A DNA stretch of 38,396 nt from positions 1-38,396 of the forward strand of contig JAOQAF010000087.1 of the NCBI GenBank assembly GCA_025963735.1, read 5' to 3'. Numbering within the stretch: position 1 is the first letter of the stretch; each line of letters opens with the position of its first letter. The translations under genes were made by a program, and so were the position numbers. This document shows positions 1 through 38,396 of the stretch, piece after piece. The notes beneath the pieces were generated by a model. That model ran no database searches, had not been told where the DNA came from, and saw only the letters and a program-made list of their open reading frames with translations. This DNA is from Bacteroidota bacterium (GTDB taxonomy: Bacteria > Bacteroidota > Bacteroidia > B-17B0 > Aurantibacillaceae).

Positions 1-1
1 A

Positions 2-760
2 GAAAGCGAAGCGCAGCATTATTGTCCGAATGAAAATTTTTGTCCGCCACAGGTAAAAGGTAAGATGGAACATTTTGTGTCGCGCAAGGCAATGAATATT
101 GATAGTTTGGGTGGTGAAACCATAAGCCAGCTTTTTGAAGCGGGGCTGCTGAAAAACATTGCAGACATTTATGATCTTAAAAAAGAACAGCTGCTTCCCT
201 TAGAACGCATGGCCGAGAAAAGCGCTCAAAATCTTATAGAAGGGATTGAAAAAAGTAAAACCGTTTCTTTTGAACGTGTTTTGTTTGCCATAGGTATAAG
301 ACATGTTGGTGAAACGTCCGCAAAAAAAATTGCACGTAAAGTAAAAAACATCGACGCGCTGCTTTCCTTAACTAAGGAGGAACTTGTGTCTATTGATGAA
401 GTTGGAGAAACAATTGCAGAGAGTATTCTATCACACTTTGCTAATCCGCAGAACCGCGAAATTATAGAACGGTTAAAAAAAGCCGGTCTTCAATTTTCAC
501 TTTCGGAAGAAGCTATGGCCAATACAGGAAGCAAACTCAATGGACTGACATTTGTTATCAGCGGTGTATTTACAAAATATAACCGTGATCAGTTAAAAGA
601 AATGATTGAACAAAACGGCGGAAAAAATTCAGGATCCATCAGTGGCAAAACTTCTTACTTACTGGCAGGAGACAACATGGGTCCTGAAAAATTAAAAAAG
701 GCGCAGAATTTAGGAGTTAAGATTATCAGTGAAGCTGATTTTGAAAAGATGCTTGGCTAA
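2..760 (+). CDS. ligA: NAD-dependent DNA ligase, C-terminal part (Zn finger, HhH, BRCT); 5' end outside window
   Basis: The frame is open upstream of the listed ATG at 65: ESEAQHYCPNENFCPPQVKGKMEHFVSRKAMNIDSLGGETI matches the LigA Cys4 zinc finger region. HhH repeats and a C-terminal BRCT domain (LNGLTFVISGVFTKYNRDQLKEMIEQNGGK) follow. Confidence 0.96.
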   Translation, partial: ESEAQHYCPNENFCPPQVKGKMEHFVSRKAMNIDSLGGETISQLFEAGLLKNIADIYDLKKEQLLPLERMAEKSAQNLIEGIEKSKTVSFERVLFAIGIRHVGETSAKKIARKVKNIDALLSLTKEELVSIDEVGETIAESILSHFANPQNREIIERLKKAGLQFSLSEEAMANTGSKLNGLTFVISGVFTKYNRDQLKEMIEQNGGKNSGSISGKTSYLLAGDNMGPEKLKKAQNLGVKIISEADFEKMLG

Positions 761-1775
761 CTCCTTTAATAAAATCTGTCATGAGGTACGATATTAATTT
801 ACCGGTTTTATTATCTGCTTTAATATGTGATAAAACAGGCGCGCCTTCCGCAATGTGGAGGTAAAGCACTTTTAAGTCTTTAGCGCATTGAAATATAAAT
901 TGCCTTGCCTGTATTGGCGAAATACCACTGCTGGTTTTGGCACTTGAAGGCACATTGGTAATAGCGTCAAGATCAATTTCTATACCACATTCATTTTCTT
1001 TAACAAACCCTATGCATTGATTTAACGCCGTTTTAAAGTCGAGCTCTTCCCTTACAAAAACCCCTTCATATGAATTATAAAACAAATGCTGTGGGTGTTC
1101 TTTAAATTTATCGAGTGCTGCCTTTGTATTATATTGTTCATGCATACCGAATACCGAATATCTTTCCAAATAATTTTCTTCAAATGCATAGGTAAACCCA
1201 TTACCGCTGTGGCGCCCCTCCGAAGGTCGAAAATCAAGATGGGGATCACAATTTATAACATTTATTTTTTTTTCAAGCGCCAGCGATGCACCTTTTATGT
1301 TGCCATAAGAGTTATTATGACCGCCTCCGATAATTACAGGAATTTTTCCGTTTAAAATAATTAACCGCACAACTTCATTTACACGCTTATCTACTTCACT
1401 TACAAATTCTCTTAAACGTTCAATATCACTTTCAATTTTAATATTTAAATGAATGGACCTTTCCATTAAATCATCCACTTTAACTTCGCCCAGCACAGCA
1501 ATTTTTTCTGAATCTAAAAAGTCATTTACTTGCTGATTAAGAAAACTTTCAAGTGCAGGCTTGTATGCAGTGTGAGCCCCTCCTCTGCCATAGTTGGCTC
1601 TTACGCCAATGTCTTCTGCAATCCCAACAATCACAAATAAAACGGAACTGGTTTTTAAATCCTGCTTCCAATTGGCTGAAAAGGTTTTTACCACTTCGCC
1701 TACTTTTTGCTCATTGGCTCTTTTGCGGGTAAAATTATTTATATGGTCCTTGCTATAAACTTTAATCAATTCCAT
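726..1775 (-). CDS. Arginase/formimidoylglutamase (ureohydrolase) family protein
   Basis: 349 aa with ureohydrolase metal-site motifs GGGHNNSYG, NCDPHLDFRP and EIDLDAI. Its 3' end overlaps ligA by 35 bp. Confidence 0.85.
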   Translation of the reverse strand: MELIKVYSKDHINNFTRKRANEQKVGEVVKTFSANWKQDLKTSSVLFVIVGIAEDIGVRANYGRGGAHTAYKPALESFLNQQVNDFLDSEKIAVLGEVKVDDLMERSIHLNIKIESDIERLREFVSEVDKRVNEVVRLIILNGKIPVIIGGGHNNSYGNIKGASLALEKKINVINCDPHLDFRPSEGRHSGNGFTYAFEENYLERYSVFGMHEQYNTKAALDKFKEHPQHLFYNSYEGVFVREELDFKTALNQCIGFVKENECGIEIDLDAITNVPSSAKTSSGISPIQARQFIFQCAKDLKVLYLHIAEGAPVLSHIKADNKTGKLISYLMTDFIKGVSQASFQNQLH

Positions 1776-1780
1776 TTAGC

Positions 1781-1788
1781 CAAAGATA
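1781..1788 (-). promoter_or_regulatory. Bacteroidetes-type -7 box TATCTTTG, 5 nt before the ATG at 1775
   Basis: Reverse strand reads TATCTTTG-gctaa-ATG, an exact match to TAnnTTTG. Confidence 0.55.
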
Positions 1789-1909
1789 AAAGAAACTTTA
1801 CTATCTTTAATATAAAGCTCCTTATTTGATAATTTTAAAAGATAGTAATGCTGTTTCGTAGGCAACCATTATGAAAACAATTTGTTGTTCTTTATTCTTA
1901 TTCTTGTAA

Positions 1910-2080
1910 ATGAAACCGGGGTATAAAATGTTGAATTTAGCACTAACAAAACAAGACGAAAAAAGCATATCTTGTATAATAGAAGATAACAGAGTTGAAC
2001 GATCAGTAGATAAAAAGCATCTTACTGATGACAAACCTTCGCTTACAATTTGGTATATTGAACAGAGATTAGAACTTTAA
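1910..2080 (+). CDS. Possible small ORF (56 aa), unknown
   Basis: MKPGYKMLNLALTKQDEKSISCIIEDNRVERSVDKKHLTDDKPSLTIWYIEQRLEL. Protein-like composition in an otherwise empty gap; no family recognised. Confidence 0.25.
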   Translation: MKPGYKMLNLALTKQDEKSISCIIEDNRVERSVDKKHLTDDKPSLTIWYIEQRLEL

Positions 2081-2189
2081 GTAAAATTTTAGGTGAGAAG
2101 TATGAACTGGAATTTTAGATAAGATAAAAATGATAAAGGTGAAAAAACAGGCACTAAGGTTTTAATTAAGATTCCAATATTAAAAAATA

Positions 2190-2909
2190 ATGAACATGCT
2201 TAGGGCCATTATTATCGATGATGAATCGATTGGCATAAAAACCCTAAAGGTTTTAATTGAAAAATACACAACCGGTATAAAGGTTGTAGCAACAAGTACT
2301 GACGCCTATGAAGGCTTAAGTCTGATCGAAGATTACAGGCCGGACATTGTTTTTTTGGATATAAGTATGCCCAAAATGACCGGCTTTGAACTTCTTGAAA
2401 AATTATTATTCAGGGAGTTTTCACTTGTATTTACTACCGCCCATGAAGAGTATGCCTTAAAAGCAATTAAAAACAAGGCTAATGATTATTTATTAAAACC
2501 CATTGATATTGAAGAATTACAAAATTGTGTTTCCAATATAGTTTCTAAAAACAGCACTAATAGTGTGCCGGCTGATCTTGAACCTAAAAACATTGCCATT
2601 TCAGTAAAAGACGGAACAATTTTTATTAAACCAAACGAAGTTATACGCTTGCAAGCTTGGGGAAGTTATACAACATTTCACCTGGAAAACAATGTTAAAC
2701 ATATAGCTTCTAAAAGCTTAAAAGAATGTGAGAGCCTGCTAAGTGATCGTATTTTTTATCGTTGTCATAATTCGCATATTGTTAACCTTACCAAAGTGGT
2801 TAAGCTCGTGAGCAATGAAGGACTGTACGCTCAAATGACCGACGACTCTAAACCGGAAGTGGCTAGAAAAAACAAAGAAGTGTTTTTAGAAAAACTAAAA
2901 AACATTTAG
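2190..2909 (+). CDS. LytTR-family response regulator (REC + LytTR DNA-binding)
   Basis: N-terminal receiver (IIDDE...PDIVFLDISMPKMTGFELLE...LLKPID) followed by a LytTR domain (AISVKDGTIFIKPNEVIRLQAWGSYTTFHL...FYRCHNSHIVNLTKVV). Confidence 0.93.
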   Translation: MNMLRAIIIDDESIGIKTLKVLIEKYTTGIKVVATSTDAYEGLSLIEDYRPDIVFLDISMPKMTGFELLEKLLFREFSLVFTTAHEEYALKAIKNKANDYLLKPIDIEELQNCVSNIVSKNSTNSVPADLEPKNIAISVKDGTIFIKPNEVIRLQAWGSYTTFHLENNVKHIASKSLKECESLLSDRIFYRCHNSHIVNLTKVVKLVSNEGLYAQMTDDSKPEVARKNKEVFLEKLKNI

Positions 2910-3027
2910 GTTATTTCGCAATAACTTTTTACCGTGCTTTCTTCGCACTGATTATTGCAACTATATTTTATATTTTCAAAAAATATTTTATTTCCTTTTT
3001 TTTACTCTAATTTAATACCAGAGACAT

Positions 3028-3066
3028 CATGAGCGGGGAGTTTCTTTTGCGCTGCTCATGTTTTTA
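3028..3066 (+). terminator. Possible Rho-independent terminator
   Basis: CATGAGC (3028-3034) / GCTCATG (3054-3060) stem followed by TTTTT. Confidence 0.35.
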
Positions 3067-3185
3067 AGTTTAAGAGTTATACTTATAAACACGTAAATTA
3101 AAAACGTTACAATCTTTATTTTTATAAACAGCGTGTAACTTTAGTCGCGCGTTTTATTATATGAAATTTTTATTATCTTTAGTTT

Positions 3186-4961
3186 ATGCGTCATAAATTT
3201 ATTTTTGTAATCATTATTTTTTTAAGCACCAGGCTTCTTTCTCAATATTCCATCAAAACATTTAACTGGAAAGATGCGGGGTTTAAGGGGATGAAGCCGG
3301 TTTATACCCAAACGGTAAATATTATGAACTTTGGAGGCAACAACAACAATTCGGCCGCCAACAATATCGCACTGGCTAATGCCATAACTGCATTAAATAA
3401 TAAAGGTGGGGTTATATATTTCCCTAAAGGGGTTTACAGCTTCACCAATACTTTTTCTGTTAATCGTGACAGCATTACATTTAAAGGTGCCGGAGCCGAT
3501 AGTACTCACTTACGCTTTAATATGAACGGCACATTAAATAATTGCTTTAACATATTGGGAACTCAGATAAACACTGATACAACAAGTTTTTCATCGCCTG
3601 GAGTGAGAGACAGCAATTGGGTTAACGTTTTTAATCCTTCTCTGTATCAGCCCGGACAATGGGTTTACCTGCAAACAAAGGACAACGCCTACATGAACGA
3701 TAGCTGGGCCTACGGTTCATTAGGCCAAATCATGCAAATAAAATCCATCGCTGGAAATAAAATAACATTTCAATCGCCCTTTAGGTTTTATTATAAGCTC
3801 GCATTACAACCTCTTATCAAACGTATTATTCCCAAAACCGCTATCGGAATGGAATGTTTTAAAATTCAACGGCTCGATGCTACAAGTTTTCAAACCTCAT
3901 TAATAAGTTTCGATAAAACGGTACAATGCTGGGTTCATGGTATCGAAGGCGATTCAACCAACTTTGCTCACGTTGAACTTAACCGCTGTTCAAATATTGA
4001 CATTACCAATTCCTGGTTTCATCATGCCTTTGCTTATGGCGGTAGCGGACAAGGTTACGGCATTGTATTTCAGTTCAGCGCCAATGAATGCAGGGCAGAA
4101 AATAATATTTTTCAAAATCTGAGACATAGTATGCTTTTTCAGGCAGGAGCAAACGGTAATGTGTGCGGTTATAACTATTCATTTAACCCTTTCTGGAGCC
4201 AGTTTCCTTTTCCATCTAACAGTTCGGGCGATATTGTTTTTCATGGAAACTATCCCTTCGCTAATTTGTGTGAAGGAAACATAAATCAAAACACGGTGAT
4301 AGATAATTCTCATTCAATTAACGGACCTTATAATACATTGTTCCGCAACCGTTCAGAATTATATGGTGTGGTTATGAATAGTGGTCCGGCCAGCGATACT
4401 GTTCAGTTTTTGGGACTTGAAATCACCAACACTGTTTCTCCTTACGGGCAGTATGTACTAAACGGGAACGGGCATTTACAGTATGGCAATAAAATACAGG
4501 GTGTATTAACACCGGCAGGAACCGCACCGCTAAATGAAAAAAGTTTGTATTATACCGATCCGCAAAAACCTCTATGTTATAACCCGGGTAATAATAACTG
4601 GCCGGTAATTGGCATTCCAAATGGTTTTAATACAGGAAGTAATTCAGCGAAGGACCGGGTTACGCAAGGCGTTATGGCCGCCTGTGTATGTACCGCCACT
4701 TTTATGACCAATCAACACTCATTAGTAAATGGGAAGAGTGAAATAAATATTTATCCTAACCCGGGAACCAATTTTATCCATATAAAAAGTAATTTCACCA
4801 TTCAGGAAATTTCTCTTTATTCAACTGAAGGAAAACTGGTTTTAAACGAGCATGCTCTGAATATTCAAAAAATTGACATCAGCAGCTTGGTAAAAGGAAT
4901 TTATTTTTTAGCTTTAAGAAATCAAAAGGGCATTCAAACCTTTAAAGTTGTAAAGGATTAA
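3186..4961 (+). CDS. Secreted right-handed beta-helix / pectate-lyase-superfamily-like protein with T9SS C-terminal sorting domain
   Basis: Signal peptide MRHKFIFVIIIFLSTRLLSQ; GGVIYFPKGVYSF...ITFKGAGADSTHLRF typical of pectate-lyase-superfamily N-termini; C-terminal INIYPNPGTNFIHI...GIYFLALRNQKGIQTFKVVKD type A sorting tail. Confidence 0.85.
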   Translation: MRHKFIFVIIIFLSTRLLSQYSIKTFNWKDAGFKGMKPVYTQTVNIMNFGGNNNNSAANNIALANAITALNNKGGVIYFPKGVYSFTNTFSVNRDSITFKGAGADSTHLRFNMNGTLNNCFNILGTQINTDTTSFSSPGVRDSNWVNVFNPSLYQPGQWVYLQTKDNAYMNDSWAYGSLGQIMQIKSIAGNKITFQSPFRFYYKLALQPLIKRIIPKTAIGMECFKIQRLDATSFQTSLISFDKTVQCWVHGIEGDSTNFAHVELNRCSNIDITNSWFHHAFAYGGSGQGYGIVFQFSANECRAENNIFQNLRHSMLFQAGANGNVCGYNYSFNPFWSQFPFPSNSSGDIVFHGNYPFANLCEGNINQNTVIDNSHSINGPYNTLFRNRSELYGVVMNSGPASDTVQFLGLEITNTVSPYGQYVLNGNGHLQYGNKIQGVLTPAGTAPLNEKSLYYTDPQKPLCYNPGNNNWPVIGIPNGFNTGSNSAKDRVTQGVMAACVCTATFMTNQHSLVNGKSEINIYPNPGTNFIHIKSNFTIQEISLYSTEGKLVLNEHALNIQKIDISSLVKGIYFLALRNQKGIQTFKVVKD

Positions 4962-5005
4962 AAATAAATTTTATAATGTTTTCAAATAATTAAATATAAT
5001 CTCCG

Positions 5006-5728
5006 ATGACTGCAACCGCAACAGCTTCCGACCCCAACACAAAAAGTTTTTTTATTCTTTATAAACCTAAGGATATTGTAAGCGGCGATTTTTATTATGC
5101 CATATCACATAAACCTGCCAATTCACCCAACGAACTTTTTTACATGTGTACCGCGGATTGTACAGGACACGGAGTGCCGGGCGCCTTTATGAGTATGCTT
5201 GGTATTTCTTACCTGAATGAATCCATTCTTGAAAAAAATCTTGTTCATCCTAACCAGATTCTTGACAACATGCGCAATGGTATCATTGCATCTTTAAATC
5301 CTGAAGGAAGTGAAGAAGAAAGTAAGGATGGTATGGATTGTGTGTTGTGCGCTTATGATTTCGCAAATATGAAACTTGAGTTCGCAGCTGCAAATAATCC
5401 ATTATGGCTATACAGAGACGGGCAATTAAAAGAATATAAGGCAGATAAAATGCCTGTAGGTAAATACGGTGAACTTCATCCTTTTAATAACCAGGTTATT
5501 GATTTAAAAAAAGACGACATTATTTATACTTTCACAGATGGCTATGCCGATCAGTTTGGTGGGCCTAAAGGAAAAAAGTTCAAATACAAACAACTGGAAG
5601 AAATAATTAAAAGCATTGCGCATGAACCCATGGAGTCGCAAAAAGAAAAACTAAATGTTGCTTTTGAAAACTGGAGAGGTGAGCTGGAACAAATTGATGA
5701 TGTGTGCGTGATTGCCGTAAAAATTTAA
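5006..5728 (+). CDS. Stand-alone PP2C/SpoIIE-type serine phosphatase domain protein
   Basis: KPKDIVSGDFYY, ADCTGHGVPGAFMSMLG, DGMDCVLCAYD, YTFTDGYADQFGG motifs. No sensor domain N-terminal to the catalytic fold. Confidence 0.88.
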   Translation: MTATATASDPNTKSFFILYKPKDIVSGDFYYAISHKPANSPNELFYMCTADCTGHGVPGAFMSMLGISYLNESILEKNLVHPNQILDNMRNGIIASLNPEGSEEESKDGMDCVLCAYDFANMKLEFAAANNPLWLYRDGQLKEYKADKMPVGKYGELHPFNNQVIDLKKDDIIYTFTDGYADQFGGPKGKKFKYKQLEEIIKSIAHEPMESQKEKLNVAFENWRGELEQIDDVCVIAVKI

Positions 5729-5799
5729 TTTGAACTTAACTTCGGTTTACGGTTATTGCTTGCGGTGTGTGGCAATCTATTTCAAATAGTTGTCTTCTT

Positions 5800-6315
5800 C
5801 AGCCCTGGTTGATATTCTCACCAAAAAGCATTGGTCTTAAACTAATGGTTTGATTTTGAATTAAAAGCCAAGCCTTCGACTCAGCCAACTCTTTTACTTC
5901 GAACACTCTTCTACTTCGAACACTCTTCGAATACGCTCACTCTTCTACTTCGAACACTCTTCGACTACGCTCACTCTTCGACTACGCTCACTCTTCGACT
6001 ACGCTCACTCTTCGACTACGCTCAGAGTGACCTACTGACAGAGAGTATCAGAATATCAGGGATTCTACGCTCAGAGTGACCTCATTGATAGAAGAGTATC
6101 GGAATATTCAGGATCTTTCAACCCTTGTTGGTGTTCTCGCCAACAATCACTACACTTAAACTAATACAGGATTGTTTCGACATTAAAAGTCAGCCTTCGA
6201 CCGCATCCACGCTCCGACTACGCTCACTCTTCGACTACGCTCAGAGTGACCTACTGACAGAAGAGTTCGGAATATTCGGGATTCTACGTTCAGAGTGACC
6301 TCACTGAATGAGAGA
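5800..6315. repeat. Dispersed-repeat intergenic region with two diverged copies of a ~200 bp module
   Basis: Shared landmarks: 'TTCTC(A/G)CCAA', 'CTTAAACTAAT', 'ATTAAAAG(C/T)CA', 'CTTCGA...CTCAGAGTGACCTACTGACAG', 'GGAATATTC'. Confidence 0.7.
5888..6023. repeat. Tandem array of 8 x 17-bp units (ACTCTTCGACTACGCTC and ACTCTTCTACTTCGAAC variants)
   Basis: Eight contiguous 17-mers read directly: 5888, 5905, 5922, 5939, 5956, 5973, 5990, 6007. Confidence 0.9.
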
Positions 6316-6343
6316 TTTTCAATCATCCCAAACATTAGCAATC

Positions 6344-7171
6344 TTAGTATTTTCTTACAACATTATGAATTTCGATAAGAGGCTTTAAAAACTCTTCAAG
6401 ATCGTATACACATAACTGCGATGCAGCATCACATAACGCTTTTTCAGGATCAGGATGCGTTTCAATGAACACTCCATCCACTCCGCTCGCTACTCCTGCC
6501 CTTGAAAGAACAGGTAAAAATTCTTTAGCCCCACCCTTCGCATCGGAACTTGGAATTCCATATTTTCTTACACAATGTGTTACATCAAAAACTACCGGGT
6601 ATCCCAGATTATTCATATGGAAAAAAGCCCGCGGGTCAACTATCAGATCATTATATCCAAAAACGTAACCGCGCTCCGTTAGTATCACATTATCATTACC
6701 GGCATCAATGCATTTTTGTAAAGGATGCTTCATGTTATCCGGCGCCAGAAACTGACCGTGTTTAATATTTACAACCTTGCCGGTTTTAGCGGCTGCAACA
6801 AGTAAACTGCTTTGCATACACAGGTATGCAGGGATCTGAAGTACATCACAAACTTCTCCTGCAATTGCTGCCTGGCTGCTTTCATGTATATCTGTTAATA
6901 AAGGAAAACCAAATTGCTCTTTTACTTTGGCCAAAATTTTCATTCCTTTTTCCAGGCCCGGACCATCATAATATTTTAAACTGCTTCTGTTGTCTTTTAA
7001 AAAACTTGATTTATAAATCACTTTTATTTTTAAACGTTCGCTTACTTCCTTCAGCTTCTCAGCCGTATCCATCATTATCTTTTCATCCTCTATCACACAG
7101 GGACCGCTAATAAGGAAAAGGTCCTTTGAACCACATTCAATATTTCCAACTTTTACAATTTTCTTTGTCAT
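6344..7171 (-). CDS. kdsA: 3-deoxy-8-phosphooctulonate synthase (KDO8P synthase)
   Basis: LISGPCVIEDE, YKSSFLKDNRSSLKYYDGPGLEKGMKIL, PLLTDIHE, LQIPAYLCMQSSLL, VVFDVTHCVRKYG, GVFIETHPDPEKALCDAASQL. Confidence 0.96.
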   Translation of the reverse strand: MTKKIVKVGNIECGSKDLFLISGPCVIEDEKIMMDTAEKLKEVSERLKIKVIYKSSFLKDNRSSLKYYDGPGLEKGMKILAKVKEQFGFPLLTDIHESSQAAIAGEVCDVLQIPAYLCMQSSLLVAAAKTGKVVNIKHGQFLAPDNMKHPLQKCIDAGNDNVILTERGYVFGYNDLIVDPRAFFHMNNLGYPVVFDVTHCVRKYGIPSSDAKGGAKEFLPVLSRAGVASGVDGVFIETHPDPEKALCDAASQLCVYDLEEFLKPLIEIHNVVRKY

Positions 7172-7239
7172 AATATAATAATTGAGTAAAGTTAATTAAA
7201 TACTCATCCTAACTCGCAATTTTATGAATAAGATTTAAC

Positions 7240-8298
7240 TTAAATCTTAATAAATTTCAGACGCGATATTGAATTTAAACCAGTGATAGTAACAAAATAA
7301 ACTCCCGAAGGCCAAGTGCTGATATTAATATTTAGATGATCATTTAACTCAGTAGAGGTTTCTGCCATTATTTTGCCGGCCACGTCGCTTATTGTGTAAT
7401 TAACATGTGAAGGTTGGGAATGATTAATAATAAAAACCTCATTCCCTGCAGGAACCGGAAGTAAACTAAACGCCTGGGTTAACCTTGCCTGCCTTTCATG
7501 TATACCAATGGTGGTTGACCATATGCTATCGGCCCAGAGTGGGTTATCAATAAAAGGATTACGGTTGTTCTGAAATTTATAATAAATAGAATCATTTCGC
7601 GCTATCTCTTTTGAACTCACCGGATCCTGGTGATGCCATTGCAATAACACACTTAACTGCCATGGTAAAATATCGGATTTATTTGTAGCATCAGACGTTG
7701 ACCAGGCCCCATCCTCAGAATAGTAACGGGTGCTCATGTAAAAATATCCGCGGGCTAGATCACCTTTGTATTCATTTATTGGTTCAAAAACCGTTAGATT
7801 ATAGCCGGCGTTGGTACAGGGACCCAGCTTGCCGCCGTTTAAACTTGTGAAACTTGCCGAAGTCACATTCCCATACGGATAATTAGAGCGAACACCGTTT
7901 ACTTTTCCGTCGGTAGGATAAATATGAAACAGATCCGAATCAGGCCCCGGTGTTGCATTGAACCAACTCTGCGGCCAGCTGTGTTCGCGGTTATAACAAT
8001 CACCTTCCGAATTATAATTACCGCATTGATTGGTTATAAAGGTATATTCATAAGGCGGAGTTCCGGCAGGAACAGTACTGTAAATATCCCAAACTTTACC
8101 ATTCGCTTTTTTATCGGTCTTTGGAAAAGCCGACCACAAGCCGTTATAAGAAACTACTGAATTATTTTTAATAATATTATGAAGGGCAATTTTAAGATTA
8201 TTACCGGAAAGACCCTGAGCGGAATTATAATATCCGGCAGGGATCTGAGAAGCTAATAGAAGCGGGACAAAAACAAGGGCTGTAAGTATTTTTCGCAT
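7240..8298 (-). CDS. Secreted endonuclease I family nuclease with C-terminal T9SS-type sorting domain
   Basis: Endonuclease I motifs (DCYNREHSWPQSWF, DLFHIYPTDGKVNGVRSNYPYG, QWHHQDPVSSKEIARND). Start reassigned from 8406 to 8298 (MRKILTALVFVPLLLASQ signal peptide) with a -7 box 6 nt upstream. Confidence 0.9.
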   Translation of the reverse strand: MRKILTALVFVPLLLASQIPAGYYNSAQGLSGNNLKIALHNIIKNNSVVSYNGLWSAFPKTDKKANGKVWDIYSTVPAGTPPYEYTFITNQCGNYNSEGDCYNREHSWPQSWFNATPGPDSDLFHIYPTDGKVNGVRSNYPYGNVTSASFTSLNGGKLGPCTNAGYNLTVFEPINEYKGDLARGYFYMSTRYYSEDGAWSTSDATNKSDILPWQLSVLLQWHHQDPVSSKEIARNDSIYYKFQNNRNPFIDNPLWADSIWSTTIGIHERQARLTQAFSLLPVPAGNEVFIINHSQPSHVNYTISDVAGKIMAETSTELNDHLNINISTWPSGVYFVTITGLNSISRLKFIKI

Positions 8299-8304
8299 AG
8301 TAAT

Positions 8305-8312
8305 CAAAGATA
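8305..8312 (-). promoter_or_regulatory. -7 box TATCTTTG, 6 nt before the endonuclease start
   Basis: Reverse strand TATCTTTG-attact-ATGCGAAAA. Confidence 0.55.
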
Positions 8313-8407
8313 ATAAATCCACCGGACCATTTATTAAAAAAGCAGTGTGCAAAATAAGAAGACTATTGTATTTAAGCGAAAGCATAATTAAATTTACTTT
8401 ACACAAA

Positions 8408-9784
8408 ATGCATCTTATGAATAAAAGAGTTCACCTCATAGCAATCGGCGGAAGCGCCATGCACAACATGGCCCTGTCATTACATGAAAAAGGGTTTGAA
8501 GTTAGCGGAAGCGACGATGAGATTAATGAACCCAGCAAAAGCCGGCTGGCCTCGGCAGGAATCTTACCCGCGGAGGTGGGCTGGTTTCCTGAAAAAATTA
8601 CCAAAGACATTGACTCCATTATACTAGGCATGCACGCGAGGGCCGATAATCCCGAACTTATCCGTGCTAAAGAATTAGGGTTGAAAATTTATTCTTATCC
8701 CGAATATATTTACGAGGCCACCAAAGATAAAACCCGAATAGTTATTGGAGGAAGTCATGGTAAAACCACTATCACCGCCATGATATTACATGTAATGAAT
8801 TTTCATAACATAGAAACAGATTACCTGGTGGGAGCGCAACTCGAGGGTTTTAATACCATGGTTCGGTTAAGTAACAGCGCTAAATTTGCCGTTATAGAAG
8901 GGGATGAATACCTGGCCTCGCCTATCGACCGGAGACCCAAATTTCATTTATACAAACCTAATATTGCTGTTTTAAGTGGTATTGCCTGGGATCACATTAA
9001 TGTTTTTCCAACATTTGAAAATTATGTTGATCAGTTCAAAATATTTATCGACCTCATTGAACCCGGCGGAACGCTGATCTACTGCGCGGAAGATAAAGTG
9101 CTGGCAGAAACCTGTAAAAATGCCGCGGGCCATTCCATTCATAAGATCCCCTACTCTGTTCCCGGTCATCATATAGAAAATGGAATTACCACTTTAATTG
9201 ATGAAGGAATAACAATTCCTTTACTTGTTTTTGGGAAGCATAATTTAATGAACTTAACAGCTGCACGCCTGGCCTGCAATAAAATTGGAATAAGCAATGA
9301 ACAATTTTATGAAGCAATTCAATCTTTTAAAGGCGCGGCAAAAAGACTGGAACTTGTTTTTAAAAATGACAGATTTAGCTTTTATAAAGATTTTGCCCAC
9401 TCGCCTTCCAAGCTTAAAGCAACTACCAACGCGGTGAAGGAACAATTTACCGGCCGTCTTGTTATCGCCTGCATGGAACTTCACACGTTCAGCAGTCTTA
9501 CCGAAGAATTTCTAAACCAATACGAAGGTTCCATGGATCTTGCAGATGAGGCCATTGTTTATTTTAATCCGCATACCATTGCCCAAAAAAAATTAAAAGA
9601 AATAACAGCAGATCAGGTACACAAAGCTTTTAACCGAAGCGATCTGCTTGTATTTACCAAAAGCAGCGAAGTATGTAATTACCTGAAAGACATAAAATGG
9701 ACCAATAAAGTTTTATTAATGATGAGCAGCGGTAATTTTGATGGAATTGATTATAAAGAGTTGGCCGGGGAGTTGAAGATTTAA
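8408..9784 (+). CDS. mpl: UDP-N-acetylmuramate:L-alanyl-gamma-D-glutamyl-meso-diaminopimelate ligase (Mur ligase family)
   Basis: HLIAIGGSAMHNMALSLHEKGFEVSGSDDEI, GGSHGKTTITAMILHV, EGDEYLASPIDRRPKF, FYKDFAHSPSKLKATT. Start likely 8408 or 8417 rather than 8345. Confidence 0.9.
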   Translation: MHLMNKRVHLIAIGGSAMHNMALSLHEKGFEVSGSDDEINEPSKSRLASAGILPAEVGWFPEKITKDIDSIILGMHARADNPELIRAKELGLKIYSYPEYIYEATKDKTRIVIGGSHGKTTITAMILHVMNFHNIETDYLVGAQLEGFNTMVRLSNSAKFAVIEGDEYLASPIDRRPKFHLYKPNIAVLSGIAWDHINVFPTFENYVDQFKIFIDLIEPGGTLIYCAEDKVLAETCKNAAGHSIHKIPYSVPGHHIENGITTLIDEGITIPLLVFGKHNLMNLTAARLACNKIGISNEQFYEAIQSFKGAAKRLELVFKNDRFSFYKDFAHSPSKLKATTNAVKEQFTGRLVIACMELHTFSSLTEEFLNQYEGSMDLADEAIVYFNPHTIAQKKLKEITADQVHKAFNRSDLLVFTKSSEVCNYLKDIKWTNKVLLMMSSGNFDGIDYKELAGELKI

Positions 9785-9789
9785 GGTTA

Positions 9790-9982
9790 TTTTATTGTAA
9801 CCCTTATGCTTTTTTAATAATTGTACAAACTCTTTGAAGTCGTTGGCTGGCATTGGTAAATTTCATTGTTTTTGTCGTAAAACTCGATTGCTTCCAGACG
9901 TTGTATGCCGGTTATAGATTTCCAGAACTCATAGTCCGTTTTCTTCACTGTGAAGTTTAACAAATTTAACTACTTTGTTCAT
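9790..9982 (-). pseudogene. Relic of a small ORF + nucleotidyltransferase gene pair
   Basis: Reverse strand: MNKVVKFVKLHSEENG / (frameshift) YEFWKSITGIQRLEAIEF / then ATG at 9853 MPANDFKEFVQLLKKHKG. This resembles the two-gene small protein + nucleotidyltransferase start (DFKEF..LL..H.V.YLVVGG) common in Bacteroidota, here broken and truncated. Confidence 0.6.
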
Positions 9983-10102
9983 ATTCAAATAAATAAAATT
10001 CTGGTGTATTTTTATGTTTTTTAGGCTGGTAATAATATACTTCGCTTAGCTTAAGAAAATTTCCAGTGATTGCAATTAATTTATTACTTTTCAACCACCC
10101 AA

Positions 10103-11551
10103 ATGCTCTTTAGCTCTCCCATATTTCTATTTCTGTTTCTTCCATTTACATTGCTGGGATATTATATTTCACCGGCGAAAATTAAAAATTACTGGCTGCT
10201 TCTAAGTAGTCTCATTTTCTTTGCCTGGGGAGGTGTCAGTTTCACCACTATATTAATAGGTTCAATAATTATTAATTATGTGTTTGGACTATTAATTCAA
10301 AGAAATATTGAAAGCCGCGCAGGATATTGGTGGTTGGTTACCGGCGTAACATGTAATATTATTATTCTTGGAATATTTAAGTATGCCAATTTCTTTACTC
10401 ATAACATTAACCTGTTGCTTGAGTCCCTTTCAGAAAGTAATATATTTCAAACCGATATTGTTTTACCCGTAGGGATTTCATTTTATACTTTTCATTCATT
10501 ATCTTATTTAGTAGATATTTATCGCCGTAAAACTGTGGCGCAAAGAAACATTTTTAATCTTGCCTTATATATTAGTATGTTTTCGCAACTTGTGGCAGGC
10601 CCAATTATAAGGTATAGCGACGTATGGCAACAGCTCACGCAAAGAACTCATACTTTGTTAAAGTTCTCTTCTGGCGTGGAAAGGTTTCTTATTGGCCTTG
10701 CAAAAAAAGTGTTATTGGCTAATACCTTTGGCAGAATAGCAGATACTATTTTTGTTCAAGACCCTTCACAACTTAGTGCGCTTAATTCCTGGCTTGGCAT
10801 TATCTGTTATACACTACAAATCTATTGCGATTTTGCGGGATACTCAGACATGGCTATCGGGCTTGGGAGAATGTTTGGTTTTGAATTTATGGAAAACTTC
10901 AACTTTCCTTATCTCGCTAAATCTGTTAAAGAATTTTGGAGAAGATGGCATATTTCACTGTCTACCTTTTTTAGAGATTATGTCTATATTCCGCTTGGTG
11001 GAAACCGTGTAAAAAAAAGCAGGCAGTATTTTAATCTGATTATGGTTTTCTTATTAACCGGATTTTGGCATGGGGCAAGTTGGAGCTTTGTGGTGTGGGG
11101 CTTATTCCACGGCTTCTTTTTACTTTTAGAACGATTGTTTCTTGACAAAATACTTGAAAGGTCATGGAAACCGCTTGCAAATCTTTACACGCTTTTTGTA
11201 GTAATTTTCGCATGGGTTTTATTCAGAGCCGATACACTTGCCTACGCACTCAATTATTGGAAAGCAATGTTTGATTTTAAAGTTGGCGAACAGCAATTAA
11301 GTCAGTTTTTAAATTTAATGAATAAAGAACTTTACACGGCTTTTGTATTTGCCGTACTCGGCTCCTTTGGATTCTTTAATTTTCTTGGAACGTATATTAA
11401 TCGTATTTTATATAAGGATAACAAGGTCGCTGCGGTATTTGCCACTTCTTACCATCTTGGCTCTATGGTAGTTTACGCAACCATTTTGATTCTTTGCTCT
11501 TTGTATTTAATTGCTAATACTTATAACCCCTTTATCTATTATAAATTTTAA
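10103..11551 (+). CDS. MBOAT-family O-acyltransferase (AlgI-like)
   Basis: Polytopic protein with LPVGISFYTFHSLSYLVDIYRRK, DFAGYSDMAIGLGRMFGFEFMENFNFPYLAKSVKEFWRRWHISLSTFFRDYVYIPLGGNR, FLLTGFWHGASWSFVVWGLFHG. Probable start MLFSSPIFLF at 10103. Confidence 0.95.
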   Translation: MLFSSPIFLFLFLPFTLLGYYISPAKIKNYWLLLSSLIFFAWGGVSFTTILIGSIIINYVFGLLIQRNIESRAGYWWLVTGVTCNIIILGIFKYANFFTHNINLLLESLSESNIFQTDIVLPVGISFYTFHSLSYLVDIYRRKTVAQRNIFNLALYISMFSQLVAGPIIRYSDVWQQLTQRTHTLLKFSSGVERFLIGLAKKVLLANTFGRIADTIFVQDPSQLSALNSWLGIICYTLQIYCDFAGYSDMAIGLGRMFGFEFMENFNFPYLAKSVKEFWRRWHISLSTFFRDYVYIPLGGNRVKKSRQYFNLIMVFLLTGFWHGASWSFVVWGLFHGFFLLLERLFLDKILERSWKPLANLYTLFVVIFAWVLFRADTLAYALNYWKAMFDFKVGEQQLSQFLNLMNKELYTAFVFAVLGSFGFFNFLGTYINRILYKDNKVAAVFATSYHLGSMVVYATILILCSLYLIANTYNPFIYYKF

Positions 11552-11553
11552 AG

Positions 11554-12705
11554 ATGAAGTTTCAGAAGTTACGCATAACACTTATACCTTTAGTATTTCT
11601 ACTGATCATTTCCTTTCCATTTGTGAATGACAGGCTTCATGTCATTCTTGATATTAAGAGTTTCGAAAACCGGAGGTTGGCCGCGCAACCCCATTTAGAC
11701 CTCAAAAACCTTGATCCTTTTCCATCGGCTTACGAAAAATTTTACAACGATACTTTTTCACTGCGCTCAAGGATGGTAAGAGCCTACAGCATTTATAATT
11801 TAAGTGTATTTAAAAAATCTCCTTGTCCGGATATTGTTATAATTGGTAATGATGGCTGGTTGTTTTTACAAGGTCCCGAATTTGACACCTACACTGGTAA
11901 AAATCCCCTTACACAAAAGGAATTGAATGACTTTAAAAAAGAATTGGAATACCGTCAAAATTATCTTGCAAAAAGAAATTGTAAATTTTATTTCCTAATC
12001 GCACCTGCTAAACCAAACATCTACCCTGAAAAAGTTCCGTTCGAAAATTTAAAAATGAGAGAACTAAGCATGGGAGAAGAACTTTTGGCCTTTCTTGAAA
12101 AGAACAGTTCTGTTCCCATTGTTAACCTATATTCGAATTTAAAAGAAAAAAAGAAAGAGTATAGAACGTACTATGCCTTAGATAATCATTGGTCCAGAAT
12201 GGGTGCATTTTTTAGCATGAAACAATTCCTTTCACAGGTAAATAAAGAATTGCCGCAAGTAACTCCTCTATCATTAGATGAGTATAAAATAACCGAAAGA
12301 GATTCAACTACCGGTAATACCGTTAGAATACTTGGTGATTTAAACTATTATCACGACGTGAATTATGTACTTACCGGAAAGAAAAAACCCTTAGCAGTAG
12401 ATGGTAAGAAAACCGAATACGTTCCTGTTAAAGATTTTCCATACCCATGGGGCTACGAGGAAGTAAAAGAAATTCCGGGTTCAACAAAACCAAAAATCCT
12501 TATCATTTCCGATTCCTTTGGAGAATATATTTTTTCTCTATTAGCTGAGAGCTTCAGTAAAACGGTAAAAATATGGGATAACTGGGAATATAAATTGAAT
12601 GAACCGATTGTGGAAAATGAAAAACCCGATGTTTGTTTATTGGTTATCCACGAAAAAAATTTAAGAGCAATTTTAAAAAATGGTTCAAGCTTTAAGAGTC
12701 AGTAA
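11554..12705 (+). CDS. AlgJ/AlgX-like SGNH-hydrolase-fold protein, partner of the MBOAT acyltransferase
   Basis: ENRRLAAQP, NDTFSLRSRMVR, DGWLFLQG, APAKPNIYPEKVP, ALDNHWSRMGAFF, PKILIISDSFGEYI; gene begins 2 nt after the MBOAT stop. Confidence 0.86.
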   Translation: MKFQKLRITLIPLVFLLIISFPFVNDRLHVILDIKSFENRRLAAQPHLDLKNLDPFPSAYEKFYNDTFSLRSRMVRAYSIYNLSVFKKSPCPDIVIIGNDGWLFLQGPEFDTYTGKNPLTQKELNDFKKELEYRQNYLAKRNCKFYFLIAPAKPNIYPEKVPFENLKMRELSMGEELLAFLEKNSSVPIVNLYSNLKEKKKEYRTYYALDNHWSRMGAFFSMKQFLSQVNKELPQVTPLSLDEYKITERDSTTGNTVRILGDLNYYHDVNYVLTGKKKPLAVDGKKTEYVPVKDFPYPWGYEEVKEIPGSTKPKILIISDSFGEYIFSLLAESFSKTVKIWDNWEYKLNEPIVENEKPDVCLLVIHEKNLRAILKNGSSFKSQ

Positions 12706-12762
12706 GTCATACCAGCCTGCCAATTTTCTAATCATTTCCTCCTCATTCCAGCCCAAAAACAC

Positions 12763-12770
12763 TAATTTTG
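12763..12770 (+). promoter_or_regulatory. -7 box TAATTTTG, 6 nt before a GTG start
   Basis: TAATTTTG-taatgc-GTGAAAAAATTC. Confidence 0.45.
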
Positions 12771-12776
12771 TAATGC

Positions 12777-15218
12777 GTGAAAAAATTCCTTTGCATCATT
12801 TTTGTTTTAGCTTTCAGCTCATTCCTTGGGCAAAATTTTTCCATTAGCGGAACAATTAAAGACGCAAAAAATGGCGAAACGGTTGTTGGCGCTACCATTC
12901 TTCTTAAAGAAATTAATAAAGCCGCTTCTACCAATCAGTATGGTTTCTTTTCCTTATCGGCCCCCAAAGGAAAATACACGCTTATTGCAGCCTACCTGGG
13001 TTATGCTACCATTACCCAGGAAATTATCCTTGACAAAAACACCTCTTTAAACATTTCATTTTCCAGCGCCGAAAATAATTTACAGGAAGTGGAAGTAACC
13101 ACCAAAGCTGGAAATGAAAATGTAAAGAATGCTCAAATGGGTTCTGTTAACCTCGATATGACCGAAATAAAAAAAATTCCGGCCTTCATGGGCGAAGTGG
13201 ATATTTTAAAAACTATTCAGCTTTTACCGGGCGTTAAAAATGCAGGTGATGGTAATACCGGGTTTTATGTACGCGGCGGTGGTCCCGATCAGAATTTAAT
13301 TTTGTTGGATGAAGCGCCTATTTACAACGCTTCTCATTTAATGGGTTTCTTTTCTGTTTTTAACGGCGACGCTATTAAAAATGTAAATCTTATTAAAGGT
13401 GGAATGCCCGCGCAATACGGCGGGAGACTTTCATCAGTGCTCGACATTACCATGAAAGACGGTAACAACCGGAATTTTCAGGTAGATGGCGGCATTGGGG
13501 TCATCGCTTCACGCATAACAATTCAAGGGCCAATTGTAAAAAGCAAAAGCTCCTTTATAGTAAGTGCAAGAAGAACGTATATAGATGTTCTGGCAAAACC
13601 ATGGATCCGGAAGTCAGATTTTAAAGGCACCTCCTATTTCTTTTATGACTTAAATGCCAAGTTCAATTACATCATTAATGATAAGAACCGTATTTACCTG
13701 AGCGGATATTATGGTCGCGATAAATTCTTGTTTAAAAGCGAAGAAGATAATTTCAGTACCAAAATCCCCTGGGGCAATGCCTCGGCGTGTTTGAGGTGGA
13801 ACCACATATTTAATTCAAAATTATTTTCAAATGCCGCCCTGGTATTTACCAATTATGATTTTAGTTTTATTGCTCAGCAGCAGGATTTTGAAGCCACTAT
13901 TAAATCAGGCATAACCGATTACACGGCCAAATACGACCTTAACTATTTTCCAAATTCAAGGCATAATATAAAGGCCGGTATCAATTACATTTATCATGTG
14001 TTTGTACCCACCAGTGCCAGCGCTAAACAGGGAAGCACGGTTTTTGACCTGGGTAAAAAAATATCGCTGTACGCCCATGATGCCGCAGTGTATGTAAGTG
14101 ACGATTGGGAGGTTACTTCCAAGTTCAAAATTAATGCGGGACTGCGCTTTGGAAACTTCACGCAAATCGGTCCGTTTAACCGTTACAAAAAAGATTTCAC
14201 CGGCAAAATTGTGGATACAGTTACTTACCGCGCCAATGAAGTGGTGGCCAATTATAACGGTCTTGAACCAAGGCTTTCTGCAAGGTACTCCCTGAACCCA
14301 AGTTCTTCCATTAAAGCATCTTATTCGCGAAACTTTCAATACATACACCTGGCAACAATTTCTTCGGTTAGTTTGCCAACCGACGTTTGGATGCCCTGCA
14401 CAGAATTAATCAAGCCGCAGGAATCTAACCAATACGCACTTGGTTACTTTAAAAATTTCAAAGAAAACATGTTTGAAACAAGTGTGGAGGTGTATTATAA
14501 AACCATGAGTAACCAAATTGAATATAAAGAAGGAGCTCAGCCTTCAGACAACGTGTATGATAATCCGGATAATGCTTTTACTTTCGGAAAAGGGTGGGCT
14601 TACGGCGCGGAGTTTTTTCTTAAAAAAAGAATGGGCAAATTCAGTGGTTGGATAGGCTATACTTTATCGTGGACCTGGCGACAATTTGCTGAAATTAATT
14701 ACGGTCAAAAGTTTCTTGCAAAATACGATCGCCGGCACGATGCTTCATTGGTGCTAACGTATGACGCCAATAAAAAATGGAATTATGGTTTGGTGTGGGT
14801 TTACGGAACGGGCAACCGCGGCACACTTCCGAACGGTTTCTTTCTGTATGAAGGAAGTTTAAGCAATGATTATGGTTTAAGAAATTCAAATCAGTTTGCG
14901 GCCTATCACCGCATTGATGTGAATATTACCTTTACACCAGACCGTACCAAAAAACTTGAAAAAAGAAGACAGGCCATGATTGAAGAATATGAACAACAAG
15001 GCAATGACACTGCCAGTATTAAGCTGACAATGAAGTGGTTAAAAAATTTCAGCAACAGTTTTACTTTAAGTGTTTTTAATGTTTATAACCGTTATAACCC
15101 TTATTTTATTTACCTAACCCGTAAGGGCGATTTTACAAACGGAACCTTGCAGGTGGGTGCAAAGCAGGTATCTTTGTTTCCAATTCTGCCAAGTTTAACG
15201 TGGAATTTTAAATTTTAA
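12777..15218 (+). CDS. TonB-dependent receptor with N-terminal carboxypeptidase-regulatory-like domain
   Basis: FSISGTIKDAKNGETVVGATILLKE; plug domain PGVKNAGDGNTGFYVRGGGPDQNLILLDEAPIYNASHLMGFFSVFN; C-terminal barrel. GTG start. Confidence 0.93.
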   Translation: MKKFLCIIFVLAFSSFLGQNFSISGTIKDAKNGETVVGATILLKEINKAASTNQYGFFSLSAPKGKYTLIAAYLGYATITQEIILDKNTSLNISFSSAENNLQEVEVTTKAGNENVKNAQMGSVNLDMTEIKKIPAFMGEVDILKTIQLLPGVKNAGDGNTGFYVRGGGPDQNLILLDEAPIYNASHLMGFFSVFNGDAIKNVNLIKGGMPAQYGGRLSSVLDITMKDGNNRNFQVDGGIGVIASRITIQGPIVKSKSSFIVSARRTYIDVLAKPWIRKSDFKGTSYFFYDLNAKFNYIINDKNRIYLSGYYGRDKFLFKSEEDNFSTKIPWGNASACLRWNHIFNSKLFSNAALVFTNYDFSFIAQQQDFEATIKSGITDYTAKYDLNYFPNSRHNIKAGINYIYHVFVPTSASAKQGSTVFDLGKKISLYAHDAAVYVSDDWEVTSKFKINAGLRFGNFTQIGPFNRYKKDFTGKIVDTVTYRANEVVANYNGLEPRLSARYSLNPSSSIKASYSRNFQYIHLATISSVSLPTDVWMPCTELIKPQESNQYALGYFKNFKENMFETSVEVYYKTMSNQIEYKEGAQPSDNVYDNPDNAFTFGKGWAYGAEFFLKKRMGKFSGWIGYTLSWTWRQFAEINYGQKFLAKYDRRHDASLVLTYDANKKWNYGLVWVYGTGNRGTLPNGFFLYEGSLSNDYGLRNSNQFAAYHRIDVNITFTPDRTKKLEKRRQAMIEEYEQQGNDTASIKLTMKWLKNFSNSFTLSVFNVYNRYNPYFIYLTRKGDFTNGTLQVGAKQVSLFPILPSLTWNFKF

Positions 15219-16075
15219 TGAAGAAATTATCTTACATACTTTTTATTATTCTGTTTTTCAGCTGCAGAAAAAACGTAAAGTTAAAACTACCCGAATACAC
15301 TCAAAAAGTGGTGGTAGAAGCCTCGATTGAAACTAACGGTCCGGCCATTGTTTTTCTTTCTTATTCTGTGCCTTACTTTGGCAACTTCGATTTTTCAACT
15401 CCCGAAAAAGCATTTATTAAAGGGGCCCTGGTTACCATTTCAGATGGTACTACAACAGATACTCTCAAAGAACTGGATCCTTCTCAGGGATATTTATACG
15501 TTGGCTTTAAATTAACAGGACAACAGGGTAAAACATACCAATTAAATGTTTTAGTGAACGGAAAAAATTACACTGCCTCTTCCACCATTTTAACACCGGC
15601 CAAACTTGATACACTTTACTTTAAAGGTGAGCAGGACAGCCTTGGTTTTATGTGGCAACGCTTTGCTGAACCTCCAGGTCAGGGCGACTGTTACCGCTGG
15701 TTTGCCAAGCGCTTAACCAAAGATCAGTTTTACGCGGCGCCTTTCGGATCTGCTTTCGACGATAAATTTATTGATGGAAAGACCTTTGATTTTTCTTATG
15801 ACCGCGGTCCGCAGCCTAACCAAATTCAGCAATACAGAGATGATCCGGAACAAGGCTTCTTTAAAAGAGGCGATACGGTAGTGGTAAAGTTTTGTAAAAT
15901 TGGAAAGAAAGAATATACCTTCTGGAATACCTATTATCAGAATAAGTCCAGTAACAGCAATCCTTTCAGCGCGCCATCAAATGTAAAAGGAACCTTTGAT
16001 GACGACCGCGATGTGTTTGGCGCCTTTGTAGCTTACGCTCCTTCCTTTGACACGATCATTATTCCAAAAAATTAA
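15218..16075 (+). CDS. DUF4249-like lipoprotein, partner of the upstream TonB receptor
   Basis: TAATG overlap with the receptor stop. Lipoprotein signal (FIILFFSCRKN); EYTQKVVVEASIETNGPAIVFLSYSVPYF and NGKNYTASSTIL resemble DUF4249. Confidence 0.78.
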   Translation: MKKLSYILFIILFFSCRKNVKLKLPEYTQKVVVEASIETNGPAIVFLSYSVPYFGNFDFSTPEKAFIKGALVTISDGTTTDTLKELDPSQGYLYVGFKLTGQQGKTYQLNVLVNGKNYTASSTILTPAKLDTLYFKGEQDSLGFMWQRFAEPPGQGDCYRWFAKRLTKDQFYAAPFGSAFDDKFIDGKTFDFSYDRGPQPNQIQQYRDDPEQGFFKRGDTVVVKFCKIGKKEYTFWNTYYQNKSSNSNPFSAPSNVKGTFDDDRDVFGAFVAYAPSFDTIIIPKN

Positions 16076-16079
16076 TTTT

Positions 16080-16508
16080 ATGGCTCTTACTCTAATAGAA
16101 TACTACATTCAGAATAATTTTTACGGAAAACTCCTTGGGATGGATTTTGAAATTATTGAAGAAGGTGTGGTGGAGTATCGCATGACTATCGGTCAGAAAC
16201 ATCTGGCCACGCCTTATGCGGCCCACGGCGGAGTAGTATCTTCATTGGTGGATAGCGCTTTGGGTGTTGCGGGATTAAGCGCGGTTTATAAAGAAAACAA
16301 AGTGGTAAGTACCGTTGAATATAAATTAAATTTTTTATCGCCGGCATTACCGGATGACAAGCTGGTAGCTAGAGCAAAGGTTGAACACAAAGGCAAAAGG
16401 TTACTGATTATCAGTTGTGATGTGTTTTGTATTAACAGAGAAAACAAACTGATAGCGAAAGCACTTGGTACTTTTAACGCATACGACGCTGCAAAGGCAG
16501 GGTATTAA
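16080..16508 (+). CDS. PaaI-like hotdog-fold thioesterase
   Basis: HLATPYAAHGGVVSSLVDSALGVAG and VSTVEYKLNFLSPALPDDKLVARAKVEHKGKRL. ATG at 16080 preferred over 16047. Confidence 0.88.
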   Translation: MALTLIEYYIQNNFYGKLLGMDFEIIEEGVVEYRMTIGQKHLATPYAAHGGVVSSLVDSALGVAGLSAVYKENKVVSTVEYKLNFLSPALPDDKLVARAKVEHKGKRLLIISCDVFCINRENKLIAKALGTFNAYDAAKAGY

Positions 16509-16930
16509 CTTATAGCGATACGGTCAATATAATCTCTTTTTAACCGTTGCATAATTTCGTCATAAACATTGGAAGCAGAAGGTTTACTCAGGTAGTTATC
16601 AGCCCCGAACTGCATGCAGTGCGCTTTTTCACCGGCATTGGTGCTGGTACTAAAAATGATTACAGGAATTTGGCTCGTAATAGTGTTTTTACGCAGAAGT
16701 TTTAATGTTTCCTTACCATTTAAAATGGGCATATTAAGGTCCATCAAAATAAAGTTGGGCAGATCCTTATGATATTCAGTGAGACTATCTAACAACTGCC
16801 GGCCGTGGATAAAGCACTTTACCATACAGTTTGGGATATTATTTAAAATAGCAGCCTTTATAAAAAAAAGGTCATCCTCATCGTCATCTACTACAAATAT
16901 GACCGGTTGTTTATTAAAATCGTTTTCCAA
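16505..16930 (-). CDS. Single-domain CheY-like (Rcp1-type) response regulator
   Basis: VIFVVDDDEDDLFFIKAAI...FILMDLNMPILNGKETLKLL...VIIFSTST...ADNYLSKP; no output domain. TTG start. Confidence 0.9.
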   Translation of the reverse strand: MENDFNKQPVIFVVDDDEDDLFFIKAAILNNIPNCMVKCFIHGRQLLDSLTEYHKDLPNFILMDLNMPILNGKETLKLLRKNTITSQIPVIIFSTSTNAGEKAHCMQFGADNYLSKPSASNVYDEIMQRLKRDYIDRIAIS

Positions 16931-17134
16931 ATGGAGATTCTTTGCCTGAATTTATATGCTTGGTGCTAAATTCAATGTTAGTCTTCTAAGTTAATATAAT
17001 TTATCGAACTAATTGTTAATTAAGGGAAAGGTGTAATAACTTTAAACTAAAACATCAGGTATAACCCTTAGAGATTGGGACTAAACGCATTCAGAATATA
17101 CTGGTCATAGAGGCAAAAAATATTTTCACCTTTG

Positions 17135-18710
17135 CTAATCGGTTATCACAACTTTTTGAAATTCTTTATAATTGTGCTGGGTCATTTTAAGAAAATAAAT
17201 ACCAGGAAGTAGACTTCTTAAATCAATAATCATCTTATTTTGAGGATCCTTAAAGCAATTTGTATACACGATTGTACCATCAACGTTAAAAACATTCATC
17301 TTAATTGGTCTTGTTACGTCGATACCCTCTAAATAAAATATTCCTGAATTTGGATTCGGATATAAATTTATTTTATCGGAGTATTCTTTTACGACTTTAA
17401 GATTGGTTGCAGTGGCGTCATTTATTTTTGTAATAAACATATTTGGTGAACCCACAGATTGGGGGTGCCCGCCAAAGTCCACAGTGCCTGAAAAACTGCC
17501 GGTTAAAAAAATATCTGAATTGTAAACAGCTATTTGACTACTGGCAGCTACGCCTCCGCCTGAATCACAATCGCCTTGTGTTGCCCAAATCGGCGTTCCT
17601 GAAGAATTAAATTTAACCACAAAAGCTTCCCAAGGCCATGCAGAATTAACTGATGAAGCAACACTGTTAAGGGAAAGGCTACCCATGGAGACGGACGAAA
17701 TATATTGGCCGCATACATATAAATCTCCACCTTTATTTACCATTAAACCCCGGCTGTAATCTGTATTTAAGCCTCCCGCTTTGGTTGCCCATATAGGCTG
17801 ACCATTAATATCAAGCTTCATTAAAAATATATCAAGGTTATTTTGACCGGTAGTAGTTAAAATTGTATTTCCAATCACTAGGGGCTTATGATAGGATCCT
17901 GTTGCGTAAATACTACCCACTTGGTCAACATCAATTGCTGTTATAACTTCATCAGAAATATTTGAACTACCTATGTTGTAAATCCACTGCCCATTAGCAT
18001 TACTATTCATCTTATATAAAAAACTATTGAATCCAGAATCGACAATGGTAAAAGCATCGATTGTCAGGGTGTCCAAATAGCTCCCTGCTAAAAAAACATT
18101 AAAATTTTTATCTGTTTTTAAATAAGAAGAATATACGTGAGAGTGCGAAGATGCTTTTAACCATATACACGAATCTAAAGTTGAAATTTTAGCAACGTAT
18201 ACTTGCCATCCTGAAGTAAGACTATACACGTTTTTATTTAAAATATTCAAAGTATCAAGAAAAGTGCCGCTTATGTAATAATTGTTTTGTAAATCAACAG
18301 TTAAATCAAAAATGTTTCCTTTGGAATTATTTATTAGGGTTGTTTTTTTTTTAAGTATTCCGCTTGAATTGTATTTACTTATATAATATCCTAAAGTATC
18401 CCATCCGGTAATTATTAAGTCATTATTTTGATCTATAATTAATTTAAGTGAATTGGCATTTATAATTTTTTCCCACACAAGTGTGCCGGAGGAAGTATAT
18501 TTCTGTAAGAAAGAGCTGGAATTATTTTGATTGGCAGAAAATGATCGTCGCAACATAAACATTACCCGACTGATCTGTACACAAAGAGTTTCCACTGGAA
18601 GTACCGGTATAATTGGATGCGGCAGACCACACAAAATTTTGAGACTTACAATCTGCGCCGGAGAATAATAATATATAAATTAAAACACTTTGGATTACAC
18701 GTTTTATCAT
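17135..18710 (-). pseudogene. T9SS-exported repeat (beta-propeller/SBBP-like) protein, split by a frameshift near 18535-18550
   Basis: ORF 18522-18710 supplies the signal peptide and N-terminus (MIKRVIQSVLIYILLFSGADCKSQNFVWSAASNYTGTSSGNSLCTDQSGNVYVATII). ORF 17135-18634 supplies the remainder (SANQNNSSSFLQKYTSSGTLVWEK... to INLYPNPNSGIFYLEG...GIYFLKMTQHNYKEFQKVVITD). Confidence 0.82.
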
Positions 18711-18786
18711 TGAATTTTATAAGCAATTAATATGCCATACATGACGATGCTTCTGTACCCGAACTGACCATTAAAAGATTTTAAAC

Positions 18787-18794
18787 TATCTTTG
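18787..18794 (+). promoter_or_regulatory. -7 box TATCTTTG upstream of the DEAD-box helicase
   Basis: Exact TAnnTTTG, 18 nt before the ATG at 18813. The ORF-caller TTG start at 18792 lies inside this box. Confidence 0.55.
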
Positions 18795-18812
18795 CCAAAA
18801 ACCCTTCAAAAA

Positions 18813-20138
18813 ATGATCCCTTTCAATGACCTGAACCTTTCAAAACCTTTATTAAAAGCGTTGAATGACATTGGCTTTGAAACCGCAACCCCAATTCAGG
18901 AAAAGGCCCTTCCAGTTCTAATGTCGGGTGTTGATGCTGTTGGGATTGCTCAAACCGGAACCGGAAAAACATTTGCTTATTTATTACCTATCCTGCGTCA
19001 GTTAACCTTTTCAGAACAACGTCACCCACGCATATTGATTGTAGTGCCTACCCGCGAATTAGTGGCTCAGGTTACCGGCGAAATTGAAAAGCTCACCAGA
19101 TACATGACCATTCGCTGCCTGGGAGTTTACGGGGCTTCCAACATTAACACCCAAAAACAGCTGGTGTATGATGGTATTGATATTCTGGTGGCCACTCCCG
19201 GAAGGTTGATTGATCTCACACTCAGCCGTACCCTTCAGCTCTCCAATATAAAAAAACTGGTTATTGATGAAGTGGATGAAATGCTTAACCTGGGTTTCAG
19301 GGCGCAATTGAAACAGATTCTTGAAATACTTCCTCCAAAAAGACAGAATATTTTATTTTCGGCCACTTTACCGGAAGAAGTGGAAGGTTTAATTCAGAAA
19401 TATTTTAATAAACCTGAATACATTGAACTGATTACAAGAGGAACCCCACTCGCAAAAATTATACAGCAGGCATATAACGTTCCTAACTTTTATACAAAGA
19501 TTGATCTGTTGAAATGGCTTCTCACTCATGAGAAAGATTTTACAAAAGTGCTGTTATTTGTAAAAAATAAAAAGATAGCCGATGATATTGAAGCAGAGTT
19601 GGCAGAATTTGAACAGGAGATTGGCGTTATTCATTCCAACAAATCTCAACCACATCGCTTTAATGCCATTAAACAATTTCAGAACGGCACGTTTCGTTTG
19701 CTGATAGCTACCGATGTAATAGCCCGGGGATTGGATCTTCAGAACGTTACTCACGTTATAAACTTTGATATTCCTTCCGTTGCCGATGTATACATCCACA
19801 GGATCGGAAGAACGGGTCGCGCCGAGAAGGCGGGAACTGCCATCAGCTTTATTACTGAAAAGGATGAAGAGATGAAAGTTGCCATTGAAGCTTTAATGAA
19901 TAAAAAGATCACCATGCTTGACCTTCCGGATGCAGTGGAAACCTCGGAAGAACTTACAAAAGATGAAATGCCTGTAACACGTGATAAAAATTTAAAGAAG
20001 GCAAAAAAAATAGTAACACCAACGGGTGCCTTTCACGAGAAAAAAGCAAAAAACTCCAAAGAACAATTGGGCGGAAAACGTCGCCAGGAGAAGAAACGCA
20101 GGCTTGAGGAAAAATACAGAAGCAAACGGGGGTTTTAG
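18813..20138 (+). CDS. DEAD/DEAH-box RNA helicase (RhlE-like)
   Basis: Q motif, AQTGTGKT, PTRELVAQV, ATPGRLIDL, DEVDEM, FSATLP, ARGLDLQNVTHVINFDIP, HRIGRTGRA; basic C-terminal tail. Confidence 0.96.
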   Translation: MIPFNDLNLSKPLLKALNDIGFETATPIQEKALPVLMSGVDAVGIAQTGTGKTFAYLLPILRQLTFSEQRHPRILIVVPTRELVAQVTGEIEKLTRYMTIRCLGVYGASNINTQKQLVYDGIDILVATPGRLIDLTLSRTLQLSNIKKLVIDEVDEMLNLGFRAQLKQILEILPPKRQNILFSATLPEEVEGLIQKYFNKPEYIELITRGTPLAKIIQQAYNVPNFYTKIDLLKWLLTHEKDFTKVLLFVKNKKIADDIEAELAEFEQEIGVIHSNKSQPHRFNAIKQFQNGTFRLLIATDVIARGLDLQNVTHVINFDIPSVADVYIHRIGRTGRAEKAGTAISFITEKDEEMKVAIEALMNKKITMLDLPDAVETSEELTKDEMPVTRDKNLKKAKKIVTPTGAFHEKKAKNSKEQLGGKRRQEKKRRLEEKYRSKRGF

Positions 20139-20139
20139 G

Positions 20140-20870
20140 ATTACCGCATTCTCATCACCGTCTTTGCGAGGCTTTATAAAAATTATCGCAGCCGAAGCAA
20201 TCTCCACCAAAAACAATTAATTAATTCTGTGCCTTCGAGAGCCTCAGGAACCTGTGAGGTGGAACCTTCGAGATGCCGGGTTCAACAAGAGGTGCCTGAC
20301 TTTATCGAGATCCTATCGATTGTGCGTAAGATCCCTGATTATGTAATCCGTCTTTGCAAGGCTTAGTTGAAAATATTGAAGCCGAAGCAATCTTTCTCAA
20401 AACCCTTAACACATGGCCTTCAAGAGCCTCAGGCAACGTAATGCAAAAGAGATTGCCGCGCCCAACAGGACCTGGTTAATGCGGCCGCAATGACAATGCG
20501 GGCCTACTCCGTCTTTGCGAGGAGGAACGACGAAGCAATCTAATAACCAGAAGCCCTGTCCACTAATCACCGTTTAGAGATTGCCACGCCGCCGGTAATA
20601 TCTGTTGAATGCGGCTCGCAATGACAATGCGGGCCTACTCCGTCTTTGCGAGGGGAACGAGGAAGCAATCTAATAACCAGAAGCCCTGTCCACTAATCAC
20701 CGTTTAGAGATTGCCACGCCGCCGGTAATATCTGTTGAATGCGGCTCACAATGACAATGCGTGCCTACTCCGTCTTTGCGAGGAGGAACGACGAAGCAAT
20801 CTGATTGTGCCTTCGGGAGCCTCAGGCACCCGTTATGTCACCTGAGAGTACTTTCGAGAGCATCAGCCAC
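20140..20870. repeat. Dispersed palindromic repeat cluster including 2 near-identical ~130 bp tandem units (20503-20633, 20634-20763) and partial copies
   Basis: Unit core GTCTTTGCGAGG...GAAGCAATCT...AGATTGCCACGCCG...GCGGCTC(G/A)CAATGAC, with dyad arms GTCtTTGCGAG/CTCGCAATGAC and GCAATCT/AGATTGC. Confidence 0.9.
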
Positions 20871-20876
20871 CATTCG

Positions 20877-21290
20877 TTAAGCCAGCCATCTGTTTTTAAC
20901 TTTTTCAACAATCCGTTTCAGCTCTTCATCCGCAACGGGTTTTGTGTAAAAATCATCCGCTCCAAGGTCTGTTAAATCTAACCTGTCTGATAAATGAGAA
21001 CTTGTTGTTAAAATTATTACGGGAATTTTAAAAAGAACTTCATCCTGTTTTATCATTCTTACCGTTGATCTGCCATTCATTTTACTCATGTTAAGATCCA
21101 GAAAAATAAGATCCGGTATTCTCTCGCGGTTATATAAATAAGCCATTACTTCAATCCCGTCAAAAAAAGACTTCACCTCCGCATCGGGAACAACTTCATG
21201 AATAGCCGTAGTTAAAAAAAACTGATCGTCTTTATCGTCATCAACGATTAAAATACTTGGTGGTTTAATATGCTTTAAAATTTCAGTCAA
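20877..21290 (-). CDS. Single-domain CheY-like (Rcp1-type) response regulator
   Basis: SILIVDDDKDDQFFLTTAIHE...LIFLDLNMSKMNGRSTVRMI...VIILTTSSH...ADDFYTKP. Confidence 0.9.
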   Translation of the reverse strand: MTEILKHIKPPSILIVDDDKDDQFFLTTAIHEVVPDAEVKSFFDGIEVMAYLYNRERIPDLIFLDLNMSKMNGRSTVRMIKQDEVLFKIPVIILTTSSHLSDRLDLTDLGADDFYTKPVADEELKRIVEKVKNRWLA

Positions 21291-21410
21291 AAGAAATCAA
21301 ATTTTTCCTAGCACGGCGTTACTCAATTTTACCACCAAACTTGTCTGAATCCAACTCTTTTCTTCGAAACCTTTATTTTTTTTTATGGTATAACGTCTCT
21401 TTTTTAACGG

Positions 21411-23657
21411 TTATTTTATTTTAAATCTTAGCCCCCCATACAGCATTCGGCCATAAACAGGCCCCCACACCATGCTTGCATCAAAGAACTTTCCAAACGG
21501 ATCGCCGGCAGAAATAATGGGGTTTGATTGTTTGTAATTCAATGCATTTTCAACTCCTATATAAATATTAAAGTCTGCTTTATTTATTTTTGTGAGATAA
21601 GTAATTTGAGATAAAACATTATAAAAATCGGGTGAATAGGCTGCGACTTTAAATTCATCGGGATTAGTCTGAGTGTCAGGAATACGCTTTTGTCCGTTAT
21701 ACTGACAGGTGGCATCAAACATCCATTTTTTATTTCTTGTTGTGTATTCAATATTAATAAAAGCCCGATGTCTGGAAACAAAGGGTTTTTCAAGAAGCTT
21801 GCCTGAATAGGTTTGCCGGTTATCAACAAAACGATACGCAGTTTTTACAAAAAGACGCTTTCTAATTTCCCAGTTAAATTCTATCTGTGCGGTGTTTGAA
21901 TAAGATTGCCCATGCAGATTATAGATATTTACTTCCTGAGCGCTTTTATCAAGATCAACAATAACCTGATTTGTAAAGTCGGTTCGGTACACATCAATGG
22001 TTACATAAGCTTCTCTGTAATTTAAATGAAACTTTTGCGTGAAATTAAAACCGTAATTCCAGGCTGTTTCAGGGTTAAGCCCATAAGGCATATAAAAATC
22101 GGAAGCGCCAATAACCCATTGTCTGTTAGAGGCCATGAGCTGCATGTTATCACTGAAAATAGAAGAAGTACGTAAAGCTTTTCCGGCGCTTAATCTTAAA
22201 ACAGTGTGGTTTTCATTAAAACCAAACCGCATATGAACGCGGGGGGTCATAAAAAAACCATAGTAGTTATGGTAATCGCCGCGAAGGCCGGCCACCAGAT
22301 TAAAAGTTGTTTTATATGAAAAAGCATATTCGCCAAACACTCCGGGCACCTGTTCTGTTCGCAGGTAATGATTGCTGTTGAACTTTTCTGTAACCTGATC
22401 ATTCAAAAAGCTAGCCCCTGTTCTATATGTATGATTGGTATTATTTATGATGCCCTGAAAAATAAAGTTGGCATAAAACGTTTTTTGATTACCGGTATAC
22501 GTATTCCTTGAATTGTTATTTGAAAGATCGTGATCTAAATAGGAAAGCTGTAAACCGGTGGAGGTGCCGGGTTTCTTAGGAAATACAAATCCTGTTTTAC
22601 TGTACACTTCCCATTTTTTATTATCAATGTTTAAATGATATAATTGAGTGGTGTCATTATAATTTTTAATAAAAAGTTTGTCCTGCCCCCCTGCTCTGCT
22701 GTCGTTTAAAAAACCACCGCCAAATTGAGCTTCAAATTTTTTACCGGAACTGTAGGCAAACTTAGTAAGTATGTTCTGCTGTTGACCGGTTGGAATATCG
22801 AGGAAGCCATCGTTATTTTTATCTTGTTTTAGTGGGTTGGAATTTAAGTGTGAGAGAACAGCTGCCGAAAATTTAGGATTAAACCTTCGTGAAAGATTCA
22901 GATTATATTCGTTACGCAAATTTTCATTAACGTAGGTATTAAAACTTAATTTTTCAGTGTCTTCGGGCTTTTGCAGTTCGGTATTAATTTGTCCTGTAAA
23001 ACTTTCATAGCCATTTATTACTGAACCTGCGCCTTTACCAAGTTGTATGGAATGGATCCATGTTCCGGGAATAAAACTTAAACCATAACTATTGGCAAGT
23101 CCACGCAGGTAAGGCATGTTCTCTTTTGTTATTTGCGCATATTGACCGGAGAGCCCAAGCAGTTGAATTTGTTTGGCCCCACTTACTGCATCAGCAAAAT
23201 TTACATCAACGCTGGGGTTAGTTTCAAAACTCTCGCTTAAGTTGCAGCAGGCCGCTTTCATAAGAGAGCGCTCTGTTAACGTTTCGAGTTTAATGGGGTT
23301 TAAATAACTTAATTCAGTACTTTGTCTTTCAAAAATAATTTCAATTTCTTTTAATTGATTCTCTGTTTTTAAACCAATCAGTAAAAATTTAGTATCCGGC
23401 TTAACGGATAAAGAATCGGTTTGAAAGCCAATGTAAGAGACAAGCAATTTTGTGGGTACAGGCGGCAAGGCAATAGTAAACTTACCGCTGCTATCTGTTG
23501 AAGAAGAAATACTCGTGTTTTTCCAAAACAAAGTAGCGCCAGCGATGGCGGAAGTATCTTTACCGCTTATCTCCACTAAACGACCATTCAGCTGGCCACG
23601 TGTAAGAAAAGGCAATGCAATGGCCAGAAGACCAAACATCCATTTATTAGTGAACAT
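21411..23657 (-). CDS. TonB-dependent receptor, probably metal (copper)-associated
   Basis: CarboxypepD_reg-like N-terminus, plug KAACCNLSESFETNPSVDVNFADAVSGAKQIQLLGLSGQYAQITKENMPYLRGL, C-terminal barrel; next to HMA and HYC_CC_PP-like genes. Confidence 0.92.
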   Translation of the reverse strand: MFTNKWMFGLLAIALPFLTRGQLNGRLVEISGKDTSAIAGATLFWKNTSISSSTDSSGKFTIALPPVPTKLLVSYIGFQTDSLSVKPDTKFLLIGLKTENQLKEIEIIFERQSTELSYLNPIKLETLTERSLMKAACCNLSESFETNPSVDVNFADAVSGAKQIQLLGLSGQYAQITKENMPYLRGLANSYGLSFIPGTWIHSIQLGKGAGSVINGYESFTGQINTELQKPEDTEKLSFNTYVNENLRNEYNLNLSRRFNPKFSAAVLSHLNSNPLKQDKNNDGFLDIPTGQQQNILTKFAYSSGKKFEAQFGGGFLNDSRAGGQDKLFIKNYNDTTQLYHLNIDNKKWEVYSKTGFVFPKKPGTSTGLQLSYLDHDLSNNNSRNTYTGNQKTFYANFIFQGIINNTNHTYRTGASFLNDQVTEKFNSNHYLRTEQVPGVFGEYAFSYKTTFNLVAGLRGDYHNYYGFFMTPRVHMRFGFNENHTVLRLSAGKALRTSSIFSDNMQLMASNRQWVIGASDFYMPYGLNPETAWNYGFNFTQKFHLNYREAYVTIDVYRTDFTNQVIVDLDKSAQEVNIYNLHGQSYSNTAQIEFNWEIRKRLFVKTAYRFVDNRQTYSGKLLEKPFVSRHRAFINIEYTTRNKKWMFDATCQYNGQKRIPDTQTNPDEFKVAAYSPDFYNVLSQITYLTKINKADFNIYIGVENALNYKQSNPIISAGDPFGKFFDASMVWGPVYGRMLYGGLRFKIK

Positions 23658-23668
23658 ACAAAAATAAA

Positions 23669-24016
23669 TTATTGCTTTTGGTTAGCCGGATCTTTATAAT
23701 GACAACACTCGGGAAGCTTTTTATAAGCCTTTTCATCGCCTTTTTCATGCTCGGTATCGTAACCCGCGTGAGAAATCGCTTTTTCAACCTGTGATTGTGT
23801 CACTTTCTTTTCATCCAAAAGCACTGTAGCTATTTTTGATTTTTTATCCCAGGTACATTTTTTAACGCCCTTAATATCCGCGGCGTTTTCAATTTGTTCT
23901 TTGCATTCACCGCAAACCCCTGCAACAGTAAACGTAACGGTTTTAATTGTATGTTGGCCAAAAGTATAATTGGAAATAAATAATAATAGGATTGTTATTT
24001 TTAATATGAGTTTCAT
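23669..24016 (-). CDS. Heavy-metal-associated (HMA) domain secreted protein
   Basis: Signal peptide; VTFTVAGVCGECKEQIENAADIKGVKKCTWDKKSKIATVLLDEKKVTQSQVEKAISHAGYDTE, a CxxC HMA fold with Cys-rich tail. Confidence 0.9.
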   Translation of the reverse strand: MKLILKITILLLFISNYTFGQHTIKTVTFTVAGVCGECKEQIENAADIKGVKKCTWDKKSKIATVLLDEKKVTQSQVEKAISHAGYDTEHEKGDEKAYKKLPECCHYKDPANQKQ

Positions 24017-24105
24017 GCTGTAATTTTTTAATGATAATTATAACGTCTTAAACGACATTATTGTTGATTTAATATGAATGTGGCGTAACTGAAAAAAGAG
24101 TATGA

Positions 24106-24501
24106 TCAGATTCTGAATACCATGATGGAGCTGGGGTCAGTAATACGCACGAAAGGAACCCCGCTCTTTACCGGGGTATTATACTGATTTAAAAGGCATG
24201 GATGAAATAGGAATGAATGTAAAATAGCAATCGGAGTTTGATAAAAGGATTGAATATTAAAAATTACGTTATTAGTAATGCTTTCGGTTTTATTTGAAAG
24301 ATGCAGCGTTTCATCCTGACAGCAGTCAGAAGGTTCATCTTGTGTTTCTTCACCACAGCAGGAATTTTGTTTGATTAATGAAACAGATTCCAGTTCGCCG
24401 CCGCAAAAATGCTTGTTAATGGTTACACCGCATACTGAAACCACATACACCAGAAGGGATATGTAAATAAGAGTATGTTTACGGAGTAATTTCATTTTCA
24501 A
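24106..24501 (-). CDS. HYC_CC_PP-family-like Cys-rich protein
   Basis: N-terminal TM segment; INKHFCGGELESVSL, SCCGEETQDEPSDCCQDE cysteine motifs; same strand as the HMA and TonB genes. Confidence 0.75.
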   Translation of the reverse strand: MKMKLLRKHTLIYISLLVYVVSVCGVTINKHFCGGELESVSLIKQNSCCGEETQDEPSDCCQDETLHLSNKTESITNNVIFNIQSFYQTPIAILHSFLFHPCLLNQYNTPVKSGVPFVRITDPSSIMVFRI

Positions 24502-24630
24502 TTGCTTATGCTAAATTATGCAATTATTATGCCCCTTTTATATTGCTTTTAAAAAAAATAAATTATTATTAAAGATTTTATGCTAATTATATGTAAAAGT
24601 ATTGTATCTTTACCGCAACAAATTTAATTT

Positions 24631-24822
24631 ATGAAAACAGGAACAGTAAAATTTTTCAATCAGTCTAAAGGTTACGGATTTATAATAGTTGACGATACCA
24701 AAGAGGAGATTTTTGTACATGCTAACGATTTAAAAGGAAATGTTGGTGAAAACGACAGAGTACAATTCGAAATTCAAGAAGGTAAAAAAGGTTTAAACGC
24801 GGTAAACGTTAATAAAATCTAG
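24631..24822 (+). CDS. Cold-shock domain protein
   Basis: MKTGTVKFFNQSKGYGFIIVDDTKEEIFVHANDLKG: RNP1 (KGYGFI) and RNP2 (IFVHA) motifs, 63 aa. Confidence 0.96.
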   Translation: MKTGTVKFFNQSKGYGFIIVDDTKEEIFVHANDLKGNVGENDRVQFEIQEGKKGLNAVNVNKI

Positions 24823-24872
24823 TCACAGGTTTCCTGTGCACTTTCAAACATTTTCTTACTAAAGACCAAGTG

Positions 24873-24910
24873 TCCGATCCTTGAAATAAGGATCGGATTA
24901 TTTACATTTT
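24873..24910 (+). terminator. Rho-independent terminator downstream of the cold-shock gene
   Basis: Perfect 10-bp stem TCCGATCCTT-GAAAT-AAGGATCGGA (24873-24897) followed by a T-rich stretch. Confidence 0.8.
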
Positions 24911-25043
24911 ATTTCTTTGATAGTCTTTATTGGATTGATATTTGATAGGCCTCCCGGTCTGCTAGATCTTTATTTTAATTAAGCCTCTTTTCTTATTAAC
25001 ATTTCACTAATCGGCTCGTTTTTTTTCTTTCGCTTCGCTTAAA

Positions 25044-25477
25044 GTCATTCGGAGGAGTGAAGAAATCGACACTTTGGAGTGAGATCGCTTCGGCCTCATT
25101 TTGCTGTACAATGCCTCGCGAAGACGGATTAAAACTGTCATTCCGAGCGACCAAAGGAGTGAAGGAATCTCTGCTTCGGAGATGAGATCGCTTCGGCCTC
25201 CTTTTTCTGTACAATGCCTTGCGAAGACGGCATCCCGTCATTCCGAGGGACCAAAGGAGCGAAGGAATCTCTACTTCGGAGATGAGATCGCTTCGGCCTT
25301 ATTATACTTTACTTTTGCCTCGCGATGACGGATTACAACCGTTATTCCGAGCAACCAAAGGAGCGAAGGAATCTCTACTTCGGATGAGATCGCTTCGGCC
25401 TTATTATACTTTACTTTTGCCTCGTTATGACGGATTACAGCCGTCATTCGAGCGACCAAAGGAGTGAAGGAATCTCG
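25044..25477. repeat. Cluster A of BIME-like palindromic repeats (4 full + 1 half copy)
   Basis: GTCATTCCGAGCGACCAAAGGAGCGAAGGAATCTC..CTTCGG..GAGATCGCTTCGGCC...GCCTCGCGATGACGG at about 25044, 25137, 25237, 25341 and half copy 25443. Confidence 0.92.
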
Positions 25478-25853
25478 TAGCCCATGTTGGTGTCATCTCG
25501 AACACAGAACGGACTCAACTTAATTATTTTGACTTGAATGTACTCTCCGATCGCTCTGAGCGTATGTCGAAGGGAACCACATTTTGTCATACCGACTTTA
25601 GGAGGTATCTTATCTCTCAAATCCTTCCTTCAACCAATTGATAGAGCAGTGCTTCTCTGCGAGAAACTAAATCTGAAAAATCTTTTGCTTCCTTTACGTC
25701 ATCTACGAGAAAAATTTACGTGATGATCCACATTTGCAAACCTCACGTCAAAACGCATGAACAATTCTCCCTGAAACCCAGCTGGCAACTTTTTTGTATA
25801 CTGGTATTAACAAAAAAATGTTCCTTATTAAATACAATCGACTGATTAATATT

Positions 25854-25883
25854 TTTGTCATGTCCATAAATTGTGTTAATTTG
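25854..25883 (+). promoter_or_regulatory. Candidate promoter TTTG-N18-TTAATTTG
   Basis: -33 TTTG at 25854-25857 and -7-like TTAATTTG at 25876-25883, upstream of the ATG at 25910. Confidence 0.45.
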
Positions 25884-25909
25884 CATAACATTTACATTAC
25901 ATCTATTCA

Positions 25910-26620
25910 ATGAAAAAAACCATACTTTTAATCAATTTCTTCCTGATATTTACTGTAAGCACTTCAGAGGCACAATTTGCGAAGAACTTTAAAAAAGGCT
26001 GGGCCACGGCTATGCAAAAACTTGCTGAATCGCCCTGGGTATTTGGTTTGGGCTGGAATATTGTTGATGATAACGGTAAACCCTGGAAAAAAGGGTTCGA
26101 TGCCCATAACTCATGGAACATACAAGGGTATCCAACAACTGTAAGGGTTGAAAAATTTTATGACAAGGGCTTTAGTTTTGTTTTCAATTTCGCTTATAAT
26201 AAGTACAAGGCAGGGAAATTAATTAACAGCGAGATACCGAATGCCACCACTACTAATTTCATGTCTTTTGATTTGAACGGAAAATATAATTTCTGCGAAT
26301 TGTATGACATCAATACTAAGTTATTTAATTTCGCTACGCCTGTTTTTGACCCATATGCCACCACAGGCTTTGGTTACACATACCGTAATACACCCAGATT
26401 CGGCGGTGCTGCTACTTACAACATTGGTTTAGGTTTACACTCCTGGATTTATAAAGGCTTTGGTGTTAACCTGGAAGTTATGGCAAAGTTCGGCCTGGCA
26501 GGACCTTTCTTTCGCACGCCCACCAATTATACTCAATACAACTTTGGTATCATTTACCAGCTTACTGAGGGCATAAGTTTACATCACAAAAATCAACGCC
26601 GTATTTTAAAGGGTATGTAA
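25910..26620 (+). CDS. Outer-membrane beta-barrel protein (paralog 1)
   Basis: Signal peptide; alternating aromatic/hydrophobic strands; GWNIVDDNGKPWKKGFDAHNSWNIQGYPTTVRVEKFY shared with the next gene. Confidence 0.75.
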   Translation: MKKTILLINFFLIFTVSTSEAQFAKNFKKGWATAMQKLAESPWVFGLGWNIVDDNGKPWKKGFDAHNSWNIQGYPTTVRVEKFYDKGFSFVFNFAYNKYKAGKLINSEIPNATTTNFMSFDLNGKYNFCELYDINTKLFNFATPVFDPYATTGFGYTYRNTPRFGGAATYNIGLGLHSWIYKGFGVNLEVMAKFGLAGPFFRTPTNYTQYNFGIIYQLTEGISLHHKNQRRILKGM

Positions 26621-26723
26621 ACTTTATCCAAAAGGTTAAAAGTTTTTAAGCATACATTTAAATTTTTGTGGTAAAATTTCCACTTATTAAGCGAAATTAC
26701 TACATTCGGGTTTTGTAACCCCC

Positions 26724-27410
26724 ATGAAATATCTAAAATTCGTTTTATTAAATTGTTTTTTGCTGCTCATCAGTTTTAATCTCAGTGCACAAAACATTCA
26801 TCCCCTCTTTAAAGCTCCGCAGGAAAAATTAGGTTTCAGGTACTTTATAACCAAGACTCCCTGGCGTGTGCAGGTGGGTTGGCACGTGGTAGATGACGAT
26901 GGAAAACCTTTTAAAGATTTATTCGACGTAAAAAAATCCTGGAACATATTGCCCTACCCTACTAAAGTTTCTGTTGAAAAAGAATGTTATTATAATTGGA
27001 ACGTTGAACTTGCCTTTGCCTACAATATATATAAAGGCGGTAAACAGATTAACGGCGAAATTCTTACCGATAATAAATCTTTTTATTCCATTGATCTTAA
27101 CGGCAAGTACCTGCTTACACGGAAATACAGAATTGAGCCCTACCTTTTAATTGGGGGTGGTTATACACACCGTGCTACAACCAAATACACTTCTGTGCCT
27201 ACTCTAAATGCAGGGTTCGGTGCCACCATATGGGTTCTTGATGAATTTATAGGGATTAATTTACAAGCTACGGGTAAGCTTGGTTTGCTATCTCCCATTT
27301 ATAAAAGCGGTTCTAACTATACCCAGCATTCCGTATGTGTTCTGGTTAAATTTTCAGGTAACAGCAGACGACTTAAAGCTGCCCGCGCACATTTAAATAC
27401 AATATTTTAA
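26724..27410 (+). CDS. Outer-membrane beta-barrel protein (paralog 2)
   Basis: Signal peptide; GWHVVDDDGKPFKDLFDVKKSWNILPYPTKVSVEKE aligns with paralog 1. Confidence 0.75.
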   Translation: MKYLKFVLLNCFLLLISFNLSAQNIHPLFKAPQEKLGFRYFITKTPWRVQVGWHVVDDDGKPFKDLFDVKKSWNILPYPTKVSVEKECYYNWNVELAFAYNIYKGGKQINGEILTDNKSFYSIDLNGKYLLTRKYRIEPYLLIGGGYTHRATTKYTSVPTLNAGFGATIWVLDEFIGINLQATGKLGLLSPIYKSGSNYTQHSVCVLVKFSGNSRRLKAARAHLNTIF

Positions 27411-27412
27411 TT

Positions 27413-28474
27413 ATGAAGCAATTATTCATTTTATCGGCGTTTACATCCTTTTCGTTTAATGTAAGTTCTCAAACCGTTTATTCAGATCAGCGTGTCATAA
27501 ATATATCTGACTTTATCTATCAATTAGAAAGAAGAGATTCCGGTTTAACAGCCGAGCTATCCTCCATGGATAAAGCCATGTTTTTTACAGGTGATGCGAG
27601 TCATGGTATTACCGTTTGCGGAAATTTAGCGGGCCTGGGGAAACAAAGCTTCGCTCTTAGCGGGATGGCAATTGATCTGGTAATTGAAGCAGGCGAAGTG
27701 TTAACCCAAAAGACAAATGAGAAGGGTCATTTTAGTTTTCCGGGTATTGATCCTGCTAAAAACTACAGTTTACGTTTAAATAAAGAGGCCGCAAAAACAA
27801 TCAAGTCAGATAAAATTATTATTACCGATTGCACCGGTAAAATTGTAAAGACCATAGATAAAAGTGCCGACGGTTCTTTTGAATACAAGGTACTTGATTC
27901 AGATAAAGCGCAGTTAAACACAATCGGCGATCCTGACCCGGTTATGAAATTAAAAGCAATAAAAGAAAATTATAAAAAATTACAGGAAGAAAATACCGTT
28001 GCAAAGGCTTGTAAAGGAAATTATGATTCGTTGCAGGTAAAGTATAACGACCTTGAAAAAAAATACAATGATCTTAAAAATAATTCAGCCGCAAAAAATT
28101 CTGATTCCGACGATCTGTTAAAGGATCCAACAAAAAACGGACAATATTTAAAAAATATTCCTTTTAAAATTAATAACTCCGCTATTGATGAAACAGCGCA
28201 TGCTGCCCTGGAAGAAGCCATTATTCAAATTAAAGGAAATAAAACACTTAAGTTTAATATTATTGGTCACAGTGATAATACCGGTACGGAAGCTAAAAAC
28301 GAAGCCTTATCAAAAAGTCGTGCTATGGCAGTAAAAAATTACCTGATTTCTAAAGGGGTTAAAGCTTCTAATATATCCTGTCAATGGTTTAGCGCCACAC
28401 AGCCGCTGGCATCTAATGATACAGAGGAAGGCAGGGCTAAGAACCGCAGGGTGGAGATTAAGGTGAAGAAGTAA
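27413..28474 (+). CDS. OmpA-family protein with coiled-coil linker
   Basis: C-terminal OmpA domain (FNIIGHSDNTGTEAKNEALSKSRAMAVKNYLISKGVKASNISCQWFSATQPLASNDTEEGRAKNRRVEIKV); central EKKYNDLKNN coiled coil. Confidence 0.92.
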   Translation: MKQLFILSAFTSFSFNVSSQTVYSDQRVINISDFIYQLERRDSGLTAELSSMDKAMFFTGDASHGITVCGNLAGLGKQSFALSGMAIDLVIEAGEVLTQKTNEKGHFSFPGIDPAKNYSLRLNKEAAKTIKSDKIIITDCTGKIVKTIDKSADGSFEYKVLDSDKAQLNTIGDPDPVMKLKAIKENYKKLQEENTVAKACKGNYDSLQVKYNDLEKKYNDLKNNSAAKNSDSDDLLKDPTKNGQYLKNIPFKINNSAIDETAHAALEEAIIQIKGNKTLKFNIIGHSDNTGTEAKNEALSKSRAMAVKNYLISKGVKASNISCQWFSATQPLASNDTEEGRAKNRRVEIKVKK

Positions 28475-28557
28475 TTTGGAGTTTCATTCTTTCTCGCAGA
28501 GCTTCGCAAAGGTTTCGCGAAGAACGCAGAGTACCTCGCGATGACGATGAAAAAGCC

Positions 28558-28692
28558 GTCATTCCGAGCGACTTAAGGAGCGAAGGAATCTCCGTTTCGG
28601 TGTAAGATCGCTTCGGCTTTATTATACTTTACTGCTTCACGATGACGACGAAAAAGCCGTCATTCCGAGCGACTTAAGGAGCGAAGGAATCT
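28558..28692. repeat. Cluster B BIME-like repeats (1 full + 1 half)
   Basis: GTCATTCCGAGCGACTTAAGGAGCGAAGGAATCT at 28558 and 28659. Confidence 0.9.
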
Positions 28693-28697
28693 AATTT

Positions 28698-28970
28698 CCT
28701 TTCTTTTTCCTTGATGAAAACCCTTCCGCAGGCTCAGGGTAAAATCCACAAAAAATCAAGGCTACAAAGTCTTCCTTGATTTGTAGTTTAAATTTTTTCT
28801 TTGTCACCGACGAACTCGGCCCATATAATTATCACGGTGGGCCTCAAACAGCGCCGGCTCGAATAAATTTTAAAAAATGGAGCGATGCATATATGCGATA
28901 CATGCTATAATTTTTAAAATTCCGGGGTGAAAAATTTAAACACAAACCTGAAGGAATACTTTGAGGCCCC
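28698..28970 (-). repeat. Structured element, copy 3 (inverted, diverged)
   Basis: Reverse complement aligns with copies 1/2: GGCCTCAAAGTATTCC..CACCCCG..AT-rich inverted repeat..GAGCCGGCGCTGTTTGA..hairpin..CGAGTTCG..AAGACTTTGTAGCCTTGATTTTT..AAAGAAAGG. Confidence 0.82.
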
Positions 28971-28986
28971 CATTACTTATCACCAC

Positions 28987-29230
28987 GTCATTCCGAGCGA
29001 CACGTAAGGAGAGAAGGAATCTCCGTTTGGGTGTAAGATCGCTTCGGCCTAAATATACTATTGTTGCCTCGCGATGACGATGAAAAAAGCCGTCATTCCG
29101 AGCGACTTAAGGAGCGAAGGAATCTCTATTGGGTGTAAGATCGCTTCGGCCTAATTATATTATTGTTTGTGCCTTGCGAAGACGGTGTCCTATCATTCCG
29201 AACGACCCAAAGGAGCGAAGGAATTTCCGT
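28987..29230. repeat. Cluster B BIME-like repeats (2 full + 1 half)
   Basis: Copies starting about 28987, 29092 and half copy 29192. Confidence 0.9.
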
Positions 29231-29605
29231 TTCGGCCTCAAAGAATTCCGTCAAATTTGTTGTGAGGCTTTCTCCACCCCGTCAATTTTTAAATTTAATT
29301 CAATAAGTCTATTTAGGCGCCCTGCCATTTAAAAATTGATAAGAGCCGGCGCTGTTTGAGTCCATGTGAATCTTGTATGGACGAGTTCGCTGGCGACACA
29401 GAGAAAGCCGCAACAAACAAATTAAGGAAGTCTTTGAAGCCTTGACTTTTTGTTTCTTTTTGGTTAAGCAAAAAGAAAGGCTAAATATTAAATTACTTTG
29501 AAACCTTGATTTTGTGTTGATTTTATGCTGCAGCGTCATTCTGCGCATCTTGTCTTGAGGGCAATTGTACATATCGTCCGAGCGACGTGAGGAGCGAAGG
29601 AATCT
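29231..29605 (+). repeat. Structured element, copy 1
   Basis: ~375 bp with about 97% identity by eye to 29715-30088. Confidence 0.92.
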
Positions 29606-29714
29606 CTATTTCGGTGTAAGATCGCTTCGGCCTCATTATTCTGTACAATGCCTCGCGAAGACGGATGAAAAAAGCCGTCATTCCAAGCGACCTAAGGAGC
29701 GAAGGAAGCTCTGC
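29606..29714. repeat. Cluster B BIME-like repeats (3' part of one copy, then one half copy)
   Basis: Remainder of the copy begun at ~29574, then half copy 29676. Confidence 0.85.
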
Positions 29715-30088
29715 TTCGGCCTCAAAGAATTCCGTCAAATTTGTTGTGAGGCTTTCTCCACCCCGTCAATTTTTAAATTTAATTCAATAAGTCTATTTAG
29801 GCGCCCTTCCATTTAAAATTGATAAGAGCCGGCGCTGTTTGAGTCCATGTGAATCTTGTATGGACGAGTTCGCTGGCGACACAGAGAAAGCCGCAATAAA
29901 CAAATTAAGGAAGTCTTTGAAGCCTTGACTTTTTGTTTCTTTTTGGTTAAGCAAAAAGAAAGGCTAAATATTAAATTACTTTGAAACCTTGATTCTGTGT
30001 TGATTTTATGCTACAGGGTCACTCTTCGCATCTTGTCTTGAGGGCAATCGTACATATCGTCCGAGCGACGTGAGGAGCGAAAGAATCT
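29715..30088 (+). repeat. Structured element, copy 2
   Basis: Direct repeat of copy 1, offset 484 bp. Confidence 0.92.
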
Positions 30089-30297
30089 ATACTTCAGAGT
30101 TGAGATCGCGTCGGCCTGATAAATCGTTTGTAAGCCTCGCGATGACTCCCCTGCCTCCCCGTCATTCCGAGCGACTTAAGGAGCGAAGGAATCTCCGTTT
30201 CGGTGTAAGATCGCTTCGGCTTTATTATTCTTTACTGCCTCGCGATGACGATGAAAAAAGCCGTCATTCCGAGCGACGTAAGAAGCGAAGGAATCTT
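30089..30297. repeat. Cluster B BIME-like repeats (3 copies, last one half)
   Basis: Copies at about 30058-30146, 30160-30250, 30263-30297. Confidence 0.9.
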
Positions 30298-30311
30298 ATT
30301 TTCCATTCAAC

Positions 30312-30339
30312 AAAAAACCCTCACCTGAAAAGGTAAGGG
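30312..30339 (-). terminator. Rho-independent terminator of the exopolysaccharide operon
   Basis: Minus strand CCCTTACCT-TTTC-AGGTGAGGG-TTTTTT directly after the Wzc-like gene. Confidence 0.85.
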
Positions 30340-30367
30340 CGTCTTCATATTATTAAAAATAAAATAT

Positions 30368-32743
30368 TTAAGCCGTAGCTTTTTGAAAAATCTTTTTCCA
30401 CCACGGTAAATCTGTTGTATTATCGTAACCATATCCATAACCGTAACCGTAGCCATACCCGTAACCATAGCCGCTATGTGCATCGGCGCCGTTAATCAGT
30501 ACTGCCATGTTAGGCAAACGCTTTTCTTTATTTAAAGTTTCAGCAATCCGCAGCATGCGTTTATCCAGGTAATTGGCGCGGGCCACAAACACCGTACAAT
30601 CAGCGCAACCACTTATTAATAGAGTATCCGCCACTAAACCCACAGGGGCGGTATCAACAATCACATAATCGTATTCTCTTTTTACTATTTCAAATAAATC
30701 TTTTATCCGCGGATTCATTAACAATTCTGCAGGATTTGGGGGTATAGGGCCCGAAGGCAAAATAGATAAATCTTTAAACTCCGGTATCTGAAATACAATA
30801 TCGTTAATGCTTAAGTCCTGGTCCATTACATAATTGGTAAGACCTTTTTTATCGGCTAAATTTAAATAGGCTAATATTTTTGGTACCCGTAAATCCGTTC
30901 CTATTAGTAAGGTTTTTTTACCTGACAAGGCAAAAGAAGCTGCCAGATTTAAAGCAATAAACGATTTACCTTCTTTACCAATTGTAGACGTAACAAAAAC
31001 AGTGCGGTTCTCTCCCACACTTTTATTGGTTATAAATTCCACGTTGGTTCGCAATAAACGGAAGGCCTCGGCAATGTTTGAGCGATCTTTTTCAAGAACT
31101 ACCAATTTGCTTTTTGAACTTGTTAGTGGAATATCGCCCAGGTAAGGCAGCTTTACAAAATCAGTGTCTTTTTTACCATGCACTTTTGTATCCAACAGAT
31201 CTAAAATAATCAGAACAACAATAGGCAGAATCAACCCTATCAGAAAGGCGGATAAATAAATTCTGCTTTTGTTAGGGGCTACTAATGCGCCGTTACTAAA
31301 GGCATGATCAATGACTTTTAAATTAGCTACTGTTACAGCCAGGGCTATGTTTGTCTCTTCACGTTTTTGTAAAAGGTATAAATACAGGGCTTCTTTTATC
31401 TGCTGCTGACGTTGAATAATACGGTACTCCCTTTCGTATTTAGGCACGCTGCCAATTTTAGCGCTTATCTCTTTATCGTTTCTGGTCAGCTCCTTCAATT
31501 TAATTTGTAAGGCTCCTTTGTAATTATTCAGACTTTCTTTTATGGACGAGCGGATCCCTTGCAATTGGCTATTTATATTTTCAACCACCGGATTTTTTTC
31601 ACTGCTGTTCTTTAAGATACGGTTGCGTTCAAGGATCAATTTATTGTAATCAGCAATTTGCAAAGAAAGTGATGCATCCGATAAACCTAAATTCGATGGA
31701 AGCAATTCACTCTCTCCAGAATGTTTCTGAATGTACTCGTTCATAAAATCGGAAAGCTGCAATTGGGTGTTAAGATCCAGCAAGCTCATCTCGCTTACTT
31801 TGCCGGTTTCTAAAAACAATTTTGCTTCCGATTCCACATCGGTTAGTTTATGTTTGGTCTTAAAATCTTCCGCCTCACCTTCCACTGAAGAGAGTTCACG
31901 TGAAATAAACTGTATCCGCTCATTGATGAAATCAGCAGTATTTTTGCTTACCTGGTTCTTATCGGCAATTGCATCTGCATTATGTTGGCGGATGAGATCG
32001 TCAATAATATTACTTGCCTTTTCAATAACCGGGTCCTGTAATGTGAGCATTAAAACTCCTGACGATTTATTTACCGGATTGATTTGTAAGGCCGACCGGT
32101 ATTGATCCGCCACATCTATAACCGGAGCTACTCTTACATGAATATCCTGCCCTTCATAATAATTTGGTTCATTTGTTAGGGTAATGATAAAACGACCTAA
32201 TTCATTCTTAATTATTTCTCCGAATTTATATTTACCCGTTTGTTCGCCTTCTTCATTTTTTAAAATGAAGCTATTTTTGGATTCTATTGTTAAATAAAAA
32301 GAAGCGTATTTGTTCAACAGATTTGAGTCTCCATTTATAACATTTACTATAACAGGCGTATGTTTGTATAACTCGCTCTCAAGGTGTTTTTCTTTTATAA
32401 AATACTGGATGTTTAATTTTAATTCCTTTACTACACGCGTCATCAGAGCCCTTGATTTAAGGATCTCTATCTCGTTTTCAATATTGTTACTTTTCTTTAA
32501 AAGGCCAAGATCTTCAAAGGCGCTGAGTTCGGATAATTCGCCTTTTTTATCGTCTTTAATTAAAATAGTACCATTTACTTCGTATAAAGGCGTTTGATAT
32601 TTTAGATAATAACGACCGGCAATCAATGCTATAACAATGCTTAGCAAAAACCATTTCCAGTGGTACAGGTATTTAAATAAAAGATCCTTTAAACTGTTTT
32701 CCTGGTTCTCTTCAACCGAAAAATTATACTGTTCTAATTCCAT
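30368..32743 (-). CDS. Wzc-like polysaccharide copolymerase / BY-type tyrosine autokinase with (GY)8 C-terminal tail
   Basis: Wzz domain, coiled coil, TM segments, CpsD/CapB kinase domain (VFVTSTIGKEGKSFIALNLAASFALSGKKTLLIGTDLRVPK; YDYVIVDTAPVGLVAD), C-terminal GYGYGYGYGYGYGYGY. Confidence 0.95.
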   Translation of the reverse strand: MELEQYNFSVEENQENSLKDLLFKYLYHWKWFLLSIVIALIAGRYYLKYQTPLYEVNGTILIKDDKKGELSELSAFEDLGLLKKSNNIENEIEILKSRALMTRVVKELKLNIQYFIKEKHLESELYKHTPVIVNVINGDSNLLNKYASFYLTIESKNSFILKNEEGEQTGKYKFGEIIKNELGRFIITLTNEPNYYEGQDIHVRVAPVIDVADQYRSALQINPVNKSSGVLMLTLQDPVIEKASNIIDDLIRQHNADAIADKNQVSKNTADFINERIQFISRELSSVEGEAEDFKTKHKLTDVESEAKLFLETGKVSEMSLLDLNTQLQLSDFMNEYIQKHSGESELLPSNLGLSDASLSLQIADYNKLILERNRILKNSSEKNPVVENINSQLQGIRSSIKESLNNYKGALQIKLKELTRNDKEISAKIGSVPKYEREYRIIQRQQQIKEALYLYLLQKREETNIALAVTVANLKVIDHAFSNGALVAPNKSRIYLSAFLIGLILPIVVLIILDLLDTKVHGKKDTDFVKLPYLGDIPLTSSKSKLVVLEKDRSNIAEAFRLLRTNVEFITNKSVGENRTVFVTSTIGKEGKSFIALNLAASFALSGKKTLLIGTDLRVPKILAYLNLADKKGLTNYVMDQDLSINDIVFQIPEFKDLSILPSGPIPPNPAELLMNPRIKDLFEIVKREYDYVIVDTAPVGLVADTLLISGCADCTVFVARANYLDKRMLRIAETLNKEKRLPNMAVLINGADAHSGYGYGYGYGYGYGYGYDNTTDLPWWKKIFQKATA

Positions 32744-33531
32744 TATTTTCGGGTAAGGATGCTGATTAAAGTAATTACAATGCTTGTCAAAGAAACAAGA
32801 ACACTTACCGTAGCCAGGTTAACTCCAGCAGCGTTTCTTTTAGCACGGTTATGTTCCACGTAAATAACATCGTTTTGCTTTAAATAATAAACGGCGCTGT
32901 TAAACACTTCGTTATTGGTAAGGTCAACACGCGTTTCTGTTTTTTTACCGTCCATGTCCCGTATTACAAGAACATTTTTTCTTTTACCGCTCAGGTTCAA
33001 ATCGCCGGCCAGGCCAATCGCTTCAATAAGCGTGATGCGTTCATTGGGTATGGTGTAAGTGGCCGGTCGTGCTACATCGCCCAATATGGTGATCTTAAAA
33101 TTCATGATCCGCAGGTTTACCATCGGGTCTTTTACATAATCTTTTAGTTTTGAGGATATGTATATGGCTGCCTCAGACCTATTTAACCCCGTGAGCTTTA
33201 GTTTGCCAATTACAGGGAAATCAATTTCACCCTTACTGTCTATCAAATATCCCGCCAGCGCAGGATCGCCCTGACCAGCATTCACTTCTTTACCATAATA
33301 ACTGCCATAGGTAGAAAGGTTAAAGGGCTTTACCGCTTCCGCATCCAGACCCATAACGGTAATGGAAAGGAGGTCGTCACTTTGTAATTTTGGGGAGTTA
33401 AGTTTTAAAGTGTCTGACTTAACAGGCACGTCTCCCTGGAAGTAAACGATCTTTTTGCGGTTCACGCAGGAAAAACAAACAAAACAAAGGGCTGCTATAA
33501 AAAAATTACGGGGGGTAAAAATATGAAACAT
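32743..33531 (-). CDS. Polysaccharide export lipoprotein (Wza-like, Poly_export/SLBB)
   Basis: Lipoprotein signal (CFVCFSCVNRKK); LQSDDLLSITVMGLDAEAVKPFN; GYLIDSKGEIDFPVIGKLKLTGLNRSEAAIYISSKLKDYVKDPMVNLRIMNFKITILGDVARPATYTIPNERITLIEAIGLAGDL. Confidence 0.95.
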   Translation of the reverse strand: MFHIFTPRNFFIAALCFVCFSCVNRKKIVYFQGDVPVKSDTLKLNSPKLQSDDLLSITVMGLDAEAVKPFNLSTYGSYYGKEVNAGQGDPALAGYLIDSKGEIDFPVIGKLKLTGLNRSEAAIYISSKLKDYVKDPMVNLRIMNFKITILGDVARPATYTIPNERITLIEAIGLAGDLNLSGKRKNVLVIRDMDGKKTETRVDLTNNEVFNSAVYYLKQNDVIYVEHNRAKRNAAGVNLATVSVLVSLTSIVITLISILTRK

Positions 33532-33586
33532 TTTTATCTAAGTGGCTAAATAATAAGGTTATAAATGTAACTAATTTATTGAGTTA

Positions 33587-33693
33587 AACCACATAGAGGA
33601 CATAGAAACATAGTGTCGTTTGTTTATTCGCGGCTTCAACTCAAATTTGGTTAGCCTAATCTGCGGCTTTTCTTCTATGTGTCCTATGTGGTT
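33587..33693. repeat. Inverted repeat, 21-nt arms
   Basis: AACCACATAGAGGACATAGAA (33587-33607) versus TTCTATGTGTCCTATGTGGTT (33673-33693), 18/21 paired. Confidence 0.88.
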
Positions 33694-33702
33694 AATTTGC
33701 TG

Positions 33703-34737
33703 TTACGCGCTCCTCTTTCTCTTAAATACAATATTACTTATTGCCTTAAAAAAATACTTTAAATCGGTAGTATATGGTTGACGCATTTTTTCTTTCAGGT
33801 ATTCTCTTTCTGATTGAAGCACCGAATCTACATTACCCTCTCTGTTTAAAGCTACATAAGGTGGAATACAGCCCGGTTTAAAGCGCCTTCTAAATAACTG
33901 AAGATCCCTGGGGATATCTTTATAATAACGTTCCGAAATTGGCCTTACTCCTACCAACTTTAACTCTCCTTTTACTACGTTGAGCAGTTGCGGCAATTCA
34001 TCCAGCCAGTACCTCCTTAAAAATTTACCCCAGGGCGTTAGTCTGAAATCATTGGCAGGCTTACCACTCTCAGCGTAGCCATTTATCTTTAAAACATAAT
34101 CCTGTAAATATTCAGCATAGGGATGCATTGTTCTTAACTTATATACGCCGATGATCTTCCCGTTCTTCCCCATTCGCGGCATCTTATAAAGAGGTCCGTA
34201 ACTGGCACTCATATTAAAAGCAGGCTGCTTTATTTTTTTTGTAACAATATACATTAAACCATCAAAGCTTTCGTAGTCGTAAATTTCAAATCCGCAACTG
34301 GCCAGTCTTCCAAAGGCTTCGGCTTTCGACAGCACCCTGTTCCTGCCTTTGGTTGCAAAAAAGTAAATCTTTTTAAAACCCGGTAATTTTGGGAACACAC
34401 GCATGAAAATAAACTCCATCCCAAAATATATATTTCGTAACACCGGTACTTTTCTTATACGTTTCTTGTTCTTTCTGGCGGCATAAGTTTCCACGCAAGC
34501 AATGAATAAATCACCATTCTTTAATTTAGCATTTATTCCTTCAAGCACTTTGTTAATGAACCTGAAATCGTTCATACGCTTCAGATTAATGATTACATCA
34601 TACTCAATTGGGTTGTTTACAATATTAAAAACTGTAGACGTGCGAACTACTAAAGTAGATTTAGCTTCAGTGTCCACAAATTTATTCATGTAGTCATAAA
34701 CTTCAGGTCCACACTCGTTTATTATAAGCTCCCTCAT
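33703..34737 (-). CDS. Bacterial sugar transferase (undecaprenyl-phosphate glycosylphosphotransferase-like)
   Basis: YKMPRMGKNGKIIGVYKLRTMHPYAEYLQDYV...RLTPWGKFLRRYWLDELPQLLNVVKGELKLVGVRPISERYY. Confidence 0.93.
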   Translation of the reverse strand: MRELIINECGPEVYDYMNKFVDTEAKSTLVVRTSTVFNIVNNPIEYDVIINLKRMNDFRFINKVLEGINAKLKNGDLFIACVETYAARKNKKRIRKVPVLRNIYFGMEFIFMRVFPKLPGFKKIYFFATKGRNRVLSKAEAFGRLASCGFEIYDYESFDGLMYIVTKKIKQPAFNMSASYGPLYKMPRMGKNGKIIGVYKLRTMHPYAEYLQDYVLKINGYAESGKPANDFRLTPWGKFLRRYWLDELPQLLNVVKGELKLVGVRPISERYYKDIPRDLQLFRRRFKPGCIPPYVALNREGNVDSVLQSEREYLKEKMRQPYTTDLKYFFKAISNIVFKRKRSA

Positions 34738-35756
34738 TGATTAAGTTTCCCGAAATAATTGATAAGCATGGCAGTTGGATCAACCATTTTTTTTCGCATG
34801 TCTGCACTTCGTTTACCGAACTCTATTTTTAAATTCGGTAGTGACAGTAATTCCTCTATTTTTTGCAGTACACCGGATGAGTTTCTAAAACCATAAATGA
34901 GACCAAGCTTTTCCTGTTCCTGCAAAGTTCCGGCATCCAGCGTGTTTACATAAATAGCCGGGGTTCCCATCATGGCACATTCTGAGGCCATTGTGGCCCC
35001 TTCGCCAATAAATAAAGTAGCAAAGGCTAATACATCGTGCATTCTATTTGCAGGAATATTTATTTTGTACGGCAACATTTCTTCCGGCATTTTTCCCTCA
35101 GAAGAAATAAAGATCCGGTATTTTCCTTTTAACCTCTCTATTATCTTTTTCTTCGTTTCAAGGTCGAGGCCTGACTGACCAATGTCGTGGTTTGCTTTAA
35201 ATGATACAAAGCGCAGTAACACGAACTCTTCGCCAGGGGCCAGATTTAAAATGGAATAAATGGATGGATCGGGTTTAAAATAAGTTGGATGAAGGTAACA
35301 CAGTTCCATAAAACCATTAAAGCGCACTTGTTGCGAGCCCAGTTCTTTTTTAAAACAATAAGGCGTAAATATTGTTTTTGTAAAAGGCTGATAAAACTTC
35401 CGGGCAAGGTTAGCGTGCTCGGTATCGTCAAATGTTATGTGTGGTTTTTTCATAAACCATGCAACCTGCGCTGCATAAGGCGAAACAAAACTCAAAAAAA
35501 CATCCGGCTTAAACTGTTTTGCTTTGCGGTAAAGCATTCGATCGGCCTTTAACATGTACATTAGTTTACCAACTATACCATTCCGGCCTTTCCCTCTTGA
35601 ATAAAAGGGTAAACCATAACTCTCAAGCAATTCAGCCGTACATTCTTTTTCACGCGAAGAAATAAAGAACTGGTGCCCCTTTGCCATCATTAGTTTAATA
35701 AAATTCCTGAAGTAATGAACGTGGGCCGGGTGGCCAATATCAATAAAAATCTTCAT
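34734..35756 (-). CDS. DUF354-like (glycosyltransferase-fold) protein
   Basis: MKIFIDIGHPAHVHYFRNFIKLMMAKGHQFFISSREKECTAELLESYGLPFYSRGKG; FIGEGATMASECAMMGTPAIYVNTLDAG. Confidence 0.88.
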   Translation of the reverse strand: MKIFIDIGHPAHVHYFRNFIKLMMAKGHQFFISSREKECTAELLESYGLPFYSRGKGRNGIVGKLMYMLKADRMLYRKAKQFKPDVFLSFVSPYAAQVAWFMKKPHITFDDTEHANLARKFYQPFTKTIFTPYCFKKELGSQQVRFNGFMELCYLHPTYFKPDPSIYSILNLAPGEEFVLLRFVSFKANHDIGQSGLDLETKKKIIERLKGKYRIFISSEGKMPEEMLPYKINIPANRMHDVLAFATLFIGEGATMASECAMMGTPAIYVNTLDAGTLQEQEKLGLIYGFRNSSGVLQKIEELLSLPNLKIEFGKRSADMRKKMVDPTAMLINYFGKLNQ

Positions 35757-38396
35757 TAGTTAACAGGGTTTCTTTCTTCCGATTGATAAATAAACAAGGG
35801 TTTGCTTGGTAAAAAATATTTAACCAGGGGATAAGCCAGCTTTTTAAATTTAATGATCGTGGGATAATAGGAAGGATAATCCATAAATGAGTGGCAAGGC
35901 GCATTCAACAATGTCATAAATTCTTTTCTTGAAAAATTTAGTTTTTTACATAAATAATCAATATCCTTCTCTAGTTCAGTGTCGTTATATGGATTTTTAC
36001 TTAGTTGCTCCAGGGCAACTTCTCTTGTCATTTCGTTATTAAGAATAAGGGCTGAGAAAGTTATTTTACGTTTATCGATCCCGAACTTTTTATGCAGCCA
36101 ATAGGTAATAATGAACTTTGTAAAAACATTTTCATAATGGTGACCACCATAATCTTTCCATCCATATTTTTCAGTAAGGAGTTTTTTAGCTTCACCTTTA
36201 TTATAATCGAGATAAAAGAAAGGTTTAACCAATTTAATTTTTTTAAAATAGGAAAGAAAAATAAATTTTGAAAATGACAGGGTTGGAAAAGACTTAAGAC
36301 TTCGGTGGCTGAATTTACGGGCCAAATATTTAAGCTGCTTTGCGTCACTATAAGTCCATTCGGTAGGTTGAAAACCTTCTGTTTTAAAATCGTGGCCTAT
36401 TAATATATGTTTCAAGTTATGCTTTGCGGCTTTTTTAAAAAGGATGGCTTTTATAGCTATGTCTGTTGGTGAGTCTGCCCATGGCAGACCTGCCTGGAGG
36501 TAAGAACGGAGCACATCAACCACTTCTTTATAATCAATCACATAGGTTTCAAGGTCAACTTTTAAGGCAGTGGTCATTTTCTCAATATTGTTCACTGCAA
36601 TTTCCGAAGCCCAGCCATTATCAAGGTATACGGCCAGCGGCTTTAAACCGTATGCTTTTGCAAGGTGCAACATGTAGGAACTATCCGTACCGCCACTCAC
36701 ACCTATCACACAATCATATTCTTTATTTGTTCCCTGTTTCTTTATTTCACTTACGTATTTTTTCCAGGTTTCTTCTCCTTTTTTTCCTCTCGGGTAATCT
36801 TTAGATATGTTTTTAAATATCACCGCGTAGTTGGAGACACCTTTTTCATCAAACTTAATCCCGGGTATTGTTTCGTCCCATACACCAACCGTACAAACCT
36901 GTTTTTTTGATGCTTTACCTGTTCTATCAATAAACTGCCGGAACCATAATTCAAGGTGGACCCATTTCCAGATCTCTTTCGAAATATTGATTTCCTTGTT
37001 AACATGCTTCCTGTATTTTTCAAGCGCGCGTGCGGGATCAATAATCTTCCTCGATCTGAACGAATCACTTTTTAAAATATCTTCTACTATCTTCTGCCAG
37101 TTATTTTGTCTGAACCATTCATCTTCAGGAGTGCCAAAACCAACTTTATCTTTACGAAGCCTTATTTTTTCCGGCAAAATACCTTTCATGGCCTCCCTCA
37201 AAATATACTTGGTCATTCCATTCCGTATCATCCAGTGGCTCGGTGTTGCAAGTGAACGTTCCACCAGCCTGTAGTCAAGGAAAGGAACCCTGGACTCCAG
37301 CGAAAAATGCATGGAGTTCCTGTCTTCCCATTTTAGTAAATGCTCCAGCTTATATTCAAAATGATCAAGGAATGAATCCTTCAGAGAACCTGCTCCATAT
37401 AGATTACCCGCAATAGCATTCGTATTTTGATGTTGTTTTATAAAGTTGCTGTTAAGATAATCCTTCTCCCCTACCCTTGTACTGGTGCGCAATTTTTCAG
37501 GCAGCATAAAATAAAGGAAGGTTTTTAAACCAAAAAGGCTCTTGTGAGTTTTAAGATAACTGGCCGCTTCAGAACTAAGGGTACCAATCTTGCCCTTCTT
37601 TAAAAGATCTTTAAAATAAAAGCCGAAAAAATAATGGTATCCGCCCAGCTGCTCATCGGCACCCTGACCGTCGAGTGTTACCACCACTTTTTCATGCGCC
37701 AGCTGCATCACTTTGTATTCCGCGTAAGCGCCTGTTGTTGGTATAGGCTCAGCATGCGCGGTTAAAAATTCAGTAAGGTCCTGCTCCAACGAATCGCCGG
37801 TAGGAGTTACAAAATTCATATTCTTAACAGTGCTGCTGAATTCATTTATAAACTCTGTCTCATCTCCTCTTTGTCCTTTCCGGTATACCGCCGAAAATGT
37901 ATTAATGTTTTTATTTGCAGGGTCCAGTAACATAGTGGACACAATACTCGATGAATCAATACCCCCGCTTAAACATACGCCCAACGGCACATCGCTGCGT
38001 AAACGGAGTGTGATTGCCGAGGTAAGTAAATTTTTGAACTCTTCGGCGCTCTCAAATCCTTTAGCTTGTTTTACTCTTTGTTTAAGGTCATACCATTTGG
38101 TAATTACAGCTCCATTTAAGGAAATATTTATCTTATGACCGTGAGGCAATTTTTTTACCTCCTTAAAAAAAGTGTTTTCAGTTTGATCGGTACGGTTAAA
38201 CACCATAAAATCAAAAATACTTTGATTGTCGGGCCGTGGATTGTGCGGAAGAAGGTCGAGCAAGGGCGGAATTTCGGAACAGAAACTAAAAAAGTTTTTA
38301 TCGCCGTAATAATAAAATGGCTTTACGCCGAAACGGTCCCTGGCGGCAAAAATGGAATTGTTTTCTTTATCATAAACAGCAAAGGCCCACATGCCG
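35756..38396 (-). CDS. Fusion protein: asparagine synthase (glutamine-hydrolysing)-like + N-acetyl sugar amidotransferase (WbpG/PseA-like); 5' end outside window
   Basis: One uninterrupted frame. AsnB part: MWAFAVYDKENNSIFAARDRFGVKPFYYY, LSGGIDSSSIVS, DGQGADEQLGGYHYFFG, ending WVHLELWFRQFID. WbpG-like part: CTVGVWDETIPGIKFDEKGVSNYA, VIGVSGGTDSSYML, LIGHDFKTEGF, KYGWKDYGGHHYENVFTKF. Confidence 0.92.
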   Translation of the reverse strand, partial: GMWAFAVYDKENNSIFAARDRFGVKPFYYYGDKNFFSFCSEIPPLLDLLPHNPRPDNQSIFDFMVFNRTDQTENTFFKEVKKLPHGHKINISLNGAVITKWYDLKQRVKQAKGFESAEEFKNLLTSAITLRLRSDVPLGVCLSGGIDSSSIVSTMLLDPANKNINTFSAVYRKGQRGDETEFINEFSSTVKNMNFVTPTGDSLEQDLTEFLTAHAEPIPTTGAYAEYKVMQLAHEKVVVTLDGQGADEQLGGYHYFFGFYFKDLLKKGKIGTLSSEAASYLKTHKSLFGLKTFLYFMLPEKLRTSTRVGEKDYLNSNFIKQHQNTNAIAGNLYGAGSLKDSFLDHFEYKLEHLLKWEDRNSMHFSLESRVPFLDYRLVERSLATPSHWMIRNGMTKYILREAMKGILPEKIRLRKDKVGFGTPEDEWFRQNNWQKIVEDILKSDSFRSRKIIDPARALEKYRKHVNKEINISKEIWKWVHLELWFRQFIDRTGKASKKQVCTVGVWDETIPGIKFDEKGVSNYAVIFKNISKDYPRGKKGEETWKKYVSEIKKQGTNKEYDCVIGVSGGTDSSYMLHLAKAYGLKPLAVYLDNGWASEIAVNNIEKMTTALKVDLETYVIDYKEVVDVLRSYLQAGLPWADSPTDIAIKAILFKKAAKHNLKHILIGHDFKTEGFQPTEWTYSDAKQLKYLARKFSHRSLKSFPTLSFSKFIFLSYFKKIKLVKPFFYLDYNKGEAKKLLTEKYGWKDYGGHHYENVFTKFIITYWLHKKFGIDKRKITFSALILNNEMTREVALEQLSKNPYNDTELEKDIDYLCKKLNFSRKEFMTLLNAPCHSFMDYPSYYPTIIKFKKLAYPLVKYFLPSKPLFIYQSEERNPVN

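Follow-up and report, generated by a model that had tools for sequence, protein, structure and literature searches.

A dispersed family of short structured non-coding elements in Bacteroidota with a fold kept by compensatory change

Three related repeats, each with a small hairpin next to a shared sequence block, lie in a 1.9-kb intergenic gap of a Bacteroidota contig, between an OmpA-domain gene and a Wzz/GNVR/AAA_31 gene that probably encodes a tyrosine kinase of the Wzc type. The locus raises the question of whether selection acts on a structure in these repeats and, if so, to what kind of element the structure belongs. The whole stretch of DNA analysed, 38,396 nucleotides, is referred to here as the window. 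An initial annotation had proposed a structured element from the three copies in the window. Our analysis confirmed that this observation is real and larger than first reported; the structured element stood, and what had been missed was the place of the hairpin in a larger fold and a phylum-wide, mobile-looking family to which the copies belong.

Copies 1 (29231-29605) and 2 (29715-30088) are direct repeats, as had been described, and copy 3 is inverted and diverged (about 70% identity). The extents of the repeats were retained and the structured core was bounded anew, as given in the first three lines below. R1 in these lines denotes a covariance model of the 3' part of the element.

29234-29480, plus strand: structured core of copy 1, spanning the left end GGCCTCAAAG through the tail hairpin (repeat and covariance-model match)
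29718-29963, plus strand: structured core of copy 2, a segmental duplicate of copy 1, REP flanks included (97% identity to copy 1)
28699-28968, minus strand: structured core of copy 3, in which a small palindrome, ACCCT...AGGGT, takes the place of the tail hairpin's 5' strand (R1 match and fold)
28969-29233, no strand: CGTC-type REP spacer that separates copies 3 and 1, an inverted pair with the left ends facing inward (repeat families D1/D3)
27413-28474, plus strand: OmpA-domain gene
30368-32743, minus strand: Wzz/GNVR/AAA_31 gene

The R1 model matched copy 1 at 29343-29480 and copy 2 at 29826-29963 with 136 bits each, and copy 3 at 28699-28860 on the minus strand with 105 bits. The RNA fold of copy 1 has an energy of -80.8 kcal/mol (z -6.1), and that of copy 3 has a z-score of -4.6. 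The unit duplicated between copies 1 and 2 is about 410 bp long, flanking REP sequence included, at an offset of 483-484 bp. The arrangement seen in copies 3 and 1 recurs at 12 further places. The 17-mer GAGCCGGCGCTGTTTGA (29343-29359 in copy 1) is found in all three copies. The hairpin arms reported earlier were also recovered, GTCCAT (29360-29365) and ATGGAC (29377-29382) in copies 1 and 2 and GGCCCA and TGGGCC (28818-28843) in copy 3, together with the three two-sided changes that separate copy 3 from the other two.

The window copies are surrounded by CGTC-type REP repeats of about 100 nt. These repeats (CGTCATTCCGAGCGACTTAAGGAGCGAAGGAATCTC...GATCGCTTCGG) occur in 14 copies at 25052-25476 and 28531-30296, with the structured element among and beside them, and resemble the CGTC-type REPs described earlier (PMC3733652). 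A second REP-like family forms a tandem array of 130 bp (CGTCTTTGCGAGGAGGAACGACGAAGCAATCT) at 20158-20869, and a 17-bp repeat (CACTCTTCGACTACGCT and variants) forms another array at 5857-6026. No tRNA or tmRNA was found in the window.

Analysis of the structure revealed that the 6-bp hairpin is the tip of a larger conserved fold consisting of three helical parts (P1, P2 and P3) and a 3' tail hairpin. In correctly oriented copies the core begins with GGCCTCAAAGAAATTCCG...GATTTG and ends with CAAATCAAGGAATTTCTTTGTGAGCCTTGAY, and these ends pair into the long terminal stem P1. The parts of the fold in copy 1 are as follows.

29234-29274, plus strand: 5' strand of the terminal stem P1, paired with 29401-29441 in the minimum-energy fold
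29401-29441, plus strand: 3' strand of the terminal stem P1 (minimum-energy fold; covariation in relatives)
29281-29341, plus strand: P2, an A+T-rich hairpin with arms at about 29281-29294 and 29327-29341 (two-sided changes)
29345-29394, plus strand: P3, a two-part hairpin (covariation in several alignments and in a loop-anchored analysis)
29345-29351 and 29388-29394, plus strand: outer helix of P3, GCCGGCG and CGCTGGC
29352-29359 and 29383-29387, plus strand: invariant internal loop of P3, CTGTYTGA and GAGTT
29360-29365 and 29377-29382, plus strand: inner helix of P3, the hairpin of the initial annotation
29441-29478, plus strand: tail, with CTTGAC at 29441-29446 followed by a hairpin (29453-29462 and 29469-29478)
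29463-29468, plus strand: loop of the tail hairpin, GTTAAG, complementary to CTTGAC

The block next to the hairpin had been described as invariant and single-stranded. All three copies share it, and it is single-stranded only in part, since GCCGGCG pairs with CGCTGGC; the internal loop in the region of the 17-mer is limited to CTGTTTGA and GAGTT. Tandem sheared G.A pairs may form in this loop (TGAG opposite CGAG), an untested inference from known motifs. The tail follows P1 and consists of CTTGAN, then a T-run, then a hairpin. The 6-nt loop of this hairpin is complementary to CTTGAN, and a pseudoknot or an alternative pairing between the two is possible. No T-run follows the tail hairpin.

In several copies a small palindrome stands in for the 5' strand of the tail hairpin, bounded exactly by CTTGAY-TTTTTG on one side and RTCAAG-CAAAAAG on the other. 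Such sites were found at 28699-28760 in the window, at 3543-3600 of L087 and at about 10330-10380 of L080, and the exchange is visible at an orthologous locus when L080 (genome G019) is compared with L077 (genome G021).

The claim that selection acts on structure was supported by three alignments and by a loop-anchored analysis. The genus alignment of 23 relatives contained 84 two-sided cells against 30.7 ± 4.0 after shuffling and 13-29 in slid controls, with two-sided changes in 25 of 49 pairs; such changes were found at 11 of the 24 pairs of P1 in relatives and at 7 of the 11 pairs of P2. Across the class, 20 of the 23 modelled pairs showed two-sided changes, and 216 two-sided cells were counted against 60.8 ± 6.1 after shuffling and 15-49 with partners slid (score 0.634 against 0.05-0.16). 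The observed covariation was reached by none of 500 shuffles, and the slid controls collapsed. Shuffles ignore relatedness, and the slid controls together with the spread across many genera are the better guard. As the class-wide alignment had been fitted to the model, the test was repeated with the invariant loop as the only anchor, and the outer helix of P3 was paired in 92% of cases against 46% when the 3' arms were dealt among elements; the loci used were chosen for a stem of at least five of seven pairs, which inflates the figure of 92%. The tail stem covaries as well, and so does the loop of the tail hairpin with the upstream CTTGAN, the last loop pair being T-A in 54 cases, C-G in 19, A-T in 11 and mismatched in four. 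G.T cells far outnumbered A.C cells (44 against 10, and 14 against 3 class-wide), and therefore the folding strand is one strand, that ending in the tail. Overall, the covariation is overwhelming and the fold is kept by compensatory change on one defined strand.

The window copies are members of a dispersed repeat family with nine clear copies in the source genome. Searches at the DNA level, the first check that the initial annotation had suggested, identified seven long copies in the source genome and produced matches in 27 of the 59 other genomes searched. With the covariance model, the second check, 13 matches were obtained in the source genome, nine of them scoring above 88 bits. The model also matched in 32 of the 40 genus genomes, in 101 of the 295 class genomes (67 of the 155 sampled genera) and in 48 of 198 genomes from a phylum sample, among them members of families outside the class; many of the distant phylum-wide matches cover the tail only. 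The exact core pattern was found in 15 stretches in named genomes, every one in Bacteroidota MAGs, and no match was found in the viral contigs and plasmids searched. Copy number is highly variable, down to zero in some complete congeners, and several subfamilies occur in each genome.

Comparison with Rfam 15, a further check suggested there, found no family that matches the element, permissive mode included; the sole match was a Flavo-1 hairpin next to the element in one relative. Flavo-1 (RF01705; PMC2864571) is, like the element, a dispersed structured motif of Bacteroidetes, and in Flavobacterium psychrophilum it matches sense or antisense of transcripts indistinctly (PMC9723704). Unlike the element, it is a single hairpin of 76 positions with a different sequence, and no match at the gathering score was found in the window. 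The neighbouring match in the relative (L115, 1390-1489) directly adjoins the tail of the element on the outside and is enclosed by an outer inverted repeat, CCTTCGCAAATCTCTCT...AGAGAGATTTGCGAAGG. No description of the element was found in the open-licence literature searched, which is not proof of undescribed status. Overall, the copies form a large family of short non-coding DNA elements that is spread across Bacteroidota and apparently undescribed.

Comparison of loci between relatives revealed turnover. Downstream of one orthologous gene (locus alpha) the element is present in G021, G019, G006 and G034, and no match was found at this position in G012, G061, G007 and G002; the G012 contig itself stops about 200 bp beyond the gene. 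Two diverging elements make up units of about 640 bp, which occupy different loci, or are inverted, among G006, G021 and G019. Neighbouring elements in the genus are divergent in 11 cases, convergent in four and tandem in seven, pairs with the 5' ends inward being common, and some other genera have tandem arrays of the element. Three contigs of the source genome (L086, L087 and L088) carry paralogous clusters with a gene that is patatin-like by eye, and in each an element copy directly follows the preceding gene. The flanks in L086 and L087 are 96% identical and the element is in opposite orientations; the whole gap differs and gives no empty-site proof.

In two distant genomes the copies are contained in units about 260-480 bp long that are bounded by terminal inverted repeats and carry 8-bp target duplications. 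Copies of G077 at unrelated sites share the ends CATGWGTMTCCG (inverted) and 8-bp duplications; in these, 4.8 of 8 letters agree, compared with 2.7 between mismatched pairs (p 0.0002). The four copies of G316 with the ends GGYAMTGATATACAAG agree at 6-8 of 8 letters in the duplications (p 0.0035 for the whole set). The frames of the target duplications were picked after the sequences had been seen. Discrete units of 474-480 bp with 13-bp terminal repeats occur in G114, in which target duplications were not significant. Similar cores were found in different flanks in G316, so no single set of ends goes with the core. The window copies show neither terminal repeats nor target duplications, the scores for terminal repeats around them not exceeding the shuffled mean. 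The search for an autonomous partner was unsuccessful; the end motifs of G316 and G114 were searched, and the places read, which were not all of them, had no transposase between paired ends.

These results are best accounted for, with a probability of roughly 0.6, if the window copies represent the structured, conserved core of a MITE-like mobile element that is non-autonomous, belongs to a Bacteroidota-wide superfamily and is served by its one-strand fold. The structure under selection on one strand, the dispersal, the turnover and the units with terminal inverted repeats in relatives are observed. By inference, the units would be mobilised in trans by transposases that recognise the terminal repeats. 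Also by inference, the fold would serve the element itself, in the form of either a transcript or single-stranded DNA that becomes exposed in the course of replication or transposition. The window copies would be remnants, decayed and nested, consisting of an inverted pair whose halves are separated by REPs and of one segmental duplicate. Of the described systems, MITEs come nearest in mobility and Flavo-1 as a dispersed structured motif. Bacterial MITEs, such as the QMITE elements of Coxiella (PMC10969869), share with this element the short, non-coding, intergenic and multi-copy character and transcripts that would fold strongly; the terminal inverted repeats and 8-bp target duplications of its relatives are a further likeness, and a length of about 250-480 bp without a transposase gene meets the criterion for a MITE. 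The element differs from MITEs in that its conserved part is an internal one-strand fold with class-wide compensatory change, combined with several different terminal repeats, and in that terminal repeats were not detected around the window copies and the places read in G316 and G114 gave no parent IS. The term MITE-like is used because ends and duplications were seen only in relatives. The initial annotation had allowed that a known IS, with its terminal hairpins, might explain the signal; this condition did not hold. Some relatives do lie inside MITE-like units, but the part that covaries is internal and occurs with more than one set of terminal repeats, and no parent IS was identified in the places read. 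Movement of a MITE as double-stranded DNA gives no obvious reason for a conserved internal fold, and hence the role of the fold is inferred only.

Among other explanations, multi-copy genes for a host non-coding RNA that acts in trans, scattered and multiplied by gene duplication, remain possible and are unlikely. A strand-specific structure with G.T pairs and covariation is what is expected of a functional RNA. However, no shared promoter, the Bacteroidota promoter motif included, was found among the copies; locus alpha is not syntenically conserved across the genus, copy number varies down to zero in complete congeners, each genome holds several subfamilies and the units of relatives carry target duplications.

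Slightly less support remains for a REP/BIME-type element whose hairpins are recognised as single-stranded DNA by a Y1 transposase, RAYT or IS200-like (PMC2817692, PMC6006769, PMC3733652). As in these systems, the element is palindromic, intergenic, strand-specific and found in inverted pairs, the window copies are embedded in CGTC-type REPs, and "atypical secondary structures" have been described flanking RAYT subclass 2.6 of Bacteroidetes (PMC6006769). The element is nevertheless a multi-branched fold of about 250 nt compared with a hairpin of 20-40 nt, three genomes (G006, G016 and G024) have copies without a Y1_Tnp match, and target duplications in relatives are unexpected for a Y1 mechanism. 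No R1 match below E 0.02 was found at 20 loci around Y1_Tnp genes of the genus, and the RAYT-like genes examined are flanked by short palindromes of their own. Such genes (174-189 aa), seen in L225, L227, L228, L236 and L238, lie between palindromes such as CCGCAGGATTTGCAATCCTGCGG, unlike the element. RAYT-type mobilisation is thus disfavoured and not excluded, since the Y1_Tnp profile is weak for some subclasses. By the tests made, the element is neither Flavo-1 nor a REP/RAYT element.

Analysis of the gene context revealed that the copies are intergenic. Protein coding was excluded, as the longest ORFs are no longer than in shuffled sequence and the lengths are not multiples of three. A linked protein family was rejected because ORFs near copies have only vertical synteny in common, and no protein recurs as a neighbour. 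There is no sign of cis-regulation. A passive element of chromosome structure that is not itself mobile, such as a protein-binding site or a structure at mRNA 3' ends or transcription ends, draws on a mild excess of copies between convergent genes (18 of the 47 with both neighbours known); it is improbable given the unbiased orientation to neighbouring genes (++ 12, -- 10), the absence of a T-run after the tail hairpin and the shared ends and target duplications of relatives. Finally, three copies by themselves are thin evidence, and a coding remnant or chance resemblance with covariation as an artefact of a few related repeats can be dismissed in view of the ORFs, the shuffled and slid controls and the agreement of the loop-anchored analysis.

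A more specific form of the MITE-like explanation is put forward tentatively and is rather doubtful at present: one structured nucleic-acid module, with its conserved internal-loop motif and pseudoknot-like tail pairing, may have spread through the Bacteroidota inside many unrelated MITE-like units, the fold being a working part, as RNA or single-stranded DNA, of an unknown mechanism of mobilisation or element protection.

Our results caution that covarying intergenic hairpins in Bacteroidota can be parts of mobile elements rather than of gene regulation. Rfam has no entry for this structured element, which covaries clearly and occurs in 67 of the 155 genera sampled from a major bacterial class. 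If the fold is a working part of the element, it would point to a mechanism of transposition or self-protection in which an RNA or single-stranded DNA structure, and not the terminal repeats, is the conserved component. The element would also explain much unannotated intergenic DNA in Bacteroidota.
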